Below, piece after piece: positions 1 to 64,000 of a DNA stretch of 64,000 nucleotides. The stretch is taken from contig NC_013407.1 of NCBI RefSeq assembly GCF_000024625.1, positions 248,001-312,000 on the forward strand, written 5' to 3'. Position 1 is the stretch's first letter. Each line of letters opens with the position of its first letter. The stretch is from Methanocaldococcus vulcanius M7. Its GTDB lineage: Archaea; AGJL01; Methanococci; Methanococcales; Methanocaldococcaceae. A program made the translations under genes and the position numbers. The notes under the pieces are model-generated. The model was not told the origin of the DNA, made no database searches, and saw only the letters and a program-made list of their open reading frames with translations.

Positions 1-828
1 TGATAGATTTCCATTAGCCACTTGCCTCATAACATCAGTTATTGTTTCAAATATCTTTTTAATTTTCTCTTTTTCTTTTATTTGCATTTCCATATCTTCT
101 TTTAAGTTCTGAAGGACTTTTTCTATATTTCTATATATTTTCCCTATTTCATCGTTGCTGAATTTTACTTTTGGTTTTACATCATACTCTCTATTTGCTA
201 ATTTGCTTGATATTCTCTCTAATTCTTTTAGAGGAGTTAGTATAGTCCTATTTACCACTATTATCGATAGAATTCCTAAGACAATTCCTAAAATTGTGGA
301 TCCTATTGCAAGATCATTAACAAATTGTATCTTATCGTCATATATTTTTTGATATAACATAACTGCATTGTTCATCTCAGTTAGTAGTTCCATGTTATGC
401 TTTTCTAAATAACTAAGTGCCTCTTTAAACTGAGGATCATCTGGATTTTTAGTGCAGATTATCTGAATATTTTTATAGAATGGTTCCCACATCTCCTTTA
501 CTTTTAATAATTGCTGTTTTACTTCATCAGGAGCAGGAGGAATTCCAAGTTCCTTATTACCATATATTAGATTATTAAGCGTAGTGTCAAAAAGTTTCGC
601 AGTTTCATTTAACGTTTTTCTATATTTCTCATCACCTGAGGCAACCATAAACGCCTCTTTCGTCATTTTTTGTATTAACATTCTTTGCTTTCCAGCTATA
701 TTTATTATCTTTCCATCATTCTTCATCGATTGATGGACATAAACAACCGTTAACGAAAGCCCCACTATTATGATAATTAAAATTGATAGAATGCTTAGGA
801 TCTTTGTCCTAACAGAGAGATTTTTCAT
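1..828 (-). CDS. Methyl-accepting chemotaxis protein, N-terminal part (runs off the window)
   Basis: The minus-strand frame opens at the ATG at 828 behind a GGGGGGATATTA stretch and stays open for 276 codons to the window edge. A hydrophobic segment lies at about residues 9-30. Next comes a periplasmic-side domain with NIAGKQRMLIQKMTKEA, the signature of the PilJ / type IV pili transducer N-terminal domain. A second membrane segment lies near residues 158-180, followed by HAMP-like sequence ending VANGNLS. The methyl-acceptor helices and signalling tip would lie left of position 1. It is divergent from cheW, so it is probably the receptor served by that operon. The ligand cannot be read from this sequence. 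Confidence 0.85.
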   Translation of the reverse strand, partial: MKNLSVRTKILSILSILIIIIVGLSLTVVYVHQSMKNDGKIINIAGKQRMLIQKMTKEAFMVASGDEKYRKTLNETAKLFDTTLNNLIYGNKELGIPPAPDEVKQQLLKVKEMWEPFYKNIQIICTKNPDDPQFKEALSYLEKHNMELLTEMNNAVMLYQKIYDDKIQFVNDLAIGSTILGIVLGILSIIVVNRTILTPLKELERISSKLANREYDVKPKVKFSNDEIGKIYRNIEKVLQNLKEDMEMQIKEKEKIKKIFETITDVMRQVANGNLS

Positions 829-1206
829 TAATATCCCCCCTTCTCCCCCGATCCACTCCGGGTTTATCTTATTACATTGTCTTTTATCTTCATATAAACA
901 AGCATCCGAATATATCTACCCACTTATATTACCTTATGTATCTTCTATTTTTTTGACTCTGAATTTTAAAAATTTCGAGAGAAAAATGCTTAGGGGTATA
1001 TTCATTTATTTTTGGGAATAATCCATATGTATATTTTTTGAGTATGTATTTGTGTAGGTAAACGAAAAAAATGCAAAGATATAAAAATTTTATAAATAAA
1101 TTTTTTTGTATTGGTAAATACATTATAAGATCGGTGCGTAGATCATTAAAACCAAAAAATTTTTTAATTTTTAATGACATAATTGATCATTCAAAAAGGT
1201 GAAATC
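829..1206. promoter_or_regulatory. Divergent promoter region, receptor / cheW
   Basis: No gene is visible in this 378-base gap. On the minus strand a TTTATATGA element near 890-900 would start the receptor transcript with a short GC-rich leader (835-865) that can fold through CCCG/CGGG. On the plus strand an AT-rich ATAAATAA element near 1090-1099 could serve the che operon. An imperfect inverted repeat, TGTATT-ggta-AATACA, lies about 80-100 bases before cheW and could be an operator. The promoter calls are by eye. Confidence 0.4.
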
Positions 1207-1659
1207 ATGGGGGACTCAGACACGATGAAGATAGTAGTGTTTAGGTTAGGAAGTAATGAATATGGATTAAAAGTTGATGAAGTTAGAGAAGTTCTAAAAC
1301 TTCATAAATCAGACATAACTCCTCTACCCAACGCTCCAAGTTATGTCGTGGGGGTTACAAACATAAGAGGAGAGATCACTCCAATTATCGATTTGAAAGG
1401 AAAATTAGGGGTCTATGAAAACCCAGAAAATGAAAAAGACGAAAAATTAGTTATGGTAATTGAAATAAATCAGCAAACCTTTGGAATACTGGTTGATGGA
1501 GTTAACGATGTTATGCAAATTAGCCAAGAGCAGATAACTCCTGTTTCAACTATAAAAAAAGCAACTGCGGGAGGGGATTATATTGATGGAATTATAAAAC
1601 TGGATAATCGATTAATAATCTTACTAAATATATCAAGTTTGTTGGATGTAGAGTTCTAA
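1207..1659 (+). CDS. cheW: Chemotaxis coupling protein CheW
   Basis: A 150-residue single CheW domain. It contains the typical FRLGSNEYGLKVDEVREVL opening, then LPNAPSYVVGVTNIRGEITPIIDL, and the C-terminal LDNRLIILLNISSLL. CheW bridges receptors to CheA at the inner face of the membrane. A TTG at 1183 would add eight residues, but the ATG at 1207 follows GGTGA with good spacing and gives the usual family length, so it is preferred. It is the first gene of a cheW-cheB-cheA-cheD series on the same strand. Confidence 0.95.
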   Translation: MGDSDTMKIVVFRLGSNEYGLKVDEVREVLKLHKSDITPLPNAPSYVVGVTNIRGEITPIIDLKGKLGVYENPENEKDEKLVMVIEINQQTFGILVDGVNDVMQISQEQITPVSTIKKATAGGDYIDGIIKLDNRLIILLNISSLLDVEF

Positions 1660-1783
1660 TCTGTCATAGTTCATTCATAATTAACTCATAACCAGCTAAA
1701 ATTACAAATAATAATCAAATGCAATATTCAAAATAGAAAATAAATCATAAAATAAAATCAAATTAAGATAAGGGGGAGGGATC

Positions 1784-2893
1784 ATGGCATCAAAAAAGAT
1801 CAGAGTGTTGGTAGTGGATGATTCCGCATTTATGAGGAAAGTTATCTCCGATATATTAAACTCAGATCCAGAGATTGAAGTTATAGGCACTGCAAAAGAT
1901 GGGGTAGAAGCTGTCGAACTTGTTCAAAAATTGGAACCTGATGTTATAACGATGGATGTAGAAATGCCAAGAATGAACGGATTAGAGGCCGTGAAAAAAA
2001 TAATGGAAATAAAACCAACACCAATCGTCATGTTATCTGCTCTAACAAAAGAAGGATCTAAAATAACATTTGAAGCACTCGAAGCAGGAGCAGTGGATTT
2101 TATTTCAAAACCATCAGGAAGTATATCGTTAGATATAAGGAAGATAGGGGAAGATATAATTAAAAAGGTTAAACAGGCAGCAAAAGCCAAAGTAGTTAAA
2201 AAGATCTCAACAACAAGACATAAACCAACAACAATTAAAGAAGAGAAAGAAGAGAAAAAAACACTACCACAAACATCTGAAGAATTAACAGTTCCAGATA
2301 GTAAGTTAAAAGAGATGTGTGTAATAATCGGCTCTTCAACAGGAGGACCACCAGTAGTTACGGAAATTATATCAAAACTTCCAAAGAGAATGCCTCCAAT
2401 ATTTGTGGTTCAACACATGCCTCCTGGATTTACCAAGTTATTCGCTGATAGAATAAATCAGGTCTCAAAACTTAATGTTAAAGAAGCGGAACATGGAGAA
2501 AGAGTTATGCCTGGCTATGTTTATATAGCTCCTGGAGATTACCACATGCTCTTAACAAAAAGAGGGGAAAATGTTTACATTTCCCTTGACAATAAAATGC
2601 CAAAAGTTAACGGAACAAGACCAGCTGTTGATATAACTGCGGAATCTGTTGCCAATATATACGGTGGAAAGTCGGTGGGGGTTATTTTAACAGGTATTGG
2701 GAAAGATGGGGCTTATGGATTTAAAAAAATAAAAGAAAAAGGAGGAAAAATTATAGCCCAAGATGGAAAAACATGTGTTGTTTTTGGAATGCCTAAGGCC
2801 GTTATTGAATTAGGGATAGCTGATTTGGTCCTCCCCCCATCAGAAATTCCCGAAGCGATTGTGAAATTCTGCAAAGAGATCTTGGGGGGATAA
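1784..2893 (+). CDS. cheB: Protein-glutamate methylesterase CheB
   Basis: 369 residues. An N-terminal receiver domain (about 1-125) has the acidic pair in VVDDSAF and the phospho-acceptor Asp58 in ITMDVEMPRMNG. A charged linker leads to the esterase domain (about 175-365), with the catalytic Ser near 185 in IGSSTGGPP, His in VQHMPPGFT and Asp in GIGKDGAYG. The enzyme demethylates or deamidates receptor glutamates during adaptation. The start ATG follows GGGGGAGGG. The stop is three bases before the cheA start, so the two are probably translated together. No cheR is visible in the window. Confidence 0.97.
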   Translation: MASKKIRVLVVDDSAFMRKVISDILNSDPEIEVIGTAKDGVEAVELVQKLEPDVITMDVEMPRMNGLEAVKKIMEIKPTPIVMLSALTKEGSKITFEALEAGAVDFISKPSGSISLDIRKIGEDIIKKVKQAAKAKVVKKISTTRHKPTTIKEEKEEKKTLPQTSEELTVPDSKLKEMCVIIGSSTGGPPVVTEIISKLPKRMPPIFVVQHMPPGFTKLFADRINQVSKLNVKEAEHGERVMPGYVYIAPGDYHMLLTKRGENVYISLDNKMPKVNGTRPAVDITAESVANIYGGKSVGVILTGIGKDGAYGFKKIKEKGGKIIAQDGKTCVVFGMPKAVIELGIADLVLPPSEIPEAIVKFCKEILGG

Positions 2894-2896
2894 TCT

Positions 2897-5746
2897 ATGG
2901 AGGACATGATGGAAGAGTATTTGGAAATATTTGCTGAGGAGGCGGAGGAGCATATTCAAACAATTAACGAATGCCTCCTCGAGCTGGAAAAAGACCCTTC
3001 AAATTTAGATCTAATTAACCAGATTTTTAGATCAGCTCATACGATAAAAGGGGGAGCGAGGACAGTTGGTTTATCCCATATATCGGACTTAACCCATCAT
3101 ATGGAGGATATTCTTGATTATGTGAGAAATGGTCAAATTCCCGTAACATCTGAAATTATAGATTTGCTGTTTAAGTGTTTAGATGCGTTAGAGACGATGC
3201 TTGAAGAAGTGAAATCTGGGGAAACAGAGACATCTGTTGATGTTGATTCAATAATTAATGAGATAAAGCAAATGAAAGAAAAATATCTAAGCGGGCAGGG
3301 AGGAAGTGAGCAAAAGGAAAAAGTAGAAAAAGGAGAGAAGAAAGAAGAGGAACAAAAAAGTGAAGAAAAAACAGAAGAAAAGAAAGAAACGAAAAAGATA
3401 AAAAAAGTTAAGATAAAATATAAAAATCCAAAAACCACAGTAAAAATTAAAAAAATAATTAAAGAGAAAGAAGAAGCCGAAAAATCAGGGGAAGAAAGTG
3501 TGGAAATAGAGGAGATTATTGGAAGCATAAACAAATCTGTTGAAATATTTTACACATTAACAGATATTGTTAACGATCCAGATTTGAAACCACTCCTCGA
3601 AAAGATCAGAGATTTTGTTAATAAAATATCTGAAAAGAAACTAAAAATAAATGAAAACGTCTTAGAAACGTTAAAATATATAACGAAGGTTCTTGAAGAT
3701 ATAGCCAGAGGATTGGAGCAAGGAAAAACAGTCAAAGAAGTTGGAATTAATATTGAAGAAGTTAATAAAAAGATAGAAGAAGCGGAGTCCTCATCTCAGG
3801 AAGAAGTGGAGAAAGAGATAGAAATCGAGGTAGAATTAGATCACGAGAAATTCGATTTAAGTGAATTTGTCGATATTATAAGGGAAAAGATAGAACAAGG
3901 TTGGAAGTTATTCCACCTAAAAGCAAAGGTTGAAGATAACTGCCCCTTAAAATCAGCAAGATTGTCAATGATCTTAACAAGATTAAAAAATATTGGGGAA
4001 ATACTTCTTTCAATCCCTACGGAAGGAGAACTAAAAGAGCAATCATACGAGGAACTTGACGTAATGTTCTTATCAGATAAAAATATTGAAGAGATTAAAA
4101 AAGAAGTTGAAAATGTTCCAGAAATTGACTATGTTGCAGTGGCAGAGGTTGAAATAGAGTTCGAAGAAGAAGAAATAGAAACTCAGGAGGATGTTGAAGT
4201 TGAAGAAGAAGTTGTGCCAGATGCATATAAGATCGTGGTTATACTTGATGATGAATGCCTCTTAAGGGCTGTTAGAGCATACATGGTTATAAAAGAGCTT
4301 CAAAATATTGGAGAGATCGTTAAGACAATACCTGACATTGAAGCGATACAGAATGGGGACTTTAACGGTTTAAAATTTACTGTATTCTTAAAACTAAAAG
4401 AGGGTTATGAAGTAGACGATATAAAAGAAGTAATAATGAGAGTTCCTGAAATAAAAGATGTCCAAATAACATCTCCAGATGAAAAAGAAGAGAAGAAAGA
4501 AGAAGAACAAAAAAGTGAAGAAAAAACAGAAGAAAAGAAAGAAACAAAAGAGCAGAGTAAACCAGCACCAAAAAAACCATCTACTAAAAAAGAAGAGAAA
4601 AAGTCATCTCAAACTATTAGAATAAACATTGAAAAACTCGATAAACTTATGAATCTTGTTGGAGAGTTGGTAATTACAAGAGCAAATTTCTCACAGATCG
4701 CTAATAAGTATCAATTAAAGGAACTAAACAATGCTATAAACAGATTAAGCATGTTAATAAATGAGCTTCAAGAGGAAGTAATGGCGATGAGGATGATTCC
4801 TGTCGCATATGTTTTTAACCGATTCCCAAGGATGGTTAGAGACCTTGCAAAAGCCCTCGGAAAAGAAGTGGAGTTTATAATGGAAGGAACAGATATAGAA
4901 CTGGATAGGACAGTGCTGGATGAATTGGCAGAGCCGTTAGTCCATCTTATAAGAAACGCATTAGATCATGGAATAGAACCGCCAGAAGAGCGAGAAAAAG
5001 TTGGAAAACCAAGAAAAGGAACATTAAAATTAATTGCTCAAAGGGAGAGAGATCACGTCAACATAATTGTGGAAGATGATGGGAGAGGAATAGATCCAGA
5101 AGTTATTAGAAGGAAGGCCATAGAAAGGGGGTTAATAACAGAAGAAGAAGCTAAAAAACTTTCAGATCATGAAATAATAAACTTAATATTCATGCCAGGT
5201 TTTAGTACAGCAGATAAGGTTTCGGATGTTTCAGGTAGAGGAGTAGGAATGGATGTTGTTAAGACAAAGATAGAATCACTCGGAGGAACAGTTGTTGTTT
5301 ACTCTGAAAAAGGAAAAGGAACGAGAGTTGTGCTAAAACTTCCACTAACTATGGCGATCATAACCGCATTACTAATGAAATTAGATGAACAAATATATGC
5401 AATACCAATAACGAGCGTATTAGATGTAACTATGATAAACAGAAGTGATATTAAGAATATCGAAGGAACAAACGCTATCATATACAGAGATGAAATAATT
5501 CCAGTGATCTGGCTCAAGGACTTTTTAGGAATGCCATATTTAGGAGAAGAGGAAGATGAGTTAACGATCGTAGTGATTGAGAGAAGCGGAGGAAAACTTG
5601 GAGTTGTGGTTGATGAAGTTATAGGAAGAGAGGATATTGTTGTTAAATCGTTAACTGGAATTTTAAAAAATATTCCGGGACTTGCAGGGGCTACAATTCT
5701 CGGAGATGGGAGAGTTGCATTGATATTGGATTTGAGTAGTGCTTAA
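2897..5746 (+). CDS. cheA: Chemotaxis histidine kinase CheA with two P2-like domains
   Basis: 949 residues, long for CheA. The order is: HPt domain (1-115) with the phosphorylated His48 in RSAHTIKGG; a Lys/Glu-rich linker; a helical segment (about 200-300); two related P2-like alpha/beta domains (about 315-420 and 435-525), each carrying a LKSAR/LLRAVRAY...IGEI pattern; a second Lys/Glu linker; a dimerization helix pair from about 575; an HATPase domain with N box HLIRNALDHG (near 684), DDGRGID (near 727) and GRGVGMD (near 779); and a C-terminal CheW-like domain. The two P2-like domains suggest two docking sites for response regulators, but no cheY is in the window. The two linkers share an almost identical 57-base DNA repeat. 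Confidence 0.97.
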   Translation: MEDMMEEYLEIFAEEAEEHIQTINECLLELEKDPSNLDLINQIFRSAHTIKGGARTVGLSHISDLTHHMEDILDYVRNGQIPVTSEIIDLLFKCLDALETMLEEVKSGETETSVDVDSIINEIKQMKEKYLSGQGGSEQKEKVEKGEKKEEEQKSEEKTEEKKETKKIKKVKIKYKNPKTTVKIKKIIKEKEEAEKSGEESVEIEEIIGSINKSVEIFYTLTDIVNDPDLKPLLEKIRDFVNKISEKKLKINENVLETLKYITKVLEDIARGLEQGKTVKEVGINIEEVNKKIEEAESSSQEEVEKEIEIEVELDHEKFDLSEFVDIIREKIEQGWKLFHLKAKVEDNCPLKSARLSMILTRLKNIGEILLSIPTEGELKEQSYEELDVMFLSDKNIEEIKKEVENVPEIDYVAVAEVEIEFEEEEIETQEDVEVEEEVVPDAYKIVVILDDECLLRAVRAYMVIKELQNIGEIVKTIPDIEAIQNGDFNGLKFTVFLKLKEGYEVDDIKEVIMRVPEIKDVQITSPDEKEEKKEEEQKSEEKTEEKKETKEQSKPAPKKPSTKKEEKKSSQTIRINIEKLDKLMNLVGELVITRANFSQIANKYQLKELNNAINRLSMLINELQEEVMAMRMIPVAYVFNRFPRMVRDLAKALGKEVEFIMEGTDIELDRTVLDELAEPLVHLIRNALDHGIEPPEEREKVGKPRKGTLKLIAQRERDHVNIIVEDDGRGIDPEVIRRKAIERGLITEEEAKKLSDHEIINLIFMPGFSTADKVSDVSGRGVGMDVVKTKIESLGGTVVVYSEKGKGTRVVLKLPLTMAIITALLMKLDEQIYAIPITSVLDVTMINRSDIKNIEGTNAIIYRDEIIPVIWLKDFLGMPYLGEEEDELTIVVIERSGGKLGVVVDEVIGREDIVVKSLTGILKNIPGLAGATILGDGRVALILDLSSA
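3334..3390 (+). repeat. Internal direct repeat in cheA, copy 1
   Basis: 57 bases of Lys/Glu-coding sequence before the P2-like region. It matches 4489-4545 with one mismatch in the same reading frame. See copy 2. Confidence 0.9.
4489..4545 (+). repeat. Internal direct repeat in cheA, copy 2
   Basis: 57 bases matching 3334-3390 at 56 positions. The separation, 1155 bases, is a multiple of three. A recombinational deletion would therefore stay in frame and remove the helical segment and both P2-like domains. Confidence 0.9.
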
Positions 5747-5832
5747 TTGATATTCTTTCCTTTTCATCTGCCTATTCCTCTTTTTTGAATAGTAATTTTA
5801 AATGTATTAAAAATGTAAAGTGGGTTGTTATT

Positions 5833-6297
5833 ATGGTAATTAAAGTTAGGATTGGGGGTTTGGAAGTGGCAAGAAGTCCAGAGGTATTGGAAACACTACT
5901 CGGCTCCTGTGTGGCAATAATGCTCTATGATACAGGAAAAAGGATCGGAGGAATGGCACACTCAGTCCTTCCAGAAACTCGCGAAGAAAATGTTAGAGAC
6001 CCGGGAAAGTATGTAAACACAGCCATTCCTGCACTTATAACAAAAATGACGATCGCAGGAGCCAGAACCAATAAACTTATTGCCAAACTTGCTGGAGGAG
6101 CAGCAATGTTTAAAACAAATAATAGTAATATGAATATAGGGGCCAAAAATGTAGAAATGGCAAAAAAACTTTTAAAAAAATATGGTATTCCACTTAAAGG
6201 AGAAGATACTGGAGGAAATAGAAGCAGAATGGTAAAATTTTATTTGAGAGATGGAAAAGTTGAGGTTAGAAGAGAGGGAAGAATAATAACAATATAA
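5833..6297 (+). CDS. cheD: Chemoreceptor glutamine deamidase CheD
   Basis: 154 residues from the ATG at 5833. The longer frame from 5785 adds sequence unlike the family. The catalytic Cys26 sits in LLGSCVAIMLYD and the His43 in GGMAHSVLPE. The central KLAGGAAMF and the GEDTGGNRSR stretch are family features. CheD deamidates receptor glutamines and in other organisms is regulated by CheC/CheY-P; neither gene is in view. It lies 86 bases after cheA, so it is probably in the same operon. Confidence 0.95.
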   Translation: MVIKVRIGGLEVARSPEVLETLLGSCVAIMLYDTGKRIGGMAHSVLPETREENVRDPGKYVNTAIPALITKMTIAGARTNKLIAKLAGGAAMFKTNNSNMNIGAKNVEMAKKLLKKYGIPLKGEDTGGNRSRMVKFYLRDGKVEVRREGRIITI

Positions 6298-6375
6298 AAT
6301 AACAATATAACATAATAAAACAATAATAACAATAACAAACGCTATAACAATATAACAATAATAACAATATATCAT
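6298..6375. repeat. Low-complexity AACAATA-type repeat
   Basis: An irregular tandem of AACAATAT/AATAATAAC units follows the cheD stop codon directly, probably through replication slippage. No coding potential is seen. Confidence 0.6.
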
Positions 6376-6424
6376 AAATAACCAATATTTTACTGTATTA
6401 ATAATTTAGATTAACGGGGAGATA

Positions 6425-7303
6425 ATGAGGTATATGAAGATTATAATACCAAAAAAGTTCTTAAAAGAAGTTGAAGAGATTTTAAAATGCAACAATGCAT
6501 ACTCCATATCAATAATACAGCCACTAAAAACATCCATAGATGATGGGATAATAATAACATGTAATGCTGAGGCAAAAGATGCTGAAAGTATCGTTTTAGA
6601 ATTAAAAAAACTTGGTTTAGGGGAGAAAGGCCATGGAAGTGTAACAATAATGCCTGCAAACATAACATTCTCCTGCAGAGATGAAGGAATGGCATCAACA
6701 ACCTTATCTCCTCTTGAATTGTATTACAAAGCAAAAACAATGGTTAAGATAACTAAAAATGTAATAATAAAGGTTATTCTTGCAAGTATAATGGGGGTTA
6801 TTGGATTGATAGAGCATAATATTCCAACATTAATAGGTGCGATGATCATAGCCCCTCTGGTTGATACGGTTATGGGAAGTGCAATTGGAACCGTCTTAGG
6901 GGATAAAAAACTCTTTATAGAAGGAATGAAAAAAGAACTAATATGCTCAGGAGTTGTTATTATTTGTGCTTTAATTCCAAGTTTGTTTTTTGTTTCAAAG
7001 GGCTTAGTTATGCAGTATTTATCAGAAACATCAATATTACTAAGTGCAATTGTAGCAATAATTGCAGGCATCTCTGGAGGAATGAGTATTGCCAGTGGAA
7101 AGGACTATGAAATTATAGGAGTTACGATAGATGTCTCAATATTAATTCCTGCCTTATTGATGGGAATGGCTCTTGCGACCGGAGATCTGTATTTAATATA
7201 TATAACTTTTATTTTACTGGCTTTAAACATTATATTACTTGACATTGGAGGGTATATTGGCCTGAGATACAAGTTAGGAAAAAGTAAGTCATTAATTAAA
7301 TAA
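6425..7303 (+). CDS. DUF389 (TIGR00341) membrane protein
   Basis: 292 residues. A soluble N-terminal domain (about 1-90) is followed by a multi-span membrane domain with several hydrophobic stretches. Its first part contains the family hallmark [20 protein letters not shown] later stretch, [11 protein letters not shown], is also typical of DUF389. The function of the family is unknown. The start ATG follows GGGGAGATA. It lies 127 bases after cheD across a low-complexity tract, so co-transcription with the che genes is uncertain. Confidence 0.85.
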
Positions 7304-7316
7304 TTAAAATAATTAA

Positions 7317-8021
7317 TTAAATATCCTCCATTTCTGTTATTATATAGTTTCCATCTTTTCCCTCAAATCCTCTAACTAAAAACGTCTTACCATTTAGTTT
7401 TAAGCAGATCTCTCTAATTGTGTCCTCTATTCCATACTCTTCAAGCATATCTAATATTCCGGGCATAAACTGCTCCAACGTATTTGGAGGGATGTAGCAT
7501 CTTTTAGAAGATGTTCCAAAGTGGATCTTCCCAAACACTTTAATTTTCACATCTACATCTTCTGGCTCGATCTCTCCACAGTTCTTACAGATATAGATTA
7601 ATCCTCTCGGCTTTATTTTTGTTTCTACTATTCCTCTACATATCTTACAGTAGTAGTTTACAAATATCGTTGATTGTGGAACTTCTAAAATTGCAGGCAC
7701 TTTTACTTCTAAAACCTCTCCTTTATTGAATAATTCCTCTTTTGGAATTTCTGGAATTTCTCTTGGATATTTAATACCCTTAACCACCTTTTCTATAATT
7801 CTAACACTTTTCTCTTCGGTTATTATTCCAAATATCTCATAACATTTGCCTTTTTCTAATGGGATTGTGGTTATAAAGTTTGCAACACCATCCTTATCTA
7901 CCATAGTTCCAATATAAAATACAGACCCTTCTTCGCTTTCTCTTCTCCTAATATCCACTATCTTAGCTTTTGTAAGTATTTGAGACCTTGGAAGTAGTGA
8001 TTTTATCTTGCCCAATACCAT
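7317..8021 (-). CDS. OB-fold / zinc-ribbon nucleic-acid-binding protein candidate
   Basis: 234 residues. The N-terminal part (KAKIVDIRRRESEEGSVFYIGTM...) reads like an OB-fold strand pattern. Two CxxC pairs in YYCKICRG and YICKNCGEIE, about 20 residues apart, form a likely zinc ribbon near residues 128-150. The C-terminal half is beta-rich. It lies 86 bases downstream of another OB-fold gene on the same strand. A role in single-stranded DNA binding, as an RPA-like or RPA-associated factor, is my inference. I do not recognise a characterised homologue. Confidence 0.7.
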   Translation of the reverse strand: MVLGKIKSLLPRSQILTKAKIVDIRRRESEEGSVFYIGTMVDKDGVANFITTIPLEKGKCYEIFGIITEEKSVRIIEKVVKGIKYPREIPEIPKEELFNKGEVLEVKVPAILEVPQSTIFVNYYCKICRGIVETKIKPRGLIYICKNCGEIEPEDVDVKIKVFGKIHFGTSSKRCYIPPNTLEQFMPGILDMLEEYGIEDTIREICLKLNGKTFLVRGFEGKDGNYIITEMEDI

Positions 8022-8107
8022 AAACTATCACCCGAAATTTTAAATAATATTAATATTAAATGTTCATTATTCGATAGTTAAATAGGAAAATTATCTTCCC
8101 TTAATGG

Positions 8108-8812
8108 TTATTCTTCAATAACCCCCTCTTCTTCATTTTCCTCTTCGATCAATTCAGGAGCCACTCTTGGCAAAACAACTTCATCTATAAATTTTTTATG
8201 AACGAGATATTCCTTAGGTTGCACTATTACAGGCATATCACTCAACGTTAAGGAAATAGATTTTCTCAATTCCCCTTCTTCATTTCTAAATTCAACTAAA
8301 CCAAATCTTACAAACCCTCTTATAAACATTCCAGTGAATATTTCTGGATTTGCTTTTATTCCAAATAATCTCAATCTTCCCCATCCATAACCGTCAAATA
8401 TTCTAAATATTGTGTAATCTTTCCCAGTAGACGTTTTTTTATGCTGAACTCCAACGACAATTCCCACTATAATTCCTTTCTGTATTGGAACGCCGTTAAT
8501 ATCTAAATACGTTATTCTCTCGTCGTCTTCATCTATTCTTTTAATGTATTTAGCCCTACAAATTGAAAGAGGGATTGGAACAGCCGTTCTCATTTCCTGA
8601 CCTTTAACAACTTTTAGATCATCCAAATTTCCTACAAAGGTTATGTCCTTTTTTGGAAACGGTTCAAATATTCCAGTTATTCTTTCATAATCATCTGCTC
8701 TAATTAACAAATACGTTTCTTCTAAATTTTCAACCCCCTCATCTGTATATACCGTAGAATATCTAACAATTTCAACTTTATCATCTTCGATCTTTATTCC
8801 ATACCTTACCAT
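8108..8812 (-). CDS. OB-fold protein with acidic tail, possible RPA-associated factor
   Basis: 234 residues. Residues about 105-190 (GIIVGIVVGVQHKKTSTGKD followed by YTIFRIFDGYGWGRLRLFG) look like an OB-fold nucleic-acid-binding domain, and the C-terminus is strongly acidic (EEENEEEGVIEE), as in some ssDNA-binding proteins. It probably forms a two-gene operon with the zinc-ribbon gene at 7317-8021. The start ATG at 8812 follows GGTGGGATC. The assignment rests on fold-like patterns only. Confidence 0.7.
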   Translation of the reverse strand: MVRYGIKIEDDKVEIVRYSTVYTDEGVENLEETYLLIRADDYERITGIFEPFPKKDITFVGNLDDLKVVKGQEMRTAVPIPLSICRAKYIKRIDEDDERITYLDINGVPIQKGIIVGIVVGVQHKKTSTGKDYTIFRIFDGYGWGRLRLFGIKANPEIFTGMFIRGFVRFGLVEFRNEEGELRKSISLTLSDMPVIVQPKEYLVHKKFIDEVVLPRVAPELIEEENEEEGVIEE

Positions 8813-8964
8813 GATCCCACCTGTAATACTTGATAATAATAATTAATTGTATCATATGAATCATTCTATAAATCGAATTATATATACCTTTCGCATAATT
8901 AATAAAACACTTAAAAAATATTAAAAATTAAAAAATCGAAATAAAGTAATTATTTAAAAATCAT

Positions 8965-9438
8965 TTAGATTGGGATTAATTTAGCACTCACTTTTTCATC
9001 TAAATACAATTTCATTATTGATCTAATATTACACCTTGGAACTGTTGGAGATCCCGGATTTAACAATAAAATATCTTTACAATCATCAATAAAAGGCGTA
9101 TGCGTATGTCCTGAGATTAAAACATCAACCCCCATTTCCTTACCAAGCAATCTTAATTTTAACCTATCTCCTCGGGGAAATACTTCATCTCCGTGAATTA
9201 TCCCAATTTTTATATCATTTACATCCAATATTTCCTGTTTTGGTAAATTTAAATAGTCCATATTTCCTTTAACGGCTATAACATCAGCAATATCTCCCAA
9301 CCACTCCAAAACATCTTTGTCCGTTATATCTCCACAGTGAATTATTAGATCGACATTAGAAAACTCGTCAAAAACGATCTTTGGCAATTCCATAGCTCTA
9401 TCATAGATATGGGTATCAGAAATGATTCCAAAAAGCAT
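8965..9438 (-). CDS. Metallophosphoesterase / phosphodiesterase, YfcE-MJ0936 family
   Basis: 157 residues, a compact calcineurin-like phosphoesterase. The metal-binding motifs are in order: GIISDTHIYD, IIHCGDITD, VKGNMD, IHGDE, and SGHTHTPFID. Length and motifs match M. jannaschii MJ0936, a divalent-metal phosphodiesterase. The ATG at 9438 follows GGTGATC. It is a single gene upstream (on the minus strand) of the OB-fold pair, separated by about 150 AT-rich bases. The physiological substrate is unknown. Confidence 0.9.
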   Translation of the reverse strand: MLFGIISDTHIYDRAMELPKIVFDEFSNVDLIIHCGDITDKDVLEWLGDIADVIAVKGNMDYLNLPKQEILDVNDIKIGIIHGDEVFPRGDRLKLRLLGKEMGVDVLISGHTHTPFIDDCKDILLLNPGSPTVPRCNIRSIMKLYLDEKVSAKLIPI

Positions 9439-9638
9439 TAATGATCACCACTGAGAAGTTATGAAAAATCATAATATATATGAACAAAAATTCAATACGT
9501 TAAAACCATTACAGAAAATAAAGCCAGAAATAATACGAAATAATAGTTATAGAGCGAAATCATATCGATTAAATAAATTAAAATAACAAAACTAAAACTT
9601 CGAAGGAAGAAAAAATTTCGATCATATTAAAGAAAAGT

Positions 9639-9964
9639 GGTGTGCATGGCTTCCTTGGGGTGGGTATCTCTCCCAGACCTCTCCTTGACCCCAGACCTCT
9701 TCTCCGTCCCGCACCCCCGTGAGCGCCGACGTCCTGCCTACCGTTGCTCCCTTCCGGGCCTGGCGGGGTTCGGCAGGTAAAGGGGGTTATCCCTCCCCTA
9801 CAGGAGGGACTCCCCCTCCGCCGAGCCCCACGGGACGAGACCTCATCGAGAGGCCTGGGAAGGAGAGGACGGGAGAGTATACCGCCCCCAAGTTTTCGGC
9901 CCCCGCATAAGGGCGATTTCGGGTTACAGGGGACGCCCAACCCCCCGGCCTAGCCATGCACACC
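9639..9964 (-). ncRNA. Signal recognition particle RNA (7S RNA)
   Basis: A 326-base GC-rich island in AT-rich DNA. Read on the minus strand, the 5' end (GGTGTGCATGGCT) is exactly complementary to the 3' end (AGCCATGCACACC), giving the archaeal terminal helix. The conserved helix 8 is present as GCCAGGCCCGGAAGGGAGCA with its GGAA tetraloop, followed by the matching strand ACGGTAGGCAGG. It is the RNA scaffold that binds SRP19 (gene at 41985) and SRP54. Transcription ends in a T-rich stretch just left of 9639. Confidence 0.97.
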
Positions 9965-9988
9965 GATTATATATATAGTATGATTATT

Positions 9989-9996
9989 TATATATA
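9989..9996 (-). promoter_or_regulatory. TATA box of the SRP RNA gene
   Basis: TATATAAA on the minus strand, centred about 28 bases upstream of the RNA 5' end at 9964, which is the expected distance for an archaeal TBP site. Confidence 0.6.
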
Positions 9997-10059
9997 GTTT
10001 GTGGTCATCTTTATTCCAGATTTTCTATTAATTCATACTTAATCCACAATGCGTTTGAC

Positions 10060-11190
10060 TTATTTTTTATCGTCTATCAAAAAATCGTTTATTTTTTCAC
10101 ATAGTAGTATAAAATCCTCTTTCTTATGCCCTATGTTTATACTAACTCTTATTCTCTCAGATCCCTTTGGAACTGTTGGGTATCTTATCCCAACACAAAA
10201 GATATTATTGTCTATAAGATGTTGAGCAAGAGACATAGTTTTTTCTCCAAAAATAAAAGGAAAGATCGGGGTTATATGTCCACAATTTATATATTTATAT
10301 TTTTTGAATATTTTATTTGCAATGTTTATTTTATTTTGAAGGTTTTTAACAACTTCCCCTTTTTCTATAATCTCAAACGCTTTAATACACCCTTCTACTA
10401 CATGAGGAGGAAGTGCAGTTGAGTATATAAAACTTCTTGAAGTGTTTATTAAATAATCAATAACCTCCTCAACTCCACAAACAAATCCACCTAAACCTCC
10501 CACCGCCTTTGAAAGGGTTCCAACTTGCACTATATTATCTGAGGGCTTTATGTTGAAGTGTTTTAGTGTTCCTTTTCCATTTCCTAAAACTCCTGTTCCA
10601 TGGGCATCATCTACGATAAGAACTGCATTAAATTCGTCTGCAATTTTTTTTAATTCTTTTATTGGAGCAACGTCTCCATCCATACTAAAAACTCCATCGG
10701 TTATGATAAATAAATTTCCTTCCTCATATTTACGCCAGTTTTCTTCTATTAGGTTTAATAGATGGGAGATGTTGCAGTGCTCATAAATTAATACATCAGC
10801 CCTGCTTAACCGACATCCGTCTATTATAGATGCGTGATTTAATTTATCACTTAAAATTAGATCTCCTTTTTTACATAATGCAGATATAACTCCTACGTTT
10901 GTGGCATATCCAGAAGAGTAAACCAGTGCCCGTTCTGTTTCTTTAAATTCAGCAATTTTTTCTTCGAGTTTTTCATGATTTATATTGCCGGAGGTTAATC
11001 GAGATCCTGTCGAGCCAGAACCATATCTCAACCCATTTTTTACAGCATTTAAGATTTCAGGATGTTTTGATAGGCAAAGATAGTCGTTAGAAGAGAAATC
11101 AATAAACTTTCCATCTTTGACTTTTAGAGTTCTATAAAGACCAGAATTCTTTATATTATTTAATTCCTTTTTTAAATGTTCTCGAAACAT
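10060..11190 (-). CDS. bioF: 8-amino-7-oxononanoate synthase
   Basis: 376 residues of an alpha-oxoamine synthase (PLP fold type I). Recognisable motifs are the SSNDYLCLSKHPE opening, GSTGSRLTSGN, DDAHGTGVLGNG, and the PLP lysine in GTLSKAVGGLGG. It condenses pimeloyl-CoA with alanine in biotin synthesis. The ATG at 11190 lies behind AGTGAG; the in-frame GTG at 11199 would overlap that signal, so it is less likely. It lies 95 bases downstream of bioW, and bioB is divergent, which supports the bioF call over the related glycine C-acetyltransferase. Confidence 0.92.
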   Translation of the reverse strand: MFREHLKKELNNIKNSGLYRTLKVKDGKFIDFSSNDYLCLSKHPEILNAVKNGLRYGSGSTGSRLTSGNINHEKLEEKIAEFKETERALVYSSGYATNVGVISALCKKGDLILSDKLNHASIIDGCRLSRADVLIYEHCNISHLLNLIEENWRKYEEGNLFIITDGVFSMDGDVAPIKELKKIADEFNAVLIVDDAHGTGVLGNGKGTLKHFNIKPSDNIVQVGTLSKAVGGLGGFVCGVEEVIDYLINTSRSFIYSTALPPHVVEGCIKAFEIIEKGEVVKNLQNKINIANKIFKKYKYINCGHITPIFPFIFGEKTMSLAQHLIDNNIFCVGIRYPTVPKGSERIRVSINIGHKKEDFILLCEKINDFLIDDKK

Positions 11191-11285
11191 AGTTCTCACT
11201 AAAATCTCTTCATCTTTTTTAACTTCTATTTGATTTCCTGTTTTTTACTTTATTTAGGTTTTAATTTTATTACAATTTATTGTCG

Positions 11286-11987
11286 TTATCTTATTATACA
11301 TGGCTTATTTTCTAATTTTTCAATTAATTTTTTTATATTTCTGTCATCTTTTATAAAAAATACTCTACCTCCTGGATCTCCTTCTCTTTTTAGATTAGTT
11401 ATTCTAAAATACCCCTTTTTAGTTGCAACATATCCCGTAGTGTAATTTTTGTTATCTGATGTACATAACTCGGCTAACACTCCGAGATGAATAACTTTTG
11501 AAGCTATTGCGATCGCGTCTACTGTCCTTTCTGTCCCTAAATTTTTAGTTAAAATTTCATTTTTTAAGCTCTCAGAGACATCTATATTCTTCACTCTAAC
11601 TCCTCGCTCTTTATCAGGATCTAAACGTTCTCCTTTTAAATTTAGCAGAGCTGCACCTCTCATCCCTCCTCGATCTATAATTTCAAACGCCTGTAAAATG
11701 ATCTCTTTCGGAATTCCTTCATTAATTAATATTTCAATAGCTTTTTTTCGAGCTTCTTTTATGTTTTTACAAGGTATTGTTATTATTGGAAGATGATCGA
11801 TGTATTCTATCTCCCCAACGATTTTCTCTACTTTTATATTTATAAAGTCAGGCGTTCCATTTTCATGATTTAATGCCCTTTTGGTTAGATCTTTAACAAC
11901 TTCTTCGATTTTTTCTTTTTCTACTATCCTCTCCGCCCCTGAGATGTGTTTACCATTTTTCGATGCTCGCATTTTTATACTATACAT
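11286..11987 (-). CDS. bioW: 6-carboxyhexanoate-CoA ligase (pimeloyl-CoA synthetase)
   Basis: 233 residues. The family N-terminus [19 protein letters not shown] is clear, as are GGMRGAALL and the RVKNIDVSE stretch. BioW activates pimelate with ATP and CoA, supplying BioF. The ATG at 11987 follows GGGTGTG; the upstream GTG at 11996 overlaps that site. It is followed by bioF and is divergent from bioB across about 250 bases. Confidence 0.93.
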
Positions 11988-12241
11988 AATACACACCCAT
12001 TTTGGGCATAATACTAAATATCCTAAACTTAATTATACCATAAAAATTATCATAATTATAGATTATAGTATATTGTATAATTTGTCTTAAACTGTTTTTT
12101 GTATAAATGTTGCATATATAGGATGGAAGTAATAACGATTAAAATGATTAAAAATTCTTTTTGTTATTATCTTCCTTATCATCTTTATTAGTTCTATTAA
12201 TTATTTCTATTGTTCTTCAATAATAACCTGGGTGATTTGGT
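11988..12241. promoter_or_regulatory. Divergent bioW/bioB promoter region
   Basis: 254 AT-rich bases with several TATA-like stretches in both directions. No clear long palindrome resembling a BirA operator is seen by eye. Confidence 0.3.
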
Positions 12242-13324
12242 GTGGAAGAGTTTTTAAAAAGATCTCTAAGGGGAAAGTTAACTCTTGATGATGCCCTCTA
12301 CCTGTATAAAAATTTTAATGCAATAGATCTCCTTTATTTAGCTTTTAAGGTAAAATTACATTACAACAACAATAAGCAGAAGGGAATTAAATTATGCTCA
12401 ATAATCAATGCAAAGAGTGGAAAATGTAAAGAAAATTGTATTTTTTGCTCCCAGTCCATTTACAATAACTGTAAAATTCCTGTTTACCCATTAAAATCTA
12501 AAACAGAGATTTTAGAGTATGCAAAAAAACTTGTTGAAGAGTGTTGTAAAATTTCTTCAACCATGGAGTATGGAACATTAATTGGATCTGAAAGCTCCAA
12601 CTTCAAGAAGATAAAGCGTTTTAACATGAGATCTCCTCTACAGATAGAGAGATTCAGCATAGTTTCAAGTGGAAAGAGTGTTAATGATGATGAATTTGTG
12701 AAAATTTTAGAGGCAATATACTTAATAAAAGAAGAGACGAATTTGAAGGTTTGTTGCTCTCTTGGGCTTTTAGATGAAGAAAAATTATATGATTTAAAAA
12801 AATTAGATGTTAGAGTTCATAACAACTTAGAAACATCAAAAGATTTCTTTAAAAATATCTGTTCTACTCATGGCTATGATGATAAAGTAGATCTAATCAA
12901 AAAATGTAAAAAACTTGGATTAGAAGTTTGCAGTGGTGGAATTTTTGGACTTGGAGAAAGTATAGAGGATCGGTTAAGTATGGCTTTTGATCTTAAATGT
13001 TTAGGAGTAGATAGTGTTCCAATCAACTTGCTACATCCAATTGAAGGGACAAAAATATATCAAAAAATAAAAAATCGAGAAATAAAACAAATAACGGTAT
13101 CGGAAGCACTGAAATCTATTGCACTATTTAAGTTGATTCTACCTAATGCAGAGATAAGGTTAGCTGGTGGAAGAATGTTAAATTTAGGAGATTTTCAATC
13201 ATACGCTTTGCTTGCTATTGATGGATTGATGATTGGAAACTACCTAACTACTAAGGGAAGGTCTTTAAAGGATGATTTAAAAATGATCTTTGATTATATT
13301 CAACTGTCAAATAATTTTTATTAA
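12242..13324 (+). CDS. bioB: Biotin synthase (radical SAM)
   Basis: 360 residues. The radical SAM cluster motif CKENCIFCSQS (CxxxCxxC) follows CSIINAKSG near residue 50, as in BioB. Later motifs are CSLGLL, VHNNLETS, CSGGIFGLGES and the C-terminal RLAGGR. BioB inserts sulfur into dethiobiotin using a 4Fe4S/SAM centre and an auxiliary cluster. The start is GTG behind GGGTGATTT. It is divergent from bioW-bioF, so the three form one biotin locus. bioD and bioA are not in the window. Confidence 0.93.
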   Translation: MEEFLKRSLRGKLTLDDALYLYKNFNAIDLLYLAFKVKLHYNNNKQKGIKLCSIINAKSGKCKENCIFCSQSIYNNCKIPVYPLKSKTEILEYAKKLVEECCKISSTMEYGTLIGSESSNFKKIKRFNMRSPLQIERFSIVSSGKSVNDDEFVKILEAIYLIKEETNLKVCCSLGLLDEEKLYDLKKLDVRVHNNLETSKDFFKNICSTHGYDDKVDLIKKCKKLGLEVCSGGIFGLGESIEDRLSMAFDLKCLGVDSVPINLLHPIEGTKIYQKIKNREIKQITVSEALKSIALFKLILPNAEIRLAGGRMLNLGDFQSYALLAIDGLMIGNYLTTKGRSLKDDLKMIFDYIQLSNNFY

Positions 13325-13381
13325 CAGATTTAAATTAAAAACTTAAATAATGATTATAACATTATGAGGGGTAGAAAAGCC

Positions 13382-14035
13382 ATGAGATATGATTTTCACA
13401 CACATACAATTTTTAGCGATGGAGAGTTATTACCTGCCGAACTTGTAAGAAGAGCAAAGGTCTTAAAGCATAGGGCAATAGCAATAACAGATCATGCGGA
13501 TTTTAGCAATTACAAGGATCTTATTGAGAAAACAATAACTGCTAAGGAGAATTTAGAAAAATATTGGGACATAATTATTGTTGTAGGTGTAGAACTAACT
13601 CACGTTCCTCCAAAGGCAATTCCAGATCTTGCTAAAAAGTGTAAAGATCTTGGGGCAGAAATTGTCGTGGTTCATGGAGAGACGGTTGTAGAGCCAGTAG
13701 AGGAAAAGACCAATTATTATGCTTCCATTTCTGAGGATGTAGATATTTTGGCTCATCCTGGATTTATCGATAAAGAAGTTGCCGAAAATTTAAAAGAGAA
13801 TGATATTTTTGTTGAAATAACATCAAGAAAAGGCCATAACATAACTAACGGCCACGTGGTAAATGTTGCGAGAAAGTTTAATTTAAAGACATTAATTAAT
13901 ACCGACACCCATTCCCCAGATGACTTGATAGATTTGGAATTCGCGAAAAAGGTTGGTTTAGGAGCAGGCCTAACAAAAAATGAATTGGAGAAAACCCTTA
14001 TTCAATACCCAAAAGAACTCTTAAAAAGATTATAA
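13382..14035 (+). CDS. PHP-domain phosphoesterase (histidinol-phosphatase-like)
   Basis: 217 residues. PHP metal-binding motifs appear in order: DFHTHTIFSDGE, AITDHAD, GVELTHV, VVHGET, ILAHPGF and the C-terminal NTDTHSPDDL. The ATG at 13382 follows GAGGGG with nine bases spacing; the ATG at 13364 overlaps that site and is rejected. It lies 57 bases after bioB, possibly in the same transcript. The substrate is unknown. Confidence 0.85.
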   Translation: MRYDFHTHTIFSDGELLPAELVRRAKVLKHRAIAITDHADFSNYKDLIEKTITAKENLEKYWDIIIVVGVELTHVPPKAIPDLAKKCKDLGAEIVVVHGETVVEPVEEKTNYYASISEDVDILAHPGFIDKEVAENLKENDIFVEITSRKGHNITNGHVVNVARKFNLKTLINTDTHSPDDLIDLEFAKKVGLGAGLTKNELEKTLIQYPKELLKRL

Positions 14036-14216
14036 AATCCAATATTAAAATTTTAAAATTTTTTGTTTGATTTATCATTTTACATATTTTTACGGTTAAA
14101 TACATATTAAAAACATTCCAAAGATATTTATTGTAAAAACTTCAAAGTTTATAATATGGGTAAATAAAATTTTACCCAGATAAAAATATTTATAATCTAT
14201 TATTGAAGGTGAGCTT

Positions 14217-14399
14217 ATGCCCATTCCTCCAGACGTGGGAACCGCAATTATCTGGCTGCTTTTGATCGGTGCAATACTGTATCTTATTGTAAGATGTCAA
14301 AATCATGAAGGAGAAAAGTTAAAAAATGATGAATTATTAGAAGAGATCCGAGCCCTAAAGGAAGAAATTAAAAAACTTAGGGAAGAGTTAAAAGAGTAA
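14217..14399 (+). CDS. Small single-span membrane protein with coiled coil
   Basis: 60 residues. Residues about 8-26 (GTAIIWLLLIGAILYLIVR) form one membrane span. The rest is a charged helix ending EEIRALKEEIKKLREELKE with a heptad pattern. The start ATG follows GAAGGTGAG. It is 16 bases from the downstream HTH regulator and probably forms an operon with it, so it could be a membrane partner of that regulator. Unknown family. Confidence 0.75.
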   Translation: MPIPPDVGTAIIWLLLIGAILYLIVRCQNHEGEKLKNDELLEEIRALKEEIKKLREELKE

Positions 14400-14415
14400 A
14401 TTTAGGAGGAGGATC

Positions 14416-14718
14416 GTGAGCGAGGAAATTGAACGGAGTTTAAAGATGTTTAAAGCTCTTTCTCATCCTACAAGGTTAAAAATATTGGCAATGTGTTTAG
14501 ATAAAGAGCTTTCAAGTAAAGAAATAAGAAGATCTCTTAATATTTCTAAACCTCTTTTAATTTCCCATATAAAGAAGTTGGTAGACGCTGAGTTGTTAGA
14601 GTGTAGAATTGAATTTGACAGAGAAAGGTCAATACTGAGAAAGTATTATAAAACAAAAGAAGATTTGATGATAGATCTTCCGAATCTCTTATACAAAATA
14701 AAAAAACAGTTAAATTAA
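14416..14718 (+). CDS. ArsR-like winged-helix transcriptional regulator
   Basis: 100 residues with an ArsR-type N-terminus, MFKALSHPTRLKILAMC, a helix-turn-helix (LSSKEIRRSLNISKPLLISHI), and a wing region RSILRKYYKTKED. The start is GTG behind GGAGGAGG. No metal-binding cysteine pair is visible apart from one Cys in LECRIEF, so metal sensing is not supported. The stop overlaps the stop of the opposite-strand gene at 14715 by four bases. Confidence 0.85.
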   Translation: MSEEIERSLKMFKALSHPTRLKILAMCLDKELSSKEIRRSLNISKPLLISHIKKLVDAELLECRIEFDRERSILRKYYKTKEDLMIDLPNLLYKIKKQLN

Positions 14719-14942
14719 GTTGATTTGGAATATTTTTCTTTTGCTTCTTTTATTTTTTCCAACAGTATCTTTAAATCTGTCTTTTTTGTGATATCTTTCT
14801 CTACTTTTAAAAGTTCCTCAACTTTTCGTTCGAGATCTTCTAAACTTTCCGCTTCTTCAAAAATCTCTTTAATATAGTTTATGTTTGAAATGTAAGGTAG
14901 AACATCAAACATCAGCAGTTCAATCTCTCTTTTTTGGTTCAT
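14715..14942 (-). CDS. Small acidic/helical hypothetical protein
   Basis: 75 residues, mostly charged helix (EEAESLEDLERKVEELLKVEKD). No family recognised. The ATG at 14942 follows GGGATAGGT and lies within the end of the DUF2304 gene, a 23-base overlap that implies coupled translation. It converges with the HTH gene. Confidence 0.65.
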   Translation of the reverse strand: MNQKREIELLMFDVLPYISNINYIKEIFEEAESLEDLERKVEELLKVEKDITKKTDLKILLEKIKEAKEKYSKST

Positions 14943-15264
14943 ACCTATCCCTTATTGCAATTTCTCTTACGATATGAGTTATTTGCTTTTCTAATGCATC
15001 AACTTTTGAGTATAATCTATAAATTAAATAGAATAACACGACCATGGATATATAAATTAATGCATCAGTTCCTCTTCCCACTCCCAAAAAGTTTGCAAGA
15101 TAACCGAAACATTCTGGAAATAGTAAAAATATAACAACAGAACTCCAAATAAATATCCAGAATATCCCTTCATTCATATTTATATTTCTTTTTTTTATCT
15201 GCATGATAACTCTCGAAAGAGCAAATAATGCAAACACTACTCCAAATATTTGAATTGGTTCCAT
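14920..15264 (-). CDS. DUF2304 family membrane protein
   Basis: 114 residues with three hydrophobic segments (IFGVVFALFALSRVIMQI; EGIFWIFIWSSVVIFLLFP; ALIYISMVVLFYLIYRLY) followed by a short helix (SKVDALEKQITHIVREIA). This arrangement, together with the RDRYEPK tail, fits DUF2304. Such proteins are often found near glycosyltransferases, but none is adjacent here. The ATG at 15264 follows GGAGGATAG. Confidence 0.75.
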   Translation of the reverse strand: MEPIQIFGVVFALFALSRVIMQIKKRNINMNEGIFWIFIWSSVVIFLLFPECFGYLANFLGVGRGTDALIYISMVVLFYLIYRLYSKVDALEKQITHIVREIAIRDRYEPKKRD

Positions 15265-15684
15265 ATCTTCTATCCTCCACAAGGTTTATATTTTATCCAA
15301 AACCTATTATTATGTTTATATGCTTATTAACTTAACGACGGGTATATATATGCAAAAAATTATATATAATACTTCTAACAAATTAAATCTTTGATTTCCC
15401 TTAGTTGACATATTAATTTAGATCATTAAAGTTGGAGCAATTGATTCAATAACAACAAAAAATAGTATTATAATAGTATTAGAATTAAAATAATGATATT
15501 ATAGTTTTGTTGTTATAGTTTAATAATAAGATGGCATAAAAATAATAACATCACATAATAATAAATAATAAAAGTAAATAATACGTAATATAATATCATA
15601 TTTGTTTTTAATGTTTAAGAAATTTTGTTTATTTTTATTTATGGGGACGTTGGATATGTAGAGGCAAAACAATGTGTGGTTTAA
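15265..15684. other. Intergenic gap, nothing recognised
   Basis: 420 bases of AT-rich DNA with AATAATAT-type low-complexity runs between divergently placed genes. Promoters for both sides presumably lie here. No RNA-like GC island and no palindrome stand out. Confidence 0.4.
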
Positions 15685-16374
15685 ATGGCTAACGCAATGA
15701 AAGTTATTGAGATGTTAAGAATTATTGACAACAGAGCCAAGTTCATGGGGATTAAATTAACTATGATGAAAAACTTATTGGAGAAGTATAAGGATAATAA
15801 AGACCTTCTTAAAGAAGTTCTGAAATTAACGGAAGGGACTCGACTTCATGATTTGATATTGGAGGCATATCCTCCATTGGAGGAATTAAAAAGAGAAATA
15901 AAAGAAGAAGAACTTGAAGTCAAAAAAGAACCTGAGATCTCCACAAATCTACCTAAAAAGGATTTCTGTGTATTTGAGGGGAGGGTTTCCCTAATTGCCT
16001 ACATAAAAGAATATTTAAGAAAATATTACCTTGGAAATAATGTAAAAAAGATATTCTATGAGATTGGAAAGGATTATGCTATAAGATTGGGAATAAACAG
16101 TTATGAAGAGATGATTAGATTCATGAACGAGGATTTTGGAGAGGTTAGTATAGAACACTGCGAACCGTTGACTATAATTGTAAAAAATAATAAAGAGTGT
16201 AAAAATTGTAAGGCATCAGAGCCGATCTGTTATTTAACTGCAGGATTTATTGCTGGATGTTTGGAAAATATGGTAAATAAGTTATATCTGGTTGAAGTAA
16301 CGGAAGAAAAATGTCAGGCAATTGGCGATCCTTTCTGTGCATTTATTGCAAAAAAATCGATAAAACTGAGTTAA
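15685..16374 (+). CDS. V4R-domain (4-vinyl reductase type) ligand-binding protein
   Basis: 229 residues. An N-terminal helical region (about 1-90) precedes a V4R domain with YEIGKDYAIRLG, CYLTAGFIAGCLENM and a C-terminal VEVTEEKCQAIGDPFCAFIA. The cysteines in ECKNCKASEPIC and CQAIGDPFC are the usual V4R metal or ligand-binding positions. V4R proteins bind small hydrophobic molecules and often act as sensors. No partner gene is obvious; it stands alone on the plus strand. Confidence 0.85.
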   Translation: MANAMKVIEMLRIIDNRAKFMGIKLTMMKNLLEKYKDNKDLLKEVLKLTEGTRLHDLILEAYPPLEELKREIKEEELEVKKEPEISTNLPKKDFCVFEGRVSLIAYIKEYLRKYYLGNNVKKIFYEIGKDYAIRLGINSYEEMIRFMNEDFGEVSIEHCEPLTIIVKNNKECKNCKASEPICYLTAGFIAGCLENMVNKLYLVEVTEEKCQAIGDPFCAFIAKKSIKLS

Positions 16375-16414
16375 ACTATTAAAATTTTATTTTACCACAT
16401 ATGAGTTTATAATT

Positions 16415-16948
16415 TTAATTAGCGTCCTCTTTCCACATTACTGCAAAATCTTTCAATGCGTTTTTTACTCTATTTATCTCTCCCTCAATGATTACCTTAT
16501 CCTTTTCATCGCTGTATTCAAATATAACACCATGCCACTCTCCTAAATCGCTTAGTCGCTCAATCTGTATCTCTTTTTGAAGTTTTACCCTTACTGCTTC
16601 AACTTTACCTCTCTTTTTAACTTCTTTGTTATAGTTGCTTTTACTTATCGGAAATCTTACATTCAACTCTCCTCTAACTGCCTTCATCATTTTATTTAAA
16701 TATTTTTCAGTTAACTCTGCATCACACAAACTAAATAGTTGCGATTGCACAAAATTCAACTCTCTTTCGACATCCGCAAGGGTCTTTATCGAGACGTGAG
16801 GGTCTAAGAGGTAGTAGGAAAGGAGAGAATTGGCTAACCTAAGTTTATCAAAAACAATTTCAGGCACTTTTACCCCTCTATTGACAAGCTCAGCTGATAA
16901 CTCAGACAGTACTACCCACTGTTTGTCCAAGTTTCTAACGTCTTTCAT
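16415..16948 (-). CDS. Methanogen-specific hypothetical protein (DUF2096-like)
   Basis: 177 residues, predominantly helical (KQWVVLSELSAELVNRGVKV then a charged C-terminal beta/alpha portion with VIIEGEINRVKNALKDF). It resembles the DUF2096 family of methanogens as I remember it; the function is unknown. Its start overlaps the upstream gene's stop by four bases (ATGA type), so the two are co-translated. Confidence 0.65.
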   Translation of the reverse strand: MKDVRNLDKQWVVLSELSAELVNRGVKVPEIVFDKLRLANSLLSYYLLDPHVSIKTLADVERELNFVQSQLFSLCDAELTEKYLNKMMKAVRGELNVRFPISKSNYNKEVKKRGKVEAVRVKLQKEIQIERLSDLGEWHGVIFEYSDEKDKVIIEGEINRVKNALKDFAVMWKEDAN

Positions 16949-17247
16949 TCCTTTAACCTCTCAATATATCTTTTTAAAATTTGCTCACTATCATAGTTAA
17001 GTTTTACGTTCATTTTATTAAACTCTTCTTTTATTTTTTCTATATCTGCCTCTTTATCTATAAAGAATACTTGATAACTCATTGTTGATACTATATTAAA
17101 TATAGCAACTTTGTCCTCATCTCTTAGTTTTCTCTTATCGATAGCAGCTCTAACTTTCACAAAGTTTTCCATTTCACTATTTAGTGCTTCTTTAACTGAG
17201 AGAATAGAAATCAGTGTTGCTGTAAATGTATGATCGCATTCTGCCAT
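16945..17247 (-). CDS. Small methanogen hypothetical protein
   Basis: 100 residues, helical, with no membrane segment. The start region contains MAECDHTFTATLISILSVKEALNSEM. It is coupled through a four-base overlap to the DUF2096-like gene downstream, suggesting a two-subunit complex. The ATG follows GAGGGGTTAAAT. Family not recognised. Confidence 0.6.
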   Translation of the reverse strand: MAECDHTFTATLISILSVKEALNSEMENFVKVRAAIDKRKLRDEDKVAIFNIVSTMSYQVFFIDKEADIEKIKEEFNKMNVKLNYDSEQILKRYIERLKE

Positions 17248-17460
17248 ATTTAACCCCTCAATAAAAAGAACTAATAATTTTGTTTTATTATCCTTATATC
17301 CTAATTATATTTTTATTATTTTATTATTTTTTCTTTATACGTATAAAAGGTTTTTTGTCTCGGTTTCTTTCTTTTTTAAGGTGATTTGAATATAATAATA
17401 TATCAAAAATATAATTAAAATCAAAAATTAAAAAAGATAAGATCAAAAAGAAAAAAAGGT

Positions 17461-17946
17461 TTATTCTTCTTCAAATCTTATCTCCTTTTCGGGAAGTATG
17501 TAAAAAACATAATTCTCTCGTTTTGATGGAACTTCTTTTAAAAATAAGACAATTCCATTAACAGGAGTATTTGCAAACCTAACATCTCCTTTCTTACTTT
17601 GTAGAGCAGCAACTCTATGCCCTTCAAGAACTCTACATCCAAAATCCACGATAGGATAAACCTTATAACCCTCAGCAGGGATCTCCAATAACCGAGTTCC
17701 TTTTTTAATATAGGTTATTTGCTTAATTCCTCCAACTTCATACTCAATAAGCATATCCCTACTAACGGTTCCCATTAAAATATAGTTATCAAAATCATCG
17801 TATATTACTTGATATAATATTTTTCCTTCTCCGCAATACTCTTCTTCCTCATCTAAAAATCTTATAACCTTACCATCCTCCTCTACAACAACTTTCCTAT
17901 TTTCATGTTTTTCTGCATTTTCTACATACAACCTTGGAATTTTCAT
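17461..17946 (-). CDS. DUF2118-like protein with a lipoyl/biotinyl-type fold
   Basis: 161 residues from the ATG at 17946, behind GGGTGA; the TTG at 17958 is upstream of that site. The C-terminal half (VLEGHRVAALQSKKGDVRFA then TPVNGIVLFLKEVP) follows the strand pattern of lipoyl-like domains, but there is no canonical modified lysine in an EAMKM-type turn. I place it with DUF2118 from memory. It lies 60 bases upstream of idsA on the same strand. Confidence 0.65.
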   Translation of the reverse strand: MKIPRLYVENAEKHENRKVVVEEDGKVIRFLDEEEEYCGEGKILYQVIYDDFDNYILMGTVSRDMLIEYEVGGIKQITYIKKGTRLLEIPAEGYKVYPIVDFGCRVLEGHRVAALQSKKGDVRFANTPVNGIVLFLKEVPSKRENYVFYILPEKEIRFEEE

Positions 17947-18006
17947 ACACTCACCCAAAAAAGGTTTTAAAGATTAAGATTTTAATAAATCTATTTTAAT
18001 GAATTT

Positions 18007-18960
18007 TTAATGAATTCTACTTATTATAAAATCAGCTAAATCCTCTAACACTTTTCTTCTTTCTTCATCGAAAATCTTTAAATAATTTTTTGCTTCCTCG
18101 GTTTTTATTTTCATTAATTCTTTTGCATATTCTATCGAGGGCTTTAATATCTCTATCGCCTCTTTGATCTCTTCTTCTCCAATATTTTTATTCCCTAAAA
18201 TTTCTAATAATCTTCTCTTTTTTTCTTCATCAAGAGTTTTTAACGCATGAATAACAATGATCGTTTTTTTACCTTCCCTTATATCGCTCCCAACGGGTTT
18301 ACCTATTTTATTTTTATCTCCTATAAGATCTAATACGTCATCCTGTATTTGAAACGTTAAACCAATTCTTTTCGCATATTCTTTTAATGCAGTTTTTTCC
18401 TCTTCGCTACAATCAGCCATTATTGCTCCAATTTCAACAGAGGCCTCTAATAAAGCTCCTGTCTTCTTTCTAATCATTTCTAAATATTCTTCCATAGTTG
18501 GATTGTAGTTTTCAAACTTCATATCCATTGCCTGTCCTTCACAAACCTCAACACATGCTTTTGAAAGAATTTTTAAAACATCATGTGCCTTTTTACTATC
18601 TTTTATATTTGAAACTGCTTCAAATGCCTTAGCATATAGGAGATCTCCTGCAAGTATAGCAATTGGCTCACCATAAACAACATGAACTGTTGGTTTTCCC
18701 CTTCTTTCATCATCGTTATCCATTATATCGTCATGAATTAACGTGTAGTTGTGTATTAGTTCAACAGCAGCAGCTGCAGGAAGTATTTCCTCCATATTAT
18801 CTTTTTTTAGATTGTAGGTTATAACTGTTAAGTAAGGCCTTAATCGTTTCCCTCCCGCAAATAATAGATGTTTTGAGGCATTATATAGTTCATCGTTTTT
18901 ATCTACATATTTTTTTAGTTCTTCATCAATTTTTTTTAAAATTTCTACATCGAAAAGCAT
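18007..18960 (-). CDS. idsA: Short-chain isoprenyl diphosphate synthase (GGPP synthase)
   Basis: 317 residues. The first Asp-rich motif is HDDIMDNDDERRGKPT and the second FQIQDDVLDLIGD, each binding the Mg-diphosphate; GGKRLRP near the N-terminus binds IPP. It elongates DMAPP to farnesyl and geranylgeranyl diphosphate for archaeal ether lipids. The start ATG follows GAGGTGAAAAA. RNase J, IPP isomerase and HdrB/C genes follow in the same order as around MJ0860-MJ0864 of M. jannaschii. Confidence 0.95.
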   Translation of the reverse strand: MLFDVEILKKIDEELKKYVDKNDELYNASKHLLFAGGKRLRPYLTVITYNLKKDNMEEILPAAAAVELIHNYTLIHDDIMDNDDERRGKPTVHVVYGEPIAILAGDLLYAKAFEAVSNIKDSKKAHDVLKILSKACVEVCEGQAMDMKFENYNPTMEEYLEMIRKKTGALLEASVEIGAIMADCSEEEKTALKEYAKRIGLTFQIQDDVLDLIGDKNKIGKPVGSDIREGKKTIIVIHALKTLDEEKKRRLLEILGNKNIGEEEIKEAIEILKPSIEYAKELMKIKTEEAKNYLKIFDEERRKVLEDLADFIISRIH

Positions 18961-19071
18961 TTTTTCACCTCACAGTTTTATCAAAGGCGTTATACAGATT
19001 ATTATAAAAGATTATGTTTAAATTTAATGAAAATCATAATAAAATGTGAAGTATTAAAGATTCAAAGATTC

Positions 19072-20418
19072 TTAGATTATTCTTTCAAAGCTTAAACACT
19101 GCCCGTTTCTCAATAAATGAACATCTTCTCCAAGTCGATAACCTTCTTCTTCTGCTAATTTTGTATATTCAGCAGTTAAGTTAAAGTCCCCATGTGAAGG
19201 AATTATATGCTCTGGATTTAACCATCTTAACATATCTCTGTGATCTTCTTTTGATGCGTGCCCAGAGACGTGAGCTCCTTTGAATATCCTAACCCCCAAT
19301 AACTTTAATCTTGATTCTAACATGTATCTTTGGGCTGCGTTCATTGGATTGGGAATTGGATCTGCTGAAAACACAACACAATCGTATTTTTCAAATTTAT
19401 AGGGTGTTTTATTAGTAGCCATTCTTGATAATACAGCCCCCTCTTCTCCTTGGTGTCCTGTAGCTATAATTAAATATTTATCTTTTCCTTCTTTAACGAT
19501 ATTCTTTAGAGCCATCTCTATTGAACTTGGATCTCCATAAATCCTTAAATCTTCTGGAAACTTAACTAAACCAATATCTTGGGCTATTCCACAAAATCTC
19601 ATCATACTCCTTCCTAAAAGGATAGGTGTTCTTCCCATCTTTTCCGCAATATCTGTAATCGATTTTATCCTTGCTATGTGGGATGAGAATGTAGTTACTA
19701 TAATTCCGTTTTTATCGTTATCCGCTCCAAGTAAGTCATTTTTTAGTAGTCCTGCTGCTATGATTTCTGGAGGAGTTTTGCCTTCATGATTTATTCTTGT
19801 TGTTTCAGATATAAAGCAGAGAACTCCATTTTTACCAACTTTTTTTATTGCTCTATAATCAGGCCTCTCACCAACAACTGGAAAGTTATCAAATTTAAAA
19901 TCATTTCCGTAGACGATAGAGCCGTAAGGAGTATGTAAGACAGGTAAAACAGAGTCCGGAATACTATGTGTAATTCTGATAAATTCTAATGTTATATTTG
20001 GGGTTAGATCAATTGAATCCCCAGCATTTAAAACTATAAGAGGATTTCTTACGTCAAATTTTTTCTCACTCAATATTTCCCTTTTAACTAACTCAATTGT
20101 ATAAGGTGTTCCAATAATTGGAGCGTTGTATCTATGGGCTAATTTTGGAATCGCTCCGATGTGATCTAAATGTCCATGAGATAAGACAATTGCTTTAACT
20201 TCTCCTTCAATGTTTTTCATGACTGTATCGTTTGGAATTATACCCTTTTCAATTAACTCTAAGCTATGAAGCTTTGATATATCGGTATCTTCATGAATCA
20301 AGACCCTATCTAACCTTATCCCCATATCTAATATTATAATCTCTCCATCTACATTAACTGCCGTCATATTTCTACCAACTTCTTCATATCCACCAATAGC
20401 AATAATTTCCAATTTCAC
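19072..20418 (-). CDS. Archaeal RNase J (5'-3' exoribonuclease, beta-CASP)
   Basis: 448 residues. Metallo-beta-lactamase motif 2 is present as LSHGHLDHIGAIPKL, with motif 1 as EIIILDMG. Later come VYGNDFKFDN and the beta-CASP segment (TTFSSHIARI, GRSMMRF). The C-terminal KGAHVSGHAS and IIPSHGDFNL complete the RNase J pattern. It matches the size of MJ0861, a 5'-3' exoribonuclease. It lies upstream of idsA, with a 111-base gap. Confidence 0.95.
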   Translation of the reverse strand: MKLEIIAIGGYEEVGRNMTAVNVDGEIIILDMGIRLDRVLIHEDTDISKLHSLELIEKGIIPNDTVMKNIEGEVKAIVLSHGHLDHIGAIPKLAHRYNAPIIGTPYTIELVKREILSEKKFDVRNPLIVLNAGDSIDLTPNITLEFIRITHSIPDSVLPVLHTPYGSIVYGNDFKFDNFPVVGERPDYRAIKKVGKNGVLCFISETTRINHEGKTPPEIIAAGLLKNDLLGADNDKNGIIVTTFSSHIARIKSITDIAEKMGRTPILLGRSMMRFCGIAQDIGLVKFPEDLRIYGDPSSIEMALKNIVKEGKDKYLIIATGHQGEEGAVLSRMATNKTPYKFEKYDCVVFSADPIPNPMNAAQRYMLESRLKLLGVRIFKGAHVSGHASKEDHRDMLRWLNPEHIIPSHGDFNLTAEYTKLAEEEGYRLGEDVHLLRNGQCLSFERII

Positions 20419-20768
20419 GTTATCATCTCCCTATTTTGTTTTATTTTTTTAATTTTGATTATTTTTATTTTTTAGAGTTATTTTCATTTCTTGATTATTG
20501 GTTAATCTATTAAACTATATATTCAATTATATTATAAATCTGTAATTTTTAATTTAATCTGTTCAAATGAAATAAACAACATAACAACAAAGGTTAAAAC
20601 GACAAATTCAACAAGATCACAGCTTAATTTCAACAAGTAATAAACCAATAACCTTACACAAATTATATGCGACTTTTATATAATTTAAACGAATCAACGT
20701 GCAATAGTGAACAATAACAAACAATAATAAACCAAAACATTTATAAATTAAATTTTTATTAAACTTTT
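20419..20768. other. Intergenic gap between IPP isomerase and RNase J genes
   Basis: 350 AT-rich bases. A T-rich 45-base stretch at 20438-20482 is repeated at 23189-23233 (44 of 45 bases). Otherwise no gene or structured RNA is recognised. Confidence 0.4.
20438..20482. repeat. 45-base dispersed T-rich repeat, copy 1
   Basis: Shares 44 of 45 bases with 23189-23233, including TTTTGATTATTTTTATTTTT. It lies 20 bases upstream of the RNase J start. Confidence 0.5.
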
Positions 20769-21848
20769 TTATCTATCTATCCAATCTTTTAACGTTCCTT
20801 TAATTATATAAGGTGTTTTTTTAAGCTCAATAATATTTTCAGCACCAACTAAAAACATCGCTATTTTTAACTCTTTTATATAGTTCTCTAAGACATTAAC
20901 AACCTCTTCCCAACCCTTTAAACTTGCTTTCAGTATAGGCAGAGCAACTGAACAGCAATCACAACCAATTGCTATACACTTGGCTATATCCAATCCGCTT
21001 CTTATACCTCCAGAGCCGATAACTACTCTATCATAAACACTTTTTACCTCAAATATTGAAGCAGCAGTAGGAATTCCCCAATCAGAAAACTTTTTAAGTA
21101 ATTTTTTTGTATTTGCATCTTTAACTCGATAAATCTCAACCTTTGCCCATGAAGTTCCTCCACTTCCTTGAATATCTATTGCATCAAATCCAATCTCTTT
21201 TAAGATCAATGCATCTTCTCTTGAAAAACCTTCTCCTACTTGTTTTGCGATGAAGGGTATATTTTTATATTTTCTTTTGTAATTGGTAATTACATTTTTT
21301 ATCTTTACCATATTTTTAAAGTTTAAATCCCCCTCTGGTTGAATTATTTCCTGCAAAGGATTAAAATGTATTGCCATAGCATCAGCATCTATCATCTCAA
21401 CTGCTCTATCTACTATTTCCTCATCCCACTTATCAACGATAAAATTAACTGCTCCTAAATTTCCAATAACAAGATTAGATGTGTAATCTCTAACAATGCT
21501 ATATGTTTCAATTAGATCTTCATTAACAATCGCGGCTCTCTGAGATCCGACACCCATTCCTAAACCAAGTTCTTCAACCGCTTTGGCTATATTTTTATTT
21601 ATTTCCTTTGCTTTGCTATGCCCCCCCGTCATTCCAGAAACAATAATTGGGGCGGATAATCTTTTTCCAAATAGTTTTATTTCCGTCTCTATATCATTAA
21701 AATTAACTCCACATGTTCCTCTGTGGACTAATTCCACATTTTCAAGTAGAGTTGTTTTATCATACTCTACATCACAATAACTACATAAAAATATATGTTC
21801 TAACTTCCTAATTTCTATCTCTTTTACACTACTTTCGTTATTATCCAT
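20769..21848 (-). CDS. fni: Type 2 isopentenyl-diphosphate delta-isomerase
   Basis: 359 residues from the ATG at 21848 (MDNNESSVKEIEIRKLEHI), behind TTGGTGAAATT. The upstream extension in the open frame is not family-like. The FMN-binding TIM barrel motifs are visible: PIIVSGMTGGH, GVGSQRAA, GNLGAVN, DIQGSGGTSWAKVE, and IGSGGIRSG. The enzyme interconverts IPP and DMAPP using FMN and NAD(P)H. It belongs to the isoprenoid set in this window (idsA here, isopentenyl phosphate kinase at 49950). Confidence 0.93.
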   Translation of the reverse strand: MDNNESSVKEIEIRKLEHIFLCSYCDVEYDKTTLLENVELVHRGTCGVNFNDIETEIKLFGKRLSAPIIVSGMTGGHSKAKEINKNIAKAVEELGLGMGVGSQRAAIVNEDLIETYSIVRDYTSNLVIGNLGAVNFIVDKWDEEIVDRAVEMIDADAMAIHFNPLQEIIQPEGDLNFKNMVKIKNVITNYKRKYKNIPFIAKQVGEGFSREDALILKEIGFDAIDIQGSGGTSWAKVEIYRVKDANTKKLLKKFSDWGIPTAASIFEVKSVYDRVVIGSGGIRSGLDIAKCIAIGCDCCSVALPILKASLKGWEEVVNVLENYIKELKIAMFLVGAENIIELKKTPYIIKGTLKDWIDR

Positions 21849-22239
21849 AATTTCACCAATACAGTATATAAATATTTGGTGCCTCGCGAGGTTTTTAATA
21901 AGATTAAAAAGAAACACTTTTATAAAAACATTTGGTTTATTTTAAAAAATTGAAGAATAAGCTCTTTACTTAAAAATAAAAAATATATCAAAAGTCAAAT
22001 TAAAACCTTTTTTCAAGAGATCAGATCAAAAATTATCGAAAATCATAACAAATAAGATAATTTGATCATAAGAACTAAACATAAATAATAAAAATAAAAA
22101 ATAAAAAGATAAATTAAAGATAAACAATAAATATTAATGTATAAATGATACTTAAAATAATTAAATTAAAATTCAATACTTAATATAAAAATCTAAGGTT
22201 AAAAATTAATCAACATATAATAAAATAAAAATATAAAAT
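21849..22239. other. Intergenic gap, nothing recognised
   Basis: 391 bases, very A-rich with AAATAAA runs. It lies downstream of hdrB and upstream of the IPP isomerase gene on the minus strand. A promoter for the latter probably lies in 21870-21930. No RNA-like structure seen. Confidence 0.4.
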
Positions 22240-23130
22240 TTATTCAAGCATTCCTAATTTCTTTAAAACTGGATCAACTGGGATCGCGTGAACGCTAACA
22301 GCCAAATCCTCTGGCTTCATTCCAAACGCTAAACCCAATAATTGACTTAAATGTAGAACTGGCAATTTATATTCTTCTCCAAATTTCTCCTTTATCTCTA
22401 CCTGCCCTCTATCAAACTGTAAGTGGCAGAATGGACAGACATTAACGGTGCAATCAGCCCCTACTTCAAGCATATTTATAATTTTCTCTCTTGTCATATC
22501 TAATGCAGTGGTTAAAAATCTTGATCTGACTCCTCCTCCAGCTCCACAACACATTAAGTAATCCTTATAAATTACTGGGTTAGCTCCAGTGGCTGAAACG
22601 ATCTCTTCCAGTAGTTTTGGTCTCTCTGGAGAGTCAAGGTGTTTAACATCAGCAGGTTTTAAAAAGTGGCATCCGTAGTGAATTGCAACATTTAAAGCAT
22701 CTAATGGTTTAACCACTTTTTCTTTGATTTTATCAACACCTATATCTTTATATATAAGTTCTGCAAAGTGTCTGACTTTTGTGGTTCCCTTGTATTGTTT
22801 TCCTATTTTATCCAGTTTTTCGTTTACAAAGTCCAATGCTTCTTTATTCTCATGCAAAATGTGTGCTGCCTCATACAGTGATCCATAGCAACCATTACAC
22901 ACCGTTACAATATCTAATCCTAACTCTTCAGCAATGCATAGATTTCTTGCTGCTAAGGTTAGCCATGTCTTTTGATCAAAAGAACCAAAAACTCCCGGAG
23001 CTGGACAACATGAAGCCCCTGGCATATACTCTAACTCAACTCCTAATTCTTCCATAACTATTTTTGTCGCTTTTTCAACTCCTGGGTATCTGTGGGGCAT
23101 TATACATCCTAAAAAAAACGCATACTTCAT
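22240..23130 (-). CDS. hdrB: CoB-CoM heterodisulfide reductase subunit B
   Basis: 296 residues with two CCG domains. The first reads GCIMPHRYP ... GASCCPAPG ... TVCNGCYGS; the second reads [10 protein letters not shown] ... [10 protein letters not shown] ... [11 protein letters not shown]. These cysteines hold the noncubane 4Fe4S clusters that reduce the CoM-S-S-CoB heterodisulfide, the last step of methanogenesis. The start ATG follows GGTGATAAT. It lies 101 bases downstream of hdrC, the usual partner. Confidence 0.97.
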
Positions 23131-23188
23131 ATTATCACCAACTGTTTATTATTTCATTTTATACTCTATAATTATTTTTTCTTTATTT

Positions 23189-23233
23189 GTTTTATTTTTT
23201 TAATTTTGATTATTTTTATTTTTTAAAGTTATT
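23189..23233. repeat. 45-base dispersed T-rich repeat, copy 2
   Basis: Copy of 20438-20482 (44 of 45 bases), located between hdrC and hdrB and touching the hdrC stop codon. Confidence 0.5.
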
Positions 23234-23792
23234 ATTCTTTTAAATCCATTTTTTCCCAATCAAAGGCAATCAACTTGTCAAATTCTAATTCTTTAATTAA
23301 TGTTCTAACTTCTTCTAAATCCTTCTCGCTAAATTGAGCAGTTGGGGACTTTGCTGGTAAACCAAGTTTTCCTCTTAATTCAACAACCTGTTTATTTGCT
23401 GGAACAGCATGTCCAAATCTTAAAACATAAGAAGCAGTTTTTCTGTGTGATAAATCCATATTTCCTTTCTTTGCAGCAACATTTCTTAGTGTTTTTATAA
23501 TTTCTGTTATCTTTACATCTCTTGGACATCTTTCATAACAGGTGTAGCAAGTTGTGCAGTACCAAATATCATCAGTGTCTAAAACATCATCTAAACCTAA
23601 TAAAACCTTTCTTAATACCTTTCTTGTTCTATAAGCAGTTCTTCTACCGCTTGGACAGCTTCCAGTACAGGTTCCACATTGATAACATGCTTTAATCGAG
23701 CTTACAACACTTTCTCCTAAAACTAATTTTCCTGCTTCGATAACTTCATTTATTAGATTTTTGTTCACTTTTTCCATATTTATAACTGCCAT
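23232..23792 (-). CDS. hdrC: CoB-CoM heterodisulfide reductase subunit C
   Basis: 186 residues with two 4Fe4S ferredoxin motifs: CYQCGTCTGSCPSGRR and CTTCYTCYERCPRD. HdrC passes electrons to HdrB in the HdrABC complex. hdrA is not in the window, as in M. jannaschii where hdrBC is also separate from hdrA. The ATG at 23792 follows GGGTGATATT. Confidence 0.96.
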   Translation of the reverse strand: MAVINMEKVNKNLINEVIEAGKLVLGESVVSSIKACYQCGTCTGSCPSGRRTAYRTRKVLRKVLLGLDDVLDTDDIWYCTTCYTCYERCPRDVKITEIIKTLRNVAAKKGNMDLSHRKTASYVLRFGHAVPANKQVVELRGKLGLPAKSPTAQFSEKDLEEVRTLIKELEFDKLIAFDWEKMDLKE

Positions 23793-23855
23793 AATATCAC
23801 CCAGTCATATTTTGGAATAAATCTTATATATAATTAGAAACTTCGAATACGAGTA

Positions 23856-23886
23856 TTAGATAAATGTAAAATACATAGTTATCTAA
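23856..23886. promoter_or_regulatory. Inverted repeat upstream of hdrC
   Basis: 31 bases: TTAGATAA, then ATGTA, a 3-base centre, TACAT, AG, TTATCTAA. The outer 8-base arms and the inner 5-base arms are perfect complements. It lies 64 bases upstream of the hdrC start and just upstream of a minus-strand TATA-like stretch near 23825-23835, a position suited to a regulator-binding site. Confidence 0.5.
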
Positions 23887-24100
23887 CTGTTTAAATGTAT
23901 TACTGGAGATATTATATGTTTACATATTGTTATATTTTAGTAGATAGCTTATACATGAATTCGAATTAATAAATTATAATGGCAAAAGATAAATAAAAAC
24001 ATAAAATTTAAAAAATTAAGCAAAACTAAATCATTATTGAATCTTTCTATTAACTACAAAATAAATTTAAAAAATCTTTAATAAAAAGAAAGGGGATTTG

Positions 24101-25420
24101 ATGAAAATCACAATTTACAGTCCAGACGTTTATACTTACGGGGCAATGCTTATCGGAGGAATTTTAAAACATGAGAAACACGACGTTAAATTAGTTAAAA
24201 AAATTGATAAAACATTATTTTTGAAATCAGACGTTATAATTTTCAGTTTATACTCTACACTTCATATACTAAATGAAAACATAAAAAGAACCATAACATT
24301 TATAAAAAAATCAAGAAAAAACAGAACCAAAATTTACATCGCTGGTTGTGTTTCAGCTTATCCCGAGATTATTTTAAATGAATTAAATGTAGATGGAGTT
24401 ATAGTTGGAGAAGGAGAAATAACAACACCGAGAATAGTTAAAGGAGATAAAGAGGGATTAGCTTATAGGGAGGGAGATGAGATAGTCATAAATTTATCAA
24501 AAGAAAAACCCGAATTAGATCATCCCATCCCACTGATACCCAAGGATATAGGACAGCAATCAGTCAGAGGGGCTAATGTTTATATTGAAACACATAGAGG
24601 TTGTTTAGGCAACTGCACTTTTTGCCAAGTTCCGAAATTTTTTGGTAAAAACATTAGGAGTAGAGATGTTGAAGATGTTGTTGAGGAAGTTAAAGCATTT
24701 AAAAGAGCAGGGGCTAAGAGAATTGCAATTAGTGGAGGAACTGGAAGTTTATATGCTTTCAAAAAATCAGTAAATAGAAATAAGTTTTTTGAACTCTTGG
24801 AAAATGTCTCTAAAATTGTTGGGAAGAATAACTTGTCTGTTCCAGATATGAGGGTTGATTATGTTGATGAAGATATATTAACTGCAATAAAAAATTATAC
24901 AATTGGATGGGTGTTCTATGGAATCGAAAGTGGTAGTGATAAAATTTTGAGAGATATGAAAAAAGGAACCAACAGGGAGAAGAACTTAGATGCAATAAAA
25001 TTAGCCAAAGATTGTGAGGTTAAGGTAGCTGGGAGCTTTATAGTCGCGTATCCAACAGAGACAGAGATGGATTATCTATTAACAAAGGACTTTATTGTAG
25101 ATGCTGAGTTGGATGATGTTTTTGTCTCTATCGCTGAGCCAATTCCTACAACAGAGTTGTGCGATTTAGTTTTATCTATGCCTAAGGAAGAGAATTTGTT
25201 ATATAAAATACATGAAGGAGCATATAAAAAGTTGGGATTAAGTGAAGCAGAGGCACGATGCTTTGATTTGCTGATTCATGCTGAAATGTGGAAGAGTATG
25301 CCAAGACCATTAACTCCTCAACTCTATAACCTATATTTAAATGAGGCAAAGATGCAAGGGAAAGATATAAGAGATATAATTGAGTTATTGTTTAAGTATA
25401 AGGATTTACTATTAAAATAA
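24101..25420 (+). CDS. B12-binding / radical SAM protein, MJ0865 family
   Basis: 439 residues. An N-terminal Rossmann-like B12-type domain (about 1-130; SDVIIFSLYSTLH, IYIAGCVSA, VDGVIVGEGE) precedes a radical SAM core with HRGCLGNCTFCQVP (CxxxCxxC), AISGGTGS and FYGIESGSD. It resembles the family named after MJ0865. The chemistry is unknown; members lie next to the heterodisulfide reductase genes, as here. The ATG at 24101 follows AAAGGGGATTTG. Confidence 0.85.
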   Translation: MKITIYSPDVYTYGAMLIGGILKHEKHDVKLVKKIDKTLFLKSDVIIFSLYSTLHILNENIKRTITFIKKSRKNRTKIYIAGCVSAYPEIILNELNVDGVIVGEGEITTPRIVKGDKEGLAYREGDEIVINLSKEKPELDHPIPLIPKDIGQQSVRGANVYIETHRGCLGNCTFCQVPKFFGKNIRSRDVEDVVEEVKAFKRAGAKRIAISGGTGSLYAFKKSVNRNKFFELLENVSKIVGKNNLSVPDMRVDYVDEDILTAIKNYTIGWVFYGIESGSDKILRDMKKGTNREKNLDAIKLAKDCEVKVAGSFIVAYPTETEMDYLLTKDFIVDAELDDVFVSIAEPIPTTELCDLVLSMPKEENLLYKIHEGAYKKLGLSEAEARCFDLLIHAEMWKSMPRPLTPQLYNLYLNEAKMQGKDIRDIIELLFKYKDLLLK

Positions 25421-25512
25421 TCTGCAAAGAGGCACTAATAAGTGTAAGAGAAGTAGTGTATTCTTAGTATTTCATACCTTTGAATTATTAAATAAAAGGT
25501 TTAAATTATTAA

Positions 25513-26065
25513 GAGTTTTATTGGGCTAAACCTGGAGAAGTTCAACTCGTTACTCATCCAAACATGCCTAAAAACGCATATCCAAACCTACTCGTCGTGA
25601 ATGTTAATAATGATTACCCAACCCCCTTATGATGCTCCAAGTCTTGCGTATTTGAGCACATATCCTAAGTCAATAAGTATTAAAGATACTGAAGCAGCCC
25701 TCGTTTATCTCACTGGATTATTCCCAGTACAAAAAATAGATTTTGAGAACATGATTATTGGAAAACAGGATATTTATCTAACTTATCCAACACAGAATTA
25801 TGTTGTTGTGAAGTTTATCCCTGGTGATACTTACGGAACTGCAAAAATGGAAAGGGTTGGGGTCATAATGTTTGGAAGGTTACCTGCACCAGCCACATGG
25901 GCAGAAACTATTGGAGTAGCTTCTCCACTTAGTTTGGGAATTACTAATCCTTTAGGATATTTACTATCTTACGTAAATGGAAAGATAGCTAAACAGCTTC
26001 TTGGCTCTCCAAATGTTGTAGGTTGGGCTGGTTATGAGGGCAAGTGGCAAAAACTAAACGACTAA
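25513..26065 (+). pseudogene. Frameshifted remnant of an unidentified protein gene
   Basis: The 154-codon frame starting at 25601 is only part of a coding region. In another frame, from just after a stop at 25510-25512, the sequence reads EFYWAKPGEVQLVTHPNMPK and continues to NVNNDYPTP before a TGA at 25630. The following frame resumes with YDAPSLAYLSTYPKS without apparent loss. One frameshift near 25600-25625 therefore separates the halves, and no start is visible for the first. The product is beta-rich with a hydrophobic C-terminal stretch (SPLSLGITNPLGYLLSYVNG). I do not recognise the family. Confidence 0.6.
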
Positions 26066-26115
26066 AAATAATTTTCCACATTTTTTAACTTTTAAAAGAG
26101 AAAAAGAAAATAGCT

Positions 26116-27024
26116 TTAATCTGTTTTTAAATCACTCAAATCAATACTCCAAACTCCCAATTTATGCTCTTTAGCGTATTCTTGTGCATCTATACTCTTT
26201 TTGAAGTAATTTGCTGTTTCAGTATAATTATTAGTTAGTGCATTTTGATATAATTGTTTTAAGTATTCTTCATTACCAAATCCATAACCTCTTTTTAATA
26301 CTTCATACTCATAATCCTTTCCATTATCATATATGATATAAATTGCTCCATAGACTCCTGGGTTGGGGTAGTTACTAATATTTTTTACCTTATCGCAATC
26401 CAACCAACACATCAACACAACAAGTTCTTTTCCTTCCAACTCTTTTCTTTCCCATGCCAAAGATTCGTTACAAATTTTTAAGTACTCTTTATATTTTTCT
26501 TCGTATTTTTGCTTTAAAGTATCATTTGTTAAAACTTTAAAGAGATCAACTCCATTACATTTTAAGAAATCATTAAAATCTCGTTTATCTGGGGATCTTG
26601 TATAAATTAACAATTGTTCAGTATATATCATTCCAGGATGTTTATCTATGTTTTTATCATTACTGCCAATAAACTCTGCCTTACAAGTTATTCCATCATC
26701 TTCAACTTTTATAATCTTCCAAACATAATATGTATAATTCTTAGCATCTGGTGGCAAATATTGCTTAGCCCACGCTGGCAATCCTTCAGCTTGGGAGTTT
26801 TCATTTTCTGCTTTAGTTTCTTCTTTTGTAGTTGTGGTTATTGTTTGAGTTTGAGTTTCTTGACTTGTAGTAGTTGTAGTAGTGGGTGTTCCTCCTGATG
26901 TGGTTGGGGTTTTAACCTCAACATTCTCTACTGGCTTGCCACTACTACCTTCACTTGTGCATCCACAGCAGAGGACTAATCCTACAATAGAAAAAATTAT
27001 AAGAAGAAACTTCAACACTCCCAT
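26116..27024 (-). CDS. Lipoprotein with a degenerate staphylococcal-nuclease-like domain
   Basis: 302 residues. A signal peptide ends in the lipobox-like LVLCCGC. Residues about 35-80 form a Thr/Ser/Gln-rich linker. The C-terminal half follows a TNase-like order: GKELVVLMCWLDCD, a VYGAIYIIYDNG strand, LKRGYGFG, and the end helix AQEYAKEHKLGVWS, which is typical of SNase domains. The catalytic Arg of the usual GR motif appears to be missing (VYGAI), so nuclease activity is doubtful. The ATG follows GGAGGCGGGAGT and overlaps the end of the preceding small lipoprotein gene. Confidence 0.7.
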   Translation of the reverse strand: MGVLKFLLIIFSIVGLVLCCGCTSEGSSGKPVENVEVKTPTTSGGTPTTTTTTSQETQTQTITTTTKEETKAENENSQAEGLPAWAKQYLPPDAKNYTYYVWKIIKVEDDGITCKAEFIGSNDKNIDKHPGMIYTEQLLIYTRSPDKRDFNDFLKCNGVDLFKVLTNDTLKQKYEEKYKEYLKICNESLAWERKELEGKELVVLMCWLDCDKVKNISNYPNPGVYGAIYIIYDNGKDYEYEVLKRGYGFGNEEYLKQLYQNALTNNYTETANYFKKSIDAQEYAKEHKLGVWSIDLSDLKTD

Positions 27025-27185
27025 ACTCCCGCCTCCAAAATGTTATTAACAACAACTCCAAACTCTTCTTTAATAGATTTCAAACTTTCTCCCAAACTAA
27101 CAAATCCTCTCTTAAAGTGCCTGTGGTGGTGCTCATCACCAATACAACCACAACAAACAACTAACCCAACTACACAAAGAAGCAA
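27012..27185 (-). CDS. Small lipoprotein, paralogous leader to the next gene
   Basis: About 57 residues from a TTG at 27185 behind GGGGAGG; the frame extends upstream to 27248 without a better start. The hydrophobic segment LLLCVVGLVVCCGCIGDE carries the same CCGC lipobox as the following lipoprotein. After it comes a His-rich DEHHHRHF stretch that could bind metal. The stop overlaps the start of the next gene by 13 bases, suggesting coupling. It may be a truncated duplicate of the neighbouring gene's 5' end. Confidence 0.5.
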   Translation of the reverse strand: MLLCVVGLVVCCGCIGDEHHHRHFKRGFVSLGESLKSIKEEFGVVVNNILEAGVWEC

Positions 27186-27449
27186 AAGGAAAACCTCCCC
27201 TTGCCCAAACTCCCACCTTGGGATTATTTTTGAATTGCCTCTCCACAAATTTTAACAATTAAAAATTATGAGACAAAACTATTTAAATGTTTGTAATTAA
27301 GTATTTATTTAAAAAACTTCAAAAGCTGATTATTACCTATTCAACATTAACTAACACTTTTACTTTAATTGGTAAACTACTCCAGTTCAAAACATGTGGA
27401 TGAAGATAGTACAACTAAATAACTAATAAAAAATAATTTAGGTGAAAGA

Positions 27450-27839
27450 ATGTGCATATTCTGCAAAATAATCAATGGAGAAATTCCAGCAAAGGTTGTC
27501 TATGAAGATGAGCATGTTTTAGCTTTCTTAGATATAAATCCAAGAAATAAAGGCCATACTTTGGTTGTTCCTAAAAAGCACTATGAGAGATTTGATGAAA
27601 TGCCAGATGATGACCTCTGCAAATTTATAAAAGGAGTTAAAAAGACAGTTGAGGTTTTAAAAAAGCTTGGATTTGATGGTTATAATATAGTTAATAACAA
27701 CGGTAGAGTTGCTGGACAAGAAGTTAATCATGTCCATTTCCATATCATCCCAAGATATGAGGGAGATGGAGAGGTTGTTAAATTTGGAGAAATTAAAAAA
27801 GTTGATTTAGATGAGGTTTTAAGAGAGATCAATAAATAA
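27450..27839 (+). CDS. HIT family nucleotide hydrolase/transferase
   Basis: 129 residues. The N-terminus CIFCKIINGEIPAKVVYEDE and the catalytic triad NHVHFHIIPR are diagnostic for Hint-type HIT proteins, which hydrolyse nucleoside phosphoramidates and related adenylates. The two Cys in CIFC may bind zinc with histidines. The start ATG follows AGGTGAAAG. The family is MJ0866-like. Confidence 0.95.
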   Translation: MCIFCKIINGEIPAKVVYEDEHVLAFLDINPRNKGHTLVVPKKHYERFDEMPDDDLCKFIKGVKKTVEVLKKLGFDGYNIVNNNGRVAGQEVNHVHFHIIPRYEGDGEVVKFGEIKKVDLDEVLREINK

Positions 27840-27928
27840 CTGGGCATTGGTTAAGAGGACTTGAGGTTTTTCTTCTTTTCTTTTTTTAAGTATCAATTTA
27901 ATTATTTAATATTTGTTATTTATATTTT

Positions 27929-28150
27929 TTAATTTTTATTAATTAAACATTTTTTCATACTTCTTGTCAGCAAAATTAAACTGATTATTGATAATATTGT
28001 TAGAAGTATTAACATAAATGCCCCCACATAATTAACATCTTCAACTCCTAAATAATTCAAAAATTGTAAAGAGTTGGGAAGGAGATATGCCAAAATCAGC
28101 CAAAAAGATAATAAAATGGCATTGATCATTATTGACCTGTGTTTCATCAT
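27929..28150 (-). CDS. Small two-span membrane protein
   Basis: 73 residues with hydrophobic segments at about 8-25 (IMINAILLSFWLILAYLLP) and 43-63 (GAFMLILLTILSIISLILL) and a basic C-terminus. An ATG pair at 28150/28147 follows AAGGTAGATC. It lies 20 bases after the upstream membrane protein gene, so it is probably in its operon. Function unknown. Confidence 0.65.
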   Translation of the reverse strand: MMKHRSIMINAILLSFWLILAYLLPNSLQFLNYLGVEDVNYVGAFMLILLTILSIISLILLTRSMKKCLINKN

Positions 28151-28170
28151 GATCTACCTTAAATAATTTT

Positions 28171-28755
28171 TTATTCGCTATCTTGGATTTTTTCCTTTTT
28201 TGATTTTTCTAAGGCCTTTTCTAATTTTTCAGTTGCTATTCTAATTCCTTCTTCTATTTCTTCTGAGAAAATATGTCCTATGTTTATAAGAACTGTAACT
28301 GCCCAAAGAACCAATACTATTAATATAATTCCAGCCAATACAGGAGTTATTCCAGAGATTACTGGTAAGAAGAACAGATATGCAATTATTGCAACGATCA
28401 AATAAGCAAGTCCTCTTAGTCCTCTTCTATATTTTTTTAATTTTTCTTCGTTTACTCTTTTTCCAGCTAATTTTACTGCGATTATGTCTGCTACTCCGTC
28501 CATCAACTCTCCGAAGTCCTTAGTTACTCTGAGTAATACTATAATCAAAGCTATCGCTATTATAGCTGAAATAATTGGCTTTAAAGCTGATAATCCAAAG
28601 AGATAAGGATTTCCGAGCATGTCAGCAATTGGAATGAACACCAATATTCCAAACAACCATATTAACCCTGCAACTACTAAGTTTATTATGATTTGAGGTA
28701 TGTTTTCTTTTAATTTTAATATCCCCTCCTCATATACTTTCTCTTCCATGTCCAT
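28171..28755 (-). CDS. Four-span membrane protein of unknown function
   Basis: 194 residues. Hydrophobic segments lie near 20-42, 60-82, 113-133 and 137-160, with a charged helical C-terminus (EEIEEGIRIATEKLEKALEKS). The pattern IPIADMLGN...VADIIAVKLAG resembles small mechanosensitive-like or envelope membrane proteins, but I cannot assign a family. The ATG follows AAAGGTGATATA. Confidence 0.7.
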   Translation of the reverse strand: MDMEEKVYEEGILKLKENIPQIIINLVVAGLIWLFGILVFIPIADMLGNPYLFGLSALKPIISAIIAIALIIVLLRVTKDFGELMDGVADIIAVKLAGKRVNEEKLKKYRRGLRGLAYLIVAIIAYLFFLPVISGITPVLAGIILIVLVLWAVTVLINIGHIFSEEIEEGIRIATEKLEKALEKSKKEKIQDSE

Positions 28756-28924
28756 TATATCACCTTTGTCCTATTTTTGTTCATTTCTTGTAAATTATAT
28801 ATTAAAAGGGTTATATATAATTTTTTATCATATTTTATTATATATCTATGCTTTTATATTCAAAACTAAATTTAGTGTTAAATAGTAAAAAGTAAAAAAT
28901 TAAGCAAAAAATTAAAGAACAAAT

Positions 28925-29569
28925 TTATAAACCTGAAAAATCCTCTAAAACCACAAAGTTCTTTTTGGTATTATAAATAAAATAACTTTTTGGGGACGGA
29001 TTAACTATAATGGTATTTTTTATTTTATCAATGCACCTACTCTCATGGATATGACCACAAGCACAGAACTTAATTTTCTCATTAAATTTTTCGATTATGT
29101 CCCTTATTGCTTTACTTCCCACATGGATATTTTCTCTTATATTGACAATATCGGCCATAGTCCCATAAGGTGGAGCGTGAGATATTAAGAAGATATTGCT
29201 CAGCCCTTCTATTAAATTTTTAATCTTATTGTAGATCTCTTCTTCGGAATATTCGTTTGGCGTGTTGAATGGGGTCTTATTACTTCCTCCTATCCCAACA
29301 AAATTTATATTTTCAATTTTTTTTACTTTTCCGTCAATGTTTAAATGATAATTATTCAACTCATCTATAACTTCATCAGTATCGCAATTTCCCGGGACAC
29401 AGAGAACGTCAATATAATCCGAAATCTCTGCCAATTTTTCAATAACGTCAATACCTTTCCCAAAGTGGGTTATATCCCCACTAACTATTAAAACATCTGC
29501 AAATTCTTTAAATTCATTTATTATTGGAGGAAATCTTCCATGCAAGTCGGTTATTCCCACAATCTTCAT
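28925..29569 (-). CDS. Metallophosphoesterase
   Basis: 214 residues of a calcineurin-like phosphoesterase. Motifs in order: GITDLHGRF, IVSGDITHFG, VPGNCDTDE, LISHAPPYGT and CACGHIHESR. The family acts on phosphoesters with two metal ions. The start ATG follows AAAGGGATATT. It is a single gene with no obvious operon partner; substrate unknown. Confidence 0.88.
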   Translation of the reverse strand: MKIVGITDLHGRFPPIINEFKEFADVLIVSGDITHFGKGIDVIEKLAEISDYIDVLCVPGNCDTDEVIDELNNYHLNIDGKVKKIENINFVGIGGSNKTPFNTPNEYSEEEIYNKIKNLIEGLSNIFLISHAPPYGTMADIVNIRENIHVGSKAIRDIIEKFNEKIKFCACGHIHESRCIDKIKNTIIVNPSPKSYFIYNTKKNFVVLEDFSGL

Positions 29570-29889
29570 AATATCCCTTTGTTTATTTTTTCAATTTTAT
29601 ATTTTATTATTTTTATATTTATTTTTATATTAAGATTATAAGATTAACATTTTAGTATTAACAATATTTATAACATGATTAAATATGTCCACGTTGTATT
29701 TGAACATATTCATAGATGGTAGATAAACAATAGAATTATAAACTACTAACTATAATAAAAAAATTAATAAAATAAATAATAAAGATGAATGACAAAAGTA
29801 ATGATGAGATCGTTGAGTCGATAAAACGTAAATAGGATAATTGCAAATAAATGTAATTATAAATTGATAAATATTGTTAGGTGAGAGTT
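29570..29889. other. Intergenic gap between divergent hydrolase genes
   Basis: 320 AT-rich bases that must hold promoters for both flanking genes. No structured RNA or clear operator seen. Confidence 0.4.
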
Positions 29890-30543
29890 ATGATAACCTG
29901 GTATGGACATGCATGCTTTAAAGTAGATAACGTATTAATAGACCCTTTCATTCCAAATCCCTTATGTAATTTGCCTTACGATGAGGTTATGGATGGGGTT
30001 GATGTCATAGCAATAACCCATGGACATGCTGATCATCTTGGAAATGCCGAAGAGCTTTCTAAAACTTACGGAGTTCCTGTTGTAGCAAATCATGAAATAT
30101 CTGTTTATCTATCTGATAGAGGAGTTGAAGCAGAGGGAATGAACATTGGAGGGACTATAAAAATAAATGGGGCTAAATTAACAATGGTCAAAGCAGAGCA
30201 CTCTTCGGATATATCTCCGACAATAAGTGGAGGAGTAGCTTCAGGGTTTATTATAAATGATAGGGTTTACCATGCTGGAGATACTGGCTTATTTGGAGAT
30301 ATGGAGTTAATTGGGGAGATCTATGCTCCTCAAGTGGCTCTACTTCCTATTGGTGGAAGGTATACAATGGGAATAGACGAGGCATTAGTTGCTATTGAAC
30401 TGATCTATCCTGAGATTGTTATTCCTATGCACTACAACACCTTCCCGCTTATTGAGGTTGATGTAATGGAGTTCGTAAAAAAGGCAGAGGCCCTTGGAGT
30501 TGAGGTAGTAGTTCCTAATATCGGGGAACCGCTGGATTTATAA
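29890..30543 (+). CDS. UPF0173 metal-dependent hydrolase (metallo-beta-lactamase fold)
   Basis: 217 residues. The N-terminal ITWYGHACFKVD and the metal motif ITHGHADHLGN are characteristic, with AEHSSD, YHAGDTGLFGDM and IPMHYNTFP downstream. UPF0173 proteins are UlaG-like hydrolases with unknown substrate. The ATG at 29890 follows GGTGAGAGTT; the GTG at 29881 overlaps that site. Confidence 0.92.
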   Translation: MITWYGHACFKVDNVLIDPFIPNPLCNLPYDEVMDGVDVIAITHGHADHLGNAEELSKTYGVPVVANHEISVYLSDRGVEAEGMNIGGTIKINGAKLTMVKAEHSSDISPTISGGVASGFIINDRVYHAGDTGLFGDMELIGEIYAPQVALLPIGGRYTMGIDEALVAIELIYPEIVIPMHYNTFPLIEVDVMEFVKKAEALGVEVVVPNIGEPLDL

Positions 30544-30720
30544 TTAGATTATTAAGTTGTTGTTATATTATTAATTGCTATAAAAAACCTTTTTCTTTTT
30601 TACAAATATTTTAAATAACAAAAAATCATAAAATATGTGTAGTTTAAGTTAGTTTGAACAAGTTTTAAACAAGTTCAAGGATATTAAATAAATATAGACC
30701 TTAAAAATCTTAATAATATC

Positions 30721-32232
30721 TTAAAATCGCGAGATTCGTTGAAGCAACATTCCCTCAACTTTTATAGGATACACTATCCTCGCTAATTTAACAGCTGATT
30801 TTAATCTTTCTTCTGAATCAGAGTATATTGTATAAAGAACATCCCCTTTTTCTACCTTATTCCCAACTTTTACGTTTAGATAGATGCCTGCTTTTTTATC
30901 ATTTGGAGCTCCCGCTTCTTTTGCAAGTTTTGTTATCCCAGCATTTGAGATCTTTGTAACATATCCATCTATTGGAGAGTGAATGTCAGCAGAGTATTTT
31001 CCCAATTCAATATCATCCGAACTAACTTCTTTTCCTCCCTGGGCTACTATAATCTCCATAAATTTATCATGGGCTTTTCCACTCGCTAAAATTTCCTCCG
31101 CAAGATCTTTACCCTCTCCAAACGGTGCGACTCCACCCATTTCTAATAAAATTCCTGCCAAGGATAAAGATTTTTCAATCAAACTTGTTGGGGCTTGTTT
31201 ATAATCCTCTAATGCCACAAGTGCTTCTCTCGCTTCTAATGCAGGACCTATTGCTCTTCCAATCGGCTGTCCACCGTAAGTTATTGCACATTCGGTAAGT
31301 ATTCTTAATCTATCACTCAACTCTATAAACTTTCTTGCTAAACTTGACGCCTCTTTTACTGTCTTAACCTTTGCTCCATAACCTGTGGGAATATCTATTA
31401 ACAACTTGTTAACACCCATTGCCAATTTTTTTGCCATTACACTTGACAGAAGAAGAGGTTCAGGATCTATTCCAAGAGGTCTCTCAACGTTTATTGTAAT
31501 ATCATCCGCAGGAGCTAAATCCAGAGCCCCTCCCCATACCATACAACCGTTTGTCTCTTTAACTACTTTTTTTATTTCTTCAATCGTTAGATCCACTCTT
31601 GTTAAAACCTCAACAACATCTGCCGTTCCTGCCGCTGATGTTATTGCTCTTGAAGATGTTTTTGGAATTTTTAGTCCAGTAGATGCAACTATTGGCACTA
31701 CCAGCAGAGCATATTTATTACCTGGAACACCTCCAATGGAATGCACATCAAAGATATGTCCCTCCCAATTAACCATTTTTCCTGTCTCAGCCATTCTTAT
31801 TGTCATTGCTTCGATTTCATCCATGTCCATTCCGTTAATGTATAAAGACGTTACAAAAGCAGATATTTCTATATTTGTTAACTTACCCTCTACCATTTCA
31901 TCTATAATTTCAAAAATCTCTTCTTTTTTTAATTTATTACCATCCATCTTTTTTCTTATATAAGGAAGAGACCTTGGTTTTTCCGCATGTTTTATCGTAA
32001 CTACATCCCCTTCTTTTACTCCAAGTTCAGAGACAATCTTTTTAGGTAAGCCAATTTCTCCTCTGTTTATTAACGTTGTTGAAGAATGTAAAATCCCTAT
32101 AACCTCTTTTCCTTTAAACTCCACTACAACTCTATCTTGAGGAAAGTATTGCGAGTTTTTTAGGTCTTCGAAATTTATTAAAACCAGGTTTTCTAAATCA
32201 ATGTCTAATACTCTAACTTTTAGAAATAGCAT
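30721..32232 (-). CDS. deoA: AMP phosphorylase
   Basis: 503 residues from the ATG at 32232 behind GGGGATAAC; the upstream extension is not family-like. An N-terminal archaeal domain (about 1-85) precedes the thymidine-phosphorylase-like core with TSRAITSAAGTADVVEVL and DIPTGYGAKVKT, and the C-terminal barrel-sandwich domain with SADIHSPIDGYV. It releases nucleobase from AMP to give ribose 1,5-bisphosphate for the archaeal pathway with R15P isomerase and type III RuBisCO. moeA is divergent, as in MJ0667/MJ0666. Confidence 0.93.
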   Translation of the reverse strand: MLFLKVRVLDIDLENLVLINFEDLKNSQYFPQDRVVVEFKGKEVIGILHSSTTLINRGEIGLPKKIVSELGVKEGDVVTIKHAEKPRSLPYIRKKMDGNKLKKEEIFEIIDEMVEGKLTNIEISAFVTSLYINGMDMDEIEAMTIRMAETGKMVNWEGHIFDVHSIGGVPGNKYALLVVPIVASTGLKIPKTSSRAITSAAGTADVVEVLTRVDLTIEEIKKVVKETNGCMVWGGALDLAPADDITINVERPLGIDPEPLLLSSVMAKKLAMGVNKLLIDIPTGYGAKVKTVKEASSLARKFIELSDRLRILTECAITYGGQPIGRAIGPALEAREALVALEDYKQAPTSLIEKSLSLAGILLEMGGVAPFGEGKDLAEEILASGKAHDKFMEIIVAQGGKEVSSDDIELGKYSADIHSPIDGYVTKISNAGITKLAKEAGAPNDKKAGIYLNVKVGNKVEKGDVLYTIYSDSEERLKSAVKLARIVYPIKVEGMLLQRISRF

Positions 32233-32598
32233 GTTATCCCCACATAAATTTTTCATTTTAATGTTCATTATTAATATTTTAGTCATATTGTTAATCTGTT
32301 ATTTATCTTTTATTTTTTCTTAACTTAATATTTTTTTATACTCTATATTTATAACACTTTAACCTTGATCCATTTGATTTGTTAAAAAATTGGTGTTTAG
32401 TTAACTGAGATATTATGTAATTTTTTAGTTTATTTTTTATTTTATCTATATATCGGCCATCCACTTTAAAAATTTAAAATAGCCCTACATCCTCAAAAAT
32501 ATAAAAAATATAATAGAAATATCTTTGATATAAAACTACAAAAATCACAAAAATATTAAAAATACAAAAAAGAAAATAGAAATCAAAAGGGTGAAATA
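32233..32598. other. Intergenic gap, deoA/moeA divergent promoters
   Basis: 366 AT-rich bases. TATA-like stretches occur near 32440-32455 (TCTATATATC). No gene or RNA seen. Confidence 0.4.
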
Positions 32599-33795
32599 GT
32601 GAAACTTTTAAAGGATTTAACCCCTCTCTCATCTGCAAAAAAAATCGTCTATAATTATCTTTCTAATTATTTAAAAGAGATCAACTCAGTTAAGAGCGTC
32701 AATATACTAAATGCCTTAAATAAAATATCTGCAAAAGAAATAAAAGCCCCTATTGATCTTCCCTATTTTAACAAGGCCTCAATGGATGGTTATGCAGTTA
32801 AAGCAGAAAATACATTTGGTGCCTCTGAAACAAATCCAATAATATTGGATATTGTAGATAGAGATGAAATTTACGAAAATGAAGCAAAAAAAATATTTAC
32901 TGGAGAAAAACTCCCAAAAAACGCAAATGCCGTTGTTATGGAAGAATTTTGTAATGTAGTTAACGGCTTTTTAGAAGTTTACAGATCTGTTCATCCAAAT
33001 GAAAATGTTTCAAAGATAGGAGAAGATGTTAAACATGGGGACGTAATATTAAAAAAAGGGGAAATTATAACGCCATATCATTTAAATATGCTTGCCTCTT
33101 TGGGAATTAAGGAGGTTGAAGTATATACGTTGAGTTTTGGAATAATAACCACAGGAGATGAACTCGTTGATCTTGATAGTGTAGATATTAATAAGGACTT
33201 CGATCATCTAATATCTAAAGGAAAAATTATAAATTCCAACTCATATATGCTGTATGGTCTTGTAAAAAATCTTGGTTTTACTGCGAAGATCTACAATATT
33301 GTTGAAGACAAAAAACAGTCCTTAAAGAGAGCTATAAAGTTAGCTTTGAAAGAAAATGATGTTCTGTTAATAACTGGAGGTTCTTCGGTAAGTGATAGGG
33401 ATATAACAGTTGAAACAGTTGAAGAAATGGGTAAAATTTTAGTTCATGGGGTTAATATACGCCCAGGTAAACCGTTTGGATTTGGAGTAGTTGAAAATAA
33501 ACCAGTATTTATGCTTTCAGGGTATCCTGTTGCCTCAGCAGTTCAGTTCGAGTTATTTGTTAGCAGATACTTTAAGAAGAGGAAGAAAATAACCCTTCCA
33601 TTAAAGAGAAATATTGCATCAGAACTTGGACGTGTTGATTTTGTTAGGGTAAAGGTAGATAGAGAAGTTGAACCAATTAGAATAACAGGGAGTGGGGTTG
33701 TATCTTCTCTAACGAGATGTGATGGTTACGTTTTGATTCCTGAGAATGTTGAGGGGTATGAAAAGGGAGATCTTGTTGATGTCTATCTTATTTAA
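32599..33795 (+). CDS. moeA: Molybdopterin molybdenumtransferase MoeA
   Basis: 398 residues. MoeA motifs: DLPYFNKASMDGYAVKA, GEKLPKNANAVVMEE, IGEDVKHGDVIL, ITTGDEL, ITGGSSVSDRD, and RPGKPFGFG. It inserts molybdate or tungstate into adenylylated molybdopterin, needed for formylmethanofuran dehydrogenase in methanogens. The start is GTG behind AGGGTGAAATA. It is a single gene. Confidence 0.95.
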   Translation: MKLLKDLTPLSSAKKIVYNYLSNYLKEINSVKSVNILNALNKISAKEIKAPIDLPYFNKASMDGYAVKAENTFGASETNPIILDIVDRDEIYENEAKKIFTGEKLPKNANAVVMEEFCNVVNGFLEVYRSVHPNENVSKIGEDVKHGDVILKKGEIITPYHLNMLASLGIKEVEVYTLSFGIITTGDELVDLDSVDINKDFDHLISKGKIINSNSYMLYGLVKNLGFTAKIYNIVEDKKQSLKRAIKLALKENDVLLITGGSSVSDRDITVETVEEMGKILVHGVNIRPGKPFGFGVVENKPVFMLSGYPVASAVQFELFVSRYFKKRKKITLPLKRNIASELGRVDFVRVKVDREVEPIRITGSGVVSSLTRCDGYVLIPENVEGYEKGDLVDVYLI

Positions 33796-34166
33796 TCTTA
33801 ATCATTTATTTATATATGTATAATTTATTATGGTTTATTTAATGTTTATTTAATTTTATTGATGTATCAGAACTAATTTAAGATAAGGTGTTTAAATTTG
33901 AAATCGTTTGGTATCAAAATTCCTATGTCTTAAACAAATACTTATAAATGTTTTGAATGTTTTATTAACGTTTTAGTAATTCTGTTAAAATCGTAATTAA
34001 TATATTTGTAAGATACCGATAAAATTGTTCATTAATTTAATGTATTGGATATTAATTAAATTATTAAATTAACGATTATTTTAATATTAATATTATTTAG
34101 TTAAATATTGTTCATTAAACCCCCGATTGCAACTCATAACATAATAATTCGTATAAGGTGGTTATT
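33796..34166. other. Intergenic gap, nothing recognised
   Basis: 371 AT-rich bases between two plus-strand genes. No clear hairpin or RNA island; a T-rich stretch follows moeA and may end its transcript. Confidence 0.4.
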
Positions 34167-35180
34167 TTGGATGTATGGATTGATCTAACAAACGCCCCCC
34201 ATGTTCATTACTTCTCTCAACTTATAAAAAGATTAGAAAAAGAAGGATTAGAATATATTTTAACATTTAGGGACTCAAAGAATTTAAATAAACTTGTAAA
34301 AATATATGGATTTTCAGGACATTGTATTGGAAAACATGGTAGATCCTTAAAAGATAAGCTTATATTTTATGCAGAGCGAATAATAGGGCTAACCGAAATG
34401 ATCTCAAACTTAAAACCAAAAGTAGCAATAGCAAAACATTCAGTAGAGCTTCCAAGGGTTGCCTTTGGGTTAAACATCCCTGTAATTTTTGTTGTAGATA
34501 ACGAACATGCAGAGGCACAAAATAAACTAACCCTTCCAATAGTGAACGAGATCATAAAACCAATAGCCACGGATGAAAATAAGTTAAGAACTTTTGGAGG
34601 AAGAAATTTTATAAATTTTGATGGAACCTGTGAAGTTGCAAATGTGAACTCACGGTTAAAAGGATACTACCCAATAGATCACAACGTTTTAAAAGACCTT
34701 GGAATTGAAAACAACAATCCAACATTTGTTATGAGACCATGCCCAAACTCTTCATACTGCAATGGGCATAAAGATGTCATCCCACAGATCATAAAAAAAA
34801 TTAAAAATAAATTTGACTGCAACATAGTGGTTTTTCCAAGAGATGAACATCAAAAAGAGATATATGAAAAAATTGGGGTTATAGTCCCAAAAGATACAAT
34901 AGATGCTTTATCACTCCTCTACATGTCTGATTTTATGATAGGAGCAGGAGGAACAATGAATAGAGAAAGTGCAATACTTGGAATTCCTACCGTTTCTTGC
35001 TATCCTCAGGAACTTTTGGGAGTTGATAAGTATCTCATTGAAAAAGGCAGGATGATCCACACAACCAATGTTGAAAATATAGTAAAATATGTTGAAGAAA
35101 ATCTTGGAAAGAGGTTAAGGGTTATTGATTTAGAGGATCCAACTGATTTGATGTTTGAGAGAATTTGTAGTTATCTTTAA
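34167..35180 (+). CDS. DUF354 family protein (GT-B-like glycosyltransferase fold)
   Basis: 337 residues. The N-terminus DVWIDLTNAPHVHYFSQLI is the DUF354 signature. Later motifs are CIGKHGRS, KPKVAIAKHSVELPRVAFGL, RPCPNSSYC and the C-terminal GAGGTMNRESAILGIPTVSCYP, which resembles the nucleotide-sugar-binding end of GT-B enzymes. The start is taken as TTG at 34167 because AAGGTGG lies just upstream; the GTG at 34158 sits inside that signal. The function is unproven. The DUF357 gene follows 15 bases later. Confidence 0.85.
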   Translation: MDVWIDLTNAPHVHYFSQLIKRLEKEGLEYILTFRDSKNLNKLVKIYGFSGHCIGKHGRSLKDKLIFYAERIIGLTEMISNLKPKVAIAKHSVELPRVAFGLNIPVIFVVDNEHAEAQNKLTLPIVNEIIKPIATDENKLRTFGGRNFINFDGTCEVANVNSRLKGYYPIDHNVLKDLGIENNNPTFVMRPCPNSSYCNGHKDVIPQIIKKIKNKFDCNIVVFPRDEHQKEIYEKIGVIVPKDTIDALSLLYMSDFMIGAGGTMNRESAILGIPTVSCYPQELLGVDKYLIEKGRMIHTTNVENIVKYVEENLGKRLRVIDLEDPTDLMFERICSYL

Positions 35181-35195
35181 AAAGAGGTGGATGTA

Positions 35196-35489
35196 GTGAG
35201 GGAAATATCTGATGAAAAGATTAAAAATTATTTAAAAAGAACTGAGGAAGCCATAGAAATAATTAAAAAAGGACTTCCTCCAAAAAGAAGTTTACTTTAT
35301 GATGTTGCAGAAGATTTTTTAGTAATGATAGAGAGTTATTTTAAAGATGCAGAAGCATTTTTAAAAATGGGGGACTATGTTAATGCATTTGCCTGTTTAA
35401 ACTATGCCTACGGATGGATCGATGCAGGAGTTCGATTGGGGTTGTTTGATGTCGGAGACGATGATGTTAGATTTACACTTGCCAAATAA
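35196..35489 (+). CDS. DUF357 family protein
   Basis: 97 residues, all helical: [62 protein letters not shown]. This hairpin-repeat pattern is DUF357. The GTG at 35196 follows GAGGTGG with suitable spacing; the GTG at 35187 overlaps that site. Operon with DUF354. Function unknown. Confidence 0.85.
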
Positions 35490-35529
35490 TTTTAGAGTTA
35501 AGTTTTTATACTACAACTTGTTATGTTAT

Positions 35530-35565
35530 TATTTAACGGACTCGCATGGCTTAGACCCCTTTTTT
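35530..35565 (+). ncRNA. Putative short RNA antisense to the 5' region of 16S rRNA
   Basis: Positions 35539-35553 are the reverse complement of TAAGCCATGCGAGTC, a conserved stretch near the 5' end of archaeal 16S rRNA. The next six bases (GACCCC) are complementary to GGGGTC, which lies just upstream in 16S, separated by four unmatched bases. Six Ts follow at 35560-35565, as in an archaeal terminator. TTTTTATA at 35503-35510 is about 25 bases before the likely start. No C/D box pair is seen. The 16S comparison is from memory. Confidence 0.35.
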
Positions 35566-35818
35566 ATCTAATCAATCTTTCCTTTAACTGTAAAACACTC
35601 TTAACTTAAAAAAAGAAAAACTTAATAAAAGTTGATAGAGATAAATGCAATAAACTACTAACAAACAATCAGCATAGAATAGCAATAATTGATATTAATT
35701 AAGCAAATAATAATTGGATTGTAATTAACAACATGGAATAATAACAAACTAAGTAAAATTAAAAAATAATAAAATATAAAATAAGAAAATCTAAAAAATA
35801 AAATTAAAGGGTGTAAAT

Positions 35819-36214
35819 ATGAGTGTATGGCAAGGAAAAAGTAGAAGAAAACCAACAGGAGGATTGTATAGATTACCAAGAAAAAAGAGAAAATATGAAA
35901 TGGGAAGGGAGCCAATAGAAACCCACGTATCAGAGGAAACATTTAAAACAAAAAAGGTTAGAACCAAAGGGGGCAATTTAAAAGTCAAAATAGTTAGAAC
36001 AGGATTTGCAAACGTTTTGGATCCTGAAACAAATACATGTAAGAAGGTTAAAATTATAACTGTTAAAGAGAACTCCGCTAATATACACTACGTTAGAAGA
36101 AATGTTATAACAAAAGGAGCAATTATTGAAACAGAACTTGGATTAGCAAAAGTTACTTCAAGACCAGGGCAAGATGGAACAGTCAATGCTGTTTTAATCA
36201 AGGAAGAGCAATAA
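35819..36214 (+). CDS. rps8e: 30S ribosomal protein S8e
   Basis: 131 residues. The conserved opening [20 protein letters not shown], then [12 protein letters not shown] and the repeated beta-barrel region ([41 protein letters not shown]) identify S8e. The ATG follows AAAGGGTGTAAAT. It is a single gene preceded by an A/T-rich promoter region. Confidence 0.97.
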
Positions 36215-36336
36215 TCTTTTTAAAATTTTTAACTTTTTGAATATTTAATTAATTTTGATTATTTTGGTTATTTATCGGTATCGTTATATACTTTATCTAT
36301 ATCTATTTTAGATTTCTATTTTAGATTAATTTTAGA

Positions 36337-37335
36337 TCAATATCCTTCAAGATACATTTTGAGTTTTTCGAGTTGCTCTTTTGTTCCGAAGGCGTATATT
36401 ATATCCCCAACATTTATAACCGTATCAGGAGGGGGGCTCGTGATTGTTTTATCTCCTTTTTTAATTGCCAAAATTGTTGCTCCTGTTTTTTCTCTAATTC
36501 CAGAGTCCTTTAAAAGTTTGTTATCGAGATCTTTATTTTTTACAACGTATCTTCTAACTTCCATATCCTCCTCTGTTGCAACCAAGGAATGGATAAATTC
36601 CACAATATCGGGGTTAACTGCTATTCTCGCTATTTCCATTCCTCCAACTATGTAAGGACAAACAGCTCTGTCCGCTCCTGCTTTTATTAATTTATCCAGT
36701 GTAGATGGCTGTTCTGCTTTTGCAACTATGTATATGTTTGGATTCAATTTTTTTGCTGATAGTGTTATAAAAACATTTTCAGCATCGGATGAAACTACTG
36801 AGATCAACCCTTTTGCTTTTTCTATTTTTGCTTTCTTTAATATATCATCAGACGTTGCGTCTCCAACAATACATGTAAGGTTGGGATCATGCTCTATCGC
36901 ATCTCTTAATAATTTTTCATCAGAATCTACAATAACAAAGGGGATATTGCACTTTTTAAACTCTTCTGCAATAACTTTTCCTAATCGTCCATATCCACAA
37001 ATTATGTAGTGATTATTTAGCCGTTTTATTTTGTCCATCATCTTTCTCAACCTAAAATACTTTTTAAAATGCCCTTCAATAAAAAAACTTGCAATATTTC
37101 CCATGGTATAAGCAACAGCTCCAACACCCAGGAATATATATATTATAATCGATAATTTTCCTAAAAATGTTTTTGGAGTAAAGTCCCCATAACCAACTGT
37201 TGAAATTGTAACAACCGAGGTATAAAATGCTGTAAAAAAATCCCAATGTTCTGTATTCATAAGAATTAACGATTCAGTTAAGATCAGCAAAAATATAAAA
37301 AATATTCCAAGTTCAATTTTCTCGTATGTTTCCAT
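36337..37335 (-). CDS. RCK-gated potassium channel (MjK1/MthK type)
   Basis: 332 residues. Two membrane segments (about 7-27 and 58-85) flank the pore helix and the selectivity filter TVGYGD. A TrkA-N (RCK) domain follows with YIICGYGRLGKVIAEE and VDSDEK, then a TrkA-C domain to the end. The cytoplasmic RCK domains gate the pore on ligand (calcium in MthK). It starts directly after the stop of the voltage-gated channel gene. Its ribosome site (GGGAGAT) lies inside the last codons of that gene. Confidence 0.93.
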   Translation of the reverse strand: METYEKIELGIFFIFLLILTESLILMNTEHWDFFTAFYTSVVTISTVGYGDFTPKTFLGKLSIIIYIFLGVGAVAYTMGNIASFFIEGHFKKYFRLRKMMDKIKRLNNHYIICGYGRLGKVIAEEFKKCNIPFVIVDSDEKLLRDAIEHDPNLTCIVGDATSDDILKKAKIEKAKGLISVVSSDAENVFITLSAKKLNPNIYIVAKAEQPSTLDKLIKAGADRAVCPYIVGGMEIARIAVNPDIVEFIHSLVATEEDMEVRRYVVKNKDLDNKLLKDSGIREKTGATILAIKKGDKTITSPPPDTVINVGDIIYAFGTKEQLEKLKMYLEGY

Positions 37336-37965
37336 TTAATCTCCCTTTAATGCTTTTTGTAAAGAAGTTAATAAACCAGATATAAATATAAGAACTGAGA
37401 AGATTATTATAAGTTTTCCCATGTCAGTTTTTGGAGTTATGTCTCCATATCCCACAGTGGTTATAGAAATGGTAGTGAAATAAAATGCATCAAAGAAATT
37501 GTTTATCTTCGGATTAACTCCCGATTCCACAATCCATATTAAACAAGAAGAGATGAAACAGATAGTCAACAAAGTTAAAAAGTTCATAAGGGCTGAGTTT
37601 TCTTCCAATTTTCTTAACTTTATTACTCTGAGCAATACTAAAATTCTCAGAAGATTTATTATTCTAAGACCCAAAAAGGCCTTTGAATAGAATATCTGTA
37701 AAGAGTAGAGAAGAAAAGCTATCACTACAATAGCATCAATTATATTATATATATCTTTAAAAAATTCTATTTTATCATGAGAATAATAGAAGTTGTAGGC
37801 AAACTCAAAGGTAAAAAACATTATTGAGATGTAATCTAATTTAATCAGTATGGGTTGATAAGGAGGATTATATGTTGAAAGAATAAAACTTATAATAATC
37901 TCAAACGTAAAGATCAAGCTTAAAATTTCAATTATCTTTCTAAATTTATTATTTTTTAGATTCAT
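37336..37965 (-). CDS. Voltage-gated potassium channel (MVP type)
   Basis: 209 residues from the ATG at 37965, behind GGGATG; the longer frame upstream overlaps the divergent gene and is unlike the family. Six membrane segments are seen, with an S4 of regularly spaced arginines ([20 protein letters not shown]) and the filter TVGYGD. It resembles M. jannaschii MVP (MJ0139), a K+ channel that opens on hyperpolarization. The stop TAA abuts the ATG of the RCK channel, so the two are co-expressed. Confidence 0.93.
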
Positions 37966-38044
37966 TTGGCATCCCAAATATATTAATGCATATGTTTTAT
38001 TCCTTATTACTATTTCGTTAAATTTTTTGGATAGTGGTGATAAC

Positions 38045-39526
38045 ATGGAAATTGGTATTTTGGATATTAAAGGATCTCTTCCACTATTTGAAGATTTCGG
38101 AGATCTTCCAACGAAGATTATTGACGAAAAAAATTTTAAGGAAATCAAAGACCTCGACTGTTTAATAATTCCTGGAGGTAGTTTAATTGAGAGTAAATCC
38201 CTAACTAACGAATTAAAAAATGAGATTTTAAATTTTGATGGGCATATAATTGGAATATGCAGTGGATTTCAAATTTTATCAAATAAAATAGATATTGGGA
38301 GAAAAAGCAACGTTCCAATAATTAAAGAAGGTTTAGGTTTGCTTGATGTTAACTTTTCGCCCTTAGTTTGCACTGACAGGGTTGAATTTAATCTAAAAAA
38401 GTCAATTTTTGGAGAAGGGGTTGGATTTGGCTTTCATTGCCACACTTATGGAAATATTGAAATATTCAATAAAAGAACTAAGATATTAACCACTTCAATT
38501 GTTAAAAAAATCGATTATAAAGTAGGCCTATCCAAAGAAATTATTTCTGGAGCTTTTAAGGGAAAAATATTTGGAACAATGGTTCATAACTTTTTAGATA
38601 ATAAATTTGTCAGAGATAATTTTTTAAAACATCTTAAAATTAGCGATGATGAAAAAGAAAAAATATTTGAAAAAAACAGAAAAATAAAGAAGGAACTAAA
38701 AATTAGATCCTTAAAAAACCAACTAACCTCTGAAATCAACATATCCAAAAATATAAACAATACTAAAAATAGAAATCTTGAAAGAGGCAAGAATAAATTA
38801 AACAATATGAAAGGTATTGTCTTGCTCTCAACATCCTCAAATTCTGGAAAAACTTTTTTGACAACTGCACTCTCAGCAAAGTTAAAAGGAAAAATCTTTG
38901 TAGCAAAAATAGGAGGAGATGTTAGAGACATTGTCCCCTCCCTCTACCTCCTAAGAGAGAAGATGACAAAATACAACAGTATAAAGATTGGAAATAGGGG
39001 CTGGGTTGATGTAGAGGAATTCTTAAACCATGTAAAAAGAGAAAATTATAATTATGTTATAATAGAAGGAGTTATGGGAGCGTTTACTGCATCATTTAAA
39101 AACATGTCCTCTTATCAAATAGTAAAAAAACTTGGATTTCCTGTCTACATAGTAAGTGCATGTAATTTAAGTGGAATGGAAGGAGCTTTTGTAGAAGCAG
39201 TTTCTTACTATCACTTATTAAAGAAAATAGGAGGAGTTAAAGTTGAGGGGATCATTTTAAACAAGATCTATGACCTGGAGATATTTAATGCATTAAAAAA
39301 TCTTGCTAAAAAGTATGGGATAAAACTTTATGGAGTTAAAAAAGTAAATAAAGAGGGGAGAGGATTAATCCCAGAAGTAGAGATTGATTATGAAGAATTT
39401 TGCAGAAGTGCATTTGAAATTGATTTAGATATAGAAATTCCAGAAATTGATTTTAATATCAAACAATTAGACAATAAAACCTTTATTGAAGAACTCGACC
39501 TTTGGATGAGATCTTTAAATTTTTAA
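38045..39526 (+). CDS. GATase-CobQ-like fusion protein with reversed domain order
   Basis: 493 residues from the ATG at 38045 behind GGTGATAAC. The N-terminal class I glutamine amidotransferase domain has LIIPGG, the nucleophile Cys72 in [10 protein letters not shown] and His181 in [10 protein letters not shown]. After a lysine-rich helix, the C-terminal domain begins near residue 255 with a P-loop, [13 protein letters not shown], and continues like CobQ/CbiA/dethiobiotin synthetase ([21 protein letters not shown]). In CobQ, CbiA and CfbB the P-loop domain comes first. It therefore looks like an ATP-dependent amidase of permuted architecture with unknown substrate. Confidence 0.8.
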
Positions 39527-39865
39527 TTCTAAATATATCTAAAACTTATTAAAACTATTACAACTTTCCAATATTATTTATGATATTATTATCAAAATTA
39601 TCGAGAGAGATTATATAAACTAAAATTATTCACAACTATAAAAAATTATAAAGGAAGAGAGAAATTAGATATTTATTAGGCAAATATTAAAATTGTTAAA
39701 GTGTTAGTTATGTTTTAAGTTTATTGGTGTGTGATATGATGGGCATATGACCTTATATCAACATATCAAACATACATTAAATTTATACAAATTTATATAT
39801 TAAAATTATTTCAAGTCAGTTTATTATGTGGAGTTTAGATTTATTTTATGAACGAGGGATTAACA
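39527..39865. other. Intergenic gap, nothing recognised
   Basis: 339 AT-rich bases upstream of the DUF373 gene. TATA-like stretches occur near 39785-39805. No RNA-like island. Confidence 0.4.
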
Positions 39866-40939
39866 ATGCAAAAAGAAAATGTGAAAAATTATCTCGTTCT
39901 TATTGTTGATATTGATGACGATGTTGGTAGAAAAGCAGGTCTAAAAACCCCAATATTGGGAAGAGAAGAGAACATAAAAGCACTGATAAAGCTTGGATTA
40001 GCAGATCCCGGAGATAGTGATGTTAATGCGATTCTTGGAGGAGTTAAAATATATGATGAGTTAAAAGCAAGTGGAAAGGACGTTGAAATAGCTACGATTT
40101 CTGGAGATGTTGATGTTGAATCAGAAAAATGTGCTTTGAGAGTAAAGGAACAGATCGATTTTCTAACATACTTATACAATCCTGATTTCATTTACCTTGT
40201 TTCAGATGGAAAAGAAGATGAAATGATCTTAAAATACTTAGAATCAAAAAATATCTTTGTTTGGAAGAAGAGAATAATTGTAAAACAAAGTGAGACATTA
40301 GAATCCACATATTATTTAATTCAAGAATTTATTAAAAAGACGATGGAAGAATATATTCCTCTAATTCTAACGTTTATTGGGTTTTCTTTGTTGTTGTATG
40401 CTGTGTTTGCAGACATTGGTTGGAGAATAGTTGTTGGATTGATCGGATTGTATATCTTATCAGAAGGCGTTGGAGTTAGAAAAACACTGATGGAAAAAAT
40501 GAAGAAAAAAGAAGAGTTCAGCGTTGGGAGAGTTTTTCCAATATCTGCAATTATTGCAGTATTTGTTCTAATCATTGGGCTTACATACTCTATCAGTTCT
40601 TCTCGGCTTACATCCCCTAACGAATTTATAGGAGAATTTCTACTCCATTTTGTAAATTCACTGGTCCTCTCATTAATAATATTAACAGTTGGAAAGTTTG
40701 TTGATACAGTTATTCACTCAGAGGAAGGGATCTTAGAAATCTTTAAAAAGTATTTCTTCTATTTGATATGTATATTCGTTGCTCGTGAATTAATAATCAC
40801 GGGAGGAAACTACTTACTTGGAAATATTGGCTTTATATCATTCGTTGTCTATATTATAATATATATCTCTATAACTATAATTCTTTCAGTAATACTCTTT
40901 ACAAAATCAAACAAAAATAACAAAAAAGACACGCAGTAA
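39866..40939 (+). CDS. DUF373 family membrane protein
   Basis: 357 residues from the ATG at 39866, behind GAGGGATTA. The soluble N-terminal domain (about 1-150) carries LVLIVDIDDDVGRKAGLKTP and LADPGDSDVNAILGGVKIY, typical of DUF373. The C-terminal half has about six membrane spans. Family function unknown. It precedes corA and srp19 with an 80-base gap, but no functional link is evident. Confidence 0.88.
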   Translation: MQKENVKNYLVLIVDIDDDVGRKAGLKTPILGREENIKALIKLGLADPGDSDVNAILGGVKIYDELKASGKDVEIATISGDVDVESEKCALRVKEQIDFLTYLYNPDFIYLVSDGKEDEMILKYLESKNIFVWKKRIIVKQSETLESTYYLIQEFIKKTMEEYIPLILTFIGFSLLLYAVFADIGWRIVVGLIGLYILSEGVGVRKTLMEKMKKKEEFSVGRVFPISAIIAVFVLIIGLTYSISSSRLTSPNEFIGEFLLHFVNSLVLSLIILTVGKFVDTVIHSEEGILEIFKKYFFYLICIFVARELIITGGNYLLGNIGFISFVVYIIIYISITIILSVILFTKSNKNNKKDTQ

Positions 40940-41021
40940 AAAACAGTAAAAAAGAGTTAAATCATTAAATTTTAAAAATAAATAGATGAAAAGGAGAAAA
41001 TAACTAAATTAAAGGGCTAAT

Positions 41022-41975
41022 ATGATTACAGTAATTGCAATAACAAAAGACAATAGAATTGAAGAACCAAAACTTGATGAATTAAAATTCGAAGATTATA
41101 AACTAATTTGGATTGACTGCTATGACCCAAAAGATGAAGAACTATATAAACTATCAAAAAAGATCAACATTCCAACTATGGATTTACAAATTGGTTTAGA
41201 TGAACAGGAAATTCCAAGGGTAGAGGAGGATGAGGACTTCTATTTAATAATCTATAAAGCACCTCTCTTTGAAGAGGATATAACCACTACATCACTTGGG
41301 ATATTTATAAAAGAAAACGTTTTATTAACAATTCATACAGATAAAATAAAAGCAATTGGTCGACTACATAAACTCATCTCAACAAAAAAACCAACTACAA
41401 TATTTGAAAGAGGAATCGGTTTTCTACTCTATCACATCCTAAACGAAATCACAAGAAGTTATTCGAGGATATTAATGAATTTAGAGGATGAGTTAGAGGA
41501 ATTAGAGGATAGATTACTTGAAGGATACGATAGAGAGGTTATGGAGAAAATACTTGGTTTAAGAAAAACTTTGGTCTACTTTCACAAGTCCTTAATTGCT
41601 AATAGGGATGTTTTAGTTTTATTAAAAAGAAAATATTTACCAATAACTACAAAAGAAGACAGAGAGAACTTTGAAGACCTATACTACGACACACTACAAC
41701 TTATAGACATGTCTGCCACATACAGAGAAGTTTTAACGTCTATGATGGACATTACCCTGTCATTAGAAAATATAAAAATGAATCAAATAATGAAAATATT
41801 AACGATGGTTACAACGATATTTGCAGTTCCAATGTGGATAACTGGAATATATGGGATGAATTTTTCATACTTGCCACTGGCAAACAATCCAGAAGGATTC
41901 TGGCTGATCCTTGCCCTTATGGTTATAATAATAATGACATTTGTTTACATATTCAGAAGATCCGGATGGTTATGA
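41022..41975 (+). CDS. corA: CorA-type magnesium/cobalt transporter
   Basis: 317 residues. A large cytoplasmic N-terminal domain precedes two C-terminal membrane segments. The first ends in the YGMNF signature (GMN motif), and the short loop FSYLPLANNPEGFW leads to the second. The last residues, RRSGWL, form the basic tail. CorA pentamers mediate Mg2+ uptake. The gene ends nine bases before srp19. Confidence 0.95.
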   Translation: MITVIAITKDNRIEEPKLDELKFEDYKLIWIDCYDPKDEELYKLSKKINIPTMDLQIGLDEQEIPRVEEDEDFYLIIYKAPLFEEDITTTSLGIFIKENVLLTIHTDKIKAIGRLHKLISTKKPTTIFERGIGFLLYHILNEITRSYSRILMNLEDELEELEDRLLEGYDREVMEKILGLRKTLVYFHKSLIANRDVLVLLKRKYLPITTKEDRENFEDLYYDTLQLIDMSATYREVLTSMMDITLSLENIKMNQIMKILTMVTTIFAVPMWITGIYGMNFSYLPLANNPEGFWLILALMVIIIMTFVYIFRRSGWL

Positions 41976-41984
41976 GGGATAAAT

Positions 41985-42242
41985 ATGATCATATGGCCTG
42001 CATATATTGACAGAAAGAAGAGTAGAAGAGAAGGTCGAAAAGTGCCAAAGAACTTGGCAATAGAGAACGTGAAATTAAAAGATATTGAAAAAGCATTGAA
42101 AAAACTCGGTTTACAACCAAAAACATACAAAACTAAAAAATATCCAAGACAACATTGGGATATGTGTGGATGTGTCGAGGTTGATTATAACGGCAATAAG
42201 TTAAAATTATTAAAAGAGATCTGCAAAACAATAAAGGAATAA
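41985..42242 (+). CDS. srp19: Signal recognition particle protein SRP19
   Basis: 85 residues. The opening IIWPAYIDRKKSRREGRKVP and the RQHWDMCGCVEVDY stretch are typical of SRP19, which binds the tips of helices 6 and 8 of SRP RNA (gene at 9639-9964) and allows SRP54 to join. The ATG follows GAGGGATAAAT, nine bases after corA, so the two are probably co-transcribed, as in M. jannaschii MJ1033-MJ1034. Confidence 0.95.
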   Translation: MIIWPAYIDRKKSRREGRKVPKNLAIENVKLKDIEKALKKLGLQPKTYKTKKYPRQHWDMCGCVEVDYNGNKLKLLKEICKTIKE

Positions 42243-42372
42243 CTACTAAAAAAATAAAAGAATCAGATAATATATATGTGGAATAAAAGATAAAAAGTTA
42301 AAATTATGTTAAAATGATAATATAAATAATTAAAAAGATATAAAATAAGATAAGCTTATTAATATATTTGGA

Positions 42373-43206
42373 TTATTCTGGCTTCTCCATTAACGCTTTT
42401 TTGTTCAACCTTTTACCTTCTGGATGATGTGGTTTTCTACTAACTGAATCATTGGCTTTTTCTAACTCTCTCGCTTCGTCTACCAACTTAGCAGCATACC
42501 TTATCATTTCATGGGCTGAGGCAACAATTGGAATATATTTCTCTGCCTCTTTTGTCATGAAACAGCCCTTAACATCAACATCTCCAACTTTCTCAGCTAT
42601 AACAAAGGCCGCCATTGCCTTTGCCTTTGCGTAAGGGTTGGTAAATTCCATTGCTTCAACTGCCTTCTGCTCATTGATTACGATTTTTGGCAATTCTATC
42701 TCTTTACCCTCTTTAACTGCATCGATCATCTTATCTATTGCTTCCTGAACTACTCTTAAAGCTCCCGTTCCTGCCAAAACTCTTAAAACATCTGAGTTAA
42801 ATAGAGCCATCTCTACAGGATCTAAAAACTCTCTTCTCGCACCAATCATCGGATCGCACTTAATAATTATGTATCCTAAACCCTGCTGTTCCATCTCATC
42901 TTTAACTCTCAAACCAGGAGCATCTCCAATAATAACCGCAGGAATTCCACTCTCACTTAAAATTTCTCTTGCTTTTTTTGGTCCAGGAGCTCCAGGATTT
43001 GGACCTATATATATTATAAAGTCCGGCTTAACTTCTTCCACCATTTTTTTAGTAACCTCTTCCACTGACTCTGGATCCATCTTTGCCCCACTACCTAAGA
43101 CCCTAACCGCAATATCTTTCCTATCTGCTCTCTCATCTAATGCCAAGTCCACAACAGGAGACATTCCTATATTTCCACACTTTATTATACCTATTTTAAC
43201 TACCAA
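42373..43206 (-). CDS. mtd: F420-dependent methylene-tetrahydromethanopterin dehydrogenase
   Basis: 277 residues. The N-terminus VVKIGIIKCGNIGMSPVVDL and the stretch YIGPNPGAPGPKKAREIL are Mtd signatures. Mtd oxidises or reduces methenyl/methylene-H4MPT with coenzyme F420 in the CO2-to-methane pathway. The start is TTG at 43206, behind GGGGTGATAC. In methanogens its expression often responds to hydrogen supply; a palindrome upstream (43288-43301) could serve regulation. Confidence 0.97.
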   Translation of the reverse strand: MVVKIGIIKCGNIGMSPVVDLALDERADRKDIAVRVLGSGAKMDPESVEEVTKKMVEEVKPDFIIYIGPNPGAPGPKKAREILSESGIPAVIIGDAPGLRVKDEMEQQGLGYIIIKCDPMIGARREFLDPVEMALFNSDVLRVLAGTGALRVVQEAIDKMIDAVKEGKEIELPKIVINEQKAVEAMEFTNPYAKAKAMAAFVIAEKVGDVDVKGCFMTKEAEKYIPIVASAHEMIRYAAKLVDEARELEKANDSVSRKPHHPEGKRLNKKALMEKPE

Positions 43207-43287
43207 AGTATCACCCCAAGTTTGGTTAATTGATTATCTAATAGTAGATATTAATTATTTTTTACACTTTTAGAATAAATACTTTAC

Positions 43288-43301
43288 CAACCAATTGGTT
43301 G
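43288..43301. promoter_or_regulatory. Perfect 14-base palindrome in the mtd promoter region
   Basis: CAACCAATTGGTTG is fully self-complementary. It lies 82-95 bases upstream of the mtd start and directly downstream of a minus-strand TTATATAT element (43303-43310), i.e. between a likely TATA box and transcription start. That is a suitable site for a repressor. The ZIP transporter gene lies on the other side, so it could regulate either. Confidence 0.45.
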
Positions 43302-43530
43302 ATATATAATGTTATGATTAATCCTCATTAAAAATAATATGTATTGTTTTTATTTACGTATGATATTAGAAAATCTAATATTAACGTTAAATAAAAATCA
43401 TAAAATCAAATACTGAAATAAAAGGATGAAATCTAATAATTAAAAAATCAAAAATCCAATAATAAACTAAAAACAATTATTAAATAATAATTAAAGGTTT
43501 CTAAAATTATTTGACTAATTGGTGAGGAGT

Positions 43531-44226
43531 ATGAACCAAATTCCTTTATTTATTGCTGTATTATGTTTCTTTGTAATGATAATAGGAGAGATATTGGCTT
43601 ATCGATCAGTTCCAATTAAATACAAGTATGAGTTTGAGGCAATTTCTTTCGGATTTATACTTGGAGTTTCAACCCTAATTCTAATTCCAAAAGCATATTT
43701 TAAGATGTATGCAATTTATGTGATTTTTGGATGTATTTTTGTTTACCTTATAGAAAAATACCTTTCTTTTTGCCCAATGTCAAAAAAATATTGCTTAGAT
43801 TGCAACAACTTGGAATTAAAAAATATTAAGTATATATATCCAATTTCATTTTTTATACATACGTTTATAGATGGCGTAGTTATCGCAGTATCTTATATAA
43901 GCAAAATAGGTCTTCCCCTATATCTTGCAATACTAATGCATAAATTTCCAGCAGGATTCGTTTTGATCTCTCCTCTTAAAGGAGTTTATCGAAATCCTCT
44001 CTCTATTGGAATCATTATATCATTAGGAACTATTTTCGGAACAATATTTGGATTAGTAGTTCTAAATAGCATAGATCCAAAAATATTACTTGCATTTTCT
44101 GGAGGGGTGTTTTTAGGGGCTTTTCTAATGCTTGTTCCACATATTTATGAACATAAAAAAGAAAAAACATTAACTTACCTTCTTTTTGGTTATTCTCTTG
44201 CAGGCCTTATTAGTATTTTTAGCTAA
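43531..44226 (+). CDS. ZIP family divalent metal transporter
   Basis: 231 residues with about seven hydrophobic segments. The family histidine motifs are FFIHTFIDGVVIAV and LAILMHKFPAGFVLI. The last segments have AFSGGVFLGAFLMLVPHIYEH. A Cys-rich loop (CPMSKKYCLDC) may bind metal. The ATG at 43531 follows GGTGAGGAGT. It likely imports zinc or iron. Confidence 0.85.
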   Translation: MNQIPLFIAVLCFFVMIIGEILAYRSVPIKYKYEFEAISFGFILGVSTLILIPKAYFKMYAIYVIFGCIFVYLIEKYLSFCPMSKKYCLDCNNLELKNIKYIYPISFFIHTFIDGVVIAVSYISKIGLPLYLAILMHKFPAGFVLISPLKGVYRNPLSIGIIISLGTIFGTIFGLVVLNSIDPKILLAFSGGVFLGAFLMLVPHIYEHKKEKTLTYLLFGYSLAGLISIFS

Positions 44227-44287
44227 ACCTATCAAAATATGAAAATAAATGGAACAATTATAAAAAACTAAAAATAAACTATAACAG

Positions 44288-44962
44288 TTATTTCATCATT
44301 TCTAAAAAATTTAAAACCTCTTCCCTATTTGGAAAGATTGGGAAACCAATAATTATATCATTGTTATTTTTTATAGCATCGATATTCTCTTTATCGTTTA
44401 GTGATAAAATAAACTTTTCCCAATTACCATGATAGTTTTTTCTTCTCTTTAAATAGCCCTTCATCAATGTTAACACCGAATTATTAATGTCTTTGGCAAA
44501 GGGAACATATATTGCCTTTTTTGAAGATAAGGTTAATCCTTGCCCATATATATAATAAGAAACAAGATCGTTATCCTCCACAATATTTTTAACTAACTGT
44601 TCAACCCCCTCGGTTCCTACCCAAACGTCAACATCATATTCCAATGCTTTTTCAATAACCTCTAAAATTCGATTATTTTTATACTTTTTCTCTCTCTCAC
44701 TTAGGTAGTAACTATTTCCTAAAACTATGCATTGTATAAAATTATAAGATCCATATAACTCCACCAATCTAAACGCGTTTTCTCTTTTTGCCTGAATTGT
44801 CATAACTACGTTTGAGAGTTTGTCCAACTTTTCAAGTATATCCTCATCAGTTATTATATTGTTTTCCGCATCTATTACGTAATAATCAAAATATTTCCGA
44901 ACAAATTTTCCAAAATTTAAAATATCTTTTATTTTGCTTGGTTTTACTGCAATTCCCAACAT
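44288..44962 (-). CDS. Methanogen hypothetical protein, possibly luciferase-like barrel
   Basis: 224 residues from the ATG at 44962, behind GGGTGGTTAT. The order of beta-alpha units (MLGIAVKPSKIKDILNF, YYVIDAENN, NVVMTIQAKRENAF, VDVWVGTEGVEQLVK, IIIGFPIFPNREEVLNFLEM) suggests a TIM barrel like F420-dependent luciferase-type enzymes, but no cofactor motif is clear. It stands alone next to the CRISPR leader. Confidence 0.6.
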   Translation of the reverse strand: MLGIAVKPSKIKDILNFGKFVRKYFDYYVIDAENNIITDEDILEKLDKLSNVVMTIQAKRENAFRLVELYGSYNFIQCIVLGNSYYLSEREKKYKNNRILEVIEKALEYDVDVWVGTEGVEQLVKNIVEDNDLVSYYIYGQGLTLSSKKAIYVPFAKDINNSVLTLMKGYLKRRKNYHGNWEKFILSLNDKENIDAIKNNNDIIIGFPIFPNREEVLNFLEMMK

Positions 44963-45033
44963 ATAACCACCCACTACATTGAAAGAATTTATTTTAATTT
45001 TATTTTTAATATATAAAAAATTGATTTCATAAC

Positions 45034-45400
45034 TATTTATCTTGTTGTTTATTTTTATTTTTTTGATTTTTAGGTTTTTGGTTTAGATTTTTGTTTTTTA
45101 TTTGGTTTTAGTTGGTTTCTAAGGGGTGGTTTGTTTTATTGTTTTGTATATTTGGATGTGTTTGATTATGGAGTTTTTTTGAAGTTTTTAGTTATTTGTA
45201 GTTGTTTTTAGAAATCCACGGTTGATTAAGTGTGTTTTATGTTTTTATTTTCTGTTTATTGTTATTTTTTAAATAAAAGTTTGAATTGTTTTGTTAAAAG
45301 GTTTATAAAGGAAAGGGGTTATCTATGGGTAGAAATTTTATAGTGTAGAAAAATATAAATATCAGTAAAAATATTATAATGAAATAAGGAAAATTACCCT
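45034..45400 (+). promoter_or_regulatory. CRISPR leader, left array
   Basis: 367 bases of T-rich DNA that end in AAATTACCCT exactly at the first repeat. The same sequence in inverted orientation is the leader of the right array (52283-52650). By eye the two differ at only about four positions. CRISPR leaders promote array transcription and mark the site of spacer insertion. Confidence 0.85.
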
Positions 45401-46444
45401 ATTAAAATCAGCACAGATCGTGATGGAAACTATAACTAAAAGTTGGATTATGGTATCCTCTTGCAATTAAAATCAGCACAGATCGTGATGGAAACTTATT
45501 ATTACCTATTCTAATACAGTATGATGTTTTAGTATCATTAAAATCAGCACAGATCGTGATGGAAACTAATTTACTCCCAGCATTGTTCTGATTGCAAAAT
45601 GTGTTTTATTAAAATCAGCACAGATCGTGATGGAAACTCACGATGAGATATGGAGCAAAATTTATCTTTTTTATATTTTATTAAAATCAGCACAGATCGT
45701 GATGGAAACTTTACTTAATCGTCTTAATGCCTCTTCAACTTCTCTATTAAAATCAGCACAGATCGTGATGGAAACTTCTCTTTTTTATCCAAATAATCTT
45801 TTAGCATTATTAAAATCAGCACGGATCGTGATGGAAACAACTATCAACTGAATTATATTGGGTATATAGACGAGTGATTAAAATCAGCACGGATCGTGAT
45901 GGAAACAAATAACTAAAAGATCGGAAAGAGAAGTTGAAGAGGATTAAAATCAGCACGGATCGTGATGGAAACTCAATAGACGATATTATAAACAACAGCA
46001 ATCAAACAGCAAATTAAAATCAGCACGGATCGTGATGGAAACTTGATAATGATGATAGGAGTTTGTTAAATGTAGATGATTAAAATCAGCACGGATCGTG
46101 ATGGAAACTTTATATTGTTTCTTTCACAATACACACAATTATCAGTCGATTAAAATCAGCACGGATCGTGATGGAAACAACAACTGCTGCTTTTATTCCA
46201 TTTTTTTCAATTACTATTAAAATCAGCACGGATCGTGATGGAAACCGCAGATAGATTTGTATTAATGTCAGCAACAATATCAATTAAAATCAGCACGGAT
46301 CGTGATGGAAACTCCAATATGTAAAACTCTGTTAAGTTTGTTAAATCATTAAAATCAGCACGGATCGTGATGGAAACCTAAAACAAACTCTTTCCCAACT
46401 AACTTTTCAGCAAAATTAAAATCAGCACGGATCGTGATAGAAAC
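45401..46444 (+). CRISPR. CRISPR array, 16 repeats / 15 spacers
   Basis: Thirty-base repeats begin ATTAAAATCAG and end GATGGAAAC, at 45401, 45466, 45537, 45608, 45680, 45746, 45809, 45877, 45943, 46013, 46079, 46149, 46216, 46283, 46348 and 46415. Spacers are 33-42 bases. The first six repeats have CACAGATCGTG in the centre; the other ten have CACGGATCGTG, which forms a perfect 4-bp stem. The last repeat has one further change (GATAGAAAC). The leader lies to the left, so transcription is rightward. A short frame at 45627 and one at 45816 within the array are not genes. Confidence 0.98.
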
Positions 46445-46484
46445 CTACCAAAATAAGGATTTACTTTAACAACTTGATTTTAAA

Positions 46485-46513
46485 ATTAAAATGTCCTGTG
46501 ATGGGAAGATTTC
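46485..46513 (+). repeat. Degenerate terminal CRISPR repeat
   Basis: ATTAAAATGTCC followed by TGTGATGGGAAG resembles the array repeat. It lies 40 bases (one spacer length) after the last intact repeat, so it marks the old, leader-distal end of the array. Confidence 0.65.
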
Positions 46514-46716
46514 TATTTTATAAGTTCCAACTCTTCACTAAATAACATAATACTCTTTTAACTTTAAATTAATCGATGGGATTTTTCTGATAAAAAGTTT
46601 TTAAAAGAGGTTATCTTTAAAATAACAAGAGCTGCTTTTATACCCGTTAAACACAAGATTTATATTATAAACTAAACTTACCTTTACATAAACAAATTAT
46701 TAAAAGCGGGATTTTT

Positions 46717-47580
46717 ATGATAGTTTTAAGAAATGAAATTTGCGATAAATTGGAAAAAATAGTTAAAAATTTAAAATTTGTAAGGCATTGCATTGGTTGT
46801 GAGGGTATAAATTTAGAAATAGAGGATCCTCATCATCACCCCTCCATAGAACTAACTCAAAAGTGCAATCTAAATTGTATATACTGCTATTCACGATTAA
46901 AGAGTATAAAAAGCGGAATATATGGAAATCTTGATGAAGCAGAGGCATTAACAATATCTCAGTATGGAGAACCATTATTAGATTTAGAAGGTGTTAAAAA
47001 AGCCATAGAGTTTGGAAAAGATTTAGGACTTAGGGTTGATTTACAAACGAACGGAATTTTATTAAATGAAGAAATTATAAAAGAACTCAGAGATTTAGGT
47101 TTAGATTTAATAATGATCAGTTTAAGCTCATTTGATAATGAAAAATACAAATTATTGACTGGAAAATATTATTTGGATAGGGTGGTAAATAATATAAAGA
47201 TTGCTTCAAAGTATTTGCATACAATAGTTAGATCTATATACATTCCAGGATTTAACGATAAAGATCTTTTAAATCTCTCTAAGGAACTCAATAATTACGT
47301 TGATGAAATAATGGTGCATCAACTTATTTCATACAAGGAAAATGAAAACCTTTTAAAGAACGTTGGAATAGATCTGAACAATTTGGGAAGAATTAAAGAT
47401 TTGTTATTAATAGTTGATGAAATGCAAAAAAATGCTCCAAAAATCAAAAATATTACCATTAAAGGATGCTTATTGGCACAATTAAAAGATATGGATGGTT
47501 TTATATTGAACAACGTAAATTATGATGTTTTTTCTGAAGTTCCAGATATTAAAAGAGAGTATAAGCCGCTACCTTGGTGA
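46717..47580 (+). CDS. Radical SAM protein
   Basis: 287 residues. The cluster motif CNLNCIYCYSR (CxxxCxxC) lies after a Cys pair in HCIGCEGI. The core has ISQYGEPLL, VDLQTNGILL and IMISLSS. A short C-terminal region contains one more Cys (IKGCLLAQ). The substrate is unknown. The ATG follows AGCGGGATTTTT. Its TGA overlaps the ribosome binding site of the PHP/intein gene four bases downstream, so the two are co-expressed. Confidence 0.85.
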   Translation: MIVLRNEICDKLEKIVKNLKFVRHCIGCEGINLEIEDPHHHPSIELTQKCNLNCIYCYSRLKSIKSGIYGNLDEAEALTISQYGEPLLDLEGVKKAIEFGKDLGLRVDLQTNGILLNEEIIKELRDLGLDLIMISLSSFDNEKYKLLTGKYYLDRVVNNIKIASKYLHTIVRSIYIPGFNDKDLLNLSKELNNYVDEIMVHQLISYKENENLLKNVGIDLNNLGRIKDLLLIVDEMQKNAPKIKNITIKGCLLAQLKDMDGFILNNVNYDVFSEVPDIKREYKPLPW

Positions 47581-47584
47581 TTAT

Positions 47585-49942
47585 ATGATTATTAACGTTG
47601 ATCTACACATACATTCAAGATTCTCAGGTGGAACGTCAAAAGATATGAATGTAGAGAATATCTTAAAATATGGAAGGTTGAAGGGATTAAATATTATTGG
47701 GACTGGTGATTGCACACATCCAACTTACTTGGAAGAGATAAAGCAATATAAAGATAGGGAGTTAATTTTAACAACAGAGATTGAAGATAAAAACAGAGTT
47801 CATCATCTTATCTTACTACCATCAATAAGCAAGGTTGAAGAGTTAAGAGAAATTTTAAAAAAATACTCTAAGGATATTGATAAAGAGGGAAGACCAAGAG
47901 TTCATATTAATGGAGCTGAACTTTTAGAGATTGTTAGAAACGTTAATGGCTTGATAGGACCTGCTCATTGCGTTCCTCCAGATACACTGCTGATATTAGA
48001 AAATGGATTTAAAAGAATAGTCGATATAAAAGTTGGAGAGAAAGTATTAACTCATGAAAATAGGTTTAAAAAAGTTGAAAAAGTTTATAAGAGGAGATAT
48101 ATTGGAGACATAATAAAAATTAAAGTTAGATATTTTCCAGAGGAAATAATATTAACTCCTGAACATCCCGTTTATGCAATTAAAACAGAAAAGAGATGTG
48201 ATGGCTCTCATGGAATTTGTAAATTCAACTGCTTAACTCAATATACAAATCCTTCATGTAAGAAGAAGTATAGAAAATATAAAAGAAAGTGGATTATGGC
48301 TAAGGACTTAAAAGTGGGAGATGTAATCGTTTATCCAATACCTAAAAAGGTTAAGGACATTAAGTATTTATCATTAGATAAATATTTAAATAATATTAAG
48401 CAGAAATCTTGGAGAAATAGAATTCCAGAAAAAATCGAAGTTTCTGAGGACTTTTGTAGGTTAATTGGATATTTCTTATCTGAAGGTTATTGTTTTAGAG
48501 ATGGAATTGGATTTGCATTAGGAGAGAATGAGAAAAAAATCATTGATGATATAGAATATTTGATGAAAAAAATATTTAACTTAAAACCAAAAATAAGGAA
48601 TGATGAAAGACGTGAAGAAATAGAATTAAAATATTATTCAAGAGTTTTAAGAGATTTCTTTGGAGACATGTTTTATTGTGGAGATGAAAAAAGAGCTTGG
48701 AATAAAGCTTTGCCTAATGAGTTTTTATACCTTCCTGTGTCTAAACAGCTTCAAATATTTATTGGGTGGTGGAGAGGAGATAAAGGAGTAACTACCTCAG
48801 AAATTTTAATGAATCAACTAAGGTTGATTTCTTTAAGATTAGGTTTTATAATAACATTTAGTAAGCATGTTCCAAAAAATCCAAAAATTGGAGACAGAGA
48901 AGTTATTAAGTGTCATGCAAGATGGCAGGGAAGAATATCTCCATTAAATGAAAACATCTTAGATGCATTAAGGGATGAAGATATTAAACTTCCAAAAAGG
49001 GATGTTAGATATGGATGGATTGAAGGAAATTACCTATATGCTCCAATTATAAGAATAGAAAGAGAGTATTATGATGGTTATGTATATAACTTGGAGATTG
49101 AGGATGATTCAAGCTATGTAACTGTTTCTGGAACTTTGCATAATTGCTTTACTCCATGGACATCCCTCTATAAATCTTTTGATTCAATATATGACTGCTA
49201 CAACAAAAAACCTGACTTTGTAGAGCTTGGTTTGTCAGCAGATACAGATATGGCAGATATGGTTCCAGAGTTGAGGGACTTGCCATTTCTATCAAACTCT
49301 GATGCCCACTCCTATCATCCTCATAGATTAGGAAGGGAATTTAACCAGATAGAGGTTGATTATATTGGAGGAGTTGAGGATAACTTTGAGCAAATAAAAA
49401 AAGCCATAAAACATAATAAAATTATAGCCAACTATGGATTAGATCCAAAGTTGGGGAAGTATCATTTAACCGCCTGCTCTAAATGCCACACAAGATTTAA
49501 GTTAGAGGATGCCAAAAAATATAATTGGAAATGTCCAAAGTGTGGAGGAAGGATAAAAAAAGGAGTTTTGAGTAGAGTTGAAGAGCTGAGTGATGGAAAG
49601 ATAGAGCATCCAAAGTTTAGACCTCCTTATTATAAGTTAATTCCTTTGGCTGAAATGATTTCTCTAACCATTGGCAAGGGAATATTTACAAAGGCCGTTC
49701 AAGGTCTATGGGAGGAGTTTATTAAAAAGTATGGTAATGAGATTGAGGTTTTGATAAATGCTGATATTCAGGAATTGGCTAAAATACATCCAAAAGTGGC
49801 AGAGACGATTAATCTGTTTAGAAAAGGGAAAATATATATTTATCCAGGTGGAGGAGGGGAGTATGGTAGAATTTCATTTAAACCTCAAAAGGTTGAATGG
49901 TATAGAGAGGAGATAACGTTAGATAGGTGGTTAAAACAGTAA
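47585..49942 (+). CDS. PHP-domain protein (TIGR00375-like) interrupted by an intein
   Basis: 785 codons, of which 392 are an intein, leaving a 393-residue mature protein. The N-extein has the PHP motif VDLHIHSRFSGG and ends GPAH; the C-extein starts CFTPW and contains FLSNSDAHSYHPHRLG, with a zinc ribbon further on (CSKCHTRF...CPKCGGRI). The ATG at 47585 follows GGTGATTAT; the longer frame upstream overlaps the radical SAM gene. The same host gene carries the Hyp-1 intein in M. jannaschii (MJ0043), as I recall. The host protein's biochemical role is unknown. Confidence 0.93.
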   Translation: MIINVDLHIHSRFSGGTSKDMNVENILKYGRLKGLNIIGTGDCTHPTYLEEIKQYKDRELILTTEIEDKNRVHHLILLPSISKVEELREILKKYSKDIDKEGRPRVHINGAELLEIVRNVNGLIGPAHCVPPDTLLILENGFKRIVDIKVGEKVLTHENRFKKVEKVYKRRYIGDIIKIKVRYFPEEIILTPEHPVYAIKTEKRCDGSHGICKFNCLTQYTNPSCKKKYRKYKRKWIMAKDLKVGDVIVYPIPKKVKDIKYLSLDKYLNNIKQKSWRNRIPEKIEVSEDFCRLIGYFLSEGYCFRDGIGFALGENEKKIIDDIEYLMKKIFNLKPKIRNDERREEIELKYYSRVLRDFFGDMFYCGDEKRAWNKALPNEFLYLPVSKQLQIFIGWWRGDKGVTTSEILMNQLRLISLRLGFIITFSKHVPKNPKIGDREVIKCHARWQGRISPLNENILDALRDEDIKLPKRDVRYGWIEGNYLYAPIIRIEREYYDGYVYNLEIEDDSSYVTVSGTLHNCFTPWTSLYKSFDSIYDCYNKKPDFVELGLSADTDMADMVPELRDLPFLSNSDAHSYHPHRLGREFNQIEVDYIGGVEDNFEQIKKAIKHNKIIANYGLDPKLGKYHLTACSKCHTRFKLEDAKKYNWKCPKCGGRIKKGVLSRVEELSDGKIEHPKFRPPYYKLIPLAEMISLTIGKGIFTKAVQGLWEEFIKKYGNEIEVLINADIQELAKIHPKVAETINLFRKGKIYIYPGGGGEYGRISFKPQKVEWYREEITLDRWLKQ
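47969..49144 (+). mobile_element. Intein with LAGLIDADG homing endonuclease
   Basis: 392 residues from Cys (CVPPDTLLILENG) to Asn (VTVSGTLHN), before extein Cys (CFTPW). Splicing block B is present as ILTPEHPVYAI and block F/G as GYVYNLEIEDDSSYVTVSG and HN. The endonuclease motifs are CRLIGYFLSEGYC and LQIFIGWWRGDKGV, both with an acidic residue, so homing may still be active. The insertion point lies next to a metal-binding His of the PHP domain, so splicing is probably needed for host function. Confidence 0.93.
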
Positions 49943-49949
49943 AATTTAA

Positions 49950-50732
49950 TTATTCTGAAAAATCAATTTCTGTTCCTTCAACATCTCCCAATAAAGCTTT
50001 ATATACATTATTAGCTTTATTCCCATTAAATACAAAACTTTTACATTTATTTTTTTTAATCGTTTCTATTTTATACTTCATCCCACCGGTAATATCTATG
50101 CTGTTAGAACCACTTAAATAATCCAAAATTTCATCGATATTATTTTTATCAATCCTCTTTATTGGCTTATTATTTATTAAAACGCCATCAACATCTGTGG
50201 CATAGAGAATTAAATCTGCCTTTAACTCATTTGCTAAGTAAGGGACAATATCATCCCCAGAGATTATTCTATATCCGTTTTTATCATCTACTACAATATC
50301 TCCATGAATAACTGGAACTAAATTCCTTTTAAGCATCTCTTTTATAGCGGAGATGTCAAAAATTAACTTATCTCCAAAAACTACAAATGAAGAGGGTTGT
50401 ATAGAAACAGTTGGGATGTCATAACTCTGTAGAGTATCTATAATTATGTTGTTAAATCTTCTCATTGCTTTCTGTATATCCCAAAATCCTTTATCCATGT
50501 TTATAAATATTTTTTTTCCGTTTTCAATTTTTAGGTATTTCTTAGCTACTGGATGACCAAAAGCCCCTCCTCCATGAACAAGGATTAATTTTATTTCTAT
50601 ATTTCTATTTTTATAGCAATCTAAGGCATTTTTTATCTCCATAGCTATTCTTTCCAAGTTATCCCACTTTATCGAATAAGGGACATTTTTGTCTGATAAG
50701 ATACTTCCTCCTAATTTTAATATCACCAACAC
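49950..50732 (-). CDS. ipk: Isopentenyl phosphate kinase
   Basis: 260 residues of the amino-acid-kinase fold. Motifs: ILKLGGSIL, VHGGGAFGH (with the IPK-specific His), PVIHGDIVVDD, ISGDDIVPYLA, ATDVDGVL and ITGGMKYKIE. It phosphorylates isopentenyl phosphate to IPP in the archaeal mevalonate pathway. The start is GTG behind AGGTGGGACT. It resembles MJ0044. IPP isomerase and GGPP synthase genes lie elsewhere in the window. Confidence 0.94.
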   Translation of the reverse strand: MLVILKLGGSILSDKNVPYSIKWDNLERIAMEIKNALDCYKNRNIEIKLILVHGGGAFGHPVAKKYLKIENGKKIFINMDKGFWDIQKAMRRFNNIIIDTLQSYDIPTVSIQPSSFVVFGDKLIFDISAIKEMLKRNLVPVIHGDIVVDDKNGYRIISGDDIVPYLANELKADLILYATDVDGVLINNKPIKRIDKNNIDEILDYLSGSNSIDITGGMKYKIETIKKNKCKSFVFNGNKANNVYKALLGDVEGTEIDFSE

Positions 50733-50770
50733 AGTCCCACCTAAAACTTTTATTTTGCTTTTATTTTGTA

Positions 50771-51424
50771 TTATCTTCTTATAATTAGAACTTTGTTTCC
50801 TCCTTTCATAAATTCATAATCTGTCTTTTCAATCTTTGCTTTATAGTCATTTAAAATTTTATCCAAAAATAATGATTTCTCCCCTTTTAAATTTAAGACA
50901 GGGAATATTCTAATCTCTTCAGAAACCCTCAGGAGTTCATCAATCGTCTCTTTATGAAACTTATAGTCAAATATGTTATCATATAATAACAAAAAATGCC
51001 CTACAACTGACAAATAGAACTCATCATCCTTAAATTGTGTTTTTGGGTATATAGTGTAGATATATCTTCCTTTATTTATTTTATAATCTTCAAGAAATGT
51101 TTTATAAGTTCTTTCTCTTGTTTTTTTCCAGTCATCAATACTATTAAACTCATTCCAATTAAAACTATCTTTAAATTTCTCTTTCAGGTGTTTTTCCATA
51201 AAATCCAGGTCTTTTTTACACCTTTCTTCAATCTCCTCAGCTTTTAAATTATAAATTTTGTCTGAGGCAGTTATTTTGTATCCCTTTGCATTTCCCTCTG
51301 CACAAAAAGAACTAACACCAGAAGCAACATCCAAAATTTTATTACCTAATAAATCTTCATTTAAATTAAACATTCTAACATATTCATTAAAATTTCTTCC
51401 AAGAAGAACAGGCCTTAATATCAA
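50771..51424 (-). CDS. Predicted SAM-dependent methyltransferase
   Basis: 217 residues. The N-terminal KILDVASGVSSFCAEGNAKG matches the SAM-binding motif I of class I methyltransferases, with ITASDKIY as motif II. The middle part is helical and the C-terminal strand ends NKVLIIRR. The start is TTG behind GGTGGTAGA. It lies 38 bases upstream of the IPK gene, probably in one operon; the substrate is unknown. Confidence 0.8.
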   Translation of the reverse strand: MILRPVLLGRNFNEYVRMFNLNEDLLGNKILDVASGVSSFCAEGNAKGYKITASDKIYNLKAEEIEERCKKDLDFMEKHLKEKFKDSFNWNEFNSIDDWKKTRERTYKTFLEDYKINKGRYIYTIYPKTQFKDDEFYLSVVGHFLLLYDNIFDYKFHKETIDELLRVSEEIRIFPVLNLKGEKSLFLDKILNDYKAKIEKTDYEFMKGGNKVLIIRR

Positions 51425-51657
51425 TCTACCACCAACTTAAATATTAAATATGTTAATTTAGCTTCTTCAGTATATAAAAATAGTCCTTATAAAAAATAAT
51501 ACCTTTAAAATAATCATCATTATAGTAGATACATCTACCAATAGGACTTTTAGAGTTGATAACGCCCAATAAAAAATCTGTTTTTAATGTTTTAGTGATA
51601 AAAAATAATAATTAAACGAATTCATTTACGAAATAATTATGTAATATCTTTTCAGAG

Positions 51658-51687
51658 TTTCTATCCCCTAAGAAGTTTTATTTTACC
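51658..51687 (-). repeat. Degenerate CRISPR repeat beyond the right array
   Basis: TTTCTATCCCCTAAGAAG and the following bases match the right-array repeat at about 22 of 30 positions. Only 19 bases separate it from the next repeat, so part of a spacer seems to have been lost. It is likely a relic of an older array end. Confidence 0.45.
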
Positions 51688-51706
51688 TAATTTTAAAATT
51701 TTTATA

Positions 51707-52282
51707 TCTCCATCCTCGAAGAGGTCTGATTTTAATTTCAGATGCATTATTAAAAAAACTTCCAGTAATTTACAAAGTTTCCATCCTCGAAGAGGTCTGA
51801 TTTTAATATATTCTTTTATTAATCTCTTCCATTAATTCTATTTTCCATCCTCGAAGAGGTCTGATTTTAATGAGGATGAAGACACTTTGGAAGAATGGTT
51901 TAAAAGGGCTAAGAGATTTTCCATCCTCGAAGAGGTCTGATTTTAATGGCTCACAGGCAGTTATAACCGTAACATATACATTTCCATCCTCGAAGAGGTC
52001 TGATTTTAATTTAGCTTAGCATCAATAACTTTTAAGATAATTTGTATTTCCATCCTCGAAGAGGTCTGATTTTAATTTGATATTGTTATGCAAATATATA
52101 ACACAACAGAATTTCCATCCTCGAAGAGGTCTGATTTTAATGGATTAGTTGAACAGTATTTCTACCCAAACTCAATTTATAGATTTCCATCCTCGAAGAG
52201 GTCTGATTTTAATCAAGTATTTTTTTAGAACTTAATAAAAAGGAACTAACCCTTTCCATCCTCGAAGAGGTCTGATTTTAAT
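51707..52282 (-). CRISPR. CRISPR array, 9 repeats / 8 spacers
   Basis: Plus-strand repeats read TTTCCATCCTCGAAGAGG then TCTGATTTTAAT, at 51707, 51778, 51842, 51918, 51981, 52047, 52112, 52184 and 52253 (30 bases each). Spacers are 33-46 bases. The array is transcribed leftward from the leader at its right. The leftmost repeat has one change and is the oldest. The ends of the repeat equal those of the left array (ATTAAAATCAG... and GATGGAAA), but the centre CCTCTTCGAGG is a different stem. Confidence 0.98.
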
Positions 52283-52650
52283 AGGGTAATTTTCCTTATT
52301 TCATTATAATGTTTTTACTGATATTTATATTTTTCTACACTATAAAAATTTCTACCCTTAAATAACCCCTTTCCTTTATAAACCTTTTAACAAAACAATT
52401 CAAACTTTTATTTAAAAAATAACAATAAACAGAAAATAAAAACATAAAACACACTTAATCAACCGTGGATTTCTAAAAACAACTACAAATAACTAAAAAC
52501 TTCAAAAAAACTCCATAATCAAACACATCCAAATATACAAAACAATAAAACAAACCACCCCTTAGAAACCAACTAAAACCAAATAAAAAACAAAAATCTA
52601 AACCAAAAACCTAAAAATCAAAAAAATAAAAATAAACAACAAGATAAATA
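52283..52650 (-). promoter_or_regulatory. CRISPR leader, right array
   Basis: 368 bases nearly identical to the left leader (45034-45400) in inverted orientation, with about three substitutions and one T-run length difference. It ends at the DUF2067 gene's 3' end. Confidence 0.85.
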
Positions 52651-52678
52651 AAAAAATATAAATAGATCCTGAAATCTT

Positions 52679-53245
52679 TTAATAATAGCCAGCAGTGTTC
52701 ATCGTTTCTAACTTTTCCTTTAATTTTAAGGCCTCTTTTATCTCTTCCTCCTCAAATGGTCTTTCTGAGGCAATGGAGACGATAGCTTTGTCTATATAGG
52801 TGTTTTTAACTCTCATCCCTTCTGGAAACACCCTTCCCATGAAGTCCATAACTTTATCTAAAAAATCCTTGCTTGCATCATAAACCTCCATATCTAAATC
52901 AATATCTGAATCTGTAATAACTTCAAATCTTGAAGGTTGATCGATAACGTGTATCTTTTTTAGTAGGTAGGGGAGATATGTTTCATCAGTTATTTTAAGT
53001 TTGTAGATTGTTTTTCCATTTTCTTTTTTCTGCTCCGCAATTTCAGCAAAGTCCCTCAACTTAATAGCCCTTCTTGTGTGCTTTGGTAGAACCCCTAATA
53101 TGAAGTATGGAACCTTCTCCTTTGCTATAAATTCAACCCTAATTATTGACTTTCCTAAAATTAAATCCTCTAATGCCGTTTGTATAACCTTTGTATAGAT
53201 GTTTTTTCCTGCTTCATCTTCACAATGAACAATTATCTCAGCCAT
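52679..53245 (-). CDS. DUF2067 family protein
   Basis: 188 residues from the ATG at 53245 (MAEIIVHCEDEAGK), behind GGTGATAGT. The frame upstream of that ATG runs through the hairpin element at 53271-53303 and is not part of the protein. The product is soluble alpha/beta, with ALEDLILGKSIIRVEFIAKEK and IDKAIVSIASERPFEEEEIKE. It fits DUF2067 of archaea from memory; the function is unknown. Confidence 0.7.
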   Translation of the reverse strand: MAEIIVHCEDEAGKNIYTKVIQTALEDLILGKSIIRVEFIAKEKVPYFILGVLPKHTRRAIKLRDFAEIAEQKKENGKTIYKLKITDETYLPYLLKKIHVIDQPSRFEVITDSDIDLDMEVYDASKDFLDKVMDFMGRVFPEGMRVKNTYIDKAIVSIASERPFEEEEIKEALKLKEKLETMNTAGYY

Positions 53246-53270
53246 ACTATCACCATTTGTTGTCGCTAAG

Positions 53271-53303
53271 GAAGTTCCGCTCTTTAGAGTGGAGAGGAAT
53301 TCA
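53271..53303 (+). repeat. 33-base hairpin element, copy A (IS200/IS605 right-end-like)
   Basis: Reads GAAGTTCCGCTCTTTAGAGT then GGAGAGGAATTCA. It matches copy B (53486-53518) at 25 of 33 positions. The changes include three compensatory pairs: positions 4/30, 5/29 and 11/18 change from weak to strong pairs together. It lies just upstream of the DUF2067 start. Confidence 0.6.
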
Positions 53304-53399
53304 GATGAAAACCTAACGGTTTTCATTACTCTCCTCGCTACGCTCGAAGATAGGGGAGGCGGGCGGGGATAAGGTTTATATATTCAAATTGGCTTATTA

Positions 53400-53518
53400 T
53401 TTATCGAGGCGGTCTGACCCCGCCCAATGAGCTGAATCTGCCCAATGACCCCTCGGCGACGAGGATGAGAGGGTGTTCCCAGTGGGAACCTCCACCCTTT
53501 AGGGCGGAGAGGAGGTCA
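53400..53518 (+). mobile_element. GC-rich structured patch ending in hairpin copy B; possible TnpB right end / guide-RNA remnant
   Basis: A GC-rich island in AT-rich DNA. In order it holds a GGCGG/CCGCC hairpin (53408-53424), CCTCG-GCGA-CGAGG with a GNRA-type loop (53451-53464), GTTCCC-AGT-GGGAAC (53475-53489), and the 33-base hairpin B ending GGAGAGGAGGTCA (53486-53518). A TTTATATA element at 53375-53382 could start an RNA near 53402. Ends of the type hairpin-GGGGAGGA..TCA are typical of archaeal TnpB elements, whose guide RNA 3' part is encoded at the right end. No tnpB frame remains. The family assignment is inference. Confidence 0.5.
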
Positions 53519-54352
53519 AGAAACTTCTTCTTTAAGCATTAAGTCCAAAATCTCTTTTAGATTTTTATGTTTTAATTTACCCATAACATTTATAATTAGA
53601 ATTGGCTTTCCCCCAACATAAGAATAAATTATCTCTTTATCTTCATCAGAGAGTTTTTTACCTAAAATCTCTTCAGCTAAAAAATCCATAAACTTTAAAG
53701 CTGTCTCTTTATCAAAATCATCCACTAAAATATAATCAGCTCTATCCTCCAACTCTCCAGCATTATAAACATATTCAATGAATAAACTATCTGAACTTAG
53801 GCAGAAAACATGACATAGGTGTTGTTCTTTAGTTAAAGAAACTAAAAACTGGAATAACTCTTTTAACAGATACTTTTGTCCGTTGAGGACTACATCTCTA
53901 ATCATTTGCAGTTCATCAAATATTAAAATTGGCTGTTTCCCACTCTTTTTAACCTCTAATAATAAGCTATTTAAGTATTGAAAAGCATCATTAATCTTCT
54001 CCTCAAATAGTTTATCAAATTCAACCTCTGGTATTGGAATCCCAGTTAAAATCTTAGCCCCTTTTGTTATCAGATTTAAAACTTCTGATTTATCTATTAT
54101 TTTTTCAAAGAAGTCATCTTTTTTAGTGGTAAAAATTGCCTCAATAAACTCCCTCTTTTCTGAGATTAAGTAAGTTCTAAAATTTATATAAAAAACCTTA
54201 TACTCATCATTTAGTTTGTTTTCAATAATCTGCTTTATTAGAGCAGTTTTTCCAGAGTTTATAGAACCATAGATAAAATAAATTAAATTTGGTTCTCTTT
54301 CTAAGATTGATAGAATTTCATTAATCTCCCTCTCCCTATTAAAGAATTTCAT
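53516..54352 (-). CDS. Archaeal ATPase (AAA, PF01637 type), C-terminally truncated
   Basis: 278 residues; relatives in M. jannaschii are about 350-370. The opening [15 protein letters not shown], the P-loop [15 protein letters not shown] and the Walker [13 protein letters not shown] are intact, as is [11 protein letters not shown]. The C-terminal winged-helix part expected after [12 protein letters not shown] is missing: the frame ends at a TGA made by the last bases (TCA on the plus strand) of the hairpin element. This looks like truncation by insertion. The start ATG follows GGTGGAATT. Confidence 0.8.
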
Positions 54353-54376
54353 AATTCCACCAAAAAAATTAAAAAA

Positions 54377-55615
54377 TTATGCCTTCATCTTCTTGTATCT
54401 ATAACCAGATGATAGCAAAGCGGCTCCAACAGCACCAATTAATTGAGAGTATTTAGGAACAACAATTTTTCTTCCTAAGACCTCCTCCATAGCAATAACT
54501 AAACCCTTCAACAAACTACTTCCTCCAACCAGTATGACTGGATCTCTAACATCAACTTCCTGTAATTGTTGCTCAAAGACCTGCTCAGCGACTGAATGAG
54601 CTGCTGCCGCTGCTACATCCTCTGCCTTAGCTCCCTCAGCCAATGCAGTAACCAAATCCTGAATACCAAAGACAATACAATAACTGTTCATGTTTATCTT
54701 TCTCCAGTCCCCTTTTGCTGCTAACTCTCCCAACTCTTGGAGAGAGACACCTAATCTTCTTGCAGTAATCTCAAAGAACCTACCGCTTGCCCCAGCACAG
54801 ATTCCTCCCATTGTAAACCCATCTGGAATGGCATCATACAAGGAGATAGCTTTATTATCCATCCCTCCAATGTCTATGACTGTTGCCTCTCCTTCTTGCT
54901 TATCAGCCAAATAAGCAGCTCCTTTTGAATTGACTGTTAGCTCTTCTTGGATTAAATCAGCTTTAAAGTAATTTCCTACTGTGTATCTTCCATATCCAGT
55001 GGTTCCAATCGTTTCAACTTGATCTAAACTTATTCCTGCCTCTTTTAAAGCGTTATCAACTGCCTCTTTAGCTGACTCAATAACATCCTTTGTATATATC
55101 CATCCAGTTCCTGCAACTTCATCATCTATCATAACAACTGCTTTTGTTGTTGTAGATCCGCTATCAATACCTAAGCTTATTCCTTCCTGCTTCTTCCTTG
55201 CCAATAGAGATTTTCTTTCAACAATTGTGGTTAATGCCTCCATTCTTGTTAATAACTCAGATGCTTTTGTTCTCTCTGTGAATGAATACATAACTACTGG
55301 CAAGCTTGTGTTTTGTTGTATAAGTTTTCTTACTTCGTTTCTTACTAAGGCACCTTCAGCACATCTGAAACATGTTGCCACAAACACTGCTTCAGCATCG
55401 GTGTTTCCTTCCATGATAGACATTGCCCTTGCAAACATCAGTTTTAGGTTGTCAGATCCGACTTTAAATCCTAATCTCTCCTCAACTTCATCAATATATG
55501 AGAGATCAACCTCTGGAAAAACAAGTTCTCCTCCAACTTTTTGTGCTGCTTTTTCGATTTCCCTATAAACACCGCTCCACTCTGCTCCACAGGTTAATAA
55601 AGCGATCTTTACCAT
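54377..55615 (-). CDS. Methanogenesis marker protein 15 (BadF/BcrA-type ATPase)
   Basis: 412 residues. The actin-like ATPase core has [37 protein letters not shown], and [14 protein letters not shown] with the Cys that binds a 4Fe4S cluster in dehydratase activators, plus VGGSSLLKG. An N-terminal extension (about 1-140) is specific to marker 15. The start is taken as the ATG at 55615 within GAGAGTGATGTTTATG; upstream ATG and GTG codons are possible. Probably an ATP-driven electron-transfer activator for a methanogenesis enzyme. Confidence 0.85.
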
Positions 55616-55760
55616 AAACATCACTCTCCAATAACTTTAATGCAGATCATTTACTTATCTTTTATATGCCTTTTATCTTTTTTTATCTTTATTTTTTATT
55701 TATTGTTATTGATTTTTATTATTTATCCATTGTCTATTACTTTCTTCATTATTCTTATTA

Positions 55761-56654
55761 TTAAATTCCCATCGGTTTGTATGGAAACCTCTTTATCAAT
55801 TCAAGCATTTTCTCTTCAGATAGATACTCTTTCGTGCCAATAACCAATTTTGGATCTTCTATTATTCTACCAAACAATACAATGGGGCATTTATTTTTTA
55901 ATGCAATGTCTAAAATTTTTTCATATTCCTCTTCAGGAACTGCCAATATATAACTTCCTAAGTATCTTGTAGCTCTTGGATAGGGAAGGGACTTTATTTC
56001 AGCTCCTTTTTTTGCCTTAATTAACATCTCCAACAAATTTCCCAGCCAGCCACCTCTTGATGCATCTTTACACGCATTTACCTTTATTCCTCTCTTTAAG
56101 ATCTCTAAGTATGTATCAAATTTTTTCTTTGCCTTATAAACTCTCTCTCCAACATCTCCCTCAACAGGATCTCCGAGCATAATTAATAAATCTCCTTCCT
56201 TAGCTCCTCCATCTCTAATGATTAATTCCTCATCAACCAAATCTCCAAAAACAGCAACAGCAATGCAAGATTTCAACTCTTCAACTGTTTGAGTGTTTCC
56301 TCCAACTATTGGAATATTTAAGCCAATACTCTGCTTTCTTAAACCATCAACAGCCAATTTTATCTCATCCTCATTTTTTGCTTGAATGGCATTTAACGCA
56401 AATTTTGGCTCTGCCCCCATAGCCACAACATCACAAGCGGTGTGAATTAAAGCTGTTTTAGCCCCTAATTTTAAGGGATAGGGACCTTCCATATTCACAA
56501 CCATGTTTTTTATAACCACTGCATCATCTCCAGCTTTAATTCCACTTTTTAAATCATCAATTAAATCATCAAAGTGCCAAAATGCCTTTCTCGGATAATT
56601 GGTTTCTAATATATGCTCTATTGCATTTTTTAGCTCATATTCAAAGTTCTCCAT
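55761..56654 (-). CDS. AIR synthase-like protein (methanogenesis marker 2 type)
   Basis: 297 residues. The PurM/HypE fold is visible: GDDAVVI, KTALIHTACDVVAMGAEP, IGLNIPIVGGNTQT, GDLLIMLGDPVEGDVGERVY and CKDASRGGWLGNLLEML. The family binds ATP and activates a carbonyl or thiol group; the substrate here is unknown. It lies upstream of marker 15 with about 145 bases between. The exact marker number is from memory of MJ0799. Confidence 0.75.
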   Translation of the reverse strand: MENFEYELKNAIEHILETNYPRKAFWHFDDLIDDLKSGIKAGDDAVVIKNMVVNMEGPYPLKLGAKTALIHTACDVVAMGAEPKFALNAIQAKNEDEIKLAVDGLRKQSIGLNIPIVGGNTQTVEELKSCIAVAVFGDLVDEELIIRDGGAKEGDLLIMLGDPVEGDVGERVYKAKKKFDTYLEILKRGIKVNACKDASRGGWLGNLLEMLIKAKKGAEIKSLPYPRATRYLGSYILAVPEEEYEKILDIALKNKCPIVLFGRIIEDPKLVIGTKEYLSEEKMLELIKRFPYKPMGI

Positions 56655-56957
56655 ACTTACACCAACTTTTTTAATTTTTTGGCTTTTTCAACATTTTTAA
56701 CTTCTTTATAAGTTAGGGCAATGATTTTGTATATTTCATCGTGATAAAGGTTTATTTCCTTCAACTTTTCAAAATATTTTATTGCTAAATCTCTTTTATA
56801 GATATTTAATAAGGCCTTCATAAAGATCATTAGCAGTTTCTATTATCTCATCGATCTCTTTAATAAGAATCTCTGTAAGTTCTTCTCCAAATATATGGCT
56901 GTTTCTAAAACCTTGTTTTTTAGAAGATTTAAAGTTTCTAATGTGAATTTTTCCATT
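56655..56957 (-). pseudogene. Decayed small gene region (TPR-like and helical remnants)
   Basis: Three minus-strand frames carry protein-like pieces that do not join. From 56957: MEKFTLETLNLLKNKVLETA, ending in a stop after 37 codons. In a second frame: QGFRNSHIFGEELTEILIKE and onward to GLIKYL, stop. In a third: ALLNIYKRDLAIKYFEKLKE and onward to VEKAKKLKKLV, stop near 56658, with a TPR-like helix pattern. It looks like one or two genes broken by frameshifts. M. jannaschii has a TPR protein at about this place (MJ0798, from memory). Confidence 0.5.
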
Positions 56958-56975
56958 TTAGTCCCAAATGTTTAT

Positions 56976-58079
56976 TTATTCATTTCTCAATGCTTTTATT
57001 GGATCCAACCTTGATGCCTTGTATGCAGGATATAATGCGGAGATTAGAGATGTTAAGATTCCAAAGGTAATGCCAATTATCATATAGAAGATTGCATAAT
57101 AAGATAAAGAGGTTTTTAAGAGATAATGAACGATCAAATAACCGAAGAATAAACTCAAAAACGCTCCGATTAAAGAACCAATAATTCCCAAGATCAATGC
57201 TTCATAAAGGAATAAAATTATAATGTCCCTTTTTGATGCTCCAATGCTTCTCATAACTCCAATCTCCTTCGTTCTCTCTACAACACTCATTAACATGACG
57301 TTTCCGATTCCAATGCCTGCAACTAATAATGAGATAGCTCCAATTCCCATTAAGAAGTAAGAAACCTTTGTTATAACACCATTGATCGCTTCCAATATAG
57401 AGTTTAAAGATATTATTATACATTTTTTCTCTTTTCTGTTTAAAATTTTATCTGTCTCATTTTTTATTTTATTTATATCCTCTATATTTTTAACATAGAG
57501 GATTATTCTTGAATAATTATAATTATTTTCTCCATAAAACCTTCTGTATGTTTTTGCCGTTAAAATTAACGAGTTATCTGGAAATAAAAATGTGCTGTTG
57601 TATATTCCGCTAATTCTCAGTGAGATGTTTTTAATCTCCAACTGATCTCCTACATTAACATCATTAACATTAGAAAAGAACGTATCAACAGCAACAGAAG
57701 TGTCGGAAACCTTCACTTTCAAATTTAAGTATTTTATATCATTTTTATCAATGCCGAAGATGTTTGCGTATGCTTTTCTATTCTTTCCTTTTATATAAAC
57801 AAAATCAGAGGTTGCATAGACAGGAATAACTTTGCAATTTAAAACTCTTAGTTTTTCAATATCTCTTTTATCAAAAGATGTATAACCATTTTGATAATTT
57901 GGAAAAACAATTATATAGTTGGATATACTCCCCAAATTTTCCATAATTCCCTGCTTTAATCCCCCTCCTAATATTCCCAAAGAGGATATTGCTGCAACTC
58001 CAATAATTATTCCAAGTAATGCTAAAACGCTCCTCAATAAGTTTCTTTTTAAGTTTCTCTTTGCTAATTCAAAATACAT
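56976..58079 (-). CDS. ABC transporter permease, MacB/FtsX type
   Basis: 367 residues. One N-terminal span (about 18-40) is followed by a large extracytoplasmic MacB-like domain (about 45-240) and three C-terminal spans. The FtsX motif [22 protein letters not shown] is clear, and the end reads [18 protein letters not shown]. It works with the ATPase encoded at 58510-59217, like MJ0797 with MJ0796. MacB-type complexes move lipoproteins, peptides or drugs by mechanotransmission. Confidence 0.92.
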
Positions 58080-58094
58080 GCTCTCACTTTTATT

Positions 58095-58520
58095 TTATCC
58101 ATTATTTTTATTTATATTTAATTTATCCAGCTTTTCAAAGAGATTTAAAAGAAAGAAAAATAATATTAAAGTTGTATAGCCACTCATGCTTATAATATGC
58201 TTTTCAAGAAATGTTAAGACCAAAAATAGCCCAATTCCTAATATAAAGGCAATTCCAAAAAATATAACAAAAGATTTTGCAAAGTCCTTAACGATACCTT
58301 TTGAAAACATCCATGTTGATATTGATAAAGATAAAAGAAAGCCAATAACATAAACAAAATCATAAAACTTTACAAGGTTGTCTTTATCAACTGGATAAGT
58401 TATATAATCCCCAATAAAAGAGGAGATGCTTCCATCTACAACCAAAATTATAAAAATATAAAACAATATCGCTATTGCAACTGCTCTAACTTTATCGAAG
58501 TTTGAGATGTTATTTATCAT
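58095..58520 (-). CDS. Four-span membrane protein in ABC operon
   Basis: 141 residues with hydrophobic segments near 13-33, 55-75, 83-105 and 110-125. It lies between the ATPase and permease genes; its ATG at 58520 overlaps the ATPase stop by 11 bases and follows GGGGATTTG. It could be an accessory subunit of the transporter. Family not recognised. Confidence 0.7.
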   Translation of the reverse strand: MINNISNFDKVRAVAIAILFYIFIILVVDGSISSFIGDYITYPVDKDNLVKFYDFVYVIGFLLSLSISTWMFSKGIVKDFAKSFVIFFGIAFILGIGLFLVLTFLEKHIISMSGYTTLILFFFLLNLFEKLDKLNINKNNG

Positions 58521-59217
58521 CAAATCCCCTCAATTTTTCTTCCTTCTCAATTTCTCCATCTTTTAAATAAATTATTCTCTCCCCAAATCTTGCAACATTT
58601 ATATCATGAGTGACAACAACAACGGTCTTTTTATCCTCTTCATTTAATTTTTTTAATAATTGCATTATCCTTTCTCCTGTTTTGCTATCCAACGCTCCAG
58701 TTGGCTCATCCGCTAATATAATAGGTGGATCGTTTGCCAAAGCCCTCGCTATTGCAACTCTCTGCTGCTGTCCCCCACTCAACTGATTTGGTTTGTGGTT
58801 GGCAAATCTTTCTTCCAACTCAGCCATCTTTAAGCACTTTAAAGCTCTTTCCCTTCTCTCTTCTTCACTCATCGAATTTCTATATTTAAAAATTAATGGG
58901 AGTTCAACATTCTCCAAGGCAGTTAATAAAGGAATTAAGTTGAATTGCTGAAAGACAAAACCAATTTTATCTCTCCTAATTTTTGTTAATTCGTCATCAT
59001 CTAAATCATTGGTCTTTATATTGTCAATATAAACCTCTCCCTCTGTTGGTTTGTCTAAACAACCAATAATATTTAACATTGTTGATTTTCCACTGCCAGA
59101 AGGTCCCATTATAGAAACAAACTCCCCCTTCCCTATTTTCAGATTTACATTTTTTAGGGCATAGATAATTTCTCCTCCCATTTTGTAGGTTTTTGTTACA
59201 TCTTTGAGTTTGATCAT
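58510..59217 (-). CDS. ABC transporter ATPase, MJ0796/LolD-MacB type
   Basis: 235 residues. Walker [11 protein letters not shown]-loop FVFQQFNL, signature [18 protein letters not shown], Walker [16 protein letters not shown] and the H-loop VVVTHD are all present. It is very similar in length and sequence to MJ0796, the structurally studied dimeric ABC ATPase. It energises the permease at 56976-58079. The stop is inside the start of the small membrane protein gene. Confidence 0.97.
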
Positions 59218-59234
59218 GGTTTCCCCTAAAAGCC

Positions 59235-59810
59235 CTAATATATGTTGATGTAATCAGTCATATTGCTTAGAAAATTCAGTAAAAATATTAAAAATGGTAT
59301 AACCAAACTTTTTTTGAATGTCAATTTATAGTTGTACTGGATTCCTTTTGCAAACAGTAACATTGCCCATAACGTTACCACTATATCCATTAACTTAATT
59401 ATATAATCTCCATCAGCATATACTGTATTTGTTAAAATAGAAACAATCTGAATAATTAAAGCAACTGTCATTTCAATTAAATATACAAAAGAAACATATC
59501 CAATAATCTCAAGCATTTTTTTAAAATCTCCAATTCCATTAAATAATTTTATTAAAATTATATAAGAAAATCCTGCAATAATCAATAAAATTACTACATT
59601 GGATAAAAATGTAGCTATAAACAAAATAATAAATTTTAAAATTAACAACATAACATCTTCAACTCCTTCCAGGTATATAATTGGGGTTAAAATAACAACT
59701 GAACTAACTAAAGACCATAATAGAACGATTATTAAAGGAAGTTTTAAGTTCATTGGTTTAGTTACAATCTCTTTGAAAAATTTATCAGGACTTAATATTA
59801 AGTCATTCAT
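59235..59810 (-). CDS. Yip1-like membrane protein
   Basis: 191 residues with five hydrophobic segments. It has the N-terminal LSPDKFFKEIVTKPMNLKLP typical of archaeal Yip1/YIP proteins, and the central IIAGFSYIILIKLFNGIGDFKKMLEIIGYVSFV. A similar protein is encoded at 62390-63043. It lies 17 bases upstream of the ABC ATPase gene, so it is in the same operon. Confidence 0.8.
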   Translation of the reverse strand: MNDLILSPDKFFKEIVTKPMNLKLPLIIVLLWSLVSSVVILTPIIYLEGVEDVMLLILKFIILFIATFLSNVVILLIIAGFSYIILIKLFNGIGDFKKMLEIIGYVSFVYLIEMTVALIIQIVSILTNTVYADGDYIIKLMDIVVTLWAMLLFAKGIQYNYKLTFKKSLVIPFLIFLLNFLSNMTDYINIY

Positions 59811-59902
59811 TATTTCACCATTAAATCATATTTTAAGATTTAAAGAATGATGAAAATAAATTATGAAAATAAATAATATAAAGATACAAATATTCTAATA
59901 TT

Positions 59903-60169
59903 TTATATCAAATCCTTGTCTGGGTCTATATCATCAAGTTTTAAGTCCTTTAAATCTATTCCGAGAGATTCTGCTGTCTGTTGGATTATTGATATCACTT
60001 CGTTAAATCCCATTAATCTACCAACTGCATAAATATGTTCTTCTTTATCTTTATCTCTATGTTTTTCAGCTTTATCTTTTTCTTTTTTAGCTTCTAAAGC
60101 CCTTTCTTTAATAGCTTCGCATATCTCATAAATAAATGCTTGTAGCGTATCTATATCCACATTCTTCAT
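59903..60169 (-). CDS. Candidate immunity protein
   Basis: 88 residues, acidic and helical: IDTLQAFIYEICEAIKERAL, a charged KEKDKAEKHRDKDKEEH segment, then VGRLMGFNEVISIIQQTAES and the tail LKLDDIDPDKDLI. No signal peptide or membrane span. The ATG at 60169 follows AAAAGGTGA. It starts 23 bases after the stop of the toxin-like gene, the usual place for an immunity gene. It resembles small bacterial proteins beside polymorphic toxins, from memory. The immunity role is inferred from context. Confidence 0.5.
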   Translation of the reverse strand: MKNVDIDTLQAFIYEICEAIKERALEAKKEKDKAEKHRDKDKEEHIYAVGRLMGFNEVISIIQQTAESLGIDLKDLKLDDIDPDKDLI

Positions 60170-60191
60170 TTTATTCACCTTTTACCTTTTA

Positions 60192-60777
60192 TTATCTTAA
60201 TTCACCTCTTTCTATTAAGATTCCTTTCATAATATCTGCTAACTCCTGATTTCTTTCCATATCTTTTTTCCATTTATTTAATAGTCCTTTCTGTTCTTTG
60301 TCTGATAGTTGATAAAAATTAGGAATATATTTTGTAGGGTTATTAATTTTATCACGATGTATTTCCACCTGTTTTAAGTAACTTTTCATAGCTTTATATA
60401 TTTCTCTTGTACTCTTTTTTTCATATTTTTCCAATAATCCACTATGTTTTCCACCATTTTTTGCAATCATATACGCTTTTGGTAATTTCTTCTCAACTTT
60501 CCCAGCAAGTGCTAAAGCTTTAATTCCTTTAGAAATTTTAACGGCTTTTAACACCTTTGCAAGTGGTATTAGAGTTATTACATCAAATGCTAGACCCCAT
60601 CCATTATACTTTTGACCAGTAGCAAAATGATACAAATCCTCTCCAACAATAGTATCCACAACAAAATCTTTCCACGTGTAGCTATAGTATGCCCCTTCAG
60701 CGAATACACTATTTATCATACAGAGTATAGTTAAGATAGCAAAACCTTTTAATACAAATTTTATTCAAGCTCATCAT
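60192..60777 (-). CDS. Candidate secreted polymorphic-toxin-like protein (signal peptide frameshifted)
   Basis: The main frame (175 codons from ATG 60719) starts inside a signal peptide. In that frame the upstream codons read KFVLKGFAILTILCMINSVF then AEG, a Sec signal with an AxA-like cleavage site but no start. A good start (AGGTGAC-ATGATG, 60777) lies in another frame, MMSLNK. Removing one A from the A4 run at 60759-60762 joins both. The mature part has DFVVDTIVGEDLYHFATG and a hydrophobic stretch resembling pretoxin linkers, then GGKHSGLLEKYEKKSTREIY and INNPTKYIPNFYQLSDKEQK as in bacterial toxin C-termini. Confidence 0.5.
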
Positions 60778-60854
60778 GTCACCTCTGATATTGTAATTTG
60801 TTTTTTGTAGGTTAAGTTAGCTCAGCCCATAAAGGGCATCATCGCCAATTTTAA

Positions 60855-62375
60855 TTATTTCACATCTTTTCTTACAAAGCCTCTATAAATCAAATAAACT
60901 ACTCCAACACAGAACAATATAGCTATTCCAACAACTAAATAATTAATTCCTCCATTACTTTCATTTTTTGATGGAATTATATTTTTATCAATTTTTACTG
61001 TCTTATAAATGGTCATTAAGTTGTTATCTTCATCTCTATAAGTTATTTTAAGAGGAATTTCACTTACATTTCCATTAATTTGGCAGTGGAGTTCAAAACT
61101 ACCATAATCATCGGGATTTAGAGTTCCAACGAAATAATTTTCATACGGCTTTTTTGGAATGATGTTTTTTGTTTTTTCTATTGATATTAAAACGCTCTTT
61201 GCCTTTCCAGTTCCGATATTGTCTATATCTCCAGTTATTTTTATTTCGTTAAATGAGCTTTCTATATCTATACCACTTAAAACCAAATCTGCCTTTCCTA
61301 CAACATTTATCGTTAGATTTTTCTCAATCTGATTATTATCAAAATATATTAATATAGGAATATCGACCACTCCTTCTTTATCTACTTTTATTTGGAAAGT
61401 TAGATTTTTTGCCTCTCCTTTTTTGATGAATATTGATTTTTGATTATCTCCAATGAAATATTTACCTATCTGAACAACAAATAAGGAATCTTTATAATTA
61501 TTTTTTATTGAAATTGTTAGATTTTCTATCTTTCCAACTGTAATGGTTGGGTTTTTTATATTTATTGAAACCAACTCATTTGGAAATACATTGAAGGTTA
61601 AAATTCCTGTCTCTTCAACTGTATTTTTATTTTGATAGGTTAATGTCTCAGATTTTGAATCCTCATTTATCGTCTCTGATTTTTGCGTTAATTCCAATAA
61701 ATTGTATGGATTTTTATATGATATTTTGTAATTTATAGAATAAACTCCTTCTTTTTTGGCAAAAATTGTTAATGGAATGTAGGTTGATTCTCCAGAGTTG
61801 AGAGAGGATAGAGTGAAAGTGTTATCCCCCAAAATTATTAAATTATTTGAGTTTTGAAATTCTATTTTTATATTTTCAGCAGTTCCTGTTCCTTTATTTG
61901 TCAATAGGAGGAGAATTTTATTATTTCCAACATTTAACATATTTTTGGTAGTTTCTATTACCAAGTTTGCCTTTCCTCTCACTGGAAGAGTAAAGATCCT
62001 ATTTTCAGAATACTGCTGATCATCCTTTGTATAGTTGCAATAAACCGTTATTTTATAATCATAATTTGGAGCATTTGGCTTTATTTTTATTATTAAATGG
62101 GCTACTCCATACTCATAAGGAAAGAGATGTCCAATCCACTTCTTTCCTTTAATAATTTCTATGTTCTCTTTTGATATTTCATTTGTTGGTTTTATATATA
62201 TGACTGTATTGTTAATCTCTTTATCTGATTCTATTGTTATATATAAATCATAGGTTTTAGACGGCTCCAAGTATTGGGCTTTATAATCAAAATTTTTAAA
62301 GATTATGTAAGCAGAAACCTGAGATAAAAGAAATAGGAAGATAAATATGATAAATAATTTTTTTAAGCCCTTCAT
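60855..62375 (-). CDS. Cell-surface COG1361-type protein
   Basis: 506 residues. A signal peptide (KKLFIIFIFLFLLSQVSA) is followed by several beta-sandwich modules of the CARDB/NPCBM-like kind (GKANLVIETTKNMLNVGNNK, VGKADLVLSGIDIESS), with many possible N-glycosylation sites (NNT, NYT, NLT). A C-terminal span (LVVGIAILFCVGVVYLIYRG) is followed by a basic tail RGFVRKDVK. It is probably a membrane-anchored envelope protein. The ATG follows GAGGGAAAAAG. It lies 77 bases upstream of the toxin-like gene. Confidence 0.8.
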   Translation of the reverse strand: MKGLKKLFIIFIFLFLLSQVSAYIIFKNFDYKAQYLEPSKTYDLYITIESDKEINNTVIYIKPTNEISKENIEIIKGKKWIGHLFPYEYGVAHLIIKIKPNAPNYDYKITVYCNYTKDDQQYSENRIFTLPVRGKANLVIETTKNMLNVGNNKILLLLTNKGTGTAENIKIEFQNSNNLIILGDNTFTLSSLNSGESTYIPLTIFAKKEGVYSINYKISYKNPYNLLELTQKSETINEDSKSETLTYQNKNTVEETGILTFNVFPNELVSINIKNPTITVGKIENLTISIKNNYKDSLFVVQIGKYFIGDNQKSIFIKKGEAKNLTFQIKVDKEGVVDIPILIYFDNNQIEKNLTINVVGKADLVLSGIDIESSFNEIKITGDIDNIGTGKAKSVLISIEKTKNIIPKKPYENYFVGTLNPDDYGSFELHCQINGNVSEIPLKITYRDEDNNLMTIYKTVKIDKNIIPSKNESNGGINYLVVGIAILFCVGVVYLIYRGFVRKDVK

Positions 62376-62389
62376 CTTTTTCCCTCATC

Positions 62390-63043
62390 TTATAATAACT
62401 TTAATACGCAGTATAGTTGATACAAACCAAATATAACCGTTGGAATTAAGGCAGTGATAAATGCGTTTTTTAACGTTAGGTTTCTTGCATATTTAATTGC
62501 ATAAGTCCATATATATAAATTCCATATAGTTACAGCAAAGCCAATTATTGCATTTGTATAGATTAAAGTTTTTGGGATTATATGCTTTATAACCTCTTGA
62601 ACAATTATTGGATTCTGCATCTGAGTTATAGTTAATGGTTGAATATGAATTTGAGATAAGTAGTAATAGGCAATAGGGACTGTTATTAAAGCTCCAACTA
62701 TATTTGGAAGGAATCCATAGCCAGTAAAGGATAATGTTTTCTTAAAGCTCCCTTCCCCTTTAAATGCCATTGAAATGAGATGCATAACTCCTGCTATAAT
62801 TAACCATGCAACAATTCCGCCAATAAATGTAGATATTAACGCAATAATTTTAGTAAAAGCCAATACTTGCTGATACTGTGGAGGAAAGATTTTGTATATA
62901 ATTGAAGTTGATACGTAGGCAGAGATTGCTATCAATATGGAAAATATTAAAACAATTAAAAATGGTTCTTTTAGAGAGATCTCTTTCTGAGAGAGTTTTT
63001 TGAAGAACATGTCTGGATTTGTTAAAGCTTCTATTATATTCAT
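62390..63043 (-). CDS. Yip1-like membrane protein
   Basis: 217 residues from the ATG at 63043 behind AGGTGGTATTA. N-terminal IIEALTNPDMFFKKLSQKEI and five or so hydrophobic segments match the Yip1 family and the protein at 59235-59810. It lies 14 bases upstream of the COG1361 gene, hence one operon. Likely helps shape or organise envelope protein traffic; no direct evidence. Confidence 0.8.
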   Translation of the reverse strand: MNIIEALTNPDMFFKKLSQKEISLKEPFLIVLIFSILIAISAYVSTSIIYKIFPPQYQQVLAFTKIIALISTFIGGIVAWLIIAGVMHLISMAFKGEGSFKKTLSFTGYGFLPNIVGALITVPIAYYYLSQIHIQPLTITQMQNPIIVQEVIKHIIPKTLIYTNAIIGFAVTIWNLYIWTYAIKYARNLTLKNAFITALIPTVIFGLYQLYCVLKLL

Positions 63044-63100
63044 TAATACCACCTATTAGATTTTTCAATGATTGTATTTGTTGCTTCAACTATTTAAATC

Positions 63101-63637
63101 TTACGTTAGTAGATAAGTGGCTATCTTTGGAGTAATATAAACTTCGATAAAAGCGGCTATTATGATTAGAATTATTGAAATTATTGCTAATTTTAAAAAG
63201 ACCTTTATATCTTCCTCTGTTATTGGTTTTTCTTTTTTATCTAATAAGTAGAGAGTTATCTCATAAGGAATTTTAAAACCAGCTACTGCTGATATTAATA
63301 TAGCTGGGATTTCGAATATTCCATGTGGTAAAATAAAACCAGCAATAATTTTTAATGGTTCGTTAGTTAAGAATGTAGAGCCAATTAAGGCACCAACATT
63401 AAAACCGTTAAATAATAGGTTTATAAAAGTAGATAAACCGAAAGTTATTGCTCCTGCCAACATTAGAAATATAACTTTTAAGTTGTTTGATAGTATTGAA
63501 ATAAAATTAAACTCTATTTTAGGTTTAAAATTTGATAAATCCTTATCATTAATTTTCGAGAAGTTGTTTATTGATATTAAGCCAAAAATAAAACCTAATG
63601 AAAAGATTATTAGAGTTAAGATTATTGGTATTTTCAT
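63101..63637 (-). CDS. SpoIIM / DUF95 family membrane protein
   Basis: 178 residues. About five spans with the family features FGLSTFINLLFNGFNVGALIG and GFILPHGIFEIPAILISAVAGFK. SpoIIM-like proteins are common in archaea and often sit with ABC and membrane genes, as here (MJ0793-like). The ATG follows GAAACC; no strong ribosome site is seen. Confidence 0.85.
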   Translation of the reverse strand: MKIPIILTLIIFSLGFIFGLISINNFSKINDKDLSNFKPKIEFNFISILSNNLKVIFLMLAGAITFGLSTFINLLFNGFNVGALIGSTFLTNEPLKIIAGFILPHGIFEIPAILISAVAGFKIPYEITLYLLDKKEKPITEEDIKVFLKLAIISIILIIIAAFIEVYITPKIATYLLT

Positions 63638-63660
63638 GGTTTCACAATTAGCTATTTGTC

Positions 63661-63939
63661 TTAACTCAAAAACCTACATAAGTTTGCTATTAATAACCCA
63701 ATATATGCCAAGAATAATATTATATAGGTTAATTTCTTTCCAAACATAGCATACATTTTTACATATTTTTTAGTATATACAATAAATCCAAGAGCTAAAT
63801 AGAACGTAGTAATATTGAATATAGCGAATATGTTTATTTTATTGTAATGGATATATAAAATTATTAAAAATATTCCTGATAACCATATGAATATTGCAAT
63901 AATCCTATGAAGTGATGTATCTTTCAATAATCTCACCAT
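63661..63939 (-). CDS. Small three-span membrane protein
   Basis: 92 residues from ATG 63939; GGTGAGATTATTG suggests a TTG start five codons later (63927) as an alternative. Hydrophobic stretches lie near 12-30, 35-52 and 70-88. No family recognised. It is 23 bases upstream of the SpoIIM-like gene, so it may open the operon. Confidence 0.6.
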   Translation of the reverse strand: MVRLLKDTSLHRIIAIFIWLSGIFLIILYIHYNKINIFAIFNITTFYLALGFIVYTKKYVKMYAMFGKKLTYIILFLAYIGLLIANLCRFLS

Positions 63940-64000
63940 TTAATTCATAAATAATACAAAAAATTGAATAATAGAATTATGGAATATCATTACTTCTAAT

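Follow-up and report, generated by a model that had tools for sequence, protein, structure and literature searches.

The two similar hairpins at 53271-53303 (copy A) and 53486-53518 (copy B) of the window, the 64,000-nucleotide stretch of Methanocaldococcus vulcanius M7 DNA analysed here, do not resemble each other by chance; they are the start and the end of a repeated sequence of ~250-266 bp, and this sequence is an IS200/IS605-type element without transposase genes (PATE). We consider it probable, at roughly 0.86, that this is a non-autonomous element moved by TnpA in trans, with an internal promoter of its own and with HgcC as a guide RNA for TnpB. Copy A is a left-end DNA hairpin only and lies outside the RNA, while copy B has two roles, as the DNA hairpin of the right end and as the hairpin that closes HgcC at its 3' side.

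Results

Copies A and B are the ends of one mobile element

Ungapped alignment of A and B reproduced the identity at 25 of 33 positions given in the original prediction, and all three of its two-sided pair changes were present as described: from A to B, G-T becomes C-G at 4/30, T-A becomes C-G at 5/29 and T-A becomes C-G at 11/18. A bulge separates two helices, the outer one containing pairs 4/30 and 5/29 and the inner one 11/18. The differences at 9/20 do face each other, as had been said, but the G-T of A corresponds to A-C in B, which is a non-pair. The two copies are in direct orientation at a spacing of 215 bp, and the G+C content of the stretch that contains them is ~0.40-0.60, versus 0.2-0.4 in the surroundings. 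The features discussed below are as follows (window coordinates, strand):

52679-53245, minus: methanogenesis marker 17 gene (TIGR03291), start codon 53243-53245; its ribosome-binding site is the insertion target
53250-53253, plus: TCAC, target tetranucleotide (CL) retained 5' of the element, as seen from the empty sites
53254-53519, plus: whole mobile element, 266 bp, CATTTG...GGTCAA; a PATE without tnpA or tnpB
53271-53274, plus: GAAG, putative left guide (GL) at the foot of hairpin A; its G and A would pair with the C and T of TCAC
53271-53303, plus: copy A, comprising the guide and the left-end hairpin; presumably bound by TnpA
53375-53382, plus: archaeal TATA box TTTATATA, inside the element, 24-31 nt upstream of the HgcC start
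53406-53518, plus: HgcC RNA scaffold, read as a TnpB omegaRNA/reRNA (Rfam RF00062 model match 53406-53530)
53486-53489, plus: GAAC, putative right guide (GR) at the foot of hairpin B; would pair with the TC of the right cleavage site
53486-53518, plus: copy B, both the element's right-end hairpin and the HgcC 3' hairpin
53516-53519, plus: TCAA, right cleavage site (CR); nearly all other copies have TCAG
53516-54352, minus: ATPase gene (PF01637, ATPase_2), C-terminally truncated beside the element relative to its orthologues
53519-53535, plus: flank in guide position, here ATPase-gene sequence joined to the element by a deletion

When the element was compared by BLAST with the same genome, five full-length copies were recovered (91-100% identity), and its left part was also found in three longer elements. 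Aligned copies start with CATTWGTTGTCGC directly after TCAC and finish with GGTCAG. For an empty-site search, the left and right flanks of each copy were joined and then sought in relatives; relative G004 had uninterrupted sites for three of the five copies, two at 96% and one at 89% identity. All three consist of exactly TCAC followed by the right flank, and target duplication is absent at each. Because these empty sites are exact, the element is mobile and its borders are fixed at 53254-53519. Its end hairpins share one orientation and terminal inverted repeats are absent. The left-end hairpin recurs in 39 elements of M. vulcanius and related genomes. Thus the hairpins have the role in transposition that had been offered as one alternative, A at the left and B at the right end of one IS200/IS605-type element. 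Restoration of a reading frame upon removal of one element (L008) was considered as border proof and dropped, a deletion joint being possible there, judging from homologues in that ATPase family; the G004 empty sites serve as border evidence in its place.

These features recall the PATEs of Haloquadratum walsbyi (PMC3119063), which likewise have near-terminal palindromes, no inverted repeats and no target duplication, and which also occur in terminal-only versions of ~52 bp. Unlike in those elements, the core here encodes a covarying RNA, and the TCAC target puts copies at ribosome-binding sites. Terminal-only elements of ~51 bp were seen in our set as well: in L044 (G000:C1:573643-573770) and L107 (G008) the left-end hairpin is fused to the right-end tail, as if by recombination between hairpins A and B. 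A second type of PATE (L006, L007 and L008, near 989.4, 841.6 and 23.9 kb of G000:C1) has the left part in common but a TTTAC target, and carries an RNA of the tnpB-3'-end type, that of L006 matching sot0042 (RF02656) weakly. One further HgcC element, L109 (G024:C1:1665172-), encloses an open frame of 317 codons resembling a DDE-type transposase.

Guide bases follow the target

IS608 of Helicobacter pylori recognises its target, TTAC, and its right cleavage site, TCAA, through base pairing with guides at the hairpin feet, GL AAAG and GR GAAT (PMC5934647). The same GL/CL and GR/CR pairing rule appears to apply to the present elements, in which the putative left-end guide base co-varies with the target (TCAC with G, TTAC with A, TGAC with C). 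The first GL base was G at 16 of 17 left ends with TCAC, A at 16 of 20 with TTAC or TTGC (the remaining four being G, a wobble pair) and C at both of those with TGAC; over the 39 left ends, GL-target pairing was Watson-Crick in 34, wobble in four and mismatched in one. With the TGAC-C combination left out, the association of C/T with G/A gave a Fisher p of 7e-6, an optimistic value, since the hairpin base served as a manual anchor for the 39-left-end alignment and the sequences share ancestry. GL AAAG with TTAC is common to IS608 and to the TTAC elements of this set; GAAG with TCAC and CAAG with TGAC are natural variants unlike IS608. The tnpA of the M. vulcanius genome is a pseudogene with three stops, whereas intact tnpA genes are found in G001 and G016, that of G001 being adjoined by a left end of the same type (L112). 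The element is probably moved by a TnpA (Y1) acting in trans.

Insertion at ribosome-binding sites

Read on the opposite strand, TCAC gives GTGA, a part of the archaeal ribosome-binding site (Shine-Dalgarno). GTGA followed by ATG 2-9 nt on was found at 12 of 15 TCAC insertions, versus 42 of all 187 GTGA in the window (p = 4e-6) and 23 of the 61 that are intergenic (p = 0.001); selection against insertions into genes could explain part of this start-codon bias. In the window, the TCAC reads on the other strand as the GTGA of the GGTGA ribosome-binding site belonging to the marker 17 gene, and the first base of the element restores GGTGA. That gene had been guessed to encode Pcc1, which was rejected as NCBIfam gives methanogenesis marker 17.

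At its other end, the TCA of the element is, on the minus strand, the TGA stop of the ATPase gene, whose orthologues in G007 and G001 (L157, L158) extend well past KEEVS/KEEIS. By this comparison, the original right flank of the window copy is deleted, and its RNA, if made, would therefore carry a guide without a matching empty site. The other four full copies end in TCAG, and the flanks of three are confirmed by the G004 empty sites. A CRISPR array with DR39-type repeats (51706-52282, plus strand) lies about 1 kb from the element, and the archaeal SRP RNA is encoded at 9643-9960 on the minus strand (252.9 bits).

The element carries a structured HgcC RNA

HgcC was first discovered in M. jannaschii. 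The founding study is that of Klein et al. 2002 (cited in PMC4247193), and PMC5732400 lists HgcC as an RNA family in its own right, with its function unresolved. The Rfam model of this family (RF00062) matches 53406-53530 on the plus strand, a stretch containing B, with 102.4 bits against a gathering score of 50; 25 loci exceeded the cut-off, in 9 of 36 Methanococcales genomes. The TATA box is conserved in most HgcC elements and, together with the HgcC start, fits the transcript start that had been proposed near 53402. Across the 25 loci, conservation holds through GAGGAGGTCAG, and the sequence beyond GGTCAG is unrelated. This break agrees with the proposed guide role of the bases following TCA, but in the window copy the original flank is gone.

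Among 24 HgcC sequences, 96.2% of paired cells in the structure were occupied by pairs, versus only 36-56% for slid structures, and 11 pairs showed two-sided changes versus 4.3 in shuffles, with 0 of 500 shuffles reaching 11. B lies inside this structure, and the RNA alternative of the original prediction is supported as well. A pseudoknot of TGACC with the 3' GGTCA was rejected, neither side varying informatively. These data bear on an alternative in which the DNA hairpins alone matter, the sequence being an IS605-derived miniature element recognised by TnpA and HgcC an omegaRNA leftover under no present selection at the RNA level. Such an account would suit the terminal-only copies without the RNA, the two copies with an 18-nt deletion within it and the lack of class I TnpB in the M. 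vulcanius genome (see below); it is at odds with the covariation, with the retention of promoter and RNA in nearly all element copies, and with HgcC expression, which the founding study verified on northern blots and dRNA-seq confirmed for T. kodakarensis (both as reported in PMC4247193). We regard it as unlikely.

HgcC is related to omegaRNAs and lies beside tnpB in relatives

TnpB is the ancestor of the CRISPR nuclease Cas12. When 72,556 plasmids were searched by BLAST, Azotobacter, Pseudomonas and Variovorax gave matches to the last 40 nt of HgcC at genes annotated as TnpB or 'transposase'; every match lay at the 3' end of the gene, on the gene's own strand, and spanned the stop codon. An HgcC-like right-end hairpin was also seen on an Enterobacter roggenkampii plasmid (L126, 1801-1838) and in about 10 similar Enterobacter records with no annotated tnpB; these are possibly bacterial elements without tnpB. 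On Halobacterium pNRC200, the sotRNA model RF02656 (E 2.7e-18) and the HgcC model (E 6.7e-5) coincide in place, and the sotRNAs (RF02656/RF02657) are regarded as omegaRNAs (PMC12558985). HgcC matches to bacterial and haloarchaeal omegaRNAs scored 25-35 bits, under the Rfam gathering score of 50, and are weak but independent. The haloarchaeal sotRNAs have the 3' hairpin in common with HgcC; they differ in their 5' halves and in sitting in sense within tnpB genes.

A class I tnpB lies between the left end and HgcC in five elements of five relatives, intact in G004, G005 and G012, split in G024 and truncated in G016. As to the search for further copies next to tnpB that the original prediction proposed, five full copies are present in the M. 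vulcanius genome, but a matching tnpB adjoins copies only in relatives. The TnpB encoded with HgcC in these five has the RuvC D, E and D residues and a zinc ribbon; the class I protein (358 aa in L056) matches Cas12f/TnpB structures with a best E of 1e-26, and ISDra2 TnpB (8bf8) with an E of 8e-12. A search for class I TnpB gave matches in two metagenome bins only among genome contigs, and none among viral contigs. Position, structure and relatives together make a TnpB guide RNA the most likely identity of HgcC, which is predicted to bind TnpB and to supply the guide. HgcC and TnpB were not found mentioned together in the literature searched, most subscription papers lying outside its scope.

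Reversed tnpB and orphan HgcC copies

In all five tnpB-bearing elements, tnpB is directed towards the left end and HgcC is read divergently from the opposite strand, so HgcC cannot be cut out of the tnpB mRNA. A sense HgcC overlapping the tnpB 3' end was not found in class I elements; that arrangement occurred only in bacterial relatives, and is also reported for T. kodakarensis, where HgcC1-3 are transcribed in sense, starting within transposase genes, while P. furiosus HgcC is antisense to a transposase gene (PMC4247193). No class I TnpB was found in the M. vulcanius genome, in which the best match was a 412 aa class II protein at 31% identity, nor in the HgcC-bearing G001, G008 and G013. 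The HgcC copies of M. vulcanius would thus be orphan guides, and in cells without class I TnpB HgcC may have no partner. The HgcC elements L103 (G005) and L089 (G013) share their insertion site and flank, yet only one of the two contains tnpB; either tnpB was lost in place or the site was targeted repeatedly.

A rival reading makes the class II protein (G000:C1:47.2 kb) the partner of HgcC, driving class I elements in trans. Class II right ends have the CTCCGCCCTTTAGGGCGGAGAG hairpin in common with HgcC, and class I and II elements share left ends and promoters in the M. vulcanius genome; set against this are the low protein identity, the TTTAC target and different, sot0042-resembling scaffold of class II elements, and a target-adjacent motif that would have to differ (TCAC), and we find the partnership distinctly improbable. 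Another rival takes HgcC for a regulatory or modification-guide RNA of the host that has nothing to do with TnpB and is carried by chance. The separate family listing of HgcC and the orphan copies directly upstream of host genes speak for this view, but it is very hard to reconcile with the right-end position of the RNA, a 3' hairpin homologous to tnpB 3' ends, the overlap with the sotRNA model and the tnpB inside the element in relatives.

Discussion

Under our reading of HgcC as a TnpB guide RNA, the element would be moved as single-stranded DNA by a trans-acting TnpA-type (Y1) transposase. Transcription from the internal promoter would run past the scaffold end at GGTCAG, and the flank would become the guide; the cognate TnpB with HgcC would then cut the empty site (TCAC plus flank), and repair would copy the element back. 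With a reversed tnpB between the left end and HgcC, the RNA would come from a separate, divergent promoter, and loss of tnpB from the M. vulcanius genome would leave orphan guide RNAs behind.

This scheme resembles that of the ISDra2 TnpB reRNA/omegaRNA (PMC8612924), in which a right-end RNA is followed by flank as a guide of ~16 nt and the TAM is the insertion target 5' of the element. HgcC differs in having its own promoter and in lying upstream of tnpB on the opposite strand where tnpB is present; its elements use TCAC rather than TTGAT and are often without tnpB. The reversed tnpB also sets class I elements apart from characterised TnpB loci, in which the RNA derives from the tnpB transcript. 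The window RNA belongs to the HgcC family, and unlike earlier descriptions, which leave its function unresolved, ours places it in a mobile element, as a TnpB guide RNA.

The orphan state may be a stable strategy. A bolder proposal, to which we would give slightly less than even odds, is that HgcC elements are guide-only selfish elements: the guide has split from tnpB, onto the other strand and under a promoter of its own, tnpB is often dropped and orphan guides persist, while a one-base change of GL from AAAG to GAAG retargets the element to TCAC and so to a harmless landing upstream of genes.

The retargeting of IS608 achieved in the laboratory has a natural counterpart in the series TCAC/TTAC/TGAC, from which the element plausibly benefits. 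If true, the reversed layout of tnpB and HgcC would mean that omegaRNA production need not rely on the tnpB mRNA. Placement as a TnpB guide accounts for the patchy, multi-copy distribution of HgcC, and for this RNA, without a function since 2002, makes function directly testable.
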